This document shows positions 1 through 64,000 of a stretch of DNA of 64,000 nt, one piece after another. Positions within the stretch are counted from its first letter, which is position 1; each line of letters starts with the position of its first letter. The stretch lies in NCBI GenBank assembly GCA_022565795.1, contig JAIUMA010000012.1:1-64000 (forward strand), given 5' to 3'. The translations under genes and the position numbers were made by a program. The notes beneath the pieces are model-generated. The model had not been told where the DNA came from and made no database searches. It saw only the letters and a program-made list of their open reading frames with translations. Source of the DNA: Balneolia bacterium (GTDB lineage Bacteria; Bacteroidota; Rhodothermia; Balneolales; Cyclonatronaceae).

Positions 1-50
1 CGTAGGTTTGGTTAATGACTAAACCAACACAAACCCGTAACAAGGAGACC

Positions 51-211
51 ATGGAGTTCACAAAATTACAGCTAAAGACGCTCATTGGCAACCACATAAA
101 CGCGAGAACGGGCTTAACGAAGTCCTGGAGATGGTTTTGAACGGTCTGATGAAGACCGAACGAACCGCTGCCCTGGAATATCGTATCCGTCAATTATTCA
201 CACCAGAGTGA
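51..211 (+). pseudogene. IS256-like transposase N-terminal remnant, frameshifted
   Basis: An ATG at 51 follows a strong ribosome-binding site (AAGGAG, 42-47). It opens MEFTKLQLKTLIGNHINAR, and the frame shifts near 101-110. The continuation in the third frame reads NGLNEVLEMVLNGLMKTERT and stops at 209-211. A 'GLN-LLE-L-LM-AER' segment is typical of the first 60 residues of IS256/mutator-type transposases. The DDE catalytic core is entirely missing, so this is a dead fragment. The short inverted repeat 8-13/22-27 (TTGGTT/AACCAA) just upstream could be part of an element end, but this cannot be shown here. The family is recognised from motif memory only. Confidence 0.6.
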
Positions 212-498
212 ATTCATCGTCTTCCATTGTTTCGACATCTTTAAGCGATGATTCAGAAGTTGTAAATCTGGATAGTTTTATAGCAGGTGATAACCTCATA
301 ATTTGGAGTCGCCCCGGTATGATTCAGTATGGGCATCACGTTTTTGATTTTTATTCGATAGATAACGGCGAATACAGATATTCTATAGGGGTGCCTGAAA
401 TTGGTGGTGTTGCAGGGCTTTCAATAAATGAGAATTACATTGCAACGATTAATTCGGACAGCTCGGTATCACTGTGGGAGTACTCAATTGGAGACTGA
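208..498 (+). pseudogene. C-terminal fragment of a 6-bladed beta-propeller-type protein
   Basis: The frame is open from 118 and has no convincing start; the nominal GTG at 208 overlaps the transposase stop. The encoded residues (DNLIIWSRPG, YSIDNGEYRYSI, ENYIATINSDSSVSLWEYSI) have the blade-like rhythm and 'iyvl..d..v.vw.y' ending seen in exported 6-bladed propeller proteins of Bacteroidota. The N-terminal part, including any signal peptide, is absent. A likely origin is deletion or recombination joining an IS fragment to the tail of this gene. It could still be expressed as a 96-residue peptide, but nothing argues for function. Confidence 0.45.
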
Positions 499-533
499 TA
501 TAAGTTACCTCACCTGTTATTTTTCATTTACAT

Positions 534-573
534 AAAAAAGGTTCTCACGCTATTCGCAGGAGAACCTTTTTTT
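534..573 (-). terminator. Intrinsic terminator downstream of rho (works in both orientations)
   Basis: A perfect 10-bp stem AAAGGTTCTC (537-546) / GAGAACCTTT (560-569) has a 13-nt loop. A-rich sequence on the left and a T-run on the right allow termination from either side. It ends the rho transcript and would also stop reading from the left-edge remnant. Confidence 0.85.
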
Positions 574-594
574 GATGTATCAATCTGTACAGCG

Positions 595-1839
595 CTATAA
601 CGAAGCAATCTGCTCGAGTAGATCCCGGTTGCTTTCTGTACGCTTGAGGACCTGAAGCATACTGTGCATCTGGTCTTTTGGCGTCTTTTTGAGCAGGTAG
701 CGGCGAAGAACGTTTCGCTCCTCAACGGAGTCCTCAATGAACTTTTCTTCGTTTCGCGTACCCGATGCCGCAATGTTGATGGCAGGGAAGATGCGGTCGT
801 TGGCAATCTCGCGATCAAGCACCAGCTCCATGTTTCCGGTTCCCTTAAATTCCTCAAAAATGAGGTCATCCATGCGGGAGTTGGTCTCAATCAGGCAGGT
901 TGCAATGATGGTCAGCGAACCGCCGTTTTCAATTTTCCGTGCTGATCCGAAGATCCGTTTTGGTATCTCAAGGGCACGGATGTCCAGACCGCCGGACATG
1001 GTGCGTCCGGAGCCCGTCTGAGCCGCGTTATAGGCCCGGCCCATACGAGTGAGTGAGTCGATGAGGAGAACGACGTCATCGCCCATTTCTGCGCGTCTTT
1101 TGGCATATCCCAGGGCCAGCTCGGCAATACGGGTGTGGGAATCAACGCTGTTATCGTTTGAGGAGGCAAATACGCGGCCTTTGGTGGTGCGTATAAAGTC
1201 GGTTACCTCTTCCGGGCGTTCATCAATAAGCAGCACGCAAAGCTCAAGCTTCGGATGGTAAGTATCGATGGCGGTTGCGATTTGCTTTAGCAGCACCGTT
1301 TTACCGGTACGCGGAGGCGCGACAATCAGGGCGCGCTGACCTTTGCCAATCGGAGCAATGAGATCTAAAACCCGCATTTCAGTTTCTTCAGGCTTGAACG
1401 CCAGCTTAATCTGGCTGACCGGCATAATTGGGGTCTGAAGCTCAAATCGTTTGGCAACAGTCCATTCAACTACCGGGCGCTCATTGATTTTGAGGATTTC
1501 TTTGACCCGCTGATTGCCTTTATTATCTCTTTCAATAGCTCCCTCAATTACCAGGCCTGGCTTGAGGTAGAGCATATGAACCATGTTTACATGGATGAAG
1601 GGGTCTCCATCTTTTCTTGTGAAATCGTGGTTCAGCTTGCGGAGAAAGCCGTACCCCTTTTCGTTTAATTCCAGCACACCGGAGTATATACCCGCATCCT
1701 CAACAGGCTGCTGCGTATTAAACTCGGGCACCAGCTTGCTCTGCTGCTGTTTTTTCTTCTGATTCTGATTTTGGTTCTTCTTGCCCTTAGGCTTGTTTCT
1801 GCGGCCTTTAGGCTTATTTCTTTTTCTCGGTTGTGCCAT
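595..1839 (-). CDS. rho: Transcription termination factor Rho
   Basis: Hexameric RNA-dependent ATPase that releases RNA from the elongation complex. I chose ATG at 1839 (MAQPRKRNKP), giving 414 residues; the frame extends upstream to 1923 but that extension does not look native. Residues 1-35 form a very basic, Asn/Gln/Lys-rich tail in place of the usual N-terminal helical Rho_N domain. An RNA-binding cold-shock-like domain follows at about 50-120 (GIYSGVLELNEKGYGFLR). The RecA-type ATPase core has Walker A APPRTGKT at 174-181 and the VLLIDSLTRMGRA segment; the C-terminus is normal. It is monocistronic, with a strong intrinsic terminator behind it. Identification is secure; only the start is an inference. 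Confidence 0.97.
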   Translation of the reverse strand: MAQPRKRNKPKGRRNKPKGKKNQNQNQKKKQQQSKLVPEFNTQQPVEDAGIYSGVLELNEKGYGFLRKLNHDFTRKDGDPFIHVNMVHMLYLKPGLVIEGAIERDNKGNQRVKEILKINERPVVEWTVAKRFELQTPIMPVSQIKLAFKPEETEMRVLDLIAPIGKGQRALIVAPPRTGKTVLLKQIATAIDTYHPKLELCVLLIDERPEEVTDFIRTTKGRVFASSNDNSVDSHTRIAELALGYAKRRAEMGDDVVLLIDSLTRMGRAYNAAQTGSGRTMSGGLDIRALEIPKRIFGSARKIENGGSLTIIATCLIETNSRMDDLIFEEFKGTGNMELVLDREIANDRIFPAINIAASGTRNEEKFIEDSVEERNVLRRYLLKKTPKDQMHSMLQVLKRTESNRDLLEQIASL

Positions 1840-2163
1840 AAATTTTTTAAACTGAAAATATGTGTTGATGCTAAGGCTTAAAGGCTTGTATCCGTGTATT
1901 GAAAACGGTTCATGAACATACAAACCCCTGAAGCGGCGAACTGAGGCAAAATGAATGAATTACAGCATCAAAACTGTGAATTGCAATGAAAGCTCAGCGC
2001 CTTTAAAATTCAATAATGGGTTCAGTCGGGATGTGCCCCGAAACTGAATAGTACTGGAGGGCGGATGAAAGATGGGCTGTGTGCATAAAAAAAGCACTCA
2101 CGGAATATCGTGAGTGCTTTTGAATTTCGCAAGATAAACTTGGAAAAGTGTAGCTTATGAATC
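1840..2163. other. Intergenic stretch between rho and the TPR gene
   Basis: It holds the terminator of the upstream minus-strand operon (2087-2121) and must contain the rho promoter. I could not identify a promoter with confidence. A 63-codon minus-strand frame at 2003-2194 overlaps the terminator and the next gene and looks spurious. Confidence 0.6.
2087..2121 (-). terminator. Intrinsic terminator of the lipoprotein/OMP/TPR operon
   Basis: A perfect 12-bp stem AAAGCACTCACG (2091-2102) / CGTGAGTGCTTT (2109-2120) has a 6-nt loop. On the minus strand it is followed by a seven-residue U-run. Confidence 0.92.
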
Positions 2164-3489
2164 TTAGCGTACGGTGGTTGATTCTGCGATCCACTCGTAG
2201 CAGCTTCTCAGGTTACCACCAACGTTAATGCTGTCGCCGTTTTCCCAGTTCATGTAGAACTTCTCTTCAGCTGTTGGCGTAACGCCGCGGTAGCTGGCAA
2301 TGTCGCGCTGTGCCCGGTTGGTTACTGATCTGTCTACGCTGGCTGCGCGCTCCAGATAATCGATTACCAGCCAGTAAACGACTTTGTCGGTACGCTCGAG
2401 TGTGCCATCGGTACACTGAGTAACCGCACGGGCATAAATGGATGCCATTTGAATAAGCGGTTCACCCCAGCTCGGATCCTGCTGAATCGCACGACGCGCG
2501 AAGGTGCGGGCCTGCTGAAGATCATCAAGCTGGAAATAGGCGCCTGATAGTCTGTTGTTCAGCCTTGAGCGCTGATTGTCGTTTGCAGCGAAGTCAAGCG
2601 CCTCACGGAAGTAGCGAATAGCGTCGCGGTAGTTGCCACGGTTTTCAGCATATTCTGCCATGCGCATTACGTTATCGTAATTTCGCTCGGCCTCATAGAG
2701 GTTACGTGCCATTTCTTCCTGCATCTCACGATTGCCAACCTGACCGTAGAGATCAAAAAGTTCGGTCATGATTTCCAGACGTTGTTCAGGATTGGCATCA
2801 TCAAGTTGCTCGGTGATAAACTCAATGCGTTCATCCGGATCGCTGAAGAGATCCTCGCGCGTTTCCTGGAAGAATTCTACCACGTTCGGAGGAGAAATAG
2901 GCTGAGCCTCATTCATGATACGGATAGCCTCGTCTCTGAAACCATTCGTAACCTTTTCTGAAACAAGATACATGATGAAGTAGCCGTCTCCGGATTCAAT
3001 GAAACGCTGTGGATCGAGTTCGAATAGCGCATTGTACTCTTCCATAGTGAGAATACGACCGTTTTCAATATCGCGCTGGTTAGACTGGATGAAGCGCGCT
3101 CGGTTGAATTTCCACTGGTAATGGTCAATTTCATCTTCATCGAAGATAGCGATAGCGCGATCGAACATGATAAGCGCGGAATCAACATATGCTTCACGCA
3201 GTGATGGATCTGACTGCTGAGCAGCAATACCAGAGTAAACATCAATCATACGGCGGAAATTTCGATCGCCCCTGTAGTTAGGGTTATCTTCCATCTGTTT
3301 TGGCCTGTAGTTAATCAACCACCGTCCGTATGTAAGTGCATCATTAAACTGCTCGTTACGCACACTTTCAGCGAATAGTGATTGAACAGCAATTGGAGGC
3401 AGATTTAACGGAGTCGGCGGATCCTCCTGAGCGTGGGAAAGCTCGAGAGCGAATAGTCCGATTAAGATGGTTAGAATCAGCTTTTTCAT
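2164..3489 (-). CDS. Exported TPR-repeat protein
   Basis: 441 residues with a signal peptide (MKKLILTILIGLFALELSHA, cleavage before QEDPP). The mature part is helical with TPR-like units, clearest at about 250-360 (NYDNVMRMAEYAENRGNYRD; RSRLNNRLSGAYFQLDDLQQ). The C-terminus has two cysteines and ends CYEWIAESTTVR. I remember such a Cys/Trp-containing, TVR-ending tail from exported TPR proteins of Bacteroidota, but know no function for it. It lies 32 bp after the outer-membrane barrel gene and shares its terminator, so a periplasmic scaffold or adaptor role for the barrel/lipoprotein pair is plausible. No enzymatic motif was seen. Confidence 0.8.
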   Translation of the reverse strand: MKKLILTILIGLFALELSHAQEDPPTPLNLPPIAVQSLFAESVRNEQFNDALTYGRWLINYRPKQMEDNPNYRGDRNFRRMIDVYSGIAAQQSDPSLREAYVDSALIMFDRAIAIFDEDEIDHYQWKFNRARFIQSNQRDIENGRILTMEEYNALFELDPQRFIESGDGYFIMYLVSEKVTNGFRDEAIRIMNEAQPISPPNVVEFFQETREDLFSDPDERIEFITEQLDDANPEQRLEIMTELFDLYGQVGNREMQEEMARNLYEAERNYDNVMRMAEYAENRGNYRDAIRYFREALDFAANDNQRSRLNNRLSGAYFQLDDLQQARTFARRAIQQDPSWGEPLIQMASIYARAVTQCTDGTLERTDKVVYWLVIDYLERAASVDRSVTNRAQRDIASYRGVTPTAEEKFYMNWENGDSINVGGNLRSCYEWIAESTTVR

Positions 3490-3521
3490 ATGGCTACTAT
3501 GTGAAAAGAGTAATGTTACTG

Positions 3522-4823
3522 TTAATTGACTCTGCGCTGCAGGAACATGAGTTCTGATAAATTTAACGAAAGTCTTATTCCAAATATTCTCTCGCGTACT
3601 AAATCATTGCTCTGTGTGCCCCGAATGCCATACTCGAGGTTTACATCTATCGATGATGTTCCGGTTCTCGAAGGAATACCAATACCTGCAGAGAACAAAA
3701 GGGTTTCAATATTGGTGTCGTTTACAGTGAGGTGTCCATCGTCGTAAGAGGCTCCGGCGCGGTAGATCAGGCTGTTAAATAATCCGGTATTGCCGCGGCT
3801 GTACACGTCGTACTCAAAGCCTAAGCCAACTCGCAGACGATCCTTCATAAACTGATCGGACTCACCGCTGAAACTGCTGTGTTCGCTCCATTGCTGGTAA
3901 TGCGCTTCTGTGGCTACCATAAAATAGCGCGAGGCAAAATAGGTTAAACCAACGGTGGTTTCAAAAGGAAATGTTACCTCCCGTGTACCATATGCATCTT
4001 CAGGGATAAGATCGAGGTCTCGGGTGGTGTTACCGGAAAGCAACTGACTGGTGATACGTCGGTTGGCACTTAATTCTACCGGTAGGGTAGCCGTAGCTCC
4101 AATCACAATCTGGTCTCTGTTTCTGAATACATTCGGAAACAGAATCATAGTTCCAAAACGGTGCGCGAATGCTCTGTAGCGGGTACGCTCGGTGAAACGG
4201 GCCGGCCCGTAAAACGAACTGTCAAACAGGATCTGATTGTCCTGTTCTTTGAGACCAAACATTAGTGATGGTGCGTATCCAAGGTAAAAATTATCTGTAA
4301 TGCGCAAACCGAAGCCGGCTTCAAGGCGATTAATGCCACCGCTTCCCGCAATAGCCGACTGATAATTTACGACAGAAACTGAGTCAGCGGTCGGGAGCGT
4401 CACTGAGTCGTTCGTAAGTAGATTATAGCGGATATCAGTATCCTGATATAAACCGAGAGAAAGCCCGAGGCGATCTCTTAGCACAGGGAACTGAGCCTGG
4501 AAGTGTGAAAAACCAAGCGTGGTGCTCGAAGAAGAGTCAAAGTTATCTCTGGCGTCGTGCGTTTGCAGGTTAAAACCGGCACTCATTGAGGTGAAATAAG
4601 CAGAACCCCAAAAAGCGGGATTAGCCAGACTTGCCCGAGAGCGGTCCGGTGTTGCTACACCTATAATCGACATACCCGGTCCGTAGGATGAAAGTACATC
4701 CTGTGGTGTACCCAATCCAAGGTACGAATAGATAGAAGCGCTGTTGGCCTGATTTTGCTGAGCATGTACACCTTGTGCCGAGAATACGACCAGTGCACAC
4801 AGTAAAATGCTGAAGTACTTCAA
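3522..4823 (-). CDS. Outer-membrane beta-barrel protein, FadL/PorV-like
   Basis: 433 residues with a signal peptide (MKYFSILLCALVVFSAQGVHA). An N-terminal segment (SIYSYLGLGTPQDVLSSYG) is followed by 'ASLANPAFWG', the ANPA-type motif near the start of FadL/PorV-like barrels. Alternating beta-strand patterns run to the C-terminus, which ends in aromatic/hydrophobic strands (FGIRLSLNLSELMFLQRR). The start codon is TTG at 4823, directly after the TAA of the upstream gene, in the same frame with no spacer; translation is probably coupled to that gene. Transport of hydrophobic substrates or a surface-assembly role are both possible, and the sequence does not decide. Confidence 0.75.
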   Translation of the reverse strand: MKYFSILLCALVVFSAQGVHAQQNQANSASIYSYLGLGTPQDVLSSYGPGMSIIGVATPDRSRASLANPAFWGSAYFTSMSAGFNLQTHDARDNFDSSSSTTLGFSHFQAQFPVLRDRLGLSLGLYQDTDIRYNLLTNDSVTLPTADSVSVVNYQSAIAGSGGINRLEAGFGLRITDNFYLGYAPSLMFGLKEQDNQILFDSSFYGPARFTERTRYRAFAHRFGTMILFPNVFRNRDQIVIGATATLPVELSANRRITSQLLSGNTTRDLDLIPEDAYGTREVTFPFETTVGLTYFASRYFMVATEAHYQQWSEHSSFSGESDQFMKDRLRVGLGFEYDVYSRGNTGLFNSLIYRAGASYDDGHLTVNDTNIETLLFSAGIGIPSRTGTSSIDVNLEYGIRGTQSNDLVRERIFGIRLSLNLSELMFLQRRVN

Positions 4824-6161
4824 TTAATTTTCCGGGTTTATTCGTGTTATGATAAGTTTTGGCGAACGTTCACCGCTGTCCGGACCTGCCAGAATTGCGG
4901 GTATGATAAGTCCGTTGTTGTTGCCGGACGTAATAAAGAAACGCGTGCTGGTAGTCTGCCCGGTTTGAAAGTTCTGAATGGAACCGGTAACGTTAACCCG
5001 GTAGGAGTTATCACCTTCGCGTAAGACAGGTTCAAAAGTGGGGAGCTTAACAACTTCAAACTCGCGCTCGGTTTCCGTGAGGGTATAATATTGTAGTCTG
5101 CCGCTTGATGGCCGGAAATGATGCTCGGGCAGATTATCCCTGGCTTCGAGATCATCAAAAAAGAGAATCTCAGCCCGACTTATTACCTGATCGAGCAGTC
5201 CGCGTTCCTCAAGCTCAAGCTCAAGTACAAGGTTTTTCTCGAAGGTATTTAAAATTGGAAGAGAAGAGCCCTCATCGCCCTGCTGCCCACGCTCAATGTT
5301 GAACGCGCTGCCACGGAGGAGAACAGAGAAGGTATTGCGGCCAGGGAACGGGTCGTTGAAATCTCCGTTTCCATCGCCATTGCCGTTTCCGTTGTCCATG
5401 GTGGAGCTTTCACCATTTCCGTTACCTTCATCATCTCCGTTGTCGCCATTCCCGCTGCCTTCGGGATTTACGACAAATAATCTTGATCCGGTGTAGGTAG
5501 AGTTGCCAAGAGTATCGCTCTGAAGGGCTTCGGTTCTGAAGCCAACGATAACGTTGTTGTCATCGCGGGGAACGAGGGCAAATCCGAACTCATTGGCCCG
5601 TAGATTTTCGATCGGAGTTTGTGTTTCATTGAAGAAATCACGGAAAGTATCAGCCCACTGTTGGGGGAGCTGAAAAAGAACAGAATCGGTTTCTGCGGTA
5701 ACTTCGATGGTTCCGATACTCACAGGGTCTTTTACAACCTGCGAGTTTGCGTTCATATCGTTCGGTCTCCAGCGTTCTGTGATGTAGTGGAGGTCGAATA
5801 CAGCCGTAGAAGTAGTGTCACCGTAAAAATTGAACGGTTCCAGAATGAGGTAAACCTCTGCACCAGCTTCCATAGTGTCGGCCGGGCTTAAAGTTGTAAG
5901 ACCCGGGGCCAGAAAGGCGGTGCTCTTCACATCACCAAAAACCGGATCAGAATACTTTCCTGCCGAGAAATAGGTGAGATTACCGGTAAAGGTAACAAGC
6001 TCCTCTATAGACAGGCCTGTGATGTCGAGGGTATCAACAATTATATTACGGTCGCTTGGAATAAAGCTCGAACCAACAATATTGTTGTCGTCGCTGCATG
6101 AGCTGATGATTCCAAGTGTAATTAAACTTATTACAAACAGCCCTGTTATTCGTGTGTACAT
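4824..6161 (-). CDS. DUF4270-like lipoprotein with Gly/Asn/Asp-rich linker
   Basis: 445 residues from the ATG at 6161, which gives a clean lipoprotein signal (MYTRITGLF...IISSC, lipid-accepting Cys22). The longer frame to 6260 overlaps the upstream gene and has no signal. The mature N-terminus (IVGSSFIPSDRNIIVDTLDI ... SAGKYSDPVFGDVKSTAFLA) matches my memory of the DUF4270 pattern, with a polar segment, a DT element and a 'G-Y-DPVFG' motif. At about 235-275 lies a low-complexity linker of Gly, Asn and Asp separating two beta-rich halves. The gene follows the one-domain GT5 gene, a pairing I also associate with flavobacteria. It is probably surface or periplasmic; its function is unknown. Confidence 0.65.
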   Translation of the reverse strand: MYTRITGLFVISLITLGIISSCSDDNNIVGSSFIPSDRNIIVDTLDITGLSIEELVTFTGNLTYFSAGKYSDPVFGDVKSTAFLAPGLTTLSPADTMEAGAEVYLILEPFNFYGDTTSTAVFDLHYITERWRPNDMNANSQVVKDPVSIGTIEVTAETDSVLFQLPQQWADTFRDFFNETQTPIENLRANEFGFALVPRDDNNVIVGFRTEALQSDTLGNSTYTGSRLFVVNPEGSGNGDNGDDEGNGNGESSTMDNGNGNGDGNGDFNDPFPGRNTFSVLLRGSAFNIERGQQGDEGSSLPILNTFEKNLVLELELEERGLLDQVISRAEILFFDDLEARDNLPEHHFRPSSGRLQYYTLTETEREFEVVKLPTFEPVLREGDNSYRVNVTGSIQNFQTGQTTSTRFFITSGNNNGLIIPAILAGPDSGERSPKLIITRINPEN

Positions 6162-6207
6162 ATAGGTTTTACGGTGATCCTTGTGTGGAAAGTCGTCTGA
6201 GGAAGAA

Positions 6208-7008
6208 TTATTCCTCCGGTTTGATGGTACGATAGAAGTCAGCAAATTTTGAGGATACATCCTGAGGAGACCCCTGGATTTTGGTGCTCGTTATTCCGAG
6301 CGCTTCAAAAAGCTCGTCAAGCTCTGTACGGACGTCGTTACCGGTAACAATATGATCGGAGTAATTAAGACCAGCCTTCAGGAAATCGATTTTTCCGTCG
6401 GTAGTAATTTTTTCCTGATCAACGCTTTCCGGAAGCCTCATCTTGCCAAGCTGATCGAGTTCAAAAATTCCTTCATTGGCAGGACTATGGATATTGTAAA
6501 TAACCTTGGTGTCCTTGAAAATTGGCTCGTTGGCATATACGCTCTTCATATAAACAGGTATAAACCCGGCAGCCCAGTCATGGCAGTGGATGATATCCGG
6601 CTGCCAGCCGAGTTTCTTAACGGTCTCGAGAACGCCCTTATTATAAAATACGAGGCGCTCAAGATTATCCGGGTAATACTCTTCGGTTTTCGGGTCTTTG
6701 AACATACCTTTTCGCTTAAAAAAGGTGTCGTTATCGAGGAAGTAGACCTGAAGCTTGGCATTAGGTATACTGGCTACTTTAATGCGCATGCTTTCAACTT
6801 TGTCGTCGACTTCGACCTCAATACCAGCAAGGCGAATTACTTCGTGCAGCCTGTTTCTGCGGTCCTGGATGGTTCCGTATTTGGGAAGAAGGATGCGGAT
6901 TTCAAAACCTTTGTCCTGCAGAGATGCCGGCAGAAAGCGGAGCATATCAGCATTATTGGTGAGGCGGGCAAAAGGTGAAATCTCGGCAGCTGCGTATAAA
7001 ATTTTCAT
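6208..7008 (-). CDS. Single-domain GT5 (glycogen/starch-synthase N-domain) protein, probably non-canonical
   Basis: 266 residues homologous only to the N-terminal Rossmann domain of GlgA (GT5): MKILYAAAEISPF, the YFLDNDTFFKRKG region, and IIHCHDWAAGFIPVYMK at about 140-156. True glycogen synthases are about 470-500 residues with a second GT1 domain. Here that domain is absent, and the ADP-glucose-binding KxGGL motif is replaced by RLTNNADML (about 15-23). It is therefore unlikely to be an ordinary glycogen synthase despite malQ and glgB upstream. The tight link to a DUF4270-like lipoprotein, together with similar short proteins I recall from flavobacteria, suggests a separate conserved role. 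The ATG at 7008 fits the family N-terminus. Confidence 0.8.
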   Translation of the reverse strand: MKILYAAAEISPFARLTNNADMLRFLPASLQDKGFEIRILLPKYGTIQDRRNRLHEVIRLAGIEVEVDDKVESMRIKVASIPNAKLQVYFLDNDTFFKRKGMFKDPKTEEYYPDNLERLVFYNKGVLETVKKLGWQPDIIHCHDWAAGFIPVYMKSVYANEPIFKDTKVIYNIHSPANEGIFELDQLGKMRLPESVDQEKITTDGKIDFLKAGLNYSDHIVTGNDVRTELDELFEALGITSTKIQGSPQDVSSKFADFYRTIKPEE

Positions 7009-7344
7009 AGGGCTGATCAGAGGTTATCGTTAAGTCTGAGAAAGGGATCTGAATTCCGGATTTTCTGATTCAAACAGAATGAACCGCAACCGTTAGCGCG
7101 TAACTGACCTGAGTAAAGACGGCAAAAGGGGCGATTCTTGATGGCATCATGCAGGTTTTTTCCTGTGCGTAATACGAATGAGTCTATTCGCGCTACCATT
7201 AATAAAAGGAATTGCATGAATGCAGGTATTGGAAATTCAAATATCAGATCTACTTAAAAAAGGCTCTGCCATAACCATCAGGCTATGGCAGAGCGCAGAA
7301 AATGGAAGATTTTAATATAACAAAACCTTCACAAGGTTTAAAGG
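7009..7344. other. Intergenic stretch between the GT5-like gene and malQ
   Basis: It contains the malQ terminator (7255-7296) and presumably the promoter of the GT5-like/lipoprotein/barrel/TPR operon. A 66-codon minus-strand frame (7017-7217) has no recognisable features and I do not call it a gene. Confidence 0.5.
7255..7296 (-). terminator. Intrinsic terminator of glgB-malQ
   Basis: A perfect 11-bp stem GCTCTGCCATA (7263-7273?, arms within 7263-7294) pairs with TATGGCAGAGC across a loop of about 10 nt. It is followed on the minus strand by CTTTTTT. It separates the alpha-glucan genes from the next operon. Confidence 0.9.
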
Positions 7345-8895
7345 CTAATTTGCCTCCTCGGTCTCCAGCTCGATGAGATTGGCATCGGCCAGCCCAAGCT
7401 GAGGGTCTCTGTTGGAGATGGTTACCAGATGGGTGAGGAAGTTGCGGTCAACACGGTCGAGCATGTCCGGGGTGTAGCGCCAGTCCCAGTTACCATCCGT
7501 TGTACCAGGGAAATTCATTCTGTGTTCGGTGTCCAGCCCCATTAAATCCTGAAGCGGAAAGATAGCCTGATCCGCATTCGACAGCATCGCAAGTCGAATG
7601 AGCTCCAGTTCGGGCTCTTCACAGGCCGAGCGCACGTATTCTCTCAGGCGGTGCTGCTCCAGACCACTGGCGCTGTTGTACCAGCCGCGGCTGGTGTCGT
7701 TGTCGTGCGTACCGGTGTAGACCACGCAGTTGCTGGTGGCGAAGTTGTGCGGGAGAAATCCATTTCCGGCGTTATCATTCCATGCAAACTGAAGAATCTT
7801 CATGCCCGGCAGATTGTACTTGTCGCGCAGCTCGATTACCTCTTTGGTAATCATGCCAAGGTCTTCAGCGATGATTGGAAGCTCACCAAAGTGCTCGTAA
7901 ATGGTGTCGAAAAGATCGGTTCCCGGTCCTTTCACCCAGCGGCCTTTCATGGCGTTTGGGGCATCAGCCTTCACTTCCCAGTAGGCGTCGAAGCCACGGA
8001 AATGATCCACGCGGATGGCATCGGTCATCACCATCATCTGCTCAAATCGCTTTAGCCACCATTTATATCCGTCTTTTTTGAGCGCTTTCCACTTATAAAG
8101 CGGATTTCCCCAAAGCTGACCTGTCGCGCTGAAATAATCCGGCGGTACGCCAGCTACGAGAAGCCTGTTGCCCCGCTCGTCAACTTCGAAAAACTGAGAA
8201 TGGGCCCAGACGTCGGAGCTGTTGTGATCCACAAAAATCGGAATATCACCAATTACGGTAATATTATGCTGATTCGCGTAGTTCTTGACATCCAGCCACT
8301 GATTGAAAAACTCAAACTGCAGCCAGCGATGGTAGCGAATACGGTCTGCCAGTCTTTTTTCAACGGCTTTTAGGGCTGCAGGCTTGCGCTTGGCAAGATC
8401 CGGCTCCCATGTATTCCATGGCTGAAATCCATGCTCTTCGAGACAGGCCATAAATACGCAGAAGTCTTTGAGCCAGTAGCTGTTGTTTTTGGCAAACTTG
8501 CGCATCGCCGCCCCGCCATCTTTACCGTTTTGTTCTTCAAAGCGTTGGAAAGCCTGGTTAAACAGTGCGTTTTTGTTAGAAAACGCCTGCTCGTAATTCA
8601 CTTTAGTCGTAGACCGGATGAAAGTACTTCTCACCTCGGTCTGGGTCAGTAGTCCTTTTTCGACCAGTATATCCGGACTGATGAGGTACGGGTTTCCGGC
8701 AAACGCGGAGTAGCTGGCGTAAGGGGAGTTGCCGTAGCCGGTTGGCCCCAGCGGCAGGATTTGCCAGATACTTTGTTTGCTCTCAATTAGAAAATCAATG
8801 AAGGATTTTGCGGAACGGCCTAAATCACCCATTCCATAATTTGAAGGAAAGGAAGTGGGATGTACCAATATCCCACTCGCACGATTAAATCTCAT
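7345..8895 (-). CDS. malQ: 4-alpha-glucanotransferase (amylomaltase, GH77)
   Basis: Transfers alpha-1,4-glucan segments between malto-oligosaccharides in the cytoplasm. 516 residues, the normal length for the compact GH77 type. The N-terminus is diagnostic (GILVHPTSFPSNYGMGDLG; WQILPLGPTGYGNSPYAS). The catalytic nucleophile is Asp297 (IRVDHFRGFDAYWEV), the acid/base is Glu344 (IIAEDLG), and the third carboxylate lies in THDND at 396-400. It is 43 bp downstream of glgB and ends at a strong terminator, so the two genes form an operon for remodelling storage glucan. A conventional full-length glycogen synthase is not in the window. Confidence 0.95.
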   Translation of the reverse strand: MRFNRASGILVHPTSFPSNYGMGDLGRSAKSFIDFLIESKQSIWQILPLGPTGYGNSPYASYSAFAGNPYLISPDILVEKGLLTQTEVRSTFIRSTTKVNYEQAFSNKNALFNQAFQRFEEQNGKDGGAAMRKFAKNNSYWLKDFCVFMACLEEHGFQPWNTWEPDLAKRKPAALKAVEKRLADRIRYHRWLQFEFFNQWLDVKNYANQHNITVIGDIPIFVDHNSSDVWAHSQFFEVDERGNRLLVAGVPPDYFSATGQLWGNPLYKWKALKKDGYKWWLKRFEQMMVMTDAIRVDHFRGFDAYWEVKADAPNAMKGRWVKGPGTDLFDTIYEHFGELPIIAEDLGMITKEVIELRDKYNLPGMKILQFAWNDNAGNGFLPHNFATSNCVVYTGTHDNDTSRGWYNSASGLEQHRLREYVRSACEEPELELIRLAMLSNADQAIFPLQDLMGLDTEHRMNFPGTTDGNWDWRYTPDMLDRVDRNFLTHLVTISNRDPQLGLADANLIELETEEAN

Positions 8896-8938
8896 AGCGT
8901 TGGTTTTTCGTGTAATAGAAATGTGTTAAAAATCAGTT

Positions 8939-11140
8939 TTATTTTTTGAGTTTCATCATGATGCCACCCAGAGGCGGTACCTCAATATTTATGTGATGCT
9001 GGTGTCCGTGCCACTCTCCGGGTGCGGATGTCACCTCATGAAGCCCCTTATTGCTTCCGCCATAATGCTCGGAATCGCTGTTGAAAACGGTTTCGTATGT
9101 TCCGGCTTCGGGAACCCCGAAAACGTACTGCCGGTGGAATACCGGCGTGAAGTTATACACACAGACAATAAATTCCTTCTTGTCTTTGGAATATCTGATG
9201 AAGGCCAGAATGCTGTTGTCGACATCCGAAAAATCAATCCACTCAAAACCGGCCCAGTCGAAGTCGACCTCATGCAGTGCGGGCTCAGATTTGTAGAGTT
9301 TGTTGAGATCGCGGGTCAGATTCAGCAGGCCGGAATGCTTATCCATATCGGTAAGCGACCAGTTGAGTTCTTTGGCCTCGGTCCACTCGCTCCACTGGCC
9401 AAATTCGCTGCCCATAAACAGAAGCTTCTTGCCAGGATGCCCGTACATGTAGGAATAAAGAGCCCTCAAATTGGCAAATTTCTGCCATGCATCGCCGGGC
9501 ATTTTGTCAAGCATGGACTTCTTCATATGTACCACTTCATCGTGGCTGAACGGGAGCACAAAGTTCTCCGTAAATGCATATATAAAGGAGAAAGTCAGCT
9601 GATTGTGATGGTATTTCCTGAAAAGCGGATCAGTTTCAAAATACTTGAGCGTGTCGTTCATCCAGCCCATATTCCACTTGTAGTCGAAGCCAAGACCGCC
9701 GATGTAAGTAGGTCTCGATACCAGTGGCCATGATGTGGACTCCTCGGCCAGGGTTATCACACCTTCAAAGTCGGCGTGGACCACCTCGTTGAAGCGCTTC
9801 AGGAAGTCGATAGCTTCGAGATTTTCGCGTCCGCCGTACTTGTTTGGGATCCATTCGCCTTCCTCGCGGGAGTAGTCGAGATAGAGCATGGAGGCTACCG
9901 CATCGACCCTTAAACCGTCGATATGGTATTTTTCAATCCAGAAAACCGCGTTTGAAATGAGGAAGTTCTTTACCTCATCACGGCCGAAATTGAAAATTTT
10001 GGTGCCCCAGTCTTTGTGCTCGCCCTGACGCGGATCTTCGTGTTCGTAAAGCGCAGTGCCGTCGAACTGCCGCAAACCGTGATCATCCTTGGTGAAGTGG
10101 GCCGGGACCCAGTCCAGAATCACGCCGATATCATTTTTGTGGCACTCGTTAACGAAGTACGCAAAGTCTTCTGGTTTGCCAAAACGGCTGGTAGGAGCAA
10201 AGTAGCCCGTTACCTGATAGCCCCATGACGGATCGTACGGATGTTCGGAAATCGGCAGAAGCTCAATGTGTGTGTAGCCCAGTTCCTTTACATAAGATAC
10301 GAGCGTGTCTGCCAGTTCCTGATAGGTATAAAAAGTGTTGTCTTTAAGGTGACGGCGCCATGAGCCCAGGTGCGCCTCATAAATAGACATCGGCTTGTTG
10401 AAAAGCTGGGAGCGTTTTTCTATCCACTCTTCATCATCCCACTCAAAGTTTTCAATGTCCTGAACGATAGATGCGGTTGCGGGACGCTTCTCATAGCTGA
10501 ATCCATAGGGATCAGCTTTCAAAAAGGGTGTAGGGGAGCCGGAAGACTTAATTTCATATTTATATACTGTTCCGATGTCCAGACCAGGAATGAAAATTTC
10601 CCAAATACCCTGATCGAAGAGCTTGCGCATCGGATACACGCGGCCATCCCAGTTGTTGAACGGCCCCACAACGCTCACGCGGGATGCCGAAGGTGCAGAT
10701 ACTACGAAGTGAACTCCTTTTACGCCGTCTACTTCACGGACGTGCGCCCCCATAAAGTTGTAGGCGCGGGTATGGGTGCCTTCACCCCAAAGCTGAAGAT
10801 CAAAATCGGTTATAAGACTGCTAAAGCGATAGGGGTCTTCAATAATTTCGGATACGCCGTCGTTGCAAGTGACTTCAAGCTTGTAGCTGAAAAACTTTTT
10901 GCGACGAGGCAGGAAGAGTTCGAAAAATCCCTCTTTATAGATTTTGGCCATCTCATGGGGCGTTTTTTTGCCATCCTCGAGAACCTTTATCGATTTCGCT
11001 CCGGGTCGGAATGAACGCAGCACAAGACCTTGTGTTTTTCCGGATGAGCCGTTCTGTAAACCCAGAAAACTAAAAGGATTTCCGTGACTGCCGTGTATTA
11101 GTACGCTAATTTCACTCTGGTTCGTCGCTTGGGTATCCAA
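8939..11140 (-). CDS. glgB: 1,4-alpha-glucan branching enzyme (GH13)
   Basis: Creates alpha-1,6 branches in glycogen. 733 residues: an N-terminal beta domain (about 1-110), CBM48 (about 120-220; [20 protein letters not shown]), the GH13 barrel and a C-terminal beta domain. The nucleophile is Asp413 ([13 protein letters not shown]), the acid/base Glu sits in LAEEST (466/467), and the third carboxylate is in FSHDEVVH (533-535). The only plausible start is TTG at 11140; an in-frame stop lies seven codons further upstream and no ATG intervenes. This full two-N-domain architecture matches the E. coli-type enzyme. It is first in the glgB-malQ operon. Confidence 0.96.
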
Positions 11141-11270
11141 TTTGGGTATGTTTTTTCGTTATTAAAGGATTAACTTTAAAAATACGAAATTTGGCTTAAT
11201 TCCACTTACGACTAATTAAACTCTCTTCTGGTTTCCCGCCGGCCTGCTGTATCGGGCTATTACAACATTT

Positions 11271-12503
11271 ATGAACCCATCTTCCCTCATAGCGCGTCGC
11301 TATCTCTTCTCGAAAAAAAAGGTGACGCTCATTTCAGTACTTACTTTGATCAGCATTTCAGGAGTGACGCTCGGAACCGCCCTGCTAATTGTGGTGCTAT
11401 CCGTTTTCAACGGCTTTTTTGAGCTGGTTCAGGGATGGATGATGGCTCAGGATCCAGACATCCGCATCGAGTCGGCAACGGCCCGTTCACTTTTCCTCGA
11501 TGAAGAGCAGATCAATCAGCTCAGCGAGATGGATGAAATTCTGGTCGTTTCTCCCTACGTGGAAGGCAAAGCTTTGATAGCACTGCGCGGGGGCGGTTTT
11601 AAAGTTGCGGTGGTAAAGGGCGTGGAAACCGAATCTTTTTCTCAGATTTTTGAGCTGGATACGAACTTTCGAGGCGGAGACTTCAACCTTGAGATACGTG
11701 ACCGACGTCCCGGAATGCTCATGAGCCGGACAATGATGAATCAGCTCGGGCTCGAAATCGGCTCCGAGGCAAGTCTGCTTAGCGCAGAATCTATACAGCG
11801 CTCATTAACACAGTTTTCCGGCCCCAGAACCTTCAGTTTTGACGTCCGTGGTTCTTACAGGCTTAGCGAAAAGCAGGATGACAGCATTATTTATGTCGAC
11901 AAGCGCGCGGCCCAGAGGCTGTTTAACATGCGCAACTCAATAAGCGGAGTAGACATAAAGCTGCGTGATTACAACCGGGCTGATGCCGTAAAAGCCGAGC
12001 TGGAGCTGATGTTTGGGGATGATGTCTTAGTTCGCACCTGGTACGATCTGCAAAGGCCTTTGTATGATATTATGAATCTCGAAAAATGGGGTGCCTACAT
12101 CGTATTGATGATTATCGTACTCGTAGCTGTACTGAATATTTTGGGCTCGCTCACCATGATTGTGATTCAAAAGACCAAAGATATTGCAATGCTCAGAAGC
12201 ATCGGGTTTACGCCAAGGGACGTCCGCAACGTTTTCCTCAAGCAGGGCTTTGTTATCGGTATGATTGGCTGTGGCCTGGGCGGGGGATTGGGCGTACTGC
12301 TAACCTGGCTTCAGGCGGAGTTTGGCCTTGTTAGAATGTTCGGCTCGGAGTCCTTCATCATTGATGCCTATCCGGTGGCCTTCGCAATGTCTGATCTCAT
12401 ACTAATTCTCTCGGGCAGTCTCATCCTCTGTGTACTTGCCAGCCTGTACCCTGCAAAGCGAGCCGCATCGGTAGATATAACCGATGCGCTGAGATATGAA
12501 TAG
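11271..12503 (+). CDS. LolC/LolE-type lipoprotein-releasing ABC permease
   Basis: 410 residues with the FtsX/MacB permease layout. One N-terminal membrane segment (about 18-50) follows SSLIARRYLFSKKK. A large periplasmic domain runs from about 51 to 270. Three C-terminal membrane helices start at YIVLMIIVLVAVLNILGSL, and the protein ends in YPAKRAASVDITDALRYE, a hallmark of Lol permeases. It would work with a LolD-type ATPase to release lipoproteins to the outer membrane; no ATPase gene is adjacent. Only 18 bp separate it from the convergent Mur ligase gene. Confidence 0.9.
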   Translation: MNPSSLIARRYLFSKKKVTLISVLTLISISGVTLGTALLIVVLSVFNGFFELVQGWMMAQDPDIRIESATARSLFLDEEQINQLSEMDEILVVSPYVEGKALIALRGGGFKVAVVKGVETESFSQIFELDTNFRGGDFNLEIRDRRPGMLMSRTMMNQLGLEIGSEASLLSAESIQRSLTQFSGPRTFSFDVRGSYRLSEKQDDSIIYVDKRAAQRLFNMRNSISGVDIKLRDYNRADAVKAELELMFGDDVLVRTWYDLQRPLYDIMNLEKWGAYIVLMIIVLVAVLNILGSLTMIVIQKTKDIAMLRSIGFTPRDVRNVFLKQGFVIGMIGCGLGGGLGVLLTWLQAEFGLVRMFGSESFIIDAYPVAFAMSDLILILSGSLILCVLASLYPAKRAASVDITDALRYE

Positions 12504-12521
12504 GTTTCCGGAAACTAAACC

Positions 12522-14159
12522 CTAAGCAGGCTTTTCATTGTAAACGTCCGGCAGATCGTTTTCGAGCAGTACCACATCACCCTCTTTCTGTTCTTTATTG
12601 AGGTAATCCCGGGCGTCAAAAAAGCTATTGAATACCCGAACCTTCTCTTCCGGAAATCCGGCATCTTTTAATCCGAGAACGATTGGCTTGGTGCGCTGTT
12701 CACCGACCAGCCATACTAAATCGATATTGGAGCGACCTATATGCTCGCCCCAGGCTCTGTTTTCCTCCGCTTCTTTGTCACCCAGCTCAACCATGCCCGG
12801 AGTGATGATTATTCGCCGCCCCCCGGTAAACTGAGCCAGAACGTCAACGGCATTTCGTGCCCCGACCGGGTTGGAATTGAACGCATCGTCTATGATGGTA
12901 ATCGGGCCTGCAGGCTTGAGCTCGAGGCGGTGTTCGACGGGTTCAATGCGGGAGGCTGCAATAGCCATAGTTTGCAGTCTAAGCCCGAAATGATGCCCGG
13001 TTGCGAAAGCCAAGAGCAGATTACGTACCGTGTGCTCGCCCAAAAGACGCGTCTGAACCTCAGCACTATTTCCGGATGAATCAGTAAGGCTGAAGGTGCA
13101 TCCTATGCGGCCATAACGTATGTTGCTCACACTGAACATGCCCGTTTCGAGACCAGCGGGGATTACCGAAATATCGTCGCGAAGGGGCATGGAGTTCACG
13201 CGTTCGTCATCGGAGTTGAGAACCGCAACACCACCCTGACCAAGACCCTGAAGCAGCTCACCCTTGGTTTTTGCAATCACCTCTACGGAACCAAACGTCT
13301 CAAGATGAGCTTTGCCCACATTCGTAACGATAGCAATATCCGGCCGCGCGATATCACAAAGCTCGGCAATATTACCCTCATAGCGTGCGCCCATTTCGAG
13401 TACCAGAATTTGATGATGAGCCTGCAGGTCGTTGTTTATCACCTTGCATATACCCATGGGCGTATTGAAACTGCCCGGCGTAAAACAGACACTGAATCGC
13501 TCTTCAAGCAGGGTCTTCACCATAAACTTCACGGACGTTTTGCCATAGCTGCCTGTTATAGCAATGATTTTCAAATCCGGCATGGAGGCAATGCGCTGGC
13601 GAGCCTTGGTTTTGAATCCTTCCTGAATCCGGTTTTCAATTGGTTTGGTGAAGAAAGCGGATAAAAGCACGAGCAGGGGCATGGTCATATCGGCGATGAG
13701 CCAGAAGAGAGCCATAATGGTTATATCCGGCAGGAAAACGCGAAATGAGAAGCCCAGGTTTACTCCTGTCATTACAATGGCCAGATACAATATGGTTAAT
13801 ACCGCAAGCTGACGCTTCAGTCTGGGCGTGTAGGCCAGCGGTTTTTTAGACTTGTCGGAGCTGATATACCCGGTGGGCAGAAAAAAGCCAATTCCGAAAA
13901 TGCTCAGAAGTAGGGCAAAGGAGGTAGGGGTGAGCAGGTTTTCCGCAAAGCCGATGAGAAAAAGGGGCACCACATACAGATGAGCAGTGGTCACAAAAGC
14001 ACCCAGATGCGTACCTCTTATATACGACCAGTATTCTTTGGGCTTATATCCTTTTTGCTGAAAAATATGCAGGTAGTGTCGGCCCCTGTGAAAACTATGG
14101 CGGGTAACGACCAGCAAAAATGCAAAAATGATGAGCTCAACAATAATGAAGTACGTCAA
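12522..14159 (-). CDS. Membrane-anchored Mur ligase (MurF-like)
   Basis: 545 residues. Residues 1-170 contain about five hydrophobic segments (TYFIIVELIIFAFLLVV; LYVVPLFLIGFA; FALLLSIFGIGFFL; LTILYLAIVMTG; ITIMALFWLIA). A complete Mur ligase follows: P-loop ITGSYGKTSVK (201-211), SFNTPMGICKVIN, VLEMGARYEGNI, VTNVGKAHLETFGS, and the C-terminal domain with IIDDAFNSNP and TPGMVELG. The ligase half most resembles MurF, which adds D-Ala-D-Ala to UDP-MurNAc-tripeptide. The membrane half is not part of classical MurF (about 450 residues). The probable start is TTG at 14159; no ATG lies before the upstream stop. It may be a second, specialised ligase rather than the housekeeping murF. Confidence 0.8.
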   Translation of the reverse strand: MTYFIIVELIIFAFLLVVTRHSFHRGRHYLHIFQQKGYKPKEYWSYIRGTHLGAFVTTAHLYVVPLFLIGFAENLLTPTSFALLLSIFGIGFFLPTGYISSDKSKKPLAYTPRLKRQLAVLTILYLAIVMTGVNLGFSFRVFLPDITIMALFWLIADMTMPLLVLLSAFFTKPIENRIQEGFKTKARQRIASMPDLKIIAITGSYGKTSVKFMVKTLLEERFSVCFTPGSFNTPMGICKVINNDLQAHHQILVLEMGARYEGNIAELCDIARPDIAIVTNVGKAHLETFGSVEVIAKTKGELLQGLGQGGVAVLNSDDERVNSMPLRDDISVIPAGLETGMFSVSNIRYGRIGCTFSLTDSSGNSAEVQTRLLGEHTVRNLLLAFATGHHFGLRLQTMAIAASRIEPVEHRLELKPAGPITIIDDAFNSNPVGARNAVDVLAQFTGGRRIIITPGMVELGDKEAEENRAWGEHIGRSNIDLVWLVGEQRTKPIVLGLKDAGFPEEKVRVFNSFFDARDYLNKEQKEGDVVLLENDLPDVYNEKPA

Positions 14160-14242
14160 CGTAAAGACAGCTTTGGATGAACGGGTTAATCATGATTTTC
14201 TATATGATAACCAAATACGATCAGGTGATTTTGGATTCGCTT

Positions 14243-14268
14243 AAGATAGTAACATCTGCTATCTTTTT
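14243..14268 (+). repeat. Short hairpin with T-run in the leader of the nucleotidyltransferase gene
   Basis: AAGATAG (14243-14249) pairs with CTATCTT (14259-14265) around a 9-nt loop and is followed by three more T residues. It looks like a weak terminator about 45 bp before the start of the downstream gene. It may be an attenuator or chance. Confidence 0.3.
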
Positions 14269-14313
14269 GCGATTAACAAATTTTTCAGGAAAGTAAGGGA
14301 ACAGCACAGATTT

Positions 14314-15315
14314 ATGAAATTGATCATTCCGATGGCCGGTAGAGGAACACGCCTTCGCCCGCATACGCATACAACTCCCAAGCCGCTATTACCTATTGCC
14401 GGAACTATGATGGTAGAACGTATTGTGGATACCTTCAGCCGGACCTTAAATCAGGATATTGAGGAAATTGCTTTTGTATTAGGCGACTTCGGGAAAGAAG
14501 TCGAGCAAAAGCTCTCGGATATGGCGCGCCGCTTTAATGCGAAGCCAAGTATATACTATCAAAAAACGGCAATGGGTACAGCTGATGCCGTATATTGTGC
14601 GGCTGATTCCATGCAGGGTGAAATCATCGTGGCCTTTGCCGATACCCTGTTCGAAACGGCCGGCAAAGTCGAAATTTCTGACACCGACGCGGTCATCTGG
14701 CTTAAAGAAGTGGAAAATCCGTCCAGCTTCGGCGTGGCAAAAATGGAAGGTAACCGCATCACAGGATTTGTCGAGAAGCCGACCGAGCCTGTATCTAATC
14801 TGGCTATTATCGGCGTGTATTACTTCCGCAAAGGTGAAGATTTACGTGCTGAGCTGGCGCACATCATAAATAATGACCTGAAGAGCGAACGAGGCGAATA
14901 TGAGCTCACCGCCGCCATCGATGCGCTGCTGGAAAAGGGCAACGTTTTTAAGCCGGCTACGGTAGATACATGGCTCGACTGCGGAACAATCCGTTCCTGG
15001 ATTGATACCACTAATCAGGTGTTATCCGGAGATGCCGCCACGCCGCTTGATAAAATAAGCCATGAGGGCTGCACCATTCATCCGCCGGTATTTATTGGCG
15101 ATAACGTAACGCTGCGCCACAGCACTATCGGGCCGAATGTTGCTATTGAAAGTAACGCGATAGTGGAGCAAACCACCGTAGAGGACTCGATCATAAACAA
15201 TAACGCAAGTGTAAAAGGCTGCGAGCTCAAAAACAGCTCAATTGGCTCCTTTGCCCGCGTAAATGCGTACAGTGGCTCACTACACGTAGGTGATCACAGC
15301 ATTGTAGGTGAATAA
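14314..15315 (+). CDS. Sugar-1-phosphate nucleotidyltransferase with left-handed beta-helix tail
   Basis: 333 residues. The N-terminal nucleotidyltransferase domain (about 1-235) has the nucleotide-binding motif MAGRGTRLRPHT followed by TPKPLLPIAG, plus a metal-binding Asp (FADTLF) and FVEKPTEP. Residues about 250-333 form hexapeptide repeats (IGDNVTLRHSTIGPNVAIES) typical of LbH trimers. The reaction is sugar-1-P + NTP to NDP-sugar + PPi, probably a glucose- or hexosamine-1-phosphate. The exact sugar and nucleotide cannot be read from the sequence. A separate acetyltransferase activity is not evident. It is transcribed divergently from the Mur ligase gene, consistent with envelope polysaccharide supply. 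Confidence 0.85.
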   Translation: MKLIIPMAGRGTRLRPHTHTTPKPLLPIAGTMMVERIVDTFSRTLNQDIEEIAFVLGDFGKEVEQKLSDMARRFNAKPSIYYQKTAMGTADAVYCAADSMQGEIIVAFADTLFETAGKVEISDTDAVIWLKEVENPSSFGVAKMEGNRITGFVEKPTEPVSNLAIIGVYYFRKGEDLRAELAHIINNDLKSERGEYELTAAIDALLEKGNVFKPATVDTWLDCGTIRSWIDTTNQVLSGDAATPLDKISHEGCTIHPPVFIGDNVTLRHSTIGPNVAIESNAIVEQTTVEDSIINNNASVKGCELKNSSIGSFARVNAYSGSLHVGDHSIVGE

Positions 15316-15382
15316 CTCACGCTGATGAAATGTCAGCCTTAGAAAAACAACTCCAGCTAGCTAATCAACTAAGGAATCTATT

Positions 15383-15658
15383 ATGGGTTTATTCGAATTT
15401 TTAATTCTGCTTTTAATTGCCGGAATATGCGGCTCAATTGGTCAGGCTATTGCCGGTTTTAACCGGGGCGGCTGTATTGTGTCGATTGTTGTTGGTTTCA
15501 TCGGAGCGTTGATAGGTTCCTGGCTCAGCCGCGAGTTTGGGCTGCCGGAACTTTTTGCGGTACAGGTTGGCGGAGAAGCATTTCCGGTTATCTGGTCAAT
15601 CATTGGTTCGGTAATTTTCGTTGTGATTGTCAGCCTGCTCACTCCGCGGCGGGGGTGA
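15383..15658 (+). CDS. GlsB/YeaQ/YmgE-type small membrane protein
   Basis: 91 residues with three hydrophobic segments: FEFLILLLIAGICGSIGQAI, then GCIVSIVVGFIGALIGSWL, and a C-terminal helix AFPVIWSIIGSVIFVVIVSLL. The Gly-rich pattern and length match the transglycosylase-associated (YeaQ/GlsB) family of small, often stress-induced inner-membrane proteins of uncertain role. A purine-rich AAGGAATC (about 15371-15378) precedes the ATG. It lies alone between two larger genes. Confidence 0.85.
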   Translation: MGLFEFLILLLIAGICGSIGQAIAGFNRGGCIVSIVVGFIGALIGSWLSREFGLPELFAVQVGGEAFPVIWSIIGSVIFVVIVSLLTPRRG

Positions 15659-15738
15659 TGTTAACATTCGGTTAATGTTTACCCAAGGTCCTTTTTGTAG
15701 TTTCAGTTTACCAATCAATTCTAATTAAGCAATCTTCA

Positions 15739-16362
15739 ATGCTCACTCCATCCGTAGCATCATTCCTCAATAAAGCAGCAGAAACCTGGTATCCCGAAGG
15801 CGCCCGGAAGCAGATGCTCGACCAGGCGGCCATCACCCTAAAAGAAAAGTTAAAAGGTGAGCCTGTGCCGTCATTACTATTTGTGTGCACGCACAACTCG
15901 AGAAGAAGCCACTTTGCGAGAGTGTGGGCGGAGGTTATTACCTATTCGCTAACTGATGAAAAGGTGAAGGTGGCCATGGAGTCAGCCGGAACGGAAGCTA
16001 CGGCCTGTAATGAGCGTACCGTGGCTTCTCTTGAGCGAGCCGGTTTTGAGATTATTAAGGGAGAAGGGGACAGCAATCCTGTATATCACGCGCGATACGC
16101 CGAAGACGAGACTGTTTCTGCCATGAAGCTTTGGTCGAAGACGCTGGAAGACAGCGCTATCAGCCGCCCGCTTGTAGCTGTTATGACCTGTTCCGATGCC
16201 GACGAGAACTGCCCGCTTGTGCCCGGAGCGTCGGCCCGAATCAGGATGACCTTCGAAGATCCGAAAGTGAGCGACAATACGCCGAAAGAGCAGCAAACAT
16301 ACGACGAGAGATCGGCCCAAATCGCCGGTGAAATGCACTATTTACTCTCACAAGTATACTGA
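15739..16362 (+). CDS. Low-molecular-weight phosphatase/arsenate reductase-like protein
   Basis: 207 residues. The active-site loop is FVCTHNSRRSHFA: Cys50, five residues, Arg56-Ser57, the CX5R(S) P-loop shared by LMW protein-tyrosine phosphatases and thioredoxin-type ArsC. An extra helical N-terminus of about 40 residues precedes it. The conserved Asp-Pro (FEDPKVSD) near the C-terminus would supply the general acid. Other cysteines occur at TACNERT, VMTCSDADENCP; these could serve the redox chemistry of arsenate reduction. No arsenic transporter or ArsR gene is near, so the substrate is undecided. A cytoplasmic location is expected. Confidence 0.8.
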   Translation: MLTPSVASFLNKAAETWYPEGARKQMLDQAAITLKEKLKGEPVPSLLFVCTHNSRRSHFARVWAEVITYSLTDEKVKVAMESAGTEATACNERTVASLERAGFEIIKGEGDSNPVYHARYAEDETVSAMKLWSKTLEDSAISRPLVAVMTCSDADENCPLVPGASARIRMTFEDPKVSDNTPKEQQTYDERSAQIAGEMHYLLSQVY

Positions 16363-16451
16363 GACTGGGTTTAAAGAGTTAGTACAATCGCGGCAGCCCC
16401 TGAATGAAAGCCGCACGGCCGATGTTAGGCCAGAAACACAAATCAAGCTCT

Positions 16452-17117
16452 ATGAAAACACTAACTCTATTGATGATGGCGCTCTTCGCAGCCTCTGTAA
16501 TCTCCCTTGCAGCTACTGTTCGTGCAGATGTTGGCACTGGTGAAGCCATCACAACCCAATCAGACTACAAAGATATGCCAGACAATTTAGAAACTGCCGT
16601 TTTTGGCAACGGATGCTTTTGGTGCACCGAGGCCGTTTTTCAGCGCGTTCGCGGCGTCCACAGCGTAGTTTCGGGCTATGCAGGCGGCCATGTTGAGAAT
16701 CCAACCTACCGTCAGGTAACTACGGGAACTACCGGCCATGCTGAGGTCATCCAAATTAAGTATGATCCGAGTGAAGTCGATTACGACAAATTGCTGCAGA
16801 TTTTCTTCCGCACGCACAACCCAACGACGCTCAATCGCCAGGGCAATGATATTGGTCCGCAGTACCGTTCAATCATCCTATACAGCTCCGAGGAGCAAAA
16901 AAGTATAGCTGAAGACGTGAAACAGCGTCTGGGCGAAGCGGAAATCTGGCCCGACCCCATCGTGACAGAAATTACGCCTTTGGATATATTTTATGAGGCG
17001 GAAGACTATCATCAGAATTACTTCAACAGAAACAGCGATCAGGCTTACTGCCAGGTTGTGATCGTGCCAAAACTTGAGAAGTTTGAACGATTGTTTCAGG
17101 ACAGAGTAGCGCAATAA
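16452..17117 (+). CDS. msrA: Exported peptide-methionine (S)-S-oxide reductase
   Basis: Repairs methionine-S-sulfoxide in proteins. From ATG 16452 the product has 221 residues and an N-terminal signal sequence (MKTLTLLMMALFAASVISLA); the longer frame from 16404 would bury it. The catalytic motif is GNGCFWCTE (Cys55, Trp57, Cys58). YAGGHVENPTYRQVTTGTTGHAE and EDYHQNYF are standard for the family. The resolving-Cys arrangement GCFWC is the common bacterial one. Export implies periplasmic repair, fitting an oxidising, light-exposed habitat. A terminator follows at once. Confidence 0.95.
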   Translation: MKTLTLLMMALFAASVISLAATVRADVGTGEAITTQSDYKDMPDNLETAVFGNGCFWCTEAVFQRVRGVHSVVSGYAGGHVENPTYRQVTTGTTGHAEVIQIKYDPSEVDYDKLLQIFFRTHNPTTLNRQGNDIGPQYRSIILYSSEEQKSIAEDVKQRLGEAEIWPDPIVTEITPLDIFYEAEDYHQNYFNRNSDQAYCQVVIVPKLEKFERLFQDRVAQ

Positions 17118-17146
17118 ACCATTCTGATTTCACAATTCGACATAAC

Positions 17147-17180
17147 AAAAAGCTCCGTTCTGGCAGGAACGGAGCTTTTT
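17147..17180 (+). terminator. Intrinsic terminator after msrA
   Basis: AAAAAGCTCCGTTC (17147-17160) and GAACGGAGCTTTTT (17167-17180) form a perfect stem with a 6-nt loop. Confidence 0.92.
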
Positions 17181-17323
17181 GCTTTAGCTCACTACGGTGT
17201 ACGTATCGGTCTTTGTACTGAATCATTAAAAAGTGTTTCACATCTCGATAAAAACGCAGGAATTCCTTATTTATGAAGGTCTAAGTATTTCTTAACTCAA
17301 ATCTAAAACCAACACATACTATT

Positions 17324-19378
17324 ATGCGGTCAGTTTTTACTAAAACAGGCTCGTGGGTAGCTGCTTTCCTTCTGATGCTCAGCGTATTTTCATACGCCGA
17401 CGTTCAGGCTCAGCAGCCAATGTCGCCCATGCAGCTGGCAGAAATGGAAAATATTGGCGTTGTGGTTATCTCTTCGGAAGGTAACTATGTAGCGTTTACA
17501 CGCTCAGTTCCGGCCGATCCACGCGTTTCAAATACGCCAAACCGTTCACACCTTCACGTAATGAACGTGGAAACAGGTGAGGTTTCAGATATCGATCTCG
17601 ATGGTAACGCAGGCGGGCTATCGCCGCGCCCGGGTGCCGACACCTTCACGTTCACAACACGAATGGAAGGCGACGAGACAAATGCACTTTACGAGCTGGA
17701 TCCTTCATCAGGAGACATCACACGTCTTTTCAGCCACAGTAGTGCAATGACTAGCTACATTTGGGACGAGCAGGGCAGACGTATTGCCTTCACGGCAAAC
17801 GAGCAGCTTGACCTGCCTGATAACCCGCTCCCATACGAGCCGGATATTTTTGAAGAAAACAGGCCGCAGCGCCTTGGTTTTATAGCCGACCTTGGAGCTA
17901 CCGATCCTGAAGGACATCAGCTTGGTCTTGTTGGTTCTTACTATGAAATGGCGTTCAGCCCTGACGGAACCCGCATTGCGGCTGCTGTTGCTCCGACTCC
18001 GGAAGTTGATGACTCCTTTATGTTCAAAACGGTTAACGTTTTTGATGTAAACAGCCGTGAAGTCCTCAATACGCTGGATAATGAGGGTAAGCTTGGGCAG
18101 ATTGTATGGAGCCCGAACGGACAGCAGATTGCGCTTCGTGCAGGTAACTCCATTAACGATCCTATCGATGGCCGCATTATGGTTGTAGACGCAACCGGCG
18201 GAACGCCTCAAAATATCTACCCGGACTTCCTCGGTAAATTCGAGCAGATTCTCTGGACCGGCGACGACACTATCCACTTCATCGCCAGTGAAGGCGTTTG
18301 GAGTTCGTTCGGTACCATTTCCCCCGACGGAAGCAATATGGAGCGAGTAATTGATACTGGCGGACCAATTAAGCGCAGCTTCTCCGTTTCATCTGCCGGC
18401 CATATCGCATTCGCAGTCGAGGCGCCGGAACACCCGCGTGAAGCATTTCTTCTCCGTTCAGGCTCTTCCGAGCTGGAGCGTTTAACTGATACCAACCCAT
18501 GGCTCTCTGATGTTGCGATGGGCGTTCAGGAGATTGTAGTATACGAAGCCCGCGACGGCCGTGAAATCGAAGGTCTGCTTATTCGACCTTTTGGCGAAAA
18601 TGAGTCTGATCGCTACCCGCTTATTACCGTAATTCACGGTGGACCGGAAGCCCACTACAGCAATGGCTGGCTGACAGGTTACTCACTTCCGGGACAGCTT
18701 ATGGCAGCCCGTGGCTATGCCGTTTTCTACCCAAACTATCGTGGAAGTACAGGCCGTGGAATTGAGTTTATCAAATCATCCCAAGGTGATTTAGCTGGTG
18801 CAGAATTCGACGATGTTGTAGACGGTGTGGATTATCTGATCGAAACAGGTTTAGTTGATGCTGACCGCGTGGGAGCAACAGGCGGATCATACGGTGGCTA
18901 CGCAACCGCATGGATGAGCACCTACTACTCCGATCGCTTCGCTGCCGGAGTGATGTTTGTTGGTATCAGCAACAACATTTCGAAGTGGGGTACAAGCGAC
19001 ATTCCTGAAGAGCTTTACCTGGTACACAGCCGCAAGCGCATCTGGGACTATTGGGAAGATAATCTGCTCAGAAGCCCGATTTACTATGTAGATCGCTCAC
19101 AGACGCCGCTTCTCATCATGCACGGTGCGGAAGATACACGCGTCCACCCGGCCCAGTCTCTTGAGCTGTACCGCCACCTCAAAGTGCGTCAGCCGGATGT
19201 ACCTGTACGATTGGTTTTCTACCCGGATGAAGGTCACGGTAACGTACGTGCAACATCACGCTTCGACTACAACCTGCGCATGATTCGCTGGTTCGATACC
19301 TACCTTAAGGGTGATGGCACCGAGCCGATGCCTCCAAGCTATCTCAATTTTGAAGATTTCGGAGTGACTTTCGACTAG
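17324..19378 (+). CDS. Exported S9-family serine peptidase (acylaminoacyl/dipeptidyl peptidase-like)
   Basis: 684 residues: signal peptide (to about VQAQQ, residue 31), an N-terminal seven-bladed beta-propeller of the WD40/TolB-like type (about 45-400), and a C-terminal alpha/beta hydrolase. The catalytic triad is Ser522 (GGSYGGY), Asp604 (HGAEDTRVHP) and His638 (DEGHGNVR). The oxyanion region shows HGGPEAHY. S9 enzymes cleave short peptides at the N-terminus, so a periplasmic peptide-scavenging role is likely. The specificity (S9C versus DPP-like) cannot be settled. It has its own terminator and is probably monocistronic. Confidence 0.93.
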   Translation: MRSVFTKTGSWVAAFLLMLSVFSYADVQAQQPMSPMQLAEMENIGVVVISSEGNYVAFTRSVPADPRVSNTPNRSHLHVMNVETGEVSDIDLDGNAGGLSPRPGADTFTFTTRMEGDETNALYELDPSSGDITRLFSHSSAMTSYIWDEQGRRIAFTANEQLDLPDNPLPYEPDIFEENRPQRLGFIADLGATDPEGHQLGLVGSYYEMAFSPDGTRIAAAVAPTPEVDDSFMFKTVNVFDVNSREVLNTLDNEGKLGQIVWSPNGQQIALRAGNSINDPIDGRIMVVDATGGTPQNIYPDFLGKFEQILWTGDDTIHFIASEGVWSSFGTISPDGSNMERVIDTGGPIKRSFSVSSAGHIAFAVEAPEHPREAFLLRSGSSELERLTDTNPWLSDVAMGVQEIVVYEARDGREIEGLLIRPFGENESDRYPLITVIHGGPEAHYSNGWLTGYSLPGQLMAARGYAVFYPNYRGSTGRGIEFIKSSQGDLAGAEFDDVVDGVDYLIETGLVDADRVGATGGSYGGYATAWMSTYYSDRFAAGVMFVGISNNISKWGTSDIPEELYLVHSRKRIWDYWEDNLLRSPIYYVDRSQTPLLIMHGAEDTRVHPAQSLELYRHLKVRQPDVPVRLVFYPDEGHGNVRATSRFDYNLRMIRWFDTYLKGDGTEPMPPSYLNFEDFGVTFD

Positions 19379-19403
19379 CTGTTCCAAAAAAGCTTATAGC
19401 TGT

Positions 19404-19437
19404 AAAAAGCCGCTCTGATTCCGGGGCGGCTTTTTTA
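19404..19437 (+). terminator. Intrinsic terminator after the S9 peptidase gene
   Basis: AAAAAGCCGC (19404-19413) pairs with GCGGCTTTTT (19426-19435). Confidence 0.88.
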
Positions 19438-19534
19438 TTTTTAGGAAGCTCGGGGCAAAGCTAATATGAATGATTTCGGGCTGAAATCTATTACATTAAG
19501 TGTCAACTACTTACCAACCTAACGAGGAAAAAAA

Positions 19535-19957
19535 ATGCCAACAAGATCAGCAGACGCAGTTTGGAAAGGTGACCTGAAAAACGGGGGCGGAACCGTAAAA
19601 GTAGAAAGCGGTGCTTTCGAGTCCCAATATTCTTTTGTATCACGTTTTGAGACCGGAAAGGGAACCAATCCTGAAGAGCTAATAGCGGCCGCACATGCTG
19701 GCTGCTACTCCATGGCTCTATCAAATGAGCTGGCAAAAGCCGGCCACAAGCCAGAGTCGGTATCAACCAAAGCAGAGGTTGTGCTGGATATGTCAGACGG
19801 GCCGAACATCACCACAATAAAGCTTATTTCGAAAGCTCAGGTGCCGGGTATCGACAAAGATGAGTTTTTGAAAATCGCGAACGGGGCCAAAGAAGGCTGC
19901 CCGGTTTCCAAAGCCCTGGCCAGTGTAAATATTGAGCTGGATATTGAGCTCAATTAA
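19535..19957 (+). CDS. OsmC/Ohr-family peroxiredoxin
   Basis: 140 residues, normal for OsmC. The two redox cysteines are Cys57 (AAHAGCYSM) and Cys122 ([10 protein letters not shown]); [13 protein letters not shown] is diagnostic of the OsmC subgroup. It reduces organic hydroperoxides, probably in the cytoplasm since no signal peptide is present. A purine-rich AACGAGGA site sits about 8 nt before the ATG. It is monocistronic, with a bidirectional terminator behind it. Confidence 0.93.
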
Positions 19958-19981
19958 TTTCCATAGCCGTTAATCAGCATT

Positions 19982-20018
19982 AAAAAAGCCCGATGCATTT
20001 CTGCACCGGGCTTTTTTT
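19982..20018. terminator. Bidirectional terminator between osmC-like and TonB receptor genes
   Basis: AAAAAAGCCCG at 19982-19992 pairs with CGGGC...TTTTTT near 20007-20017, with inner GCA/TGC pairs. Poly-A and poly-T flanks serve both convergent genes. Confidence 0.88.
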
Positions 20019-20027
20019 ATCAACAGA

Positions 20028-22253
20028 TTAAAATACGTACTGGTATCGAATCGTAAATCCACGGCCCGGCATGGGGTTTCGGAACAGGCTCCAATCCACA
20101 CGGCTGAGCGGGATTCTGTAGCTTTCATCATACAGGTTTTCAACGCGGGTGCTAAGCGTATGCCGGCCTCCTGCATCAAAGCGTATACCCGCTGAAATGT
20201 TAACGAGCGTGTAGGCTTCAGTGGGGTCGAGGTTTTCAGCTGTACGCTTCTGCTCTAATGAGTGAATGAACTCCGCACCGGTGTACCAGCTTCCGGTATC
20301 GTAGCTTAGCTGAGAGCGAAAGCGTGCCGGTGGAATAAACGGCAGATCTGCACTGTCGCTAACGCGTTCGGCACGTACGAGGTCAAATCCTGACCTGAAC
20401 TCAAGGAAACGGGCAGGCCGGATCAGGGCATCTGCTTCAAAACCGAAGTAGCGGGCGTTGTCGGAGAGAACAACAAAAATCGGCAGCTGAGAAGCCTGAT
20501 CAGTCTCTCCGGTCGGGTTATAGTAGATGAAGTTGTCTATGTAGTAAAAGAAGCTGTTGAGTTCCAGCGTGATAAAATTATGGTTGTATGAAGCGAAAAG
20601 ATCGGCACCATAGCCTATTTCGTTGCTAAGTTCAGGGTCTCCGATTTCATAAGCTCCGGCCCCGATGTGGGCAGCATCTGTGTAGAGCTCTTCTATCGAT
20701 GGTGTACGGAAACTCCTCGCCAGCTGTACCCCGGCTTCAAAGCCCGTGAACGGGCGGTAGTTTAAGCCTAACGATCCGGACAGAGCAAGGTCGCTTCTGG
20801 TGGGGTTTTCAGGCTCAGTAAATCGGGAGTTTGCAAATACATCAAGGTGGTTGTAGTCAATACGGGAACCGGCCTGTAAGCTTAGGGCAGTGGTGAGCGG
20901 CCGCTCAACGTACCCGAATAAAGCGAGGTTGATATTGCGCCCATCCGGAGTTAGCCCTTCGTCGCCACCAACATTGAGCTGACGCAGCTGAGTACTTGCA
21001 CCAACTGCACCGCTGAAATCTCGACGGCCTTCACTACGCAAAAGAAGAAGTGAACCGCTGAAGGTAATCGTACGGAAGTCTATTTCCAGATCTTCATCTA
21101 TGGATCCGTCAGGCTCTGTTTCGATTTCCCACTCCTGATGGCCATAGCGGCTCATATTGAATCTTGCCTGTGCCTGATCAAAAGCTCCTGTCATGCTAAT
21201 CTGGCCATATCCGCTCACATTGATGCGGTTGAGTCGTATTTCAATACGTTCGTCATCATCATCAATTTCTTCCGGCAGCCCATAGGTTTGGTCAAGGCCT
21301 GAAATGGCCAATCCTCCCACAAAACCCGGGTTCTTAAATCCAACACCAATAGCACCGTTAAAGGATTCGTTAAAAGTGTCGGGCAGCACACCTGAAGGTG
21401 TGCGTATATCACCGGTGCTTCGGAATCCGATTCGGGCATTTACAGCACTGTTTTCCGTGGCATACAGAACCCGGCCGTAACCGGATCCGCCTTCATTAAC
21501 ACTTGTTCCGGTTCCGGTAATCCTGCCGCTCAGACCCGGTGCCCATTCCGTGGGAATATCACTGTTAAAAAGATTGACTACCCCACCTATTGCACCTGAT
21601 CCATAGAGAAAACTGGACGGCCCGCGTATAATTTCTATGCGCTCTGCTGCATCCATATCCATAGAAAGAGCATGATCCGGAGCTGTTTCGCCAAGGTCGC
21701 CCATGCGCTCTCCGTTTTCGAGTACGAGCACTCTGTTGCCGTCGAAACCGCGAATAACCGGTCGGGACGGAGCTGAGCCGAAGCTTCTGACAGACAGTCC
21801 GGGCTCAAACGAAAGAGCATCCCCCAGGTTGTCTGTTGCACGCTGCTGCAGGTTATCAAGATTTATTGCGCTTGATGGTCTGAAAGAGCGGTTGCTGCCG
21901 GCCGGAGATGCTGTAATAAGAATGTCTTCCCGAAGTAATGGATTCGGACGAAGCGCAACGTTTACAGCCTGATCTGTCGGCAGAGAAACAGTTACACGTT
22001 CAGTGAGATAGCCAACAAAACTTATAACAAGCTCGATTTCAGTTTCATTGTAATCTCTGAGCTCCAGGACAAAATCCCCGTTGGTGTCTGTGGCCGTCCC
22101 GAATGTGAAATCTGCACTTACAACCGACGCCCCGGGAAGGGGTTCATTTTGAGAATCTGTAACGCTTCCGAAAATGTTATAGCTCTCATTATTGTTTTCA
22201 ATGCCGGGAAAAAGCCCGAAAACGAGTAGTAACGTTGTGTAGAGATGAATCAT
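20028..22253 (-). CDS. TonB-dependent outer-membrane receptor, probably for metal uptake
   Basis: 741 residues: signal peptide (MIHLYTTLLLVFGLFPG), a carboxypeptidase-regulatory-like beta domain at about 27-110 (IFGSVTDSQNEPLPGASVV), a plug (about 125-235; RPVIRGFDGNRVLVLENGER, GSGAIGGVVNL), and a 22-strand barrel ending in GFTIRYQYVF with the terminal aromatic residue. It is divergent from mntR and the Mn/Fe-type ABC operon, and palindromes of operator type lie between them. This suggests a metal or metal-chelate substrate, but the substrate itself is an inference from context. Short outside loops fit a small ligand. Confidence 0.88.
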   Translation of the reverse strand: MIHLYTTLLLVFGLFPGIENNNESYNIFGSVTDSQNEPLPGASVVSADFTFGTATDTNGDFVLELRDYNETEIELVISFVGYLTERVTVSLPTDQAVNVALRPNPLLREDILITASPAGSNRSFRPSSAINLDNLQQRATDNLGDALSFEPGLSVRSFGSAPSRPVIRGFDGNRVLVLENGERMGDLGETAPDHALSMDMDAAERIEIIRGPSSFLYGSGAIGGVVNLFNSDIPTEWAPGLSGRITGTGTSVNEGGSGYGRVLYATENSAVNARIGFRSTGDIRTPSGVLPDTFNESFNGAIGVGFKNPGFVGGLAISGLDQTYGLPEEIDDDDERIEIRLNRINVSGYGQISMTGAFDQAQARFNMSRYGHQEWEIETEPDGSIDEDLEIDFRTITFSGSLLLLRSEGRRDFSGAVGASTQLRQLNVGGDEGLTPDGRNINLALFGYVERPLTTALSLQAGSRIDYNHLDVFANSRFTEPENPTRSDLALSGSLGLNYRPFTGFEAGVQLARSFRTPSIEELYTDAAHIGAGAYEIGDPELSNEIGYGADLFASYNHNFITLELNSFFYYIDNFIYYNPTGETDQASQLPIFVVLSDNARYFGFEADALIRPARFLEFRSGFDLVRAERVSDSADLPFIPPARFRSQLSYDTGSWYTGAEFIHSLEQKRTAENLDPTEAYTLVNISAGIRFDAGGRHTLSTRVENLYDESYRIPLSRVDWSLFRNPMPGRGFTIRYQYVF

Positions 22254-22298
22254 GGTTAAAAAGGCTACGATTGTTTAAATCGATGTATATGGCAAACT

Positions 22299-22327
22299 GC
22301 AATAGTGTAATTAGGTTGCGCTATTGC
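22299..22327 (+). repeat. 12-bp hairpin between the TonB receptor and mntR
   Basis: GCAATAGTGTAA (22299-22310) faces TTGCGCTATTGC (22316-22327) across a TTAGG loop. As plus-strand RNA all 12 positions pair, two as U-G wobbles. The minus-strand RNA would carry two C/A mismatches. No T-run follows, so it is not a terminator. Confidence 0.45.
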
Positions 22328-22344
22328 GTTCTTAACTCTTTATA

Positions 22345-22362
22345 ATTTAGCCATGACTAAAT
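22345..22362. promoter_or_regulatory. Candidate MntR/DtxR-type operator 1
   Basis: A perfect inverted repeat ATTTAG-N6-CTAAAT lies in the divergent region between the TonB receptor and mntR. Size and AT-rich TTAG/CTAA half-sites resemble DtxR-family operators. It is about 92 bp upstream of the receptor start and 132 bp upstream of mntR. Confidence 0.45.
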
Positions 22363-22477
22363 AATTATTCAAAAATATTTTTAATTAGATGTAATTAATG
22401 GCTCAATAAGTGCTACAAGTGTATTTTTAATTTCGCATATTTGGCTCAATGTGCTATCTTTAAGACAGTTACTTTTT

Positions 22478-22491
22478 ATTTAAGCCTAAAT
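22478..22491. promoter_or_regulatory. Candidate MntR/DtxR-type operator 2
   Basis: The inverted repeat ATTTA-AGCC-TAAAT touches the mntR start region (ATG at 22494). It shares TTTAG/CTAAA-like half-sites with the upstream palindrome. Binding here would block initiation and allow autorepression. Both arms are short, so chance is possible in AT-rich DNA. Confidence 0.35.
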
Positions 22492-22493
22492 TG

Positions 22494-23165
22494 ATGAAGC
22501 CAAGACTGAGCGAATCACAGGAAGACTATCTGAAGCGTATCTACCTGCTTGCAGACAAAAAAGATGGCCTCGTATCAGCACAGGATCTTGCCGATCATAT
22601 GAGCGTAAGGCCTGCTTCGGTCACGAATATGCTTAAAAAGCTTGCGGATGCCGGTCTTATAGAGTACAAGCCTTATTATGGCGCTCAATTAACGGATTCC
22701 GGTGAGCTGATTGCCCTGGAAGTCCTTCGTCACCACAGGTTGCTGGAGCTTTTTCTAACCGAAACGCTGGGATTTGGCTGGGAAGAGGTACATGAAGAGG
22801 CCGAACGTCTGGAGCATGTTATAAGCGAAAGGCTGGAGGCCCGAATTTGTGAAATGCTTGGAAATCCTACCCATGATCCCCACGGCGACCCAATACCTTC
22901 TGTAGATTTAAAGCTTCCGATCAGCCCGGAGCGTCGGTCATTAACCTCACTTAAGGCCGGAGAAAAAGGTCGCATCGCGCGAGTAAAAACGCAGGATACA
23001 GGCATGCTTAACATGTTTTCCAAGCTAAACCTGATATTGAAGCAGGAAATTGAGGTGCTGGCGCAGGAAAAAGAGGGCGTAAGAGTAAAGGTTGATAACG
23101 ACCGTTTCCTCCTACTCCCCGATATGGCATCAAAAATTATGATTGAACCAGTGACAAACGAATGA
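22494..23165 (+). CDS. mntR: DtxR/MntR-family metal-dependent repressor
   Basis: 223 residues from ATG 22494; a TTG codon directly before it could also initiate. The winged helix occupies about 8-70 (SVRPASVTNMLKKLADAGLI), followed by a dimerisation/metal domain with HRLLELFLTE and the ExxEH signature (EAERLEHVI) that provides MntR-type metal ligands. DPHGDPIP and a C-terminal FeoA/SH3-like domain (about 150-222) complete the long DtxR form. Its stop overlaps the start of the binding-protein gene (ATGA), so it is co-transcribed with the importer it probably controls. Mn2+ versus Fe2+ specificity is not certain. Confidence 0.92.
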   Translation: MKPRLSESQEDYLKRIYLLADKKDGLVSAQDLADHMSVRPASVTNMLKKLADAGLIEYKPYYGAQLTDSGELIALEVLRHHRLLELFLTETLGFGWEEVHEEAERLEHVISERLEARICEMLGNPTHDPHGDPIPSVDLKLPISPERRSLTSLKAGEKGRIARVKTQDTGMLNMFSKLNLILKQEIEVLAQEKEGVRVKVDNDRFLLLPDMASKIMIEPVTNE

Positions 23166-24085
23166 AAAAAAATATCTACCTCTCCTTATTAGCGGCAATC
23201 TTTTTAACGGCATCATTATTCCTTACCGCCTGTGGTTCAGGTGAAAGCGATGATGACCGCCCCTACGTAGTGGCCACAACCATGATGCTCGAGGATATTG
23301 TAAATCAGGTGGCCTCCGAATTTGTGCGTGTAGATGGCCTGATGGGCCCGGGCGTGGATCCGCACGTTTACCGGGCTACTCCGGGTGATTTTCGGGCTTT
23401 GGAAAGAGCTGACCTCATACTTTACAACGGCCATTATCTGGAGGCCCGCTTATCCGAAATTCTGGCAACAATGCCTGAGCGGACCTTCGCGGCCGCAGAA
23501 CAAATAGATACCGCACTGCTGATTGAAGCCTTTGAGTTTGGAGGAAACTACGATCCGCACGTCTGGTTCGATGTAACGCTTTGGATACAGGTGGTTGAGG
23601 CCGTTGGAAATCGCCTGCAGGATCTTGTACCAGATCATGCTGAAGAAATTGCCTCTAATACGGTTGCTTATGTACAGGAGCTGGAGTCGCTTGATGAGTG
23701 GGTGAGGGAGCGGCTGAATCAGGTGCCGGAAGAACGCCGGGTGCTTATAACCGCCCATGATGCCTTCAGCTATTTCGGCCAGGCCTACGGGTTTGAGGTG
23801 ATGGGGCTTCAGGGACTAAGTACACAGAGTGAATATGGCCTTCAGGATGTATCGCGCATGGTTCGCTTCATCATAGAAAACGAAATACCGGCTATTTTCC
23901 TGGAAACTAGCATTGCTCCGCGATCCGTACAGTCACTTATGAACGGCGTGCGGGAGCGGGGCGGGCATGTTGAGCTGGGTGGCGAGCTTTTCTCCGACGC
24001 AATGGGGGCAAGAGGCTCCGAAGAAGGCACCTACACAGGCATGGTTCGGTTTAATATCAATACCATTGCGGGAGCCCTGGAATGA
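23162..24085 (+). CDS. mntA: Metal ABC transporter substrate-binding lipoprotein
   Basis: 307 residues with a lipobox (LFLTAC, Cys24), cluster A-I/ZnuA-type. Likely metal ligands are the His in [13 protein letters not shown], the His in YDPHVWFDV, the His in [10 protein letters not shown] and the Glu in FLETSI. No His-rich loop is present, which speaks against a zinc-specific ZnuA and for Mn/Fe. The start overlaps the mntR stop by 4 nt and the stop overlaps the ATPase start by 4 nt. It delivers metal to the paired permeases. Confidence 0.93.
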
Positions 24086-24888
24086 GCGAATCTGCAGCCA
24101 AAGTTAAAGGCGCTCCGCCTGTTGAAGTACACGATCTTACGGTTTCGTACCAGAACAAACCCGTTTTGTGGGATGTGGACTTCGAGCTTCCGGAAGGGAA
24201 GCTCATAGCGGTTGTGGGCCCCAATGGCGCAGGAAAATCAACTCTTATTAAAACCATTATGGGGCTGATCGATCCGGTCTCGGGCCACTCCCTCATTTAT
24301 GGCAGGCCGCTGGAGCAGATGAGAAAGAAAATTGCTTACGTGCCTCAGCGCGAAACCGTAGACTGGAATTTTCCCGTTAGCGTCTTTGATGTCGTACTTA
24401 TGGGGCGTTATGCTCATCTCAGCCTTTTCAAACGGCCCAAAAAGCACGATAAAGAGCTGGCGATGGAAGCCCTTGAGAAAGTGGGCATGGCCGAATTCGC
24501 AGACCGGCAGATATCTCAGCTTTCCGGCGGGCAGCAGCAGCGGGTTTTTCTGGCCAGGGCACTGGCGCAGGATGCAGAAATCTACTTTATGGACGAGCCC
24601 TTCGCAGGTGTTGATGCCTCAACCGAAGACCACATCCTTTTGTTGCTCAAGGAGCTCAGGAATCATGGTAGAACCGTGGTAGTGGTGCATCACGACCTGC
24701 AGACCGTTTCCGGCTACTTCGACTGGGTGATGCTGCTGAATCTTCGCCTTGTGGCGTTAGGTCCTATGGAAACAACTTTCACGAAAGAGAACTTGCAAAA
24801 GGCTTATGGCGGTCGACTGAATATTCTGTCTCAGGTGATTGAATTAAGCCGTAAAGAAGATTTCATTCGGGAACCGGGTCATGAGTGA
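24082..24888 (+). CDS. mntB: Metal ABC transporter ATP-binding protein
   Basis: 268 residues. Walker A is [11 protein letters not shown], the Q-loop lies in [16 protein letters not shown], the signature is LSGGQQQRV, Walker B is [12 protein letters not shown] and the switch His is in VVVHHDL. The sequence around [12 protein letters not shown] is typical of Mn/Zn/Fe importers. The gene overlaps both neighbours (4 and 8 nt), indicating translational coupling in the operon. Confidence 0.95.
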
Positions 24889-26179
24889 ACTGTTCACAGA
24901 CTTTTTTCTTCTGCAGGATCCAAACGTTCGCTGGGTTCTGGCCGGCACGATTCTACTCGGCTTATCAGCAGGAGCGCTGGGTTGTTTTGCGGTTCTGAGG
25001 GAGCGTGCTTTAGTAGGTGATGCCGTTGCTCACGCTGTGCTTCCGGGGGTATGTCTGGCATTCATCTTTACGGGTGATAAAGATCCGCTCGCGCTGCTAA
25101 TCGGTTCCGTCATTTTTGGATGGATCAGTCTGGTTGTAATGGACTTCATCATTCGAAACTCCAAAATCTCAGCTGATACTTCTATAGGAATGGTACTTTC
25201 CGTATTCTTCGGGCTGGGTGTGGTTCTGTTAACCTACATTCAGTCCAGTGGAAACGTGAACCAAAGCGGGTTGGACGCGTTTCTGTTCGGAAATGCAGCA
25301 TCCATGCTTCCTGAAGACGTGATGCTCTTTGGCTTCGTAAGCCTGATGGTTTTGGTAGTTATCATCGCCATGTACAAAGAACTGAAGCTGGTCAGCTTTG
25401 ATTCATCCTATGCGAAAGTAATCGGCTACCCGCTCAAGCGCATGGAGTTTCTGATAGCTACGCTGCTGGTTGTAACCATTACAGCCGGACTACAGGCTGT
25501 TGGAGTTGTGCTGATGGCATCCATGCTCATCATCCCTGCCGCTGCCGCCCGCTACTGGACAGACTCCCTTAGGGTGATGCTCTTTGTTGCCGCTTTTGTT
25601 GGTGGAATTTCGGCTATCTCCGGATCTTTTGTGAGCTATGCAGCTCCGTCTATGCCTACTGGCCCCTGGATGGTCGTGTCAGCTGCTTTCATTTTTACTC
25701 TTTCCTTTTTCTTCGCGCCGGCAAGAGGTGAGACCAGAAAGTGGATAAAGCGTTTGAATCAGAAGCAAAAGATAAGAAGGGAGAACATACTTAAAACGCT
25801 TTACGGGCTGAATGAAGCCGACGGAAAAGAGGAAAAGGTGAGAACGCTTCAGGAGATCATAAAAAAGCGGCGAATGGAGAAGAAAACGCTTAAGCGTGGG
25901 TTAAGCGAGCTCGAGAAGTCGGGTATGATAGAACATTACCGGGGCCGCCCTGACGGATTTGTACTAACAGAAACAGGAAGGGTGGAAGCCCGCCGGATTG
26001 TGCGGCTTCACAGGCTTTGGGAGCTTTACCTAACGGAGAAACTTGAAATAGCAGGAGATCACGTTCATGATGATGCTGAGTCTATGGAGCACGTCATTAC
26101 ACCGGAGATTGAAGCGCAGCTGCTGAAAATTCTCGAGAATCCTGAATCTGATCCGCACGATGAAAAGATACCTTATTAA
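24881..26179 (+). CDS. mntC: Metal ABC permease fused to a DtxR-type regulatory domain
   Basis: 432 residues. Residues 1-285 form an ABC-3 family permease with about eight membrane helices ([19 protein letters not shown] is the family signature). Residues about 290-432 are soluble: a charged linker ([20 protein letters not shown]), a winged-helix-like segment ([19 protein letters not shown]), and a DtxR dimerisation domain with [10 protein letters not shown] and the metal-ligand motif ESMEH followed by DPHDEKIPY. The known precedent is chlamydial YtgCR, whose repressor half is cut off. It is co-transcribed with an independent MntR. The C-terminal part lacks the FeoA-like domain. Confidence 0.9.
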
Positions 26180-26201
26180 ATAAACGGCAAAAAAATAAAT
26201 T

Positions 26202-27134
26202 ATGTCCACTTTTTGGATTATATTGACCGCTTGTCTGGCTTCATCTGCCTGTGCACTTGTTGGCAGCTTTCTTGTCCTCAGAAAGCAGGCCATGCTCGGT
26301 GATGCTATATCCCACGCGGTACTGCCGGGTATTGCGATTGCATTCCTTCTCACCGCATCCCGTAACACTTTCCCGATGCTTATCGGAGCGGGTGCGTTTG
26401 GACTCCTCACCGTTTATTTAACAGAAAAACTACAGCTGCGCGGGCGGCTCATGAATGATGCCTCCATGGGAATTGTATTTACGACCTTATTTGCAATTGG
26501 TGTAATCATCATTACCATGTTTGCCAGTCAGGTTGATCTGGATCAGGAGTGCATATTATATGGTGAAATCGCCTATGTCCCCTGGGATTTGTGGATATTC
26601 AACGGCATGAACATGGGGCCTAGACCGGTATGGATTCTTGGCTTTGTGCTGATGCTGAACCTGCTTTTTATCGTCAGCTGCTACAAAGAGCTAAAAATCT
26701 ATGCTTTCGATCGTCAGCTTGCTGTGAGCATGGGTATTCCCATCATGCTGATACATTATGGGTTGATGGGTTCTGTCTCGTTCTCTACAATCGCTGCTTT
26801 TGAAAGCGTGGGTGCAATTCTGGTTGTAGCACTTATAGTTGTTCCACCCGCTACGGCTTATTTACTTACGCGAAGATTGTCACATCTCTTAATGCTTGCC
26901 GTCTTCTTTGGTATTCTCAGCTCCATAAGCGGCTACTATCTGGCCTACTGGACAAACAGCTCTATAGCCGGTGCAATCGCCGTAATGACGGGCGTCTACT
27001 TTGGTCTTGCGCTTTTTTTCAGCCCGGTTGACGGAATACTTGCTAAAAAGTACAGGCGTAAACAAAATACGGGAAAAGGGCCGTATGAGGGACCTGGGCT
27101 GGAATTGCGCACTAAACAGACTATAAATATATAA
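26202..27134 (+). CDS. mntD: Metal ABC transporter permease, second subunit
   Basis: 310 residues with ABC-3 topology (AMLGDAISHAVLPGIAIAFLL; ESVGAILVVALIVVPPATAYL). It has only a short basic cytoplasmic tail and no regulatory fusion. It probably pairs with the fused permease to form a heterodimeric channel. It lies 22 bp after that gene, and its stop overlaps the next start in a TAATG. Confidence 0.93.
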   Translation: MSTFWIILTACLASSACALVGSFLVLRKQAMLGDAISHAVLPGIAIAFLLTASRNTFPMLIGAGAFGLLTVYLTEKLQLRGRLMNDASMGIVFTTLFAIGVIIITMFASQVDLDQECILYGEIAYVPWDLWIFNGMNMGPRPVWILGFVLMLNLLFIVSCYKELKIYAFDRQLAVSMGIPIMLIHYGLMGSVSFSTIAAFESVGAILVVALIVVPPATAYLLTRRLSHLLMLAVFFGILSSISGYYLAYWTNSSIAGAIAVMTGVYFGLALFFSPVDGILAKKYRRKQNTGKGPYEGPGLELRTKQTINI

Positions 27135-27553
27135 TGAGTCAACAAGCTCCGGATACAGTTACTGTGAAAGCTGCAGTGCCCCTTGTGGCACTTGGCGGTG
27201 CTATCGGAGCGGGGCTCAGGTACTCACTTCTATTAATTAACCCCTATGGAATGGAGTACTCTTATGTAGTTATTCTTGTTGAGAACATCACCGGGGCTTT
27301 TTTCCTGGGCTTACTGGCAGGTTTGATTTCCCGGACTAAGATAAAAAGCTGGCCCTGGGCAGCATTTTTAGGGACAGGAGTTCTTGGCTCATTTACCACA
27401 TTTTCCACGTTTATTACCGATATAATCGATTTGAGCGCATCATCCCTTCTGGTTACGGGAATTTATATGTTTGTAAGCGTAATAGTCGGTTTAATTGCCG
27501 CTTTATTTGGATTTTGGATTGGTTCAATTAAAAAAGGACAGAGGGTGAAGTAA
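27134..27553 (+). CDS. crcB: Fluoride channel subunit FluC/CrcB (first copy)
   Basis: 139 residues with four hydrophobic segments. Family motifs are GGAIGAGLRYSLL, ENITGAFFLGLLAG (pore Asn) and GTGVLGSFTTFSTF (Phe-box/Na+ region). FluC dimers export toxic fluoride. Its ATG overlaps the stop of the permease gene, placing it in the metal operon. The adjacent second copy suggests a heterodimer. Confidence 0.9.
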   Translation: MSQQAPDTVTVKAAVPLVALGGAIGAGLRYSLLLINPYGMEYSYVVILVENITGAFFLGLLAGLISRTKIKSWPWAAFLGTGVLGSFTTFSTFITDIIDLSASSLLVTGIYMFVSVIVGLIAALFGFWIGSIKKGQRVK

Positions 27554-27554
27554 G

Positions 27555-27926
27555 ATGGTATTTCTCGCAGTAATGGCAGGCGGAGCCCTTGGCGCATTAA
27601 GCCGCTATCTAATTGATGGGCTTTTTAAACGAAAGGCCAGTGGCGTCCCCGGGGGAACCTTCATTATTAATGTAACCGGATCGTTCGGAGCTGGTTTTAC
27701 TGCAGGACTCATACACTCTGCTTCTTATGAGATACCTGAACTTTGGGTATTTACCATTGTCACTGGTTTTCTTAGCTCATACACCACTTTTTCGACCTGG
27801 ATGGTGCAAAGTGCTGACCTTTGGAAGCAGCACGACTATATTAATCTATTCATTAATATAGTCGGACAGGTTGTTACAGGCCTGTTTGCAGCACTGGCAG
27901 GCATTTGGCTTGCTGGCATCATATAA
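27555..27926 (+). CDS. crcB: Fluoride channel subunit FluC/CrcB (second copy)
   Basis: 123 residues with motifs GGALGALSRYLID, NVTGSFGAGFTAG and VTGFLSSYTTFSTW. It starts 2 nt after the first copy ends. Paired, non-identical FluC genes are best known from Gram-positive bacteria, where the two subunits assemble antiparallel. No terminator hairpin was found before the convergent gene at 27951. Confidence 0.92.
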   Translation: MVFLAVMAGGALGALSRYLIDGLFKRKASGVPGGTFIINVTGSFGAGFTAGLIHSASYEIPELWVFTIVTGFLSSYTTFSTWMVQSADLWKQHDYINLFINIVGQVVTGLFAALAGIWLAGII

Positions 27927-27950
27927 TTTGATTTTTGGTTTGATACCCGC

Positions 27951-29393
27951 TTAGCCTCCAAATGGTCGGCTTAAAACAAATCCATTCAGCCACTCTCGTT
28001 TTCTGTCGTGGTGAACGGCATGATAGAAGGTTTGTCTGCGGAGGGTCCAGTTTGTGAACGGATGACGGTCATCGCCCAAGCGCGTTCTGTCGAATTCAAA
28101 AACACGGTATGGGTTGTTTTTATCAAAGCCGTACACCCAGCGAACGTATGGACCGAAAATATCTTCGTACCACGGCGGTCCGAAAAGAATATAGATCATG
28201 CCTAAATCGGTCTTCCAGCCAGCCTTGTAGTTAGAAAACTGCTTATTGGCCTCAACTACTCTTTCGTAGAATAAAGCCATAACCTCACGAGCTTTATCGC
28301 CGGTTTCCAGATTTTCAAGCCAGAATATATCCACGGCTCTCCTAAGCTCATCCTCGTCTTCTATGGCCATTAGCCTTCGGTATTCGGAGTTGGTCATGAG
28401 GTAAACAAGAGGTTCGGCCAGCTCACGGGCACTCGCAATCTCAGGAAAGTGCGGAGGACGCATTCCGAAATCTCGTGCTCTGTACGTAAGGGATTCTGAT
28501 GGATCCGCAGATTCCTGATGCGTGGTAAAGACTTCAAATCTGAAGCTGCCTGATTCTGGTGCTTCTATATTAAACACTATCTCTATGGCCCCGAATTCGG
28601 TGTCGAAGCGTCTGGTTTGTTCCTCCAGTACCTGGTGACGCCCGTAATTAATTCCTCTTACCCGAATTGAATTACCGGGTAAGTTCCGGTCGGCCATATG
28701 GCGTGCCGGCTGGTGATCGGACTCAAACTCAAGCAGACGAAGATGTGCATATACAGGATCATCGTCCTGAGAGCGGGTAATGAAAAAGCGGAATTTCAGA
28801 CTGTCTGATACGGCCTGAACATCATACGTGCCAATGGTGAAACGCTCACCTTCGGAATCTGTACCTAATAGATTAATGGATGTAATGCTTCCTGCGGCTT
28901 CATCAAGATCGGGAAGCGTAAAATTGGTTGTACGGGTAACCTGTTTGTCTGAGTTAAAATCCTTAACGCTCGCCTGAAGAATATAGTCGCCCGGTTCGAT
29001 GTCAAAAGATTCACTGAATCGGAGCCTCTCTGTAGTTTGGATACTTCGTTCAGGGTCGCCTTCAATATCATAGGTGAACTCTTCAGCGAAAATCAAGCCA
29101 TCAGAGCTGCTGCTGTCAGAACGCCTTAACTCGTAACGGACAGTAATCCTTGCCTTGGGAATTTCATCTCTGGTACGGAAAACAAGGCTTCCTTTGGAAA
29201 CTTCTACAGTTGTTCGAACGAATGAGGCGCCATCATCGGAATAAGAACCCTCTGCAGTGAGAATAAATTCAGGCGCACCTTCAGTTAAAATAAGCGACTG
29301 ACCTATATCTACATCATCAATATGCCGTGAACTGCTACAGCTCATAAGCACTAAAAAACTGGCGAGCAATAGAATAGCGTATAAATTCTTCAT
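27951..29393 (-). CDS. GWxTD-domain lipoprotein
   Basis: 480 residues with a lipobox (LVLMSC, Cys19). Beta-rich N-terminal two-thirds (about 30-310) end in a helical/beta C-terminal domain with NYKAGWKTDLGMIYILFGPP, the GWxTD signature, and RVFEFDR. GWxTD proteins are widespread in Bacteroidota and Acidobacteria with unknown molecular function. The lipid anchor predicts attachment to an envelope membrane. It is monocistronic and convergent to the metal/fluoride operon. Confidence 0.85.
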   Translation of the reverse strand: MKNLYAILLLASFLVLMSCSSSRHIDDVDIGQSLILTEGAPEFILTAEGSYSDDGASFVRTTVEVSKGSLVFRTRDEIPKARITVRYELRRSDSSSSDGLIFAEEFTYDIEGDPERSIQTTERLRFSESFDIEPGDYILQASVKDFNSDKQVTRTTNFTLPDLDEAAGSITSINLLGTDSEGERFTIGTYDVQAVSDSLKFRFFITRSQDDDPVYAHLRLLEFESDHQPARHMADRNLPGNSIRVRGINYGRHQVLEEQTRRFDTEFGAIEIVFNIEAPESGSFRFEVFTTHQESADPSESLTYRARDFGMRPPHFPEIASARELAEPLVYLMTNSEYRRLMAIEDEDELRRAVDIFWLENLETGDKAREVMALFYERVVEANKQFSNYKAGWKTDLGMIYILFGPPWYEDIFGPYVRWVYGFDKNNPYRVFEFDRTRLGDDRHPFTNWTLRRQTFYHAVHHDRKREWLNGFVLSRPFGG

Positions 29394-29875
29394 ATTCGTA
29401 GGGGCTAGTAAGATTTTAACTTAAAATTTTAACCAGATTCAATCCAAATTTGTTCGCCTGGAGTGTGAAACGGCTGTGAATCGCCAATATTTGGGCAGTA
29501 ATTTGCCTAAATGTATTAATATGAATATTGTCCCACCTTCTGTTAATATAGGTAAATAATACTGGGTAAGCTTTAATAAAACAAAGGGTTTAACAAACGG
29601 TCTTCTTAGAAGTTGCACTAACAAAATATGCCCATTAAGTCATTTAAACGCAATTTTTTAGGCTTGCAAAAAGAAAAAAGTGAAATAAAATGGTGGGGTT
29701 AAGTTTGTAATTAAATTTATATTGTATTAATATTCAGTTTGACTGTATTAACAAACAGCCAACCACCACCGATAAAAAAGCTTCTCTTACCTTTTATAAT
29801 GTGTGTATATCAGATAAAAGCTGAAGAATGCTTTGCTGAGGTGAAACTTTCCACAAACATATAGTTAACTAACTC
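29394..29875. other. AT-rich intergenic region upstream of susC-like gene
   Basis: 482 bp, distinctly AT-rich, between divergent genes. It must hold the promoters for the GWxTD lipoprotein and the SusC/SusD operon. TAAGTTTG at 29699-29706 matches the Bacteroidota -7 consensus TAnnTTTG, but I found no -33 TTG at the right spacing, so I do not call a promoter. No RNA gene or long repeat was seen. Confidence 0.5.
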
Positions 29876-32800
29876 ATGAGGTCATCTATGATTAGAAAGA
29901 TACTAGCATTCGCTGTATTGAGTTTGGTCGTGATGTTCCCGGCTTTAGCTTCTGCTCAGACAGGATCTATTTCGGGTACCATTACCGATTCTCGTACAGG
30001 TGAAGCTTTGCCGGGAGCCACTGTGTTCCTGCCAGATCTTGCGCTTGGTCAGTCGACAAACCTTGATGGTCAATATACGATCACAAATGTTCCAGCCGGA
30101 ACGCATAATGTTCGTATTACCTACGTAGGTTATGTCGCTCAGACTACACAAGTAACGGTAACAGCTGGCGAAAGGACAACTCTAAATATTGAACTCGTAG
30201 CCGACCGTGTTGAGCTGCGTGATCTGGTAGTAACAGGTTACGGTGTACAGCCAAGACGCGAAGTAACCGGTTCTATCGCTCAGGTTCGCGGTGAAACTAT
30301 CGCCAACGTACCGGTACAAACATTCGACAGCGCGATCCAGGGTCGTGCAGCGGGTGTAACCATTACTTCCGCTTCTGGTCAGCCTGGTGGCGCCGTTCGC
30401 GTACGTGTACGTGGTACAGGTTCTATTAGTGCTGGTAACGATCCTCTTTATGTAGTGGATGGTGTGCCGATTACAGTTAATACTGACGTTGCAACACAGG
30501 CATCTTCAAATGCACTTGCTGCTATTGCTCCAAGTGATATTGAGTCTATCGAGATTCTGAAAGATGCTGCTGCTGCTTCTATCTACGGTGCACAGGCCGC
30601 TAACGGTGTAGTACTTATCACTACTAAACGTGGTGCTGCCGGCCGTACTAACTTTACAGTAACATCACAGGTTGGTATTTCTGAGGCCATCAATACTTAT
30701 GACATGCTTACAGGTCCTGAGTGGGTTGCGGCTCAAATCGAGGGTCGTAGAAATCAGGCCGCAATTAATGCAAGACGAGGTGTAACTACTGCGGCTGGTG
30801 ATCCTGACGAACAGGAACGTAACTATCGTGGTGGTGCTTCAGTAGCGCCTTTCCTAATAGGACTACCTGATGACCCGGATGAAAGAGCTGCTATTTTTGA
30901 TCCTACAGTGACTCCGCTTAGCGAGTTTCTGCAGTTTGTACCTAATTTTGACTGGCAGGATGAAGTGTACCATACTGGAAACTCCAGAAACCTTAGCATT
31001 AATGCGCAGGGTGGTACAGATCAGACTCGATTCTTTATCTCCGGTTCGTACGAATACCAGGAAGCACAGGTTATTCGTTCAAATTTCGAACGTTTCAACG
31101 TGAGATCGAACATCGACCACAGAGTAAGCGACCTGTTTTCAATTGAAACAAATATTGGTCTTACTACATTTAATCAATTTGGAGCGATTGCTGACGGTAA
31201 CTTTACCAACGGTCCGTTCTTTGCGGCTCCATACTCAGTGCCGATTCAGCCAATCTATAATGAAGACGGTACGTTCAACGAAAACGTGACCGGTAACTAC
31301 AACATTATACAGGGTCTTCGACTTGAAGATCGTGAATCAAGAACCAACCAGGTTGTTGGTAACATGGCCGGTAATTTCAACCTTACGCCGAACCTTGTAT
31401 TCCGTACCTTCTACGGTCTCGACTATCGTAATGTTCGTGACAGAAACGTTCGTCCACCGGAAATTCCTGCATTCTCTGGTACGGGTGGTTCTGTATTTGA
31501 AGCGAACCGTGAAGTACTGAACTGGAACACCAACCAGACCCTCTCATACTTCAATACGTTCGATGATGTTCACAATCTTTCATCTCTGTTAGGTTTTGAA
31601 TACCGTCAACAAGAACGCGAGTCTTTTACCGCTACTGGTCAGGGCTTTAACAGTGGACTTTTCAGTAGGCTGCAAAACGCTGCTACACCGGCTGCCGTAG
31701 GTGGTTTCTTTACGGAGTTCAAGATTGCCGGTTTTTTTGGTCAGGCTCGTTATGACTACGATAAGCGCTACTTCGCTACTGCTACACTTCGCTACGACGG
31801 ATCATCCCGTTTCGGTGAAGACAAGCAGTGGGGTCTGTTCTATGCAGCTTCTTTAGGGTGGGAGCTTTCTGAAGAAGAGTTCATGGCTGATGTAGACTGG
31901 CTGGATCAGTTCCAGCTTCGTGCCAGCTATGGTGTAACCGGTAACTCCGAGATTCCTAACTTCGCATCACGCTCCTTGTTCGGCGGTGGTGCAACGTACA
32001 ACGGTGTCGCAGCCCTTCGTGCTACTCAGCTGGGTAACAACGTACTTACCTGGGAAGAAGCGACTACCATTAACCTTGGTTTAAACTGGGCGCTCTTTGA
32101 AGGCCGAATCTATGGTACGCTTGACGTGTATCGCAGAACCAACGACAGACTTCTATTGGATGACTTCCTGTTTTCTGATTCCGGATTCAATTCATTCACC
32201 AACAACGTAGGTGAAGTTCGTAACGAAGGTATTGAAGTTGAAATCGGTGGTACACTCGTTAATTGGGAAGGATTCCGTTGGGCATCAGACTTTAACATAA
32301 CGTTCCAGAGAAACGAGATTATGGACCTAGGCGAACAGTTTGAACTTGAGCCTGGAGAATCAATTTTCTCATATTTTACGTACCGGTTTGCAGGTGTTAA
32401 CCCTGCCGATGGACGAGGAATGTTTTATGATAGAAACGGTAATCTGACCTACAATGTGGTACCTGAGGATCAGACAATTACGGGTAATGCATTCCCAAGC
32501 GTAATTGGTGGATGGAATAATACATTGTCGTACTCCGGATTTACTCTTGATGTATTTTTCCAGTACAATCTTGGTCAGGATTCTTTCAAACAGCAGGAAG
32601 GTTTCTTCCTCGATGGAACGGTCTTCCGCGGTCGTGGTCTTACCACCCGTACATTCGACAGATGGCAGCGTCCTGGCGATATGACCGATATGCCAAGGCT
32701 TCTTGGTACGGCTCAGGCTAGTCCTGGTGATGATGATTTCTTCTTCACCTCATCTGACTGGCACATTGAAGACGTTGGATATGTGCGCCTGAAGTCTGCT

Positions 32801-32992
32801 TCACTATCGTATGCTATTCCAAACAACGTAGTGTCTCAGATTGGCCTTTCTAGTGCACGCGTATTCGTGCAGGGTGTGAACCTGATTACATGGACCAACT
32901 ACCGTGGTCTTGACCCTGAGATTCTGACCACGGCGAACGCTCCGTTCCCGCAAGCGCGTCAGTACTCAGCTGGTGTTTCTCTGCAATTCTAA
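29876..32992 (+). CDS. SusC/RagA-type TonB-linked outer-membrane transporter
   Basis: 1038 residues. A second ATG at 29888 gives the better signal peptide (MIRKILAFAVLSLVVMFPAL). A carboxypeptidase-regulatory-like domain (about 30-110; GSISGTITDSRTGEALPGAT) precedes the plug with DPLYVVDGVP and IEILKDAAAASIYGAQAANG, both SusC hallmarks. A very large barrel follows and ends YSAGVSLQF. It imports large nutrients together with the SusD lid encoded 18 bp downstream. No glycosidase or protease gene flanks the pair, so the substrate is unknown. Codon use (many GTA, CGT) suggests high expression. Confidence 0.96.
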   Translation: MRSSMIRKILAFAVLSLVVMFPALASAQTGSISGTITDSRTGEALPGATVFLPDLALGQSTNLDGQYTITNVPAGTHNVRITYVGYVAQTTQVTVTAGERTTLNIELVADRVELRDLVVTGYGVQPRREVTGSIAQVRGETIANVPVQTFDSAIQGRAAGVTITSASGQPGGAVRVRVRGTGSISAGNDPLYVVDGVPITVNTDVATQASSNALAAIAPSDIESIEILKDAAAASIYGAQAANGVVLITTKRGAAGRTNFTVTSQVGISEAINTYDMLTGPEWVAAQIEGRRNQAAINARRGVTTAAGDPDEQERNYRGGASVAPFLIGLPDDPDERAAIFDPTVTPLSEFLQFVPNFDWQDEVYHTGNSRNLSINAQGGTDQTRFFISGSYEYQEAQVIRSNFERFNVRSNIDHRVSDLFSIETNIGLTTFNQFGAIADGNFTNGPFFAAPYSVPIQPIYNEDGTFNENVTGNYNIIQGLRLEDRESRTNQVVGNMAGNFNLTPNLVFRTFYGLDYRNVRDRNVRPPEIPAFSGTGGSVFEANREVLNWNTNQTLSYFNTFDDVHNLSSLLGFEYRQQERESFTATGQGFNSGLFSRLQNAATPAAVGGFFTEFKIAGFFGQARYDYDKRYFATATLRYDGSSRFGEDKQWGLFYAASLGWELSEEEFMADVDWLDQFQLRASYGVTGNSEIPNFASRSLFGGGATYNGVAALRATQLGNNVLTWEEATTINLGLNWALFEGRIYGTLDVYRRTNDRLLLDDFLFSDSGFNSFTNNVGEVRNEGIEVEIGGTLVNWEGFRWASDFNITFQRNEIMDLGEQFELEPGESIFSYFTYRFAGVNPADGRGMFYDRNGNLTYNVVPEDQTITGNAFPSVIGGWNNTLSYSGFTLDVFFQYNLGQDSFKQQEGFFLDGTVFRGRGLTTRTFDRWQRPGDMTDMPRLLGTAQASPGDDDFFFTSSDWHIEDVGYVRLKSASLSYAIPNNVVSQIGLSSARVFVQGVNLITWTNYRGLDPEILTTANAPFPQARQYSAGVSLQF

Positions 32993-33010
32993 ATCATAGA
33001 ACAGAATAAT

Positions 33011-34498
33011 ATGTTTAAAAAAATTGCTATAACAGCAGCTTTGAGTCTTGGGGCATTGTCTTTCTATGCCTGCGACTCGCTGCTAGATACCGAACCAAGG
33101 CAGTCCGTATCTCCGGAAGTTGCCCTTCAAAATCTTGCTGGTGTACGAGGCATTGCTGCAAGCGCATACAACCGCTTGCTCTCTACCGCTGCCTACACCA
33201 ATACCCGTATTGCAGCACCGGAAGTACTTGCTGATAACGGTGTACAGAATCCTTCGGGATCACCATCTGGTCGATATGTACAGGAAGCTCAAAATGCTAT
33301 CGGTACAGGCGTTGGCGGGTGGGGAACCTACTTTGCCATGATCAACGATGCTAACTACATTATTGATGGCGTCGACGCTCTTGATGGCCCTCAGGTCGAC
33401 AAGGATCGTTTCCGGGGCGAAATGCTTTTCCTTAGAGCACTGGCCTACCACGACCTGGCTAAATCCTACGGATATGAGCCGGGCCGCGAGATCAACAACT
33501 GGAACCTGGCTGTTACACTGCGTGTAGAACCAACTCGTGGTACTACCGACGCGGATACCCCACGCCCGCGTAATACCAACCTTGAGGTTTATGAGCAAAT
33601 TGAACGCGATCTTCTGCTTGCTGTAGACTTGCTGGGTTCAGCAGGTGGCAATGACAGATTTCAGGCAACTGAAGGTGCTGCTAAGGCGCTTCTCGCTCGT
33701 GTGTACCTCTACTGGGGTCGCTGGGCAGATGCTGCTGAATGGGCACAGGAAGCTATGGATACACCGGGTGTAAGCCTGGCTACTCCGGCTCAAGTTCCTG
33801 GTCTGTTTGCTACTACAGATTCACCTGGCTTAGAGTCTTTCTTTGAAGTACGCGTTACTTCTGTTGACTTTGGCGGTGCTGTAAACAACTCGCTTTCAGC
33901 ATTGTTTACACCAGCTCAGTGGTTCGATGTTGTTCCTTCTGTTGAGCTTAAAGCACTTTATGAAGAAGGTGATGCTCGTTTTAACTCCTTCGTAGATGAA
34001 GATGGAGATGAGCAGCTAACCGGGTGGTATTCTAACCGTCAGGCGAATGGCAACCTTACGCAAATTCACAGCATTAAGTTTAACCAAACTGTAGAAGGTC
34101 CTGGTTCTTTCATCGACAACACGCCAGTACTGCGTTACGGTGAAATGCTGATTACCCGTGCTGAAGCGCTTGCCCGCAATGATCAGTTTGGCCCTGCTCT
34201 AACAGAGCTAAATCGTCTTCGCGTGAATCGTGGTCTCGGCGAGCTGTCTGGTCTTACCGGGCAGGCTCTGATTGATGAGATTATGGATGAGCGCCGTCGT
34301 GAACTTGCTTTCGAAGGCCACCGCTGGTTTGACCTTAAGAGGCTTAATCAGCAGCTTAACAAACCTGCAGAGTCTGGTTTCTTCGATTTGCTTGCAGATG
34401 ATTTCAGGTGGTTGAGCCCTGTTCCAACCGGACAGGTAACGGCTGCTAACGGAGTAATTCAGCAAAATCCTGGTTATGCCGCGGATGATGACGAATAA
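33011..34498 (+). CDS. SusD/RagB-type outer-membrane lipoprotein
   Basis: 495 residues with a lipobox (LSFYAC, Cys21). Typical SusD features are DSLLDTEPRQSVSPEVAL at the N-terminus, TPR-like helices (AKALLARVYLYWGRWADAAEWA), LRYGEMLITRAEALAR and the C-terminal RRRELAFEGHRWFDLKR motif. It forms the hinged lid over the SusC barrel and binds the substrate outside the cell. It lies in the same operon as the transporter and a third lipoprotein. Confidence 0.96.
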   Translation: MFKKIAITAALSLGALSFYACDSLLDTEPRQSVSPEVALQNLAGVRGIAASAYNRLLSTAAYTNTRIAAPEVLADNGVQNPSGSPSGRYVQEAQNAIGTGVGGWGTYFAMINDANYIIDGVDALDGPQVDKDRFRGEMLFLRALAYHDLAKSYGYEPGREINNWNLAVTLRVEPTRGTTDADTPRPRNTNLEVYEQIERDLLLAVDLLGSAGGNDRFQATEGAAKALLARVYLYWGRWADAAEWAQEAMDTPGVSLATPAQVPGLFATTDSPGLESFFEVRVTSVDFGGAVNNSLSALFTPAQWFDVVPSVELKALYEEGDARFNSFVDEDGDEQLTGWYSNRQANGNLTQIHSIKFNQTVEGPGSFIDNTPVLRYGEMLITRAEALARNDQFGPALTELNRLRVNRGLGELSGLTGQALIDEIMDERRRELAFEGHRWFDLKRLNQQLNKPAESGFFDLLADDFRWLSPVPTGQVTAANGVIQQNPGYAADDDE

Positions 34499-34537
34499 TA
34501 AAAACAGATAAATTTTAACCGATAAATAGATCAAACT

Positions 34538-35077
34538 ATGTTAAAAAAACTGATCATACTAATTGGTTTGGCAGTTGCTGGCTTGGCACTGACCTCCTGT
34601 TTTGATGATAACGTCACCACCTATGACGGCCCTCTTCAAATGGAGATCACACCAGCTACTGTAAGCCTAAATAACATCCAGAACAATGATCCAACGGTTG
34701 TCGTAAGCGTACAGCTTATTTCACCAACTGGCCTTCAAAGCGTGCCTCACTCCGGAACAATTCGTTTTGTTGCCGATGAGTCCACTGCCGTTCAGTCTGT
34801 TGGAGATAACGAAGGTGATTTTCGTTACGATATCGAATTCGGAACGCATTTCACCCTTGAAGGATGCGAGTTCAGCTCAGCTAACACCTGCGATTTTACT
34901 ATCGCACCTGAAGACAGCTTGAGCAAAGACTTCGCTTTCAGCTTCAATCTGGACAATGTTGAAACCCAGACTCGTAACACGGTTGTCTTCGAAATTGAAG
35001 ACCGTGATGGTGCTGCATATATCGTAGCCCCGAATCTTCGCCGAAGTGAGATAGTAGGCACAAGAGGAAATAATTAA
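34538..35077 (+). CDS. Small lipoprotein of the SusC/SusD operon
   Basis: 179 residues with lipobox LALTSC (Cys21). The mature part is beta-rich (QMEITPATVSLNNIQNNDPT; GTIRFVADES) and has two cysteines, in EGCEFSSANTCDF, which may form a disulfide. It may be an Ig-like surface lipoprotein. Its position 39 bp behind susD, and the terminator after it, make it the third gene of the operon. In other SusCD loci this position encodes surface substrate-binding lipoproteins (SusE/F-like). I recognise no specific family here. Confidence 0.7.
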   Translation: MLKKLIILIGLAVAGLALTSCFDDNVTTYDGPLQMEITPATVSLNNIQNNDPTVVVSVQLISPTGLQSVPHSGTIRFVADESTAVQSVGDNEGDFRYDIEFGTHFTLEGCEFSSANTCDFTIAPEDSLSKDFAFSFNLDNVETQTRNTVVFEIEDRDGAAYIVAPNLRRSEIVGTRGNN

Positions 35078-35128
35078 TTGGCAATCTTGCTGACTTAAAT
35101 AGTCAGTTATGATGTCAAATTATATTTG

Positions 35129-35165
35129 AAAAGCCACCCTGCATTATGCGGGGTGGCTTTTTTAT
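35129..35165 (+). terminator. Intrinsic terminator of the SusC/SusD operon
   Basis: AAAAGCCACCC (35129-35139) pairs with GGGTGGCTTT (35151-35160) and a T-run. Confidence 0.9.
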
Positions 35166-35315
35166 TTGAACCTATTGTTAATTATCTTGGTATAACAAGA
35201 CAGGAAAATGAAACGTTATAGTCTGTAACATTTAAATAACAGCTAGATTCATTGTCTGCATCAATGTGTTATCTCCGACTATAATCCTGTTACCTATACT
35301 TAATTACCTACTATA

Positions 35316-36047
35316 ATGAACTATATCACTACGATTACGTCTCTTATCATAGCTCTATTGCTGGTAGCACTGGCTCCAGGCCAAAGTGCTGCGCAAAGTG
35401 ATGCTACCAGAGCAAATCTAGATAATCTTGTACGTGGAGGAGCTGTAATTACCTCTCCGATTCGCTCCTTTGGAGTAGACGGAACTCCGCACTTTAACGA
35501 TAGCTGGCTAATGACCGATGTTACGCTGAGTAACGGTCAGGTACTTGAGAATGTACCCGCCAAATACAATTCCTATATCGATGCTCTTGAAATCATTAAC
35601 CGGGCGGATACGCTGCAGCTTAGCGAAGTCCTTGTACGTGGTTTTGAAATGACCATGCCGGGTGGTCAAACCGTGAAATTCAGAAACAGAATTGCTAATA
35701 CCCGCGATTTTGATCAGAACGCCTACCTACAGGTGCTTTTTGAAGGTGAACAAAGCGGTGTTTTCAAGCGCCACAGAAAAGTTGTTCGCGAAGCCCGCGC
35801 CTCTGGTAGTGGGTACGGAGTAACGGAACGCGCAGCAACTGTTGAACCTCGTGAAACATTGTTTTTCAGAACTCCGGAAGGAGAGTTTGAGCAGGTCAGG
35901 CTCAGAGAACGGAATGTACTCAGACTCTTTGGTGATCACAGGTCAGAAATGAGAGATTTTGCCAGAAGCGAAAATCTTGACTTCCGCAGAGAAACAGATT
36001 TTGTTATAATGGTAGAGCATTTCGATTCGATTCTTCGATCCTCGTGA
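35316..36047 (+). CDS. Exported protein of unknown function
   Basis: 243 residues with a signal peptide (MNYITTITSLIIALLLVALA...AAQ). The central segment (GTPHFNDSWLMTDVTLSNGQ, then VPAKYNSYIDALEI) matches a pattern I know from many exported Bacteroidota proteins: 'G-P-NDEW-x-G-x-V...vplkYN-y-D-mE'. A phosphate-like or enzymatic motif is absent. The C-terminal half has helical charged segments (LFGDHRSEMRDFARSENLDF). It has its own terminator and probably its own promoter, so it need not belong to the SusCD operon. Its role is unknown. Confidence 0.7.
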   Translation: MNYITTITSLIIALLLVALAPGQSAAQSDATRANLDNLVRGGAVITSPIRSFGVDGTPHFNDSWLMTDVTLSNGQVLENVPAKYNSYIDALEIINRADTLQLSEVLVRGFEMTMPGGQTVKFRNRIANTRDFDQNAYLQVLFEGEQSGVFKRHRKVVREARASGSGYGVTERAATVEPRETLFFRTPEGEFEQVRLRERNVLRLFGDHRSEMRDFARSENLDFRRETDFVIMVEHFDSILRSS

Positions 36048-36069
36048 GCTACTGAAATTTACATAATTA

Positions 36070-36105
36070 GAAAGCCCGTGATACTTACACCACGGGCTTT
36101 TTTTA
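36070..36105 (+). terminator. Intrinsic terminator between the exported protein gene and ppk1
   Basis: AAAGCCCGTG (36071-36080) pairs with CACGGGCTTT (36091-36100), followed by T residues. It could also act weakly on the convergent ppk1 transcript. Confidence 0.88.
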
Positions 36106-36132
36106 TTTCTCAGTTTCCTGCTTTACGGCTGA

Positions 36133-38283
36133 TTACTTCTTTCCGATTGTGTGCATCATAAGCTCGTGGTGTGATGCCACTTTGCTATTTTCATCGGGGG
36201 CAGGTTCTGCCCGGCTATAGGTTCCGTCTGAAGCCAGTAGCCAGCGCTGAGAATTATCTTTCAGATAGATTGAAAAGAGATAGCCCAGGTAGGATTTGAG
36301 CGAGTTGTTTTCTACAGGCGTGATGGCCTCAACCCGTGAGTCCAGATTGCGGTGCATAACGTCTGCAGATCCGATATAGTAAAGATCGGTGCCCGAGTGG
36401 TTGAAATAGAATATGCGCGAGTGTTCAAGAAAACGACCTATCACGGAATGAATGCGTATTCGCTCGCTAAGAGATTTAATTCCGGGCTTAAGCCGGCATA
36501 CGCCTCGCACGATGATGTCGATTTCTACGCCCTGTGAAGAAGCATAGTAAAGCCTTTGAATCAGCAGAGGATCTTCAAGACTGTTCATCTTCATTATGAT
36601 GCGGGCTTTCGCACCTTCGCGGGCTTGTTTAACCTCGTAGTCAATTAGCTTCGCAAGCTCAGAACGAAGGAAATGAGGGGCTACAAGCAGCTTTCTGTAC
36701 GTTTGATTAGGTGCATATCCGGTAAGGAAGTTAAACAAATCCGAAACGTCCGCCGCAAGTTCAGGATCACACGTAAAAAGCCCCAAATCCTCATACAGAT
36801 TAGCAGTGCCGGGGTGATAGTTTCCGGTGCCTATGTGGGCATAGCGGTTGATGTTTCCACCCTCATCACGTACAACTACGGTAATCTTGGAGTGGATTTT
36901 AAGTCCCGGCAATCCATAGGATACATGAATCCCCGCTTTTTCCAGCTTGACGGCCCACTCGATATTGCGCTGCTCGTCAAAACGAGCTTTGAGTTCGATG
37001 AGCACCGCAACCTGCTTGCCGCTTTCCGCCGCTTTGATAAGGGCATGCATCACCGGCGAGTCTTCGGATGTGCGGTAAAGGGTTTGCTTGATTGCCAGCA
37101 CTGACGGGTCTGCCGCAGCTTCACGAATAAACCTTTCTACAGATCCCGTAAAGCTGTGGTAAGGATGATGAACCATAACATCGGAGCTTCGAATCACGCT
37201 GAAGAGATCAACGGCCGGCTCGTCTCCCATGCTTTTGAATGCCGGATGCGTAACCGGACTCCAGCGGTTGTACCGGATATGCCTGAAACCGGAAAGTTTG
37301 TCGAGCTGAAGACAGTCGGCAAGCCCGATGAGGCCCTCCATTTCAAAGATGTCGCTGGGTGATATTTTCAGGTTTTTGATGAGAAGCTCCCTGATGTGCT
37401 CAGGCATCTGAGCGTCCAGCTCTATGCGAACGACTTCGGCAAACCGGCGCTCCCGAAGCTCTTCTTCAATAAGTTCGAGCAGGTCATCGGCTTCTTCTTC
37501 CTGCCGCTTTATATCCGCATTCCGGGTTACCCGGAAGATATGTGCCGATTTTACAACGCCGCCGGGAAAGAGTTCGCCAATATGTTCTTTAATGATGTCA
37601 TCGATGTTGATTAGCACCGCTTTGTCGGCTTTTGTACTGTTGAGCTGAAGCCATCGGGGGCGGTTTTCCGGCACCTTGATTCGCGCAAAAATCGTTTCAC
37701 CAGATCCTGGATCCAGTATTTCAACAGCAAAAGAGCGGCTCTTGTTGGAAATAAAAGGAAATGGATGGCCCTGATCTACAATTAACGGCGTGAGCAGAGG
37801 ATAAAGCTGAGTTTTGAAGTATTCATCGGCTTTGGCTTTCTCTTTTTTCCGGAGAGACGAATATTCCCGAAATGCAATGCCCTCGGACTCCAGCTTTGGC
37901 ACAATCTCATCAAAGAATGTGCCTCTGTAGTCGGTAATCATCTGCTTCACTTTTTTGCGGATAAGGGTGAGCTGTTGGGCAGGTGTCAGTCCGTCTACTG
38001 AAAGTGAATCCATACCTGCCTCAAGTTGCCGCTTTAAACCGCCAACGCGTTTCTGGAAAAATTCATCCAGGTTACTGCACACTATGCCTATGAATTTTGC
38101 CTGCTCAAGAGGCGGGTTTGCCGGATTTCTGGCCTCATCTAAAACCCTGAAGTTAAAGTCCAGCCAGCTTAGCTCATAGTTGAAGAAATAGTCAGCACCG
38201 TGGATAATCAGCTCGTCTGAATGCAAAGCTTCAAAGTTTTTCTCTTCCAGTTCTTGCACATTCGGTGGTGTGGGCATAGTCAT
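36133..38283 (-). CDS. ppk1: Polyphosphate kinase 1
   Basis: Makes long-chain polyphosphate from ATP at the membrane. I chose ATG 38283 (MTMPTPPNV, 716 residues); 38277 is equally possible, and the frame to 38346 adds a non-homologous stretch. The N-terminal domain shows NYELSWLDFNFRVLDEA and SNLDEFFQKRVGGL. Catalytic His motifs are GLKIHSKITVV (phosphohistidine) and DVMHRNLDSRVEAI; the ATP site includes RYAHIGTGNYHPGTANLYED. It is divergent from a Na/Pi cotransporter gene, linking phosphate uptake with storage. Confidence 0.96.
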   Translation of the reverse strand: MTMPTPPNVQELEEKNFEALHSDELIIHGADYFFNYELSWLDFNFRVLDEARNPANPPLEQAKFIGIVCSNLDEFFQKRVGGLKRQLEAGMDSLSVDGLTPAQQLTLIRKKVKQMITDYRGTFFDEIVPKLESEGIAFREYSSLRKKEKAKADEYFKTQLYPLLTPLIVDQGHPFPFISNKSRSFAVEILDPGSGETIFARIKVPENRPRWLQLNSTKADKAVLINIDDIIKEHIGELFPGGVVKSAHIFRVTRNADIKRQEEEADDLLELIEEELRERRFAEVVRIELDAQMPEHIRELLIKNLKISPSDIFEMEGLIGLADCLQLDKLSGFRHIRYNRWSPVTHPAFKSMGDEPAVDLFSVIRSSDVMVHHPYHSFTGSVERFIREAAADPSVLAIKQTLYRTSEDSPVMHALIKAAESGKQVAVLIELKARFDEQRNIEWAVKLEKAGIHVSYGLPGLKIHSKITVVVRDEGGNINRYAHIGTGNYHPGTANLYEDLGLFTCDPELAADVSDLFNFLTGYAPNQTYRKLLVAPHFLRSELAKLIDYEVKQAREGAKARIIMKMNSLEDPLLIQRLYYASSQGVEIDIIVRGVCRLKPGIKSLSERIRIHSVIGRFLEHSRIFYFNHSGTDLYYIGSADVMHRNLDSRVEAITPVENNSLKSYLGYLFSIYLKDNSQRWLLASDGTYSRAEPAPDENSKVASHHELMMHTIGKK

Positions 38284-38640
38284 AATGCTAAGGGCAGTGT
38301 TGCGGTAAGGGTTATGTGACGAGGGATGATTTAAGCTTTTTAGCATAGCATTGGCAGACTAACGTGATTGGTGCTGATAGCTGATAAAGCTATTCGAATT
38401 CCCGAATAATAAGCCTTAATGCACCTTAAAGTACGCTGCTAATCTACGACAAAGATTCGTAAAACCTCAAAAACCGTCTGAAGAACAACTTGGTAATATA
38501 TTCCCCGGAATTGGTATAATTATTAACGGAGTGTTATTATTTGAAGACCAGGCATAATGCTCTCTGTCGCTGTCTGGAGGTTTTGAAAAACGGTTCTGCA
38601 AAGCCTTCTATTCATACGTTTAAATAGCCGGTATAATTCA
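38284..38640. other. Divergent intergenic region between ppk1 and the Na/Pi cotransporter gene
   Basis: 357 bp that should carry both promoters. I saw only a weak inverted repeat, ATTCG-N6-CGAAT (38392-38407), no clear Pho-box-like direct repeat and no RNA structure. A minus-strand frame 38523-38873 overlaps the next gene and is rejected. Confidence 0.45.
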
Positions 38641-40308
38641 ATGGCAATGTTTTTCTCTTTTGCGGGTGGTGTGGCTCTGTTCCTCCTCGGAATGAAGCTG
38701 CTGACAGACGGCTTGAAGCTTGCCGCGGGTGAAACGCTGCGCGTATTGCTCGCCAAATATACCTCCACCCCTTTTAAAGGAGTATTGAGCGGCATCCTAA
38801 TTACGGCCATGGTGCAGTCTTCGAGCGCGGTTATTTTTGCTACTATTGGATTTGTGAATGCCGGAATGCTCACGCTGCTTCAGGCCGCTTACGTCATTTT
38901 CGGGAGTAATGTTGGCACTACGCTCACTGGCTGGATTATTGCCACCGTAGGTTTTCAGGTTGATCTCCAACTTTTGTCGATGCCGCTTTTAGCAGTGGGT
39001 ATGGGGCTTTGGCTTGGTAAAGGAAACAGCAGACTCGGGGCAATCGGCCACGCTCTGGTTGGATTTAGCATCTTTTTTCTCGGTATTGATATCCTCAAGT
39101 CAACCTTTGAAAATCTTGGTGAGCAGGTTCCTCTGGATGATATCGGCACCGGTTTTTCTGGTATGATGATTATGTTTTTTCTCGGTATCCTGCTCACTAC
39201 GGTCATGCAGTCTTCTTCTGCTGCAATTGCCGTTGTAATTACGGCGGCGGCCGGTGGCGTGATACCGGTATCTGCAGCGGCTGTATTGGTTGTCGGGGCC
39301 GATATTGGCACAACCTCCACGGCGCTGCTGGCCGTTATCGGAGCTACACCAAATGCCAAACGTGCGGCTATGGTTCATGTGCTTTTTAACGTACTAAAAG
39401 GACCGCTGGCGCTGCCGTTCATCGGGTTTTATCTCAGCCTGATTTACATGGTATTCGGAAGTGACCTCTCAGTTGCCATTACCGTTGCATTGTTTCACAC
39501 GTTTATTAAAGTGCTGGGCCTTTTGGTTTTGCTTCCGTTCACAAACATGCTCGTAACTTTTCTTCAAAGTCGCTTTACTGCAAATGAGCAGCAGCCACAA
39601 AAAGCACGCTTCCTTGATGACAACCTGCTCTTTACGCCATCAATGGCGGTTAGTGCGCTTATCTTTGAGCTGAAAAGGGTCGGGCGAAAATCCAGAACAC
39701 TCTCGTTAGAGTCGCTTGATGAAGAAAAAAAACTAGCTGAGTTAGAAGTGGGCCTGCAAACAGTTTTTTCTCTAAATGAAACAGTGGTGGAGTACATTGG
39801 AAAGATGCACCGTACAGATTTCCCGCCTGATTTAGAGTATGTGCTGCCACAGGCGCTTCGCATCACGCAGTATTTCTCCGAAGCACGTCAGCACTCTATA
39901 GATGCTTTTACGATTGAACATTCCGGCGTAAAGCTTCCGAAAGATGTTAAAGAGACCCTCCGGATTTTGAAAGAATTGATGCGCTCTTTTATGACTCTGG
40001 CTGACTCTGAGCGGGAAGACTTTTCTGTACTGGAACTAAACAGGCTGGTAGTTCAGCTTGAAAGCAGCTACGAAACGGCCAAAATGACCATATTGAAATC
40101 AGGCAGCTCCGGCGTCATACCGGTAAAAGAAATGATGAACCTTCACGATATCATCAGGAATTACCGAAGGGTGTGGGATCAGTATATGAAGGCAGCAGTC
40201 TATATGGATGACTTCAACAAGCTTATTGAACGCCAGCCCGGCACCGGGGCTGAGCTGGAAGATCCGGTACTTGTAGAAGAAACTGATGTGCTGACTCCCG
40301 CAGATTAA
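38641..40308 (+). CDS. Na+/phosphate cotransporter (NptA family) with PhoU-like tail
   Basis: 555 residues. Two inverted repeats carry the QSSSA signatures (MVQSSSAVIF; VMQSSSAAIAV) and GSNVGTTLTG / GADIGTTSTA, with about nine membrane segments to residue 310. The C-terminal 240 residues are helical and PhoU-like (LFTPSMAVSALIFELKRVGR). It imports inorganic phosphate with Na+. Its stop codon directly abuts the stop of the convergent MgtE gene. Its position opposite ppk1 suggests joint phosphate physiology. Confidence 0.93.
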   Translation: MAMFFSFAGGVALFLLGMKLLTDGLKLAAGETLRVLLAKYTSTPFKGVLSGILITAMVQSSSAVIFATIGFVNAGMLTLLQAAYVIFGSNVGTTLTGWIIATVGFQVDLQLLSMPLLAVGMGLWLGKGNSRLGAIGHALVGFSIFFLGIDILKSTFENLGEQVPLDDIGTGFSGMMIMFFLGILLTTVMQSSSAAIAVVITAAAGGVIPVSAAAVLVVGADIGTTSTALLAVIGATPNAKRAAMVHVLFNVLKGPLALPFIGFYLSLIYMVFGSDLSVAITVALFHTFIKVLGLLVLLPFTNMLVTFLQSRFTANEQQPQKARFLDDNLLFTPSMAVSALIFELKRVGRKSRTLSLESLDEEKKLAELEVGLQTVFSLNETVVEYIGKMHRTDFPPDLEYVLPQALRITQYFSEARQHSIDAFTIEHSGVKLPKDVKETLRILKELMRSFMTLADSEREDFSVLELNRLVVQLESSYETAKMTILKSGSSGVIPVKEMMNLHDIIRNYRRVWDQYMKAAVYMDDFNKLIERQPGTGAELEDPVLVEETDVLTPAD

Positions 40309-41658
40309 TTACGCTATACTCCCAAGAACGGCGGTCGCAATCGCGAAGTAGATAAGCAGGCCGGAGGCGTCCATAATGGTCGCAATAAGCGGGCTGCTTG
40401 CTATGGCAGGGTCCATATTCATCCAGGTAAGCAAAAACGGCAGTAGCGTGCCAATGATGTTGGCCACAAGTATAATCGCAACCATGGTTAGGCCTACAAT
40501 AATACCGATATGCGTGCCACCGATAAAATAACCGAGAACCCAGCATGCAAGTCCCATTATGATTCCAAGCAAGATGCCTACAGAAATTTCTTTCCAGATT
40601 GTCTGAAGCCACTGATTTAGCTTCAGATCGTCGGTTGCCAGCGCGCGAACCATAAGCGTTGCGGCCTGTGCGCCTGCGTTTCCGGCGCTTCCTATTAGCA
40701 GTGGTATGAAAAAGGCAAGGGCAATTGCGGACTCCAGGATTTCTTCGAACGCAGCAATCACCCCCGAAGACATCAGGCTGACAAAAACCAGAATCATCAG
40801 CCATCCGATGCGGGCCTGAAAAAGGGTACGTATTTTGGTCTCCCTGTAGGTGCGCTGAAGCGGATTAACAGCCGCCGTTTTATGGAAATCCTCGGTTGCC
40901 TCTTCTTCAGCAACGTCGAGCACGTCATCGACTGTTACAATACCCAGCAGCACACCGTCTGAGTCGATGACCGGAAGCACGGTTTTATCATACTTCTGCA
41001 TGAGTGCTACCGCTTCCTCACGATCCTCAGTAGCCGAAATACTGAGGAAGGATTCGTCCATCAAATCGCTTACCGTTGCTTCCGGATCGGCAAGAATAAA
41101 CTCCTGCAGCTGAAGAGCATCCAGAAGCTTCCATGAGGTGTCGGTAACGTAAATCATGCCCAGGGTTTCACTTCTGCTGCCCATGGCGCGCATGTGGTCT
41201 ATACACTGCGAAATCGTCCAGCCAGGGCGAACCGCCACGTAATCGGGCGTCATAAGTCGGCCCACGCTCTCCTCAGGATAGCCAAGCAGCTTACGGGCTT
41301 CACGAAGATCCTGCGGATTAAGCAGATTCAGAAACTTCTGGGTAATCTGGCCAGGCATCTCGCCAAGAAGCAGGGTACGGTCATCGGGCGCCATATTCGA
41401 AAGGAGATGGCGGTTTTCCTCATCCGTGAGGTTCATCAGGAGAGAATTCTGGGAATCCGGCTCCATATACGAAAACACTTCCGCCATCTGATGCTTTGGC
41501 AGGAGTCTGAAGAAGACAATTCGTTTATCGGTTTCCAGCTCGGTTAGCAGCTCGGCTATTTCGGGAACGGGCCATTCTTCAATCAGCTCTTTCAGAGCAG
41601 CCCAGTTTTCGTTTTCAATCAGTTCTGTAATTTCTGGTTTGATTAGATCAGTAATCAT
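40309..41658 (-). CDS. mgtE: Magnesium transporter MgtE
   Basis: 449 residues from ATG 41658 (MITDLIKPEITELIENENW); the frame to 41757 runs into a terminator and is not native. Order: MgtE N-domain (about 10-125; superhelical), two CBS domains (about 130-255; PVIDSDGVLLGIVTVDDVLD), a plug helix, then five membrane helices with the family motif PLLIGSAGNAGAQAATLMVRALA. It is a Mg2+-gated channel. Without a Mg riboswitch in its leader, control is probably by the protein's own Mg2+ sensing. ATP/polyphosphate-related demand for Mg2+ fits the neighbouring ppk1. Confidence 0.95.
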   Translation of the reverse strand: MITDLIKPEITELIENENWAALKELIEEWPVPEIAELLTELETDKRIVFFRLLPKHQMAEVFSYMEPDSQNSLLMNLTDEENRHLLSNMAPDDRTLLLGEMPGQITQKFLNLLNPQDLREARKLLGYPEESVGRLMTPDYVAVRPGWTISQCIDHMRAMGSRSETLGMIYVTDTSWKLLDALQLQEFILADPEATVSDLMDESFLSISATEDREEAVALMQKYDKTVLPVIDSDGVLLGIVTVDDVLDVAEEEATEDFHKTAAVNPLQRTYRETKIRTLFQARIGWLMILVFVSLMSSGVIAAFEEILESAIALAFFIPLLIGSAGNAGAQAATLMVRALATDDLKLNQWLQTIWKEISVGILLGIIMGLACWVLGYFIGGTHIGIIVGLTMVAIILVANIIGTLLPFLLTWMNMDPAIASSPLIATIMDASGLLIYFAIATAVLGSIA

Positions 41659-41744
41659 TATTAAGACCTGCCGGTAAGGAATCAGTTGAAAATGAGCCTT
41701 GCTCACGGGAGAAAGGCTGAACGATAAACAGTAAATGTTAAGGC

Positions 41745-41782
41745 AAAAAAAAGCCACACCGTTTGCCGGTGTGGCTTTTTTA
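41745..41782 (-). terminator. Intrinsic terminator of the DUF6580-like gene
   Basis: AAGCCACACCG (41751-41761) pairs with CGGTGTGGCTT (41767-41777) around TTTGC. Long A and T tracts flank both sides. It separates this gene from mgtE. Confidence 0.92.
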
Positions 41783-41796
41783 TCTGAAATCGAGAC

Positions 41797-42309
41797 TTAT
41801 GCAGTCTGAAGTGAAGGAACCATTCTGCGTGCAAGCTCAAATGAACCGAATATTACGGTGGTGTAGAGCAGGTCACCAATTAAGGTGTAGTGGAAAAATG
41901 GAATGGCCATGGTATAGCTGGCCAACAGCCCTTCGAGCGTGAAGGGATAATACGGGCTGACCAGCCAGACGCCAAAATTGGTGAGCAGGTAAAAAATGAC
42001 CGAACCGGCAACAGATGCACCTGCGATTCTTAATGGACTGATATTTTTACCGAGCATGTAGCCAATCCCAACGATTAAAGCGAATGCCGCATAAACAAAC
42101 AGGAGGGTGCTGTGAAGACCAATAAGCAGGTCACTGAGCAGCATTACGCCAAGCGGCAGCAGCAGGGCAACGCGCTTGTCTGAAAAATAAGCTCCGCCGA
42201 AAAGCGCGATTGCGGCAACGGGAGCCACGTTAGGAGGAAACGGCAAAAAACGTGATAAAACAGCCAGAACAATAATTAAGCTGAGCGTAAAAAACTTGGT
42301 GTTGAACAT
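41797..42309 (-). CDS. DUF6580-like integral membrane protein
   Basis: 170 residues with five to six membrane segments. The N-terminus (LSRFLPFPPNVAPVAAIALFGGAYF), then PLGVMLLSDLLIGLHSTLLFVY, match my memory of the DUF6580 putative transporter family, which resembles ECF S components. No ECF ATPase or T component is nearby. The substrate is unknown. It is monocistronic, with its own terminator. Confidence 0.75.
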   Translation of the reverse strand: MFNTKFFTLSLIIVLAVLSRFLPFPPNVAPVAAIALFGGAYFSDKRVALLLPLGVMLLSDLLIGLHSTLLFVYAAFALIVGIGYMLGKNISPLRIAGASVAGSVIFYLLTNFGVWLVSPYYPFTLEGLLASYTMAIPFFHYTLIGDLLYTTVIFGSFELARRMVPSLQTA

Positions 42310-42422
42310 AAAAAGTAAGCCTGAGAAAAGGTTTGTGGTCCTGCTCTAAAGTGAGCCCAAATATAAAGCTTTAGATTGATTGTATAAAATGCTAAGGAAG
42401 AAAGCTGACTGGTTTTATAGAT

Positions 42423-43133
42423 CTAAAACGAGCCCGGCTGACCAAATGCATTGGTTGCCGCATATCGGTTTTCAGACGGCATCCAGTAGATTACCAAATC
42501 GTCGCTTGCCGGCTGGAAATTTTCGTCCAGAATAGCGAGCTCGAACAGGCGAACCGGGGCATTATATTCTTCTCCCTCATATAGTACTGTTCTGAAAGCA
42601 TAACCATAACGTGCAGGCTCCTGGGCAATTAACACCTCCCCTTCGTGATCCGTCATTTTATCTTGTGTGATGCGCAAAAGCAGGTGTAGCCGGCCCTCTT
42701 CGTCTTCAGTAAGTACTTCGGCACGGCTGATAATGCGTTCGTATCCCGTATCGGTGAAGCTCAGCGACCGCTCGGCATCGGCAGGGTGATATTCGATAAG
42801 CACGATCTCGTTGTTTCCGTTTGCGTTGATATCCATTCGATTAACCAATACCCTGAAGCTGGCGGGAAACAGGTCATTCAGCTTATCTTCGTTCAGGCTG
42901 GTATTGATTTCCGGAATCATTTCCTGAAGCTGCTCCACGCTGCCAGCCATCATTGGTGGTGTCCCTGAGGGTACTTCACTGTCTGGGCGATCGGTAAGCT
43001 GATCGTCATTGTCCAGATTTTGAATGAAAACCCATGAAATACCAAGCAGGACAAGTACCATAAAAAAAACAAAAATGGTGACGAACGAGCCCCGCTGATT
43101 ATCTTTTCTTCTTTTCTTTTTGGTCGATAACAT
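42423..43133 (-). CDS. Membrane-anchored protein of unknown function
   Basis: 236 residues: a very basic N-terminus (MLSTKKKRRKDNQRG), one membrane helix (about 17-39; FVTIFVFFMVLVLLGISWVF), an acidic linker, and a beta-rich outer domain of about 170 residues. The segment INANGNNEIVLIEY resembles FG-GAP/VCBS-like 'D-N-GxxEI-L' repeats, but only one copy is visible. No enzyme motif was seen. It is a single-pass protein with its domain outside the cytoplasm, and no operon partner is evident. Confidence 0.6.
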   Translation of the reverse strand: MLSTKKKRRKDNQRGSFVTIFVFFMVLVLLGISWVFIQNLDNDDQLTDRPDSEVPSGTPPMMAGSVEQLQEMIPEINTSLNEDKLNDLFPASFRVLVNRMDINANGNNEIVLIEYHPADAERSLSFTDTGYERIISRAEVLTEDEEGRLHLLLRITQDKMTDHEGEVLIAQEPARYGYAFRTVLYEGEEYNAPVRLFELAILDENFQPASDDLVIYWMPSENRYAATNAFGQPGSF

Positions 43134-43308
43134 CTTCAGCCGGTTAGATTTAGAATGATATTAGCTTACACAATCGAACGATTTACTGCGAATCATGCGG
43201 TTAGACATCGCAATTACACCATTTAAAATACGAATAATCAATTCATCGGTTTTACAGAGATTGCGGGAAAAAAGAGGGAAGACTTGTTCGTGCTAATTTC
43301 TGAAAAAG

Positions 43309-43344
43309 AAAAAGCCGGCTTCCTGTCAGGAGGCCGGCTTTTTG
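43309..43344 (-). terminator. Intrinsic terminator of the YceI gene
   Basis: AAAGCCGGC...TCCTG (from 43311) pairs with CAGGA...GCCGGCTTT (to 43342), with T or A tracts on both sides. Confidence 0.88.
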
Positions 43345-43408
43345 GAGAAATACAGAATAAACGGATCTGAAATCAGATAACCCGTATTATTCATGTAACA
43401 GAGTATGG

Positions 43409-44020
43409 TTACTCAGGCTTGGTAACCTGTAGTGAAATCTGGATGCGTACTTCATCGCCGATTACGGCAGTAGAGGCCCAGTCGCCCACGCCTACGCCGA
43501 AGTCGTTACGAAGAAGTGAAATTTCGCCGTGCAGACCAGCTACAAGCGTATTTTCCTGCATTACATGGTTGGTTACGCCCAGGAACTCAAACGGGAGCTC
43601 AACTTCGCGGGTAACGTCTTTGATGGTAAGCTGGCCAAGTGCAAGGTAGCTTGAACCTTCAACGTGACGAATTTCTGAAGTGCGGAAGTGCATTTCAGGG
43701 TAGGTTTCTGCATCGAAGAAATCTGCGGTGCGAAGATGGCCGTCACGACGCTCAACATCCGTATCTACGCTGGCAACCTGGATGGTTACATCAAACTCAG
43801 AGTCTTCAGGGCTGTCCGGATTGAAAACAATTCTTCCGTCGAATTCATTAAATGTACCCGGAATTGCGTTGAAGAAGTGGTTGATTTGAAAAAGGATATT
43901 GCTGTGCGAATTGTCGATTGTCCATTCCATCGGAGAATGATGGTCGGTAGTTTCGTTGCTTTCTGCTACGGCAACGCTTGCAAACGCGAGAAGGATGGTA
44001 GTGATTAATAGGTTTTTCAT
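43409..44020 (-). CDS. YceI-family periplasmic protein
   Basis: 203 residues with a signal peptide (MKNLLITTILLAFASVAVA). The lipocalin-like YceI fold is shown by WTIDNSHSNILFQINHF, FDGRIVFNPDSPEDSEFDVTI, FRTSEI, GQLTIKDVTREVELPFEF and a C-terminal GDEVRIQISLQ. The family binds isoprenoid chains such as polyprenyl quinone or alkyl lipids. The terminator lies about 65 bp downstream. No partner gene is adjacent. Confidence 0.93.
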   Translation of the reverse strand: MKNLLITTILLAFASVAVAESNETTDHHSPMEWTIDNSHSNILFQINHFFNAIPGTFNEFDGRIVFNPDSPEDSEFDVTIQVASVDTDVERRDGHLRTADFFDAETYPEMHFRTSEIRHVEGSSYLALGQLTIKDVTREVELPFEFLGVTNHVMQENTLVAGLHGEISLLRNDFGVGVGDWASTAVIGDEVRIQISLQVTKPE

Positions 44021-44251
44021 GGTCTTTTTATTGATTTTATTCGGTGAAAATTTATTTGTTCAAACAACAAACCACTAAAATCCTCAAAAAGTTCCTGATA
44101 GAATTGGCCCAAAATAAAAAAACAGCCCTTGTTTTTACTTTTTTTAGCCTTAGCGGGGGGATTTTATTTTTTTTTGCGATGGCATATAATTATTCTGCTG
44201 GCAATTAGTTAACAGTACACACTAAGAAATAAAGAAATCAAATATATTATT

Positions 44252-44761
44252 ATGACTCGTATTATCGCAGCAGCAACAATGCTAATCTTTCTCATGTTTG
44301 GAATGACCATCCAGGCTTCGGCTCAGGGCATGCCACCTGCAATGCAGCAGGAAATGCCGGACATCGAAGTTTCTGATGATGAGCTGAACACCTTCGTAGA
44401 GATCAGCATTGAGGCTCAGGAAGTAAACATGGAAGCTCAGGAAGATATGATTGAGCTGGTTGAGGGAGCTGGTTTGAGTGTGGAGCGTTTCAATGAAATT
44501 CTTACCGGTATGCAGCAAGGGCAATCCCAGGCTGACATGGGGATGGAAGACGCTGAGATGGAGCGTTTTGATGAACTCATGAATGATCTTGAAGTAATTC
44601 AGGAAGGAATCGACGAAAAAGTTGAAGAAATTGTAGAATCCAAAGGAATGGATATGGATCGTGTACAGGAAATTCAAATGGCCGTACAGATGAATCCTGA
44701 ACTTCAGCAAAAATTCCAGGAAATTGTTCAGGAAAAAATGGGCGAGCAGCCTGGCATGTAA
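44252..44761 (+). CDS. Exported DUF4168-like, Met/Gln/Glu-rich helical protein
   Basis: 169 residues with a signal peptide (MTRIIAAATMLIFLMFGM...ASAQ). The mature part is helical and acidic and very rich in Met and Gln (GMPPAMQQEMPDIEVSDDEL; QADMGMEDAEMERF). The layout 'vsDeeL..Fv.i...' and a final 'NPELQQKFQEIV' fit DUF4168, whose function is unknown. The Met-rich content is unusual; it might protect against oxidation or bind copper, but this is speculation. It is monocistronic, ending before a palindrome and a terminator. Confidence 0.7.
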   Translation: MTRIIAAATMLIFLMFGMTIQASAQGMPPAMQQEMPDIEVSDDELNTFVEISIEAQEVNMEAQEDMIELVEGAGLSVERFNEILTGMQQGQSQADMGMEDAEMERFDELMNDLEVIQEGIDEKVEEIVESKGMDMDRVQEIQMAVQMNPELQQKFQEIVQEKMGEQPGM

Positions 44762-44781
44762 CAGCCTCCTGAACACTGTTC

Positions 44782-44803
44782 GAATTACCATTTCCGGTAA
44801 TTC
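44782..44803. repeat. Perfect 8-bp inverted repeat between DUF4168 gene and terminator
   Basis: GAATTACC (44782-44789) and GGTAATTC (44796-44803) surround ATTTCC. No T-tract follows, so it is probably an extra mRNA 3'-end hairpin or a protein site rather than a terminator. Confidence 0.5.
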
Positions 44804-44811
44804 AGGATAAT

Positions 44812-44849
44812 GAAAAGCCCGGTTAGATTTTTATTTAGCCGGGCTTTTC
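44812..44849. terminator. Terminator shared by convergent DUF4168 and glycosylase genes
   Basis: GAAAAGCCCGG (44812-44822) pairs with CCGGGCTTTTC (44839-44849). The right arm lies inside the last codons of the glycosylase gene, whose stop is at 44831-44833. Confidence 0.8.
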
Positions 44850-45490
44850 CATTTTGAGCCTTTTAGAGAATACCGCCACGGAAGCAGCGCGTCTTCACCG
44901 GCATAATCTACACCTACTCTCGGGCCGGTTTCGATTGAGGAAGTCATCACCCTAAAACCGTCATCATAAATTCTAATGGGACTTTTGGGAAGGGTTAAGT
45001 CGGTTTCGTTTAAATCGGTGGTAATGCCCAGCGCCTGAGACATCACGCCGGGTCCGGCGGTTAGGTTTCGGGCTTTCTTATTTAGGTTCCTGCGCTCCAT
45101 CATAACGTCGGTGCCGGTTAGAGGTTCTACGGCGCGAATCAAAACAGCTTCCGGTGTGCCCTGCTGATTCGTTACGATATTAAAAAGGTGATGAATCCCG
45201 TAGCAAAGGTAGATGTAGGCCGTGCCGCCATCACCAAACATCGTTTTTGTGCGCTTAGTGAATCTGCCCAGATGCGCATGGCATGCTTTGTCACCCTCGG
45301 CCGCATAGGCCTCGGTTTCAACGATTCTGCCGCTCACGGCCTCGCCATCGATCTCTGTGAATAGTATTTTTCCGACGAGATCGCGGGCTATTTCTGTTAC
45401 CTGAGGGCGTTCGAAAAAAGGTCTTTGAAGCAGATTCAAAACAGAAGATTTAAGGTGAAAGAGTAATGCTACCCGGAATGTAGCCGTCAT
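44831..45490 (-). CDS. mpg: 3-methyladenine DNA glycosylase (AAG/MPG type)
   Basis: 219 residues, family-typical length. It removes alkylated purines from DNA. Diagnostic segments: FFERPQVTEIARDLVGKIL, the active-site Glu in GRIVETEAYAAEGDKACHA, KTMFGDGGTAYIYLCYGIHH and LTAGPGVMSQALGI. The ATG at 45490 leaves a slightly long N-terminus; an internal start is possible. Its last codons overlap the transcription terminator shared with the convergent gene. Monocistronic. Confidence 0.94.
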   Translation of the reverse strand: MTATFRVALLFHLKSSVLNLLQRPFFERPQVTEIARDLVGKILFTEIDGEAVSGRIVETEAYAAEGDKACHAHLGRFTKRTKTMFGDGGTAYIYLCYGIHHLFNIVTNQQGTPEAVLIRAVEPLTGTDVMMERRNLNKKARNLTAGPGVMSQALGITTDLNETDLTLPKSPIRIYDDGFRVMTSSIETGPRVGVDYAGEDALLPWRYSLKGSKWKSPAK

Positions 45491-45708
45491 ATACCGAAGG
45501 GTTTCGGTTAAGACAGGGCTTTTTTGTCATTGCCGGGCTTAATTCCTTATATTAAGCGTGAACAAACGAGCTATAAACTAAATGAAATTAATGTCAGTTA
45601 CCGCTACGATACGTTCATCATTTAAGAGTAAAACCCCCATATCAGCACACAGGTTCATTTAAGGCACGGATGACATCATCATAATACTGATAACCGAAAA
45701 GGTTAACC

Positions 45709-47205
45709 ATGCATCCTGTTGATATTGCTGTTTTTGTGGCATATATGGCCGCCGTTCTTGGCGTAGGCTATTATTTTATGCGCAAAAACACCGGAAACGA
45801 AGACTATTACCTGGCCGGAAGAGACATGAGCTATCCGCATATCGGGCTCTCGGTCGTTGCGACTGACGTTGGCGGCGGATTTTCCATCGGGCTTGGCGGT
45901 CTGGGATTTGTGATGGGGATTTCCGGCTCGTGGATGCTCTTCACAGGACTTTTGGGCGCATGGCTGGCGGCTGTTTTTCTCATCCCGAGAGTGAAGCCTA
46001 TTTCTGATGAAAAGAAGTTTTTCACCATGCCTGATTTATTCGGGTACTTTTTCAATAGCCGGGCCGCCATTATCGCCGGAGTTATTTCGGCAATTGGCTA
46101 TCTGGGCTTCACCAGCTCGCAGATGCTGGCCGGTGCGGTTCTGGCCTCATCTACGTTTGAAGAGCTCACTATCGACTCCGCGCTCTACATTATGGGCTTT
46201 ATCATTATCGTTTACACGGTGATGGGAGGCATTAAGGCGGTAATTTATACCGATACCTTCCAATGGATACTGCTTTTGGCAGGCCTCATATTTATCGGCA
46301 TTCCACTGTCGTACAACGCCGTGGGCGGCTATGAAGCCATTGCAGCAGCAGTCGCTCCCGAGTTTCTGAAACTGACCAACATCAGCTGGCAGCAGATGTT
46401 GAACTGGGGCATCACGATTATCCCGATCTGGTTTGTCGGCATGACCCTTTACCAGCGTATCTATGCCAGCAGAAGCGTAAAAGAGGCGAAAAAAGCGTGG
46501 TATCTGGCCGGTTTTTTTGAATGGCCTGTTATGGCGTTTATGGGCGTATTGCTCGGACTTTTTGCGCGAGTAGCTGCCGATCAGGGGATGTTTGCCTACA
46601 TGGGATTTGAATCAGCAGACGGCATGCATCAGGAGCAGGGATTGCCGATGCTGCTCAGAACCGTGCTGCCGATTGGCCTGATGGGCCTGATGATGTCTGC
46701 CTATTTCTCGGCTATCATGTCGACAGCCGACAGCTGTCTGGTAGCCGCTTCTGGAAACGTTACGGGTGATTTGCTGAGGAAGTGGCTGGGACTGGATATG
46801 AACGATTCCAAGCTGATTCGTATGTCTCAGATTGTAACACTCATTCTTGGTGTCGTGGCGCTGCTTCTGGCAGCGGCTATGGAAACGGTGCTGGACATCA
46901 TGCTTTATTCTTATGCGGTAATGGTAGCCGGACTGCTGGTGCCGGTGGTTGGCGGGCTGTACTGGAAAAAATCCAGTAGCGCCGGAGCCGTTGCAGCCAT
47001 GATTACCGGCGGAGGATTAACGCTTATTCTCACAATTATACCCGAAGCGGCCCGAATACTGGGTTCTGACTTTACGTTAAATATGCCTTTTGGCCTCGAT
47101 CCTATTATATTTGGTCTGGCAACAGCACTCATCGTATTTATCAGCGTGTCGCTTTGGTTCCCGGGAAGCGGGATAACCGAAAAACGAATTGACGAAACAC
47201 ATTAA
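45709..47205 (+). CDS. Sodium:solute symporter (SSS family)
   Basis: 498 residues with about 13 membrane helices. N-terminus DIAVFVAYMAAVLGVGYYFM, then EDYYLAGRDMSYPHIGLSVVATDVGGG, and the Na2-site region SAYFSAIMSTADSCLVAASG are typical SSS elements. The solute is unknown. It is the first gene of a five-gene unit with an acetyltransferase, a PLP racemase, an M23 peptidase and an M20 amidohydrolase, so an amino acid, a peptide or a cell-wall-derived compound is a reasonable guess. The next gene starts 12 bp downstream. Confidence 0.9.
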   Translation: MHPVDIAVFVAYMAAVLGVGYYFMRKNTGNEDYYLAGRDMSYPHIGLSVVATDVGGGFSIGLGGLGFVMGISGSWMLFTGLLGAWLAAVFLIPRVKPISDEKKFFTMPDLFGYFFNSRAAIIAGVISAIGYLGFTSSQMLAGAVLASSTFEELTIDSALYIMGFIIIVYTVMGGIKAVIYTDTFQWILLLAGLIFIGIPLSYNAVGGYEAIAAAVAPEFLKLTNISWQQMLNWGITIIPIWFVGMTLYQRIYASRSVKEAKKAWYLAGFFEWPVMAFMGVLLGLFARVAADQGMFAYMGFESADGMHQEQGLPMLLRTVLPIGLMGLMMSAYFSAIMSTADSCLVAASGNVTGDLLRKWLGLDMNDSKLIRMSQIVTLILGVVALLLAAAMETVLDIMLYSYAVMVAGLLVPVVGGLYWKKSSSAGAVAAMITGGGLTLILTIIPEAARILGSDFTLNMPFGLDPIIFGLATALIVFISVSLWFPGSGITEKRIDETH

Positions 47206-47217
47206 CGAGGAGTATTT

Positions 47218-47670
47218 ATGTTTGATTTTACTGTGATTAACCCCGGAGAAATGAAAAGCCGGAAAGAGGAAGTCGACTCCGTAGTTGATTTTCTTTTTGA
47301 ACACCTGGATCAGTTTGGCGACCCCAGGGAAGATATTATGAAGTGTGCCGAATATGCCCTTAGCACCGATCCGGGATATGGCGGATTTATAGTGCGAGCC
47401 TGGGATCCGGAAAAAAAACAAGTTGCCGGTGCCGTGATTATTAATGAAACCGGCATGAAGGGCTACATCCCCGAAAATCTGCTGGTCTACATTGCCGTAC
47501 ACGGTGGTTACCGTGGTAAAGGTTTGGGTACGTCGCTCATGAAAGAAGCCATGGACCGCGCCGAAGGAGATATCGCGCTGCACGTAGAGCCCGACAACCC
47601 GGCTAAATATCTGTATGAAAAACTTGGCTTCACCAACAAATATCTTGAAATGCGTTATAAACGCTCATAA
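47218..47670 (+). CDS. GNAT-family N-acetyltransferase
   Basis: 150 residues. The acetyl-CoA-binding motif is HGGYRGKGLGTSLMKEA (about 100-116), preceded by the VYIAV strand and followed by ALHVEPDNPAKYLYEKLGF, a typical GNAT end. AGGAG precedes the ATG (AACGAGGAGTATTTATG). The operon context suggests that it acetylates an amino acid or peptide; the M20 hydrolase at the end of the operon could remove such groups. The substrate is not visible in the sequence. Confidence 0.9.
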   Translation: MFDFTVINPGEMKSRKEEVDSVVDFLFEHLDQFGDPREDIMKCAEYALSTDPGYGGFIVRAWDPEKKQVAGAVIINETGMKGYIPENLLVYIAVHGGYRGKGLGTSLMKEAMDRAEGDIALHVEPDNPAKYLYEKLGFTNKYLEMRYKRS

Positions 47671-47672
47671 CA

Positions 47673-48743
47673 ATGGCCTATTTAAAGCTATACCGCGAAA
47701 AACTTCGACACAATTACGATTTTCTGAAGCAAAAATTTGAAGGCAGAGATATCGAATGGGGGGTGGTTACCAAGCTTTTTTGCGGCAACGAGGATATGAT
47801 CCGTGAAGTGATTAACCTTGGCGTCCGTGAGGTACATGATTCCAGAATCAGTAATCTGAGGGTGGCAAAAGAGATCAGCCCTGATGTGCAAACCGTATAC
47901 ATCAAACCGCCGCCCAAAAAGATTATTGAAGATATCGTCCGCTGGGCCGATGTCAGCTTTGATTCGGATATTTCCACCATTGAAATGCTTTCTAAAGAGG
48001 CTGTTAAGCAGGATCGTATCCACAAAATCATCATCATGATTGAAATGGGCGATCTTCGTGAAGGCGTGGTACGGGATGAGTTAATCGACTTTTATGAGCA
48101 GGTTTTTAATCTCCCGAACATTAACGTTGTCGGACTAGGGACCAACCTGAACTGCCTTCACGGTGTGATGCCCAATGCGGATAAGCTTATCCAGCTTACG
48201 CTTTACAAGCAGATTATCGAGCTCAAGTTCAACAAGAAAATTCCTTGGATTTCGGGAGGGACCTCCGTTACGGTTCCTTTGCTGCTTCGTGATGAAATCC
48301 CTCAGGGTGTTAACCACTTTCGGGTAGGTGAGGCACTCTATTTTGGCCTCGATCTCTTCACCGAAAAGACTATTGAAGGCATGGAAGACTCCGTGATGGA
48401 GCTTTATTCTCAAATTATTGAGCTCCACGAAAAGCCAGTTGTGCCAAGCGGTGAACTGGGCAAAGATCCGCAGGGTAACACCATGCAGATCGACGAGAGC
48501 CTTTATGGAAAAACAAGCCACCGCGCTATTCTGGACATCGGCTATCTGGATATCGACCCGAAGTTTCTCTTTCCGATAAGTGATGATATCAAAATAGTGG
48601 ATGCCAGTTCGGATATGCTGGTAGTAGACGTAGGTGTGAACGCCCCTGACTATAAAGTGGGTGATATGGTGCGCTTCAAACTTAAATACATGGGCGCGCT
48701 CGGTATTATGAATTCCAACTATATCGACAAGGTTGTGCAGTAA
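47673..48743 (+). CDS. Alanine/ornithine-racemase-family PLP enzyme
   Basis: 356 residues with an alanine-racemase-like TIM barrel. The PLP lysine is Lys34 (GVVTKLFCGNED), a motif I associate with the ornithine/alanine racemase (Orr-like) group; VHDSRISNLRVAK, GTNLNCLHGVMPN and SGGTSVTVPLL add support. The C-terminal beta domain (VVDVGVNAPDYKVGD) completes the fold. It probably interconverts L and D amino acids. It begins 2 nt after the GNAT gene, so the two are translationally close. The actual amino acid is unknown. Confidence 0.88.
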   Translation: MAYLKLYREKLRHNYDFLKQKFEGRDIEWGVVTKLFCGNEDMIREVINLGVREVHDSRISNLRVAKEISPDVQTVYIKPPPKKIIEDIVRWADVSFDSDISTIEMLSKEAVKQDRIHKIIIMIEMGDLREGVVRDELIDFYEQVFNLPNINVVGLGTNLNCLHGVMPNADKLIQLTLYKQIIELKFNKKIPWISGGTSVTVPLLLRDEIPQGVNHFRVGEALYFGLDLFTEKTIEGMEDSVMELYSQIIELHEKPVVPSGELGKDPQGNTMQIDESLYGKTSHRAILDIGYLDIDPKFLFPISDDIKIVDASSDMLVVDVGVNAPDYKVGDMVRFKLKYMGALGIMNSNYIDKVVQ

Positions 48744-48782
48744 TAAAGTCCTGCTATCATCCATCCTTACCTTCATCATTTC

Positions 48783-49385
48783 ATGTTTTTTAGCTCAGTA
48801 CGCATGAATTCAGCTTCTTTTCATCCGGTGATGGACTATACGGTCCCGCTTCCGGCCATTGATCTCACCAGCGGCTACAACCACAATCCGGATGCCCCGC
48901 AGCTTTTTGGAGCGGGTGGTTATATGGAATTTCGCCGGAATATGTACACATCACCCTTATTTGCGGGAAAGCGATTCGTACACATGGGCGTGGATATTTG
49001 GGGTGAAGCCGGAGCGCCGGTCTACGCTTTTGCCGATGGCGTGGTTTGGGGATTTCGTAACAATGCGAACGAGCTCGATTACGGACCTACTATTGTAACC
49101 CGCCACACATTTGGTGATAAAGAACTTTTTGCGCTTTACGGTCACCTGAGCCTCAGCAGTTTTGACGGACTTCAGGAAGGAATGAAGATCAGTTCAGGCG
49201 AGCAGATAGCTACGCTTGGCGACCGCCATGAAAACGGAGGCTGGGTTCCTCATCTGCATTTTCAGCTTTCGACGGCTGAGCCCGAAGCGCCTGATATGCC
49301 CGGTGTGGTGTCGCCCGAAGATTTAGAGCAGGCCGTTCGCCTCTATCCCGATCCGCGCATAGTTCTCGGGCCGCTCTACATTTGA
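48783..49385 (+). CDS. M23-family (LysM/lysostaphin-type) metallopeptidase without signal peptide
   Basis: 200 residues. The zinc site is clear: His67 and Asp71 (HMGVDIW), His121 (YGHLSL) and His157/His159 (PHLHFQL). M23 enzymes cut peptidoglycan cross-links outside the membrane, yet no signal peptide or membrane helix is present here. Either it is cytoplasmic, acting on imported fragments, or it is exported by another route. A start at Met8 (48804) is equally possible. Neighbours (racemase, amidohydrolase, symporter) favour a recycling role. Fold assignment is firm, role is inferred. Confidence 0.87.
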   Translation: MFFSSVRMNSASFHPVMDYTVPLPAIDLTSGYNHNPDAPQLFGAGGYMEFRRNMYTSPLFAGKRFVHMGVDIWGEAGAPVYAFADGVVWGFRNNANELDYGPTIVTRHTFGDKELFALYGHLSLSSFDGLQEGMKISSGEQIATLGDRHENGGWVPHLHFQLSTAEPEAPDMPGVVSPEDLEQAVRLYPDPRIVLGPLYI

Positions 49386-49442
49386 ATTCGCCGAACTTGT
49401 GAAGTAATCACGCTTAATAACCCATCTTTACGGAGTACCACC

Positions 49443-50600
49443 TTGGATACTTTCATAGATCAACATATTTCCGATCTGATTTCAAAAAGACGCCGGCTGC
49501 ATCAGCTTGCTGAAGCTTCGAATAAGGAAGAGCAGACGGCTGCACAGATTGAGGAGTGGCTGAGGGAAACCGGGCCGGATGAGCTTTATACCGGAGTTGG
49601 CGGCCATGGCGTAATTGCTGTTTATGGTCCTGAAGGCGCGGGGAGCTCGCTCATGTTCAGAGCTGAGCTCGATGCTCTTCCCATACCTGATTCCCGCGAG
49701 CTGGAGCATGCCTCAGAAGACCCCGAGACAGGCCATAAATGCGGCCATGACGGCCATATGACCCACCTGCTCGGCCTGGCCCGGTGGCTTCAGGAAAATC
49801 GTCCACAGAAAAACAGGGTGATGCTCTTATTTCAACCGGCTGAAGAGACCGGTGAAGGCGCCGAAAGAGTGCTTAGTGACCCTGTGTTCAAAAAGCTGAA
49901 GCCTGAGCGAATGGTCGCGCTTCATAACCTGCCCGGTTATGCGAAGCACAGCGTTATTGTTAAAAAAGGAGCGTTTACTTCGGCATCGGTCGGAGTAAAG
50001 TTTCATCTTGAGGGGGAAACCTCTCATGCGGCTCATCCGGAGGACGGTAACTCGCCGGCGCTTGCTATGGCAGCGCTTATCAACGCCTTGTCTGCGCTGG
50101 CCGGTAACTCATTTTCTGAGCACACGTTTGCACTCGTTACTATTGTCCATGCCCGTCTTCGGCTTGGAGACATCGCTTTTGGCACAACCCCGGGAAGGGG
50201 AGTGGTGATGGCAACGCTCCGGGCGGCCGAAACGGAGGTGCTCGAACGCATGATTCCCATGGCTGAAAAGCAGGCTGGCGGGATCTGCTCGGCCTGGGAT
50301 CTGGAGCTTGAAACTGAGCAGACAGAATACTTTCAGACTACTGTAAACGATGATGAGCTGACTGACTCCATCAAGCGTATTGCCGATGAAAACGGGCTGG
50401 ACTGTATTGAGCCATCGTATCCTTTTCCGTGGAGTGAAGATTTTGGCCGCTTTTCTGACGCATCGCGCGTGATGCTTTTTGGTCTCGGTGCCGGAAAAGA
50501 GCATCCGCAGCTGCACCACCGGGGCTACGACTATCCGGATGAGTTGATTGTTACCGCGCTTCGGCTTTTCATCGGACTGATTAACGAAAGCGAAGGGTAA
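49443..50600 (+). CDS. M20D-family amidohydrolase (N-acyl-amino-acid hydrolase-like)
   Basis: 385 residues. Metal ligands lie in HKCGHDGHMTHLLG (the Cys is typical of M20D), ALHNLPG and the catalytic Glu pair in QPAEETGEGAERV. A dimerisation domain sits at about 180-290, and the C-terminus has HHRGYDYPDE. It removes acyl groups from amino acids or small peptides. The start is TTG at 49443 (LDTFIDQHIS in the DNA, read as Met); there is no better ATG upstream. It is last in the five-gene operon. Confidence 0.9.
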   Translation: MDTFIDQHISDLISKRRRLHQLAEASNKEEQTAAQIEEWLRETGPDELYTGVGGHGVIAVYGPEGAGSSLMFRAELDALPIPDSRELEHASEDPETGHKCGHDGHMTHLLGLARWLQENRPQKNRVMLLFQPAEETGEGAERVLSDPVFKKLKPERMVALHNLPGYAKHSVIVKKGAFTSASVGVKFHLEGETSHAAHPEDGNSPALAMAALINALSALAGNSFSEHTFALVTIVHARLRLGDIAFGTTPGRGVVMATLRAAETEVLERMIPMAEKQAGGICSAWDLELETEQTEYFQTTVNDDELTDSIKRIADENGLDCIEPSYPFPWSEDFGRFSDASRVMLFGLGAGKEHPQLHHRGYDYPDELIVTALRLFIGLINESEG

Positions 50601-50649
50601 AGTTCGCCCCGAACGCCATCACCCTTTCCTCTCTTGCAACGCCGTTCTG

Positions 50650-50952
50650 TCAGCCTTGCATGCCCTGGGCAGTGAATAAGGCCTCCTCAAGTTCAACAAC
50701 AAGCATCCATGTTACCCGCTTGCTGTCGTAAACGATATCGAAGTAGCGGTCTTCCTTCGTCTTTACCACAAAGTGAACGTGCAGTGAATCGCCCACACGT
50801 TCGGAATACGACCGCTTGATCTGGTCGACCACGTGCCGGTCGCCGTTTGAGAGCATAAACCGGATTGGCGTAATGGCTCGTTTGAGATCAGGTGTCTTAA
50901 AACCGGCATAGACCGCTATAACGTTAATTTTTTCGAGCTTGGCTACTTGCAT
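50650..50952 (-). CDS. Small protein divergent from the Y-family polymerase gene
   Basis: 100 residues, predicted beta-rich (INVIAVYAGFK; TPIRFMLSNGDRHVVDQIKR; HVHFVVKTKEDRYFDIVYD; TWMLVVELEE). The pattern 'PxxFxxxxGxxxxVxxI ... YFDIxYD ... WxLVxLE' recalls small SH3-like proteins that accompany Y-family polymerases in other phyla (such as DUF6504), but this is only a resemblance. It has no signal peptide. Its promoter region carries the same 19-bp direct-repeat motif as the polymerase gene in mirror orientation, which strongly suggests co-regulation. Confidence 0.7.
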   Translation of the reverse strand: MQVAKLEKINVIAVYAGFKTPDLKRAITPIRFMLSNGDRHVVDQIKRSYSERVGDSLHVHFVVKTKEDRYFDIVYDSKRVTWMLVVELEEALFTAQGMQG

Positions 50953-50986
50953 AAGGCAGTCTTTTTCTGATTAATGATAGCTTTGC

Positions 50987-51005
50987 ACATATATTACACA
51001 TATAT
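50987..51005 (-). promoter_or_regulatory. Operator-like motif facing the 100-residue gene
   Basis: ACATATAT-TAC-ACATATAT: two copies of an 8-mer at 11-bp spacing, 35 bp before the start codon at 50952. The same 19 bp occur, inverted and with one change in the spacer, in front of the polymerase gene. Confidence 0.65.
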
Positions 51006-51103
51006 ACTTTCAACCGCAATCCCGGGTTTGTAAATTCTGGTTTGATTCCGGAAAAATGACGGTGCGGGCGATTGTGAAGCCGGGTGCAAAAGAGTTCGTT
51101 TCA

Positions 51104-51122
51104 ATATATGTGCAATATATGT
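51104..51122 (+). promoter_or_regulatory. Operator-like motif facing the Y-family polymerase gene
   Basis: ATATATGT-GCA-ATATATGT, the reverse complement of the motif at 50987-51005 with one of 19 bases different. It ends 10 bp before the ATG at 51133, so a bound protein would cover the promoter or initiation region. A LexA-like or other damage-responsive repressor is the obvious guess. Confidence 0.65.
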
Positions 51123-51132
51123 AAATTGAAAT

Positions 51133-52455
51133 ATGAAACTCGACCCCGGCTCATACGACCTCACGCGGAATGTGCACAGAATTACGCTGTATAACACTAT
51201 TTCTGCGGACCAGCGGCATGTGCGGAAAAAGCCACGCCTTTATCTGCATCTGGATATGAACTGCTTTTATGCACAGGTCGAACAGGTGTCGTACGATCTG
51301 CAGGGGCTGCCGCTGGTAGTGGGAGGCTGGCGCAAGCCCGACGGCACGGCACGTGGGATTGTGGCCACATCAAGCTATGAGGCCAGGAAGTTCGGAGTGA
51401 AAACCGGCATGAGCGCTTTCGAAGCGGTGAAGCTGTGTCCGTACGTGGTATTTATGCAGGTGCATTACGATAAGTATCAGGCAATAAGCAGGCAAATCCG
51501 CAGGGTGCTCGATAAACATGCGGGTGATGTGGAGGCCTACTCGATGGACGAATATTTTCTCGATCTCACCTTCATGATAAACCGGCCGCGTACAGAGCTG
51601 TTTGAGTACGGGCTTCGCATCAAGCGGGATATCTATGCGGAAACGGGCCTGTTCTGCTCACTCGGAATTGCGAGATCGAAGACCTATGCAAAGCTGGCCT
51701 CTGATTTGGTTAAGCCGAACGGACTCACGCTGGCACTCGATGAGCAGGAGGAGCGTGAAAAAATATGGCCGCTCGCGCTCGATGAGGTTTGGGGAATAGG
51801 GAGCCGGCGCTATGCAAAACTTCAGCAGGCGGGCCTGAATACGATTGAGGACGCCATCACAAAAGGAAAAGGCATTTTCAGGAAGCTGTTTGGTCAGTAT
51901 TTCGGGGGAATGCTGTATGAAACCGTGTGTGGACTGGACCGTGCCATTGTGAAGGATGCGCCCGACCATGTGCCGGATGAGGTCACGTATATGCATACGT
52001 TCTCCAACTGGACGACTGATGCCGAGCAGGTAAAAGGAGAGATAACGAAGTCGGTAAGGCAGCTGTGCTATCGCATGCGGGGCTACAACAGAAGGGCAAG
52101 GAGATACTCATCATACCTGCGCTTTCAGGATGAAACCTGGAGGGGCGTTCAGGTGGTTTTTGCCACGCCGGGCTATACCAATCTGGATGACTACGTGGTG
52201 AGCGCTGCGTTAAGGGCGCTTATGCCCGTCGTAGAGCACTATATCCGCCACGGACAGCGCGTACGGGGCTTTGGGGTAAACACGCTCGACCTGGACGCAA
52301 CCGGCCAGATCGAGCTGTTCTTTCGGGAAGATGAAAAAATGAGGAATCTCTTCAGGGCCCGCGATACGATTAATAACCATTATGGATTTGAGAGCCTTGT
52401 GCTGGCCTCTTCGTTCGAGGACGTGAAGGGGAAAACACACTTTCTGGACCGCTGA
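51133..52455 (+). CDS. dinB: Y-family DNA polymerase (DinB/UmuC superfamily)
   Basis: 440 residues. Translesion polymerase with catalytic carboxylates Asp41 (LHLDMNCFYAQVEQ) and Asp139/Glu140 (YSMDEYFLDL); Tyr46 is the likely steric gate. Palm/fingers are at about 36-210, thumb HhH segment WGIGSRRYAKLQQAGL, little finger at about 290-410. An N-terminal extension of about 35 residues precedes the first strand. The C-terminal QIELFF (about 394-399) resembles a clamp-binding peptide (QxxLF). It is divergent from the 100-residue gene, with shared operator motifs. Confidence 0.93.
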   Translation: MKLDPGSYDLTRNVHRITLYNTISADQRHVRKKPRLYLHLDMNCFYAQVEQVSYDLQGLPLVVGGWRKPDGTARGIVATSSYEARKFGVKTGMSAFEAVKLCPYVVFMQVHYDKYQAISRQIRRVLDKHAGDVEAYSMDEYFLDLTFMINRPRTELFEYGLRIKRDIYAETGLFCSLGIARSKTYAKLASDLVKPNGLTLALDEQEEREKIWPLALDEVWGIGSRRYAKLQQAGLNTIEDAITKGKGIFRKLFGQYFGGMLYETVCGLDRAIVKDAPDHVPDEVTYMHTFSNWTTDAEQVKGEITKSVRQLCYRMRGYNRRARRYSSYLRFQDETWRGVQVVFATPGYTNLDDYVVSAALRALMPVVEHYIRHGQRVRGFGVNTLDLDATGQIELFFREDEKMRNLFRARDTINNHYGFESLVLASSFEDVKGKTHFLDR

Positions 52456-52456
52456 A

Positions 52457-52849
52457 TCAGCGGGCCATGTCCATCAGTCGTTCTTCGAGCTCGAGTTCGG
52501 TGTCTTCGGGCAACAGTTCAATATCACGAACGTACCACGAGTTGCCGATACGGGCAAGGGTGAAGGAGATAATATCGCCGCGGGAGAGCTCTTCAGCGCC
52601 TTCGGTATCCTCCAGAATCATGCGCATGCGCATGGCAGACATTACGTCAGGAATTTCCTCATGTACAATGGTGATGGTCTGGTCGGCCCGATTGGTTTCG
52701 ATGAAAAAACCGCGAACCTCGTAGGTTTCCGCATCGGCGGTTACCTCCTCGGCATCACGGACTTCGGTTTCTCCGCCGCATGCGCCAAGAAGCAGGGCTG
52801 AAGAGAGAAAAAATGCAAATAGTAGCGTGAAGCGTGAACTCAGTGACAT
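52457..52849 (-). CDS. CusF-like copper-binding lipoprotein with altered metal site
   Basis: 130 residues with lipobox LLLGAC (Cys24). The small OB-like domain shows TYEVRGFFIETNRADQTITI, HEEIPDVMSAMRMRM and LSRGDIISFTLARIGNSWYV, matching CusF/PF11604-type domains. In E. coli CusF the site is H-x7-W-x2-M-x-M. Here the Trp position is Ser and the methionines are shifted by one residue (M-x-M-x-M), so the site is Met-rich but lacks the cation-pi Trp. No cus or cop genes are nearby. It stops 1 nt after the convergent polymerase gene. Confidence 0.65.
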   Translation of the reverse strand: MSLSSRFTLLFAFFLSSALLLGACGGETEVRDAEEVTADAETYEVRGFFIETNRADQTITIVHEEIPDVMSAMRMRMILEDTEGAEELSRGDIISFTLARIGNSWYVRDIELLPEDTELELEERLMDMAR

Positions 52850-52926
52850 ATCAATACAAATTTGACTGGTTAATATTTTGGGTATTGCAGACTAAGCCTG
52901 CGATAGACTATTAATAATATAAAAAC

Positions 52927-52967
52927 AAAAACCGCATGGCTATCGTTTTGGGAGCCATGCGGTTTTT
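52927..52967 (-). terminator. Intrinsic terminator of the sugar dehydrogenase gene
   Basis: AAAAACCGCATGGCT (52927-52941) and AGCCATGCGGTTTTT (52953-52967) form a perfect 15-bp stem around an 11-nt loop. Confidence 0.93.
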
Positions 52968-53013
52968 AAAAATATGAAGGAGATTGGTTGTGAGAATCCT
53001 TCCGAAGAAAAAG

Positions 53014-54210
53014 TTATTCGACCGGGATTAGTCTCATGATACGACCGTTGCTCTCTTCCAGGATGTAGAGGTACCCGTCAGGAGCAACGCGAACGTCGCG
53101 GATGCGGGCGATGCCTGAAAGCAGGCGCTCTTCATGGATGGAGCGCTCATTTTCCATATCAACTACAATGCGGTTTAGGTGCTGACCCGCAAGCGCACCG
53201 GTGAAGACGTCGCCATTCCAGTTTGGGTAGAGCTCGCTGTCGTAAACGATGGCCATGCCCGAAGGAGCAATGGAGGGCGTCCAGTGGTGCAGCGGCTGCT
53301 CAAGGCCGGATGCGGCAGTATCGGTGGTAATCACGCTTCCATCGTAGTTGACACCGTGGGTGATTTCCGGCCAGCCGTAGTTAAGCCCGGCACGAATGAT
53401 GTTGATTTCATCGCCGCCGCGTGGGCCGTGCTCGTTCGACCAGACTTCGCCGGTGCCAGGGTGCACTACCATGCCCTGAATATTGCGGTTGCCCAGAGTG
53501 AACAGCTCCGGCTGCGCGCCGTTGTGCGCAGTAAACGGATTATCTGATGGCACGCGGCCGTCATCATAGATACGCATTACTTTGCCGGCGTGGTTATCAA
53601 CCTTTTGTGCATTACCCATTTCGCCGCGATCTCCGATAGCGAAGTAGAGATATCCGTCGGCATCGAACACGATGCGGCTGCCAAAATGGAAAGGAGCACG
53701 CGACTCCGGCTCACCGCTGAAAATTGTTTCGAAATTATCCAGACTGTAGCCGTTCAGCTCGCCTCTGCCGATAATAGTGGTCGCATTTCTGCGGCCGGGA
53801 ATGCCGCCGCGCTCGACCGACAGTGCCAGGTATATGATGTTGTTAGACTCAAAGTCCGGATGGATGGCGACGTCGAGAAGTCCGCCCTGATTACGGTTGT
53901 AGATATCCGGAACGCCCGAGATGCTTTCCTGCTGCAGTTCACCATTTACAACCATCCGAAGGTTGCCGGTGTCGCGCTCGGTAATAAGTACGTTGCCGTT
54001 AGGGAGAAATGCCATAGCCCATGGGTTGGCGAGACCTTCAACAACGGTTTGGAGGAAGAAGCGCTGATCTTCGGACTCGATGACTTCACCCTGCTCTGAC
54101 GGCAGTGCGAAATAGTGCTCACGATCGTGTTGGGCAAATACAAAGGAAGTCGTCATCATAAAAATGAGCAGAACGGATGCCGGCATGAGGCCGGATTTAA
54201 ATAGAGACAT
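53014..54210 (-). CDS. Exported PQQ-dependent aldose sugar dehydrogenase (YliI/sGDH-like)
   Basis: 398 residues with a signal peptide (to about SFVFAQ, residue 27). Six-bladed propeller of the glucose/sorbosone dehydrogenase family: GLANPWAMAFLPNGNVLITE, GGLLDVAIHPDFESN, HFGSRIVFDADGYLYFAIGDRG, and NEHGPRGGDEINIIRAGLNYGWP are characteristic. It oxidises aldose sugars in the periplasm with PQQ as cofactor. PQQ synthesis genes are not in the window. It is monocistronic, between its own terminator and that of the rhodopsin gene. Confidence 0.92.
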   Translation of the reverse strand: MSLFKSGLMPASVLLIFMMTTSFVFAQHDREHYFALPSEQGEVIESEDQRFFLQTVVEGLANPWAMAFLPNGNVLITERDTGNLRMVVNGELQQESISGVPDIYNRNQGGLLDVAIHPDFESNNIIYLALSVERGGIPGRRNATTIIGRGELNGYSLDNFETIFSGEPESRAPFHFGSRIVFDADGYLYFAIGDRGEMGNAQKVDNHAGKVMRIYDDGRVPSDNPFTAHNGAQPELFTLGNRNIQGMVVHPGTGEVWSNEHGPRGGDEINIIRAGLNYGWPEITHGVNYDGSVITTDTAASGLEQPLHHWTPSIAPSGMAIVYDSELYPNWNGDVFTGALAGQHLNRIVVDMENERSIHEERLLSGIARIRDVRVAPDGYLYILEESNGRIMRLIPVE

Positions 54211-54305
54211 AGTTTCTGTTGTTTGGTTAACAATGATGGAAACAGCTTTTGGCTAAAATACGCATTCGAAGCATGGCGGGAAAATGGGTCAGATGATTCA
54301 TTCTC

Positions 54306-54345
54306 ATAAAAAAAGCCCTCCTGCGGTTGAATGCAGGAGGGCTTT
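54306..54345 (-). terminator. Intrinsic terminator of the rhodopsin gene
   Basis: AAAGCCCTCCTGC (54312-54324) and GCAGGAGGGCTTT (54333-54345) form a perfect 13-bp stem, with an A-run on the left providing the U-tract for the minus strand. Confidence 0.92.
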
Positions 54346-54417
54346 AACGCTTAACTTATTTCAGTTTGTCTGCTTCGCTTGCAGTAAAGCAGATAAATTG
54401 AATAAAACGATTACCAA

Positions 54418-55296
54418 TTACTTGGTGTCGCCGTCACGGTTGTAGTCGTAACCATCAGCATTACTCATAATCTGAGCAACAATAGTAAGGAATACACCGT
54501 AAATCACTTTTGAAGAAACGTCAGCAATGGTGTAGGTAATCTGACGACCAACTACGGCAGCTTCAGCAGCAAGACCTGTGAGCGATGGCTCGAGTCCTGG
54601 CGGAATCAGGTATGGCATCAGGTAGGCACCTGGATAAAGCATCCATGACCAGAAGAAAATTACCCAAATGTAACCCATGTAACGGGCAGCATCTTTTGGA
54701 ATTCCTTCAGAACCTTCCTTAATAACTTTCTTCATTGTAATAAGAATATCAACGAAGAAAACAGTCGAAATGAAACCCCAAATGAAGAATACAGTAGGGT
54801 TAGTTACCTCATAGTACTGACCTATATAACCAGTCACAATCATTAGTGTACCTGAAATCCAGAAGCGGTTTCTCACAGATGAGAAGCTGCTCTTTGTAAG
54901 AGTAACAACAAAGAGAATCTGGAAAAGAAGCATTGGTACGTCAATCAACCAGTTCAGGTAGCGGTAACCGTTGTTAAACAGTGCGCTGCCATCGGCCAGG
55001 AAGTAACGGCCTCTTTCGGCATCGAATGCAAAGGCATCAATCCAGTTTTGCGCCTGAATGAACAGAAGCAGACCGGCTGAAACCATTACCACAACAGAAA
55101 GAACAGCTGTTGTACGATACTTTGGTTGTACAGTCTTGATAGTTAGGATGAAGTAGATGAGGGCTGCAAACATCACAGCGTACCCCACAGTAAGAACGTG
55201 TGCTACCATCTGGAAACCCATTTCCGAGAAACCCTCGGTTTGTCCCACATAGTTTTCAAAGGTAGCATTACCTAAATTGAAATCAGTAGCTTGCAT
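54418..55296 (-). CDS. Light-driven sodium-pump rhodopsin (NDQ type)
   Basis: 292 residues with seven helices. Helix C carries the NDQ motif: Asn115, Asp119 and Gln126 within YLNWLIDVPMLLFQ, equivalent to N112/D116/Q123 of KR2. Retinal binds Lys263 in helix G (IADVSSKVIYG), with Asp259 as partner; Arg112 and His33 (KR2 R109 and H30 equivalents) are also kept. The N-terminal NLGNATFENYVGQTEGFSE is nearly the KR2 sequence. It exports Na+ in light, and H+ if Na+ is absent in the known relatives. Retinal synthesis genes (blh, crtY) are not in this window. Monocistronic. Confidence 0.97.
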   Translation of the reverse strand: MQATDFNLGNATFENYVGQTEGFSEMGFQMVAHVLTVGYAVMFAALIYFILTIKTVQPKYRTTAVLSVVVMVSAGLLLFIQAQNWIDAFAFDAERGRYFLADGSALFNNGYRYLNWLIDVPMLLFQILFVVTLTKSSFSSVRNRFWISGTLMIVTGYIGQYYEVTNPTVFFIWGFISTVFFVDILITMKKVIKEGSEGIPKDAARYMGYIWVIFFWSWMLYPGAYLMPYLIPPGLEPSLTGLAAEAAVVGRQITYTIADVSSKVIYGVFLTIVAQIMSNADGYDYNRDGDTK

Positions 55297-55587
55297 AGTC
55301 GCTATTGGTTTTTGGTGTTTGGATGTTCATGTACTCGAATGAGTTAAGGATTGATTGGACCTTACTTTACATGAATTGTATGGGTTTGTTAACACAAGCG
55401 TTTGCACTTTCGTTTACATTCATATTAAAATTTTTGAATTTCACCTTTTTTTAACGTTAAGTTTATGCTGTACATAGGTTTTTAAATGTATGCAGCATGT
55501 ATTTGAACGTTCTCAGTTTTAAGTAAGTTTTTACATTAAAAAAACGCCCTTACAGACTTCCACATTTTGGTAACTAATTGGAGTAGA

Positions 55588-56160
55588 ATGCTTAACGAAA
55601 AAAAATCTGAGGATGAGAATTGGCAGGAAATAATAGGCTGGATCAGGAGAGGGAGTGTGGATGTATCGCATCCCTTCAGATATCTCACGCTTAGTACATC
55701 AGATGAGGCCGCACGGATTCAAAGCAGAATGCTCGTGCTTCGTGAGGTGACAGAAAACAATAAACTGATACTTTACACAGACAGTCGTTCGGCAAAGATT
55801 AGTCAGATACAAAATAATGCCGAAGCCGGAGTTTTGTTCTGGGATCCAAAGCGAAAAGTGCAGCTTAGCCTGAGCGTGACTGTAAAACAAATCGATGATA
55901 AAGACTCTCTGAAACGCTACAGAGATAAGGTGAACGGAAAAGCCCGTGAGTCCTACACTACTAAATGCGCACCCGGTACGCCTGTTGATCATCCGGATGA
56001 AGCTGGCTCATTCCACGAATTTGAAGAGACCAATTTCTTCACCGTTCTCGAATGTGATATACACCGAATCACGGCTTTGCAATTAGGGCGGGAAAAGCAC
56101 CTCCGCCTTAACTGCGAGCGAAAGGCTGATTCATGGGAATGCAGCTGGGTTGTGCCTTAG
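55588..56160 (+). CDS. Pyridoxamine-5'-phosphate-oxidase-like FMN-binding protein
   Basis: 190 residues from ATG 55588, which follows TTGGAG at 6-7 nt spacing; an upstream TTG frame is not needed. A split-barrel flavin fold is indicated by RMLVLREVTENNKLILYTDS, RSAKISQIQNNAEAGVLFW and QLSLSVTV. It lacks the length and C-terminal substrate residues of PdxH (about 215), and looks more like the Alr4036-type relatives. It is divergent from the rhodopsin gene; no link to it is evident. A flavin- or heme-related oxidoreductase role is likely but unproven. Confidence 0.75.
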   Translation: MLNEKKSEDENWQEIIGWIRRGSVDVSHPFRYLTLSTSDEAARIQSRMLVLREVTENNKLILYTDSRSAKISQIQNNAEAGVLFWDPKRKVQLSLSVTVKQIDDKDSLKRYRDKVNGKARESYTTKCAPGTPVDHPDEAGSFHEFEETNFFTVLECDIHRITALQLGREKHLRLNCERKADSWECSWVVP

Positions 56161-56163
56161 ATG

Positions 56164-56592
56164 TTATCTACGGGCAATGTGAATCCGGTCGGGGTGGCGG
56201 ATTTCAATCTGTGGCGTTCCGCCATGCATTTCCACATCACCGGTAGCGCAAACAAACTGTCCGTCGAAAATGCGATGAGGCGTCTGAGGCCATAGTGAAT
56301 GGAAACGCTGCCAAATCACCACGGTAAAGACCTGGTTGGGATGGGCATCACCAAAATTGAGGAAAACCGGGCTTCCACCGATTTGCGTTGCGTGTGTGGC
56401 CTGAAGGACTTCACCGCAAACCTCAACAAAGCGCCCTGCATACTCAGCGGCCTGTTCGGGACTTATTGAATGCTGCGCTTCATCACGGCGATCGGTGTCC
56501 GGCTTCACCACACGGGAAAGCAGCAGCGCTCCAATCATGAAAACGGCCAGCACGGGCAAAAGCCACTTCAATTGTTTTCTGATATTATTCAT
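56164..56592 (-). CDS. Membrane-anchored OB-fold protein
   Basis: 142 residues: one N-terminal membrane helix (about 9-27; LKWLLPVLAVFMIGALLLS), a linker, and a compact OB-fold (about 42-142) with AEYAGRFVEVCGEVLQATHA, GGSPVFLNFGDAHPNQVFTV and GQFVCATGDVEMHGGTPQIE. This pattern is the tOB/nucleic-acid-binding type that occurs alone or with nucleases. Two cysteines (VEVC, FVC) could form a disulfide. Anchored outside the cytoplasm, it might bind extracellular DNA or another polyanion; this is inference. Convergent with the FMN protein gene, 3 bp apart. Confidence 0.65.
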   Translation of the reverse strand: MNNIRKQLKWLLPVLAVFMIGALLLSRVVKPDTDRRDEAQHSISPEQAAEYAGRFVEVCGEVLQATHATQIGGSPVFLNFGDAHPNQVFTVVIWQRFHSLWPQTPHRIFDGQFVCATGDVEMHGGTPQIEIRHPDRIHIARR

Positions 56593-56805
56593 CGGATTTC
56601 TTTTTGATTCCCTTTCCTAACAAGTTACGAACGCGTTGTTTCAGAAAAAAAGGTGCCTCTCTTTTGCGGTTTAAATGAGCATTTTGGCGGGTGACATTAC
56701 ACCTTTATGTTTGTTATCTTCAGCGGATTAAAAGATCTTTATTTCCCGGTTCTCGTTTTTTACTTCTGCCGGGTGAGCCTATAAACCTAATGGACAAACA
56801 GTAGC

Positions 56806-57816
56806 ATGATTTTTATTGAAAATGAAGGCGTTAATGATCCGCGTATCAATCTGGCACTTGAGGAATTTGCACTTCGCAACTTCAAACATGGTCAGGATTT
56901 CCTGCTGTTTTATATCAACGAGCCATGCATCATTATTGGGCGGAACCAGAACACGCTCGAGGAGATAAATCACGAGTATGTGGAGGAGAAGGGCATTCAT
57001 GTTGTTCGCAGAATGTCGGGCGGCGGCGCCGTGTACCAGGATCTGGGTAACCTGAACTTCAGTTTTATCACCGATTACGATATGAAGAGCCTCAATAACT
57101 TTAAAAAGTTTACGAGCCCGGTAATCAAGGTGCTTAACAGCATGAAGGTGGAGGCCGAAATGAGCGGGCGTAACGATATTCTCGTTGATGGCAAAAAGAT
57201 TTCGGGCAACGCACAGTACTCAACCACAAAGCGGATGTTCAGCCATGGCACGCTGCTTTTTGATGCGAATCTGAACGAGGTCGCCAACGCCCTGAACGTG
57301 AAGATGAGCAAAATACAGTCCAAGGGACATAAATCGGTACGCAGCCGGGTTGCAAACATCTCAGAGTTTCTTCAGGAGCCGATGTCTACAGAGCAGTTCC
57401 GCGCACGCCTGCTGAAAGGTCTTTATGATGAGCGTGATGACTTCGAAATTTACCATCTTACCAAAGGAGAGTGGGAAGGCGTATACGAATTGCGCGATGA
57501 GAAGTACGGTAGCTGGGACTGGAACTTTGGCCGTTCGCCAAAATTCAACATTCAGCGTGATCGCCGTTTTCCTGTTGGTGAGGTTGATCTTCGCCTGTTT
57601 GTTGATAAAGGAATCATAGAGGAAATTACTATTTACGGAGACTTCTTTGGCAAGGAGCCCGTAAAAGAGCTTGAGACCACGCTAAAGGGAGTGCGCTACG
57701 ACAAAGCTGAGCTCACAAACGCTCTTAAAGGTGTTGATATCTCGGCTTTCTTCGGGGACGTGCCTAAAGATGAGTTCATAGAGCTGCTTTACGGCGCTGA
57801 CGAAGATCCTGCCTGA
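56806..57816 (+). CDS. lplA: Lipoate-protein ligase
   Basis: 336 residues, the LplA length with a C-terminal accessory domain. It activates lipoate with ATP and attaches it to lipoyl domains of 2-oxoacid dehydrogenases and GcvH. Motifs: IIIGRNQNTLEEIN, VRRMSGGGAVYQDLGNLNFSF, and the catalytic Lys131 in DGKKISGNAQ, then HGTLLFD. C-terminal domain about 250-336 (VDLRLFVDKGIIEEITIYGD). Scavenging of external lipoate is the expected role. It is followed 68 bp later by the aminotransferase gene. Confidence 0.95.
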   Translation: MIFIENEGVNDPRINLALEEFALRNFKHGQDFLLFYINEPCIIIGRNQNTLEEINHEYVEEKGIHVVRRMSGGGAVYQDLGNLNFSFITDYDMKSLNNFKKFTSPVIKVLNSMKVEAEMSGRNDILVDGKKISGNAQYSTTKRMFSHGTLLFDANLNEVANALNVKMSKIQSKGHKSVRSRVANISEFLQEPMSTEQFRARLLKGLYDERDDFEIYHLTKGEWEGVYELRDEKYGSWDWNFGRSPKFNIQRDRRFPVGEVDLRLFVDKGIIEEITIYGDFFGKEPVKELETTLKGVRYDKAELTNALKGVDISAFFGDVPKDEFIELLYGADEDPA

Positions 57817-57883
57817 AGCCAAGGTTCATTGCAGAACTTTTCGACTGTTATCTGAAAATTTGAAATCTAAAAAAGGCAGTAAC

Positions 57884-59083
57884 ATGAAGCCACTGGCATC
57901 GAGAACGCTCAATCTGAAGCAAAGCGGCATTCGTGCGGTCACCCAAATGGTGAACGAGCACAACGGAATAAACATGGGGCAGGGGATTTGCGATTTGCCC
58001 ACGCCTGAGGCCGTTCAGCAGGGCGCTATTGATGCCATCCGGCAGAACAAGTCGATCTATTCGTATCACAGCGGAATTCCCAAACTTCGCGCTCATACGG
58101 CTGAGAAGTTCAGCACCTTTAACGGTATTCCGTGTGATGCTGAGCGGGAAGTGATGATTACTAGCGGTTCAACCGGCGCTTTTGTTGCCGCCTGCCTGGC
58201 TACCCTTGAGCCCGGTGATGAAGTGATTCAGTTCGAGCCCTTTTACGGCTATCATGTACAGCTGTTGAAAGTTCTCGGCTTTAAGCCCGTCTTTGTGCCG
58301 ATGAGCGATCGCTCGTGGAACATCGATTTTGATGCGCTTGAGAAAGCCATCACCCCAAAAACAAAAGCCATAGTTGTAACAAATCCGGGAAATCCGAACG
58401 GTAAGGTCTGGACAAAAAAGGAGCTTGAGACACTGCTTAAAGTGCTTCAAAAGCATGATTTGTGGGCATACACCGACGAGGTGTATGAATACATGACTTA
58501 CGACGGAAATAAGCATCTTTCGCTCGCCTCGCTGCCTGATGCGTTTGAGCGGACCATCACCATTTCCAGCTTTTCCAAGACCTTTAATATGACCGGCTGG
58601 AGAATGGGCAGCTCGGTGGCTCCCGAGCAGGTTATTGAAAAAATGGGCTTGCTCAGTGATTTGATCTACATCTGCCCACCTACTCCGCTTCAGCACGGGT
58701 TAAGCGAGGCGTTTGGGATGCCATCATCCTACTTTGAAGATCTTGGCAAAGATTATGATCAAAAGCGGACGCAGTTTTGTGATGCGCTGCGGGAGGCCGG
58801 CTTTGAGTTCGAAATGCCCGAAGGCGCCTATTATGTATTTGCCAGTTTCGAAAAGCTCCATAAGGAATATGGTTTGGCGGGCTTTGATAACGATGAAAAT
58901 GCCTGCCGTACTTTGATTGAGCAGACCGGAATCGGATCGGTGCCTGGCAGGTCGTTTTATGCTGATCCGGAGAAAGGGCGTTATTACCTGCGCTTCTGCT
59001 ATGCCAAGGAGCAGCCCGTTCTTGATGATGCCTGCCACAGATTGCGCGATTTCGGGAAAAAGCTGAAGGTTGAGCAGGGCTGA
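57884..59083 (+). CDS. Class I/II aminotransferase (kynurenine/methionine aminotransferase-like)
   Basis: 399 residues from ATG 57884; the frame extends 24 bp to a TTG. The PLP lysine is Lys232 (ISSFSKTFNMTGWRMGSSV). Other fold I markers are GQGICDLPTPEAVQQGA, TSGSTGAFVAACLA, NPGNPNGKVW, TDEVYEYMTYDG and the substrate Arg in YLRFCYA. It transfers amino groups to 2-oxoacids in the cytoplasm. Aspartate, methionine and kynurenine aminotransferases all share this pattern, so the substrate stays open. Confidence 0.92.
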   Translation: MKPLASRTLNLKQSGIRAVTQMVNEHNGINMGQGICDLPTPEAVQQGAIDAIRQNKSIYSYHSGIPKLRAHTAEKFSTFNGIPCDAEREVMITSGSTGAFVAACLATLEPGDEVIQFEPFYGYHVQLLKVLGFKPVFVPMSDRSWNIDFDALEKAITPKTKAIVVTNPGNPNGKVWTKKELETLLKVLQKHDLWAYTDEVYEYMTYDGNKHLSLASLPDAFERTITISSFSKTFNMTGWRMGSSVAPEQVIEKMGLLSDLIYICPPTPLQHGLSEAFGMPSSYFEDLGKDYDQKRTQFCDALREAGFEFEMPEGAYYVFASFEKLHKEYGLAGFDNDENACRTLIEQTGIGSVPGRSFYADPEKGRYYLRFCYAKEQPVLDDACHRLRDFGKKLKVEQG

Positions 59084-59227
59084 AGTTTAGCTCGGTAGCT
59101 GCTCCATGTTAAATTTTTCCAACAGCCAAACGAATGACAGGAAAAATAGATTGTAGGGTGAACTAGTCATTACCCATAAAGCCGGTGTCCTCGTACAGTA
59201 GGTCAGCGGAACCTGAATTATTTTTCC

Positions 59228-59836
59228 ATGGATCAGCTAAAAGACGAACGCGCAGTACAACTCTTCAGGCTAATTTCAGCCTCTGACAAAAAAGCTTTTG
59301 ACGAGCTTTTTAGAAAAAGCTATGCTTCGCTTGTTGTTTTTTGTTGTCGCTATGTGAAGGATAAACAGACCGCTTCCGACATTGTGCAGGATACATTTAT
59401 TAAACTTTGGAATAATCGCTCATCGCTTGCCGAGGTGGGATTAGCCAAATCATACTTATACAGAATCGTAAGAAACCTCTCACTGAACTATATTCGTGAT
59501 AATGCCAACACGCAAACCGGATTAGAGCTGATTACTGATGAGGCAATTCTTGAAGGTGAAGGCCAGCTTGGCTGGTCAGATCCGGTGGAATCAGATACTT
59601 CCAATAACGTACAAACCCGTATGGCACTTGTTAAACGCTGGATAGGTCAGCTGCCCGAACGCCAGAAAGAAGCTTTTGAGCTTAGTCGGTTTGAAGGATT
59701 GGACCACCATGAAATAGCTGAAGTGATGAATGTTTCTGCAAGGACTGTAAACAACCATATTGTGGAGGCGCTGAAGAACATTCAGAAGATTCGCGAAATG
59801 GATGCAAAACGTAACGTAATGGCAGGACATGGCTAA
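59228..59836 (+). CDS. ECF-type RNA polymerase sigma factor (FecI-like)
   Basis: 202 residues. Region 2 (about 25-95; LFRKSYASLVVFCCRYVKDK, then DIVQDTFIKLWNN) and region 4 (about 135-190; LPERQKEAFELSRFEGLDHHEIAEVM, SARTVNNHIVEALKNI) give the Bacteroidota RpoE-like ECF form. The stop overlaps the FecR start by 8 nt, so the pair is translated together. It would direct transcription of the TonB receptor gene downstream. No ECF promoter could be read. Confidence 0.94.
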   Translation: MDQLKDERAVQLFRLISASDKKAFDELFRKSYASLVVFCCRYVKDKQTASDIVQDTFIKLWNNRSSLAEVGLAKSYLYRIVRNLSLNYIRDNANTQTGLELITDEAILEGEGQLGWSDPVESDTSNNVQTRMALVKRWIGQLPERQKEAFELSRFEGLDHHEIAEVMNVSARTVNNHIVEALKNIQKIREMDAKRNVMAGHG

Positions 59837-60806
59837 AACAAATAAACATTCGAAAGACGACGGAAAACAGATTTCCGAATTCTTTCGCGATTTGCCCGAA
59901 GATGAGCGGAGAGAAATGCTCGGCATATGGAATCAATCCGGGATAATTCATCACGAGGCAAACGCTAACGAAATTTCCGAGGAAGAAACTGAAGATGCTC
60001 TCAGCGCGCTTCATGCAAAGCTTGGTTTTGATGATGAGCACCAGCAGGACTATTCAGACTCTTCGCAGAAAAAAGTAGGTACGGGACGCTGGCTATACTA
60101 TTTGGCCGCCGCTGCCGTGTTGATGATTGCTTTAGGCCTGTGGCTGTCAACCCCGGTTACCCACACAATTCCCGCCGGTCAAACCGCTGTAATTGATTTA
60201 CGGGACGGCAGCTCCATCTCCGCGAACAGCGGGACATTTGTAGCATACAGCAGAATCTTTGGGTTCAGCAACCGAACGGTGCAAATTGACGGTGAAGCCT
60301 TTTTTGAAGTTAATCCCGGCGAGACACCATTTATAGTGAAGGCTAACGGCAGTGTTGCCGAAGTTCTCGGCACATCCTTTAACGTCCGCTCATGGTCAAC
60401 CGACCCGGAAACCGAAACCAGAATAGATGTGGCTTCCGGTATAGTTAAGTTTTTTGCAGAAAGCCGTCCTGGCGATGCTGTACATCTCACCGAAGGTTAT
60501 GGAAGTTTTGTAAGTGAACTCCATCCTGTGCCGCAGGATCCGGTTACCATTCAGCTTTCGCATGCTCTCGCATGGCGTGACAATAACCTTGCATTCTCAG
60601 TTCAACCGCTTTCCGTCATTTTTAATGAGCTGGAGCGCAAGTATGATGTAACCATTGAGTGGAGTGATGCCGAAATCGCCCAAACCACGCTTTCTACATT
60701 TTATACGCAGCCCGATAATGTTGAGTCCGTCCTTGCTGACATCTGTACCGTAAAGGGCCTGAATTACTCCCGGACTTCAACCGGCTACCGCATCACGCGA
60801 AACTAA
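59829..60806 (+). CDS. FecR-type anti-sigma factor
   Basis: 325 residues. The cytoplasmic N-terminus (about 1-85) should bind the sigma factor. A membrane helix lies at about 88-107 (WLYYLAAAAVLMIALGLWLS). The FecR domain follows (about 112-215; THTIPAGQTAVIDLRDGSSI, FFEVNPGETPFIVKANGSVAEVLGTSFNVR), then a DUF4974-like STN-binding domain (about 250-325). It passes a signal from the TonB receptor to the sigma factor. The next gene, with an N-terminal STN domain, is its expected partner, 37 bp downstream. Confidence 0.94.
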   Translation: MAKTNKHSKDDGKQISEFFRDLPEDERREMLGIWNQSGIIHHEANANEISEEETEDALSALHAKLGFDDEHQQDYSDSSQKKVGTGRWLYYLAAAAVLMIALGLWLSTPVTHTIPAGQTAVIDLRDGSSISANSGTFVAYSRIFGFSNRTVQIDGEAFFEVNPGETPFIVKANGSVAEVLGTSFNVRSWSTDPETETRIDVASGIVKFFAESRPGDAVHLTEGYGSFVSELHPVPQDPVTIQLSHALAWRDNNLAFSVQPLSVIFNELERKYDVTIEWSDAEIAQTTLSTFYTQPDNVESVLADICTVKGLNYSRTSTGYRITRN

Positions 60807-60843
60807 ATACATAGCCTGATAAGGCTTAAACAGCGGCGTGCTT

Positions 60844-63672
60844 ATGAAAACGAAGCAGATACCGAAATCCAGTGTCAATATCAGCCACAGCGTTGTTCTG
60901 CTGGCGGCTGTGATGATGCTTGTGCTATCTATCTCAATTCAAACTGCTGAAGCCCAGGAGCGCACTCGTTCTGCCGAATACCAGTATAGCTTCAGTTTTT
61001 CCGGAACGCCGCTTTCGGAGGCACTTGAAAATCTTGCGGCTTCAGCCGGTGTAAACCTGATTTTCGATCCTGATTTGGTAGCCAATCAGTTTGTGTACAG
61101 CCGGGTGCGCGGGAATACAATTAACGATTTACTGTCGGTGCTGCTCGACCGCAAAGATCTGGACTATATCATTCTGTCGTCGGGTACCTACGTGATTGTG
61201 AAGTCAGCCAGAGAAGCATCATCCTTCGGATCTTTAACGGGGCAGGTCGTGGATGCCGAAACCGGCGAACCCCTAATGGGAGCGACCGTGATGATTGCTG
61301 ATGCATCAGCCGGAACCGTAACAAACCGCTCTGGGCAGTTTAGCCTTGGCGGACTCATAAGCGGGGAGCAGGAGCTTATATTTTCCTATCTGGGCTATGA
61401 GCCTGTAAGAAAAAAGATTCACATTCCGCAGCAGGGCAACATCACGGAGCGCATCACCCTAAACTCCAGAACGGTGGATTTTTTCCCGGTTGTTGTTGCT
61501 GCTCATCGCCCGTTAACGGCCGGAATGCATCATGAGCAGGCTGCAGAGCCGAGAAACGGATGGAACACGGGAAACCGGTACAACAGCGCCATCCAAAGTT
61601 TAGATTTGTTCTCCGGAGTTCAGCACGGCATCCCTATGGCGGGCACGCATATTCAGGGCGGACAGCGAAGCGAACATCGCATGTATTTAGATGGCGTTCC
61701 GGTATACAATCCGTATAGCTTTGGACAGCTTTCAAGCGCGTTCAGCCCGTATGCCATCAACAGAATAGAGGTCGACAAAGCTGGTTTTGATGCTTCGGCA
61801 GGAAGCTATATTGCCGGGAAAATCAATCTGCAGCACAATGTCTCCGGCCGCGCCGGGCAAAATGCACTATTCCAGGCCGACCCCCTCAGCACAAACGCTT
61901 TCGGCTCGGTGCGAACTACAACCGAAAATGGCAGAAGTCTTGAGCTGATGACCGCCTACCGGACTTCAATCTGGGGTGTATATGAAGACCCGGTGCTTTC
62001 CGGAACACTCAGCGAGTGGGATACGATTGATCCGTTGTTATACAATCTTGTGGCTTCAAACGGAAACGGTCAGCTAATGCAGGATTTCGCCCCGGTAAAC
62101 AATCGCTCCGATATTGGATATTATGATGTGCACTTTGCCGGGAGCTATCAGCCAGGGCCTTTCGGCAGGCTTAGTTTCTCCTTGTATAGCGGTCAGAACG
62201 ATGTGCGCACAGATGTGCTGGCAAGCGAACAAATGCACGGAAATCAGCTCTATATGTTTTCCAGAGACAGCTATGCCTTTAACAATACCGTGGCACAGAT
62301 TAGCTACGATTGGATTGCAACTCCCCGTCTTGACCTGAGCGGACAGCTCGCCTACAGCATGAACCGCATGCAGCACGGCTACTACATGGCCGACAACAAT
62401 CGAATCGAAACTATACGCGACCTGACCAACGCCGGGCAGGATGAACGCGCCCTTTTTGGTGCAATCACCGATAACATCGAGCACACCACCGCGCAGCTCG
62501 ACAGCAATATGCTCCAGCACTACATCGGTCGTTTGGATGCAGCTTATGCGGTATCGCCCCGTTTTTCTGTGGAAAGCGGTCTTCAGGCCGACTTTGTACG
62601 TTCGGAGTTTGATCTAAGCGGGTTGTTTTACCTTCCTGCAGTAGATGCTCAGGAGTCTGCCATTCTCAGCTCTTACACGAATGTTCACTTTAGTCTTAGC
62701 GCGAATATGTTTGCTAAGATAGGCTCCCGCTTTACGTATTTGGACAGCTCCGGTGAGCTTTTCGCTGAGCCCAGAGCACAACTTCAGTACGACCAACCGG
62801 AAAGCCGAATCGGAGACTGGTCAATCCGGCTGTCGGGAGGCTTATATCGACAGTTCATCAATCAGTTTGATATAACCAATGCAGGACCAAGTTCGATTGT
62901 GCCTTCGTTTACCATTTGGGCACATGACAGCAGCTTCAGGCAGCCGGCCGCCTGGCACACGGCTGCCTCCCTGGTTCTGAATCCGACTTCTACGACAACC
63001 ATCTACTCCGAAACCTGGCTGAGGCTTCAGCCAGCGGGTTACATCACTTCGTATAGCAACCTTTTGGAAGAATCTGCCGTCGGTAATTCGGGACTTGGCA
63101 GCTTCGCTGAAGTGACTGATATGCAGGCATGGGGAGCGGGATTCCGGATAAATCAGGAGCTTTTCGATTCCCGTCTTAAGCTGATGGGCGGATATGATTA
63201 TAGTAACGCCGAAGTGAATATGGAGTCTCAGTTTGGCAGGGTGATGCCTGCGCCCTGGAATCATCCACACTCGCTGCAGGGAAGGGTGCTTGCCCGCATG
63301 ACTTCTCAATTCAGTATTGTCGGACAATGGCAGCGCGTGATGGGGCGAACGTGGGCTTTTCGTGAGTCGTACTACAACTTCCTGATGATGCACAACGTGC
63401 ATACGGTTCAGCAGTTTGATCTCACCACTCCGGAAAATGACCGGCTGCCTGCCTTCGATCAGTTCGATGTCTCTTTCATCTACAATCAGGCGCTGGGATT
63501 CAGTCGTGTAGAGGCTCGTCTAGACCTGATGAACGTGCTTAATCGTAGAAATAGCATCGACAGAGGGATCTATGCGCACCGCACGCATGCCGATGGAACG
63601 CAGGAGCTTAGACTGGTTGACCGTCGCCTACCCGGGTTTAATCCTTCAATTAGTTTGCAAATTTCTTTCTAA
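60844..63672 (+). CDS. TonB-dependent transducer/receptor with STN signalling domain
   Basis: 942 residues from ATG 60844 (a GTG two codons earlier is possible). Order: signal peptide (to about AEAQE, residue 40), STN domain (about 47-120; TPLSEALENLAASAGVNLIF), a carboxypeptidase-regulatory-like domain (about 130-215; TGQVVDAETGEPLMGATVMI), plug (about 225-335; MYLDGVPVYNPYSFGQ), and a barrel ending NPSISLQISF. The STN domain interacts with the FecR protein encoded upstream, so this receptor senses its own substrate. The substrate is unknown; no hydrolase gene is adjacent. Downstream lies a DUF4397 protein gene. Confidence 0.93.
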   Translation: MKTKQIPKSSVNISHSVVLLAAVMMLVLSISIQTAEAQERTRSAEYQYSFSFSGTPLSEALENLAASAGVNLIFDPDLVANQFVYSRVRGNTINDLLSVLLDRKDLDYIILSSGTYVIVKSAREASSFGSLTGQVVDAETGEPLMGATVMIADASAGTVTNRSGQFSLGGLISGEQELIFSYLGYEPVRKKIHIPQQGNITERITLNSRTVDFFPVVVAAHRPLTAGMHHEQAAEPRNGWNTGNRYNSAIQSLDLFSGVQHGIPMAGTHIQGGQRSEHRMYLDGVPVYNPYSFGQLSSAFSPYAINRIEVDKAGFDASAGSYIAGKINLQHNVSGRAGQNALFQADPLSTNAFGSVRTTTENGRSLELMTAYRTSIWGVYEDPVLSGTLSEWDTIDPLLYNLVASNGNGQLMQDFAPVNNRSDIGYYDVHFAGSYQPGPFGRLSFSLYSGQNDVRTDVLASEQMHGNQLYMFSRDSYAFNNTVAQISYDWIATPRLDLSGQLAYSMNRMQHGYYMADNNRIETIRDLTNAGQDERALFGAITDNIEHTTAQLDSNMLQHYIGRLDAAYAVSPRFSVESGLQADFVRSEFDLSGLFYLPAVDAQESAILSSYTNVHFSLSANMFAKIGSRFTYLDSSGELFAEPRAQLQYDQPESRIGDWSIRLSGGLYRQFINQFDITNAGPSSIVPSFTIWAHDSSFRQPAAWHTAASLVLNPTSTTTIYSETWLRLQPAGYITSYSNLLEESAVGNSGLGSFAEVTDMQAWGAGFRINQELFDSRLKLMGGYDYSNAEVNMESQFGRVMPAPWNHPHSLQGRVLARMTSQFSIVGQWQRVMGRTWAFRESYYNFLMMHNVHTVQQFDLTTPENDRLPAFDQFDVSFIYNQALGFSRVEARLDLMNVLNRRNSIDRGIYAHRTHADGTQELRLVDRRLPGFNPSISLQISF

Positions 63673-63761
63673 AGACTAGTCATAAGAGGTTAGGGTATGT
63701 GTCTGTGGAACATAGTTGCACATTAGATACAAAAATAACATATACCAAAACTAACCCCGAT

Positions 63762-64000
63762 ATGAACTGTTATAAATACATAAGTATGATTTTTGTATCG
63801 TTATTGATGGCGTTAAGCTTTCACACAACGGTACAGGCACAGGATGGCACTGCTTCGGTGCAAATAATCCACAACTCGGCTGATCCTGCAGTAGCAGAAG
63901 TCGACATCTACGTAAATGGCGACCTCTTTCTCTCAAACGTCCCGTTTCGCGGTGCTACTGAGTTCGTAGAGCTCGCAACAGAAATCACCTACGACATCGT
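63762..64000 (+). CDS. DUF4397-domain protein, 3'-truncated by the window end
   Basis: The first 79 residues are visible. A signal peptide (MNCYKYISMIFVSLLMALSF...VQAQ) is followed by ASVQIIHNSADPAVAEVDIY and VNGDLFLSNVPFRGATEFVE, the DUF4397 pattern found in exported, often adhesin-like repeats. It starts 89 bp after the TonB transducer gene, with a promoter-like AT-rich gap. It may be the surface partner or substrate of that system, or an unrelated secreted protein. The C-terminus, where a sorting signal might lie, is not available. Confidence 0.75.
   Translation, partial: MNCYKYISMIFVSLLMALSFHTTVQAQDGTASVQIIHNSADPAVAEVDIYVNGDLFLSNVPFRGATEFVELATEITYDI

Follow-up and report, generated by a model that had tools for sequence, protein, structure and literature searches.

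Two predicted direct-repeat LexA operators between a translesion polymerase gene and a conserved small gene in a Balneolales bacterium

The window analyzed here is a stretch of 64,000 nucleotides from a Balneolia bacterium (contig JAIUMA010000012.1), in which two divergent genes flank an intergenic region (50953-51132) of 63% A+T. The plus-strand gene (51133-52455) encodes a DinB-type Y-family translesion polymerase of 440 residues, which looks catalytically active, given that the catalytic residues in its HLDMN (residue 39) and YSMDE (residue 136) motifs are retained. Toward the C-terminus, we recognized by resemblance a putative beta-clamp-binding motif QIELFF (residues 392-397; 52306-52323, plus strand) and a RecA-NT-like motif RDTINNHYGFESLVLAS (residues 410-426; 52360-52410, plus strand), the RecA-NT element being a proposed RecA binder (PMC6511836). 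The protein ends in a conserved tail, VKGKTHFLDR (residues 431-440; 52423-52452, plus strand), which is a natural candidate for the site at which a small partner protein might bind. The minus-strand gene (50650-50952) encodes a 100-residue all-beta protein, which we consider below as a candidate accessory subunit of the polymerase.

The intergenic region contains two copies of the motif ACATATAT-N3-ACATATAT in opposite orientation, which differ at a single base within the N3. The left copy (50987-51005, plus strand; ACATATATTACACATATAT) lies 34 nt from the ATG of the 100-residue protein gene at 50952, and the right copy (51104-51122, minus strand; ACATATATTGCACATATAT) lies 10 nt from the ATG of the polymerase gene at 51133, with 117 bp separating the two centers. 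Each is built of two ACATAT half-sites with a period of 11 bp, at 50987-50992 and 50998-51003 in the left box, and at 51117-51122 and 51106-51111 in the right box. The original prediction, made from the DNA sequence alone, had described precisely these mirrored 19-mers, each upstream of one of the divergent genes, and had held such a placement to be unlikely by chance. In line with this, a search of the window with up to 3 mismatches to the 19-mer recovered 3 matches, one of them an overlapping register, whereas 100 shuffles yielded 0.38 matches on average and in no case 3.

We then scanned the whole assembly (3.59 Mb) with pattern searches allowing mismatches, with the reversed pattern as a control. 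The 19-mer has 7 genomic sites at up to 2 mismatches versus 0 for the control, while the 17-base core ACATATATTNCACATAT has six sites at up to 2 mismatches (versus 3 control sites) and only five at up to 1 mismatch. Beyond the two at the polymerase locus, these five comprise a site with 1 mismatch just upstream of the gene for a 213-residue LexA, another at the start of the gene for a PcrA/UvrD-type helicase, and one between the genes for a YfcE-type phosphoesterase and a PA0069-family radical SAM protein. The recA site has 2 mismatches to the core. Thus, the genome-wide scan is positive near both lexA and recA, and the random scatter of the motif that would have spoken against a damage box is not seen: good sites are few and lie at repair genes. 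Core matches at exactly 3 mismatches (20 versus 19 in the whole control) are at the level of background, and we did not interpret these as further boxes. A half-degenerate box, ACATATATTTTTTATATAT, is found about 30 nt upstream of an apparent ribonucleotide reductase gene (L005, approximately 1501-1519; G000:C10:28330-28348); it is weak and could be due to chance.

The original prediction had also stated that the motif resembles no known LexA box, but this is outdated as the same direct repeat was published in 2020. The Balneolaeota LexA box, TTACACATATTTTWTACATA, was inferred from lexA promoters and described as a direct repeat of ACATA with an 11-bp period, with support from EMSA that used the LexA of Balneola vulgaris only, on B. 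vulgaris and Rhodohalobacter promoters (Kilic, Sanchez-Osuna, Collado-Padilla, Barbe, Erill 2020; PMC7739468). Its authors regard this form of the box as independently evolved (PMC7739468). The left box in the window matches 17 and the right box 15 of the 20 positions of the published consensus. An unbiased count across 18 polymerase-promoter intergenic regions gave 10 in which a perfect 7-mer is directly repeated with a period of 11, as against at most 3 in shuffles, while inverted repeats with spacers of 0 to 13 are in no case clearly above shuffles. Hence, the architecture of the box is an 11-bp direct repeat rather than a palindrome, which confirms its published nature and rules out a palindromic LexA box of the E. 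coli or Bacillus type. The boxes at this locus are a further instance of the Balneolales LexA element described in 2020 and are not new. That the motif might be the damage box of its lineage, as had been proposed, is supported both by this published counterpart and by the sites at lexA, recA, the helicase and the radical SAM gene.

The LexA of the window genome passes the cut-off of TIGR00498 (119.5 versus 110.95 bits) and retains the residues of autocleavage, namely the Ala90-Gly91 bond, Ser125 and Lys161, as assigned by resemblance to known LexA; it is a canonical LexA. This is shared with the published Balneolaeota system, as are the ACATA direct repeat with its 11-bp period and the bacterial order. 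The published regulon comprises lexA, recA, polymerases IV and V, a helicase, a radical SAM gene and an SOS peptidase (PMC7739468), and lexA, recA, a Y-family polymerase, a helicase and a radical SAM gene are likewise among the box-bearing genes of the window genome. The two differ in that the genus of the window has the form ACATATATTrCACATAT in place of the published ACATATTTTWTACATA, and in that the divergent region of the window locus holds a pair of separate boxes; further, a small-gene target such as the one at this locus finds no mention in the main text of the 2020 paper (PMC7739468). Moreover, we rejected as further LexA targets the SRAP and umuDC genes of the window genome, which belong to the SOS response in relatives but here lack a good box. 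Farther afield, the alphaproteobacterial box GTTC-N7-GTTC is also an 11-bp-period direct repeat for a canonical LexA (cited in PMC8565304), but its half-site sequence is unrelated to the ACATAT of the window. In the sister lineage, the Bacteroidetes, translesion polymerases are similarly under SOS control; however, their non-canonical LexA is a CI-like repressor with palindromic boxes, CTAA-N5-TTAG and GGA-N5-TCC (PMC8565304), unlike the canonical LexA and direct repeat seen here.

We consider it highly probable (roughly 0.94) that both motifs are Balneolales-type LexA operators, such that LexA represses the polymerase and the 100-residue protein genes and DNA damage induces both. In such a system, the canonical LexA would sit on one box per divergent promoter and repress both genes, probably through occlusion of RNA polymerase. 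Upon DNA damage, RecA-ssDNA filaments would provoke the self-cleavage of LexA at Ala90-Gly91 via Ser125/Lys161, and the cleaved LexA would leave both boxes, so that the two genes would be switched on alongside lexA, recA, pcrA and the radical SAM gene. We infer LexA binding and induction at this particular locus. The proposal of a single repressor for both genes is likewise favored by the canonical LexA taken with the distribution of the box. Several points count against the LexA reading: a sigma-70 scan found no promoter between the two genes; the right box is very close to the start codon; the SRAP and umuDC genes of this genome are without a good box; and, as described below, the exact pattern is missing from some genomes of the order and from the Fodinibius-type clusters, while some lexA promoters of the family are altered in their spacing or half-sites. 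A candidate Bacteroidota-type -33/-7 promoter picked out by eye around the right box found no support from any test and was set aside.

Direct repeats with an 11-bp period, as confirmed for these boxes, are also typical of PhoB-type regulators, raising the alternative that a different regulator, such as an OmpR/PhoB-type response regulator, happens to control these repair genes. However, the box is present in the promoters of both the canonical lexA itself and recA, which is the classic signature of LexA autoregulation. Together with the demonstrated binding of a box of this type by a Balneola LexA (PMC7739468), this makes the alternative very unlikely.

The LexA reading is also consistent with the distribution of the box across relatives, the nearest named ones of the locus being Balneolales/Balneolia metagenome-assembled genomes. 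Of the 29 sampled genomes putatively assigned to the order, 24 carry the exact pattern ACATATWTTNYACATAT and 5 lack it, and none of the 169 genomes sampled from the rest of the phylum has it; the reversed control has 0 matches (Fisher P ~2e-26, a value that ignores phylogenetic dependence). We inspected 29 such boxes in related genomes, including a few from the window's own genus. Nearly all lie ahead of the polymerase/small gene pair, pcrA, rarA, umuDC, the radical SAM gene or an additional dinB, with rarA and umuDC being named from their own sequences rather than by a family search. A perfect box with no adjoining repair gene occurs in one genome (G074; L077, 1501-1517), about 450 nt upstream of an ORF resembling a phage-type peptidase, and possibly reflects a prophage or a small ORF under the control of the host LexA. 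The polymerase locus was found in five genomes of the window's genus (L034-L038), and every one of these retains both boxes. In the neighboring family, a single box is common to the two divergent genes, and its orientation relative to the polymerase gene differs. Thus, the mirrored placement stressed in the original prediction is not a fixed feature. We also weighed whether the motif pair might have arisen by chance from alternating A+T-rich sequence (ATAT runs) between divergent genes, as might be suggested by the composition of the region and the background level of the 3-mismatch matches. Against this are the excess of copies over shuffles even at that tolerance, the sites recovered from the genome against none in the reversed control, and, above all, the conservation of the boxes in relatives together with their positions at lexA and recA, which already refute chance as an explanation and leave it a negligible probability.

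Other arrangements of these genes occur elsewhere. In the HLUCCA01-type genomes (two loci), the small gene follows the polymerase gene in the same direction behind one box. In Fodinibius/Aliifodinibius-type genomes (eight loci: L158-L163, L060 and L072), lexA, the small gene and the polymerase gene are clustered without the ACATAT box; that the box is missing despite the presence of LexA suggests that the specificity of LexA has changed in these forms. Within the window's family, some lexA promoters have altered spacing or degenerate halves. In two congeneric genomes (L048 and L049), inspection by eye places the CATAT half-sites of the lexA promoter 13 bp rather than 11 bp apart, and half-site spacing at lexA itself may vary. 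Outside the phylum, an Opitutales genome (Verrucomicrobia; L143) has the same gene pair, again divergent and with SRAP nearby, an occurrence that would fit horizontal transfer of a repair cassette. Homologues of the small gene with 51% identity are present at this and at a second Opitutales locus (L156).

Turning to the small gene, we found its 100-residue ORF to be conserved in 9 of 11 genomes of the family, a pattern of conservation that marks it as a real gene. Its product is 54-97% identical within the family and about 31-51% identical outside it, with an invariant tryptophan (W82) near the C-terminus, and its homologues across Balneolales usually adjoin the polymerase gene. Part of the order has a form of about 200 residues, which appears to hold two copies of the domain. 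A diverged paralogue (L043; G007:C125), with approximately 25-29% identity, lies away from the polymerase gene and has no good box. The 100-residue protein itself has no match in Pfam or NCBIfam. This, along with the single box that serves the intergenic region in the neighboring family, might be taken to mean that the polymerase alone is SOS-regulated, with the left box and left ORF being incidental. However, the identities just cited, the retention of the gene's own box at all five congeneric loci, and two genomes (G008 and G009) in which the small gene has its own box while the polymerase is not adjacent in the available sequence make this improbable, though slightly less so than control by another regulator.

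An AlphaFold model of the 100-residue protein (pLDDT 84.7) is all-beta, with six strands followed by a C-terminal helix. A fold search with this model recovered no match in the PDB at E <= 0.001, and there is no sequence relative in the PDB either. A possible parallel is offered by the standalone ImuB-C proteins, which are small beta-barrels whose genes accompany those of Y-family polymerases, in many cases close to lexA or SRAP (PMC3765255, PMC6511836, PMC12926913). As in the PolY-[ImuB-C]-RecA modules, the locus pairs a small all-beta protein with a catalytically intact Y-family polymerase; the polymerase has a RecA-NT-like motif, by resemblance to the published description, and a conserved C-terminal tail; and homologues of the small gene are frequently near SRAP or lexA. 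Models of the two show the same strand order, and both are all-beta proteins with a conserved C-terminal Trp and no close PDB fold, features that are compatible with a relationship but not diagnostic of it. The 100-residue protein differs in that the loop linking strands 1 and 2 is longer and a C-terminal helix is added. The model that shows this strand order is of a DUF6504 protein from a lexA-polymerase-DUF6504-dnaE2-type operon of the same phylum. At the sequence level, hmmscan gave only below-cut-off matches to DUF6504, for 9 of the 15 aligned 200-residue homologues (best E 0.0073), while hhalign against DUF6504 proteins gave a probability below 1% and HMM searches were negative in both directions. 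Most likely, the locus encodes a LexA-controlled polymerase and an accessory subunit that is ImuB-C-like in architecture.

We infer, then, that the 100-residue protein is an accessory subunit of the RecA-binding polymerase. It is a plausible, if tentative, extension of this that the gene specifies a previously undescribed SOS-induced subunit, that a Balneolales mutasome consists of the RecA-binding Y-family polymerase, the small beta-barrel protein and RecA, and that the private LexA operator of each gene in this genus makes the ratio of polymerase to partner separately tunable. The new part is the conserved, apparently LexA-controlled companion of a translesion polymerase gene in a bacterial group that has received little study, its product being a concrete candidate subunit of a mutagenic polymerase complex. 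The locus also permits comparison of its divergent promoter in forms with one box and with two, and illustrates that reading the sequence alone can suffice to recover a genuine SOS box, in this case one that had already been described for the lineage. Elsewhere in the window, the minus strand at 54418-55296 carries a bacteriorhodopsin-like gene (PF01036) in which N115, D119 and Q126 are spaced as in the NDQ motif of sodium-pumping rhodopsins.
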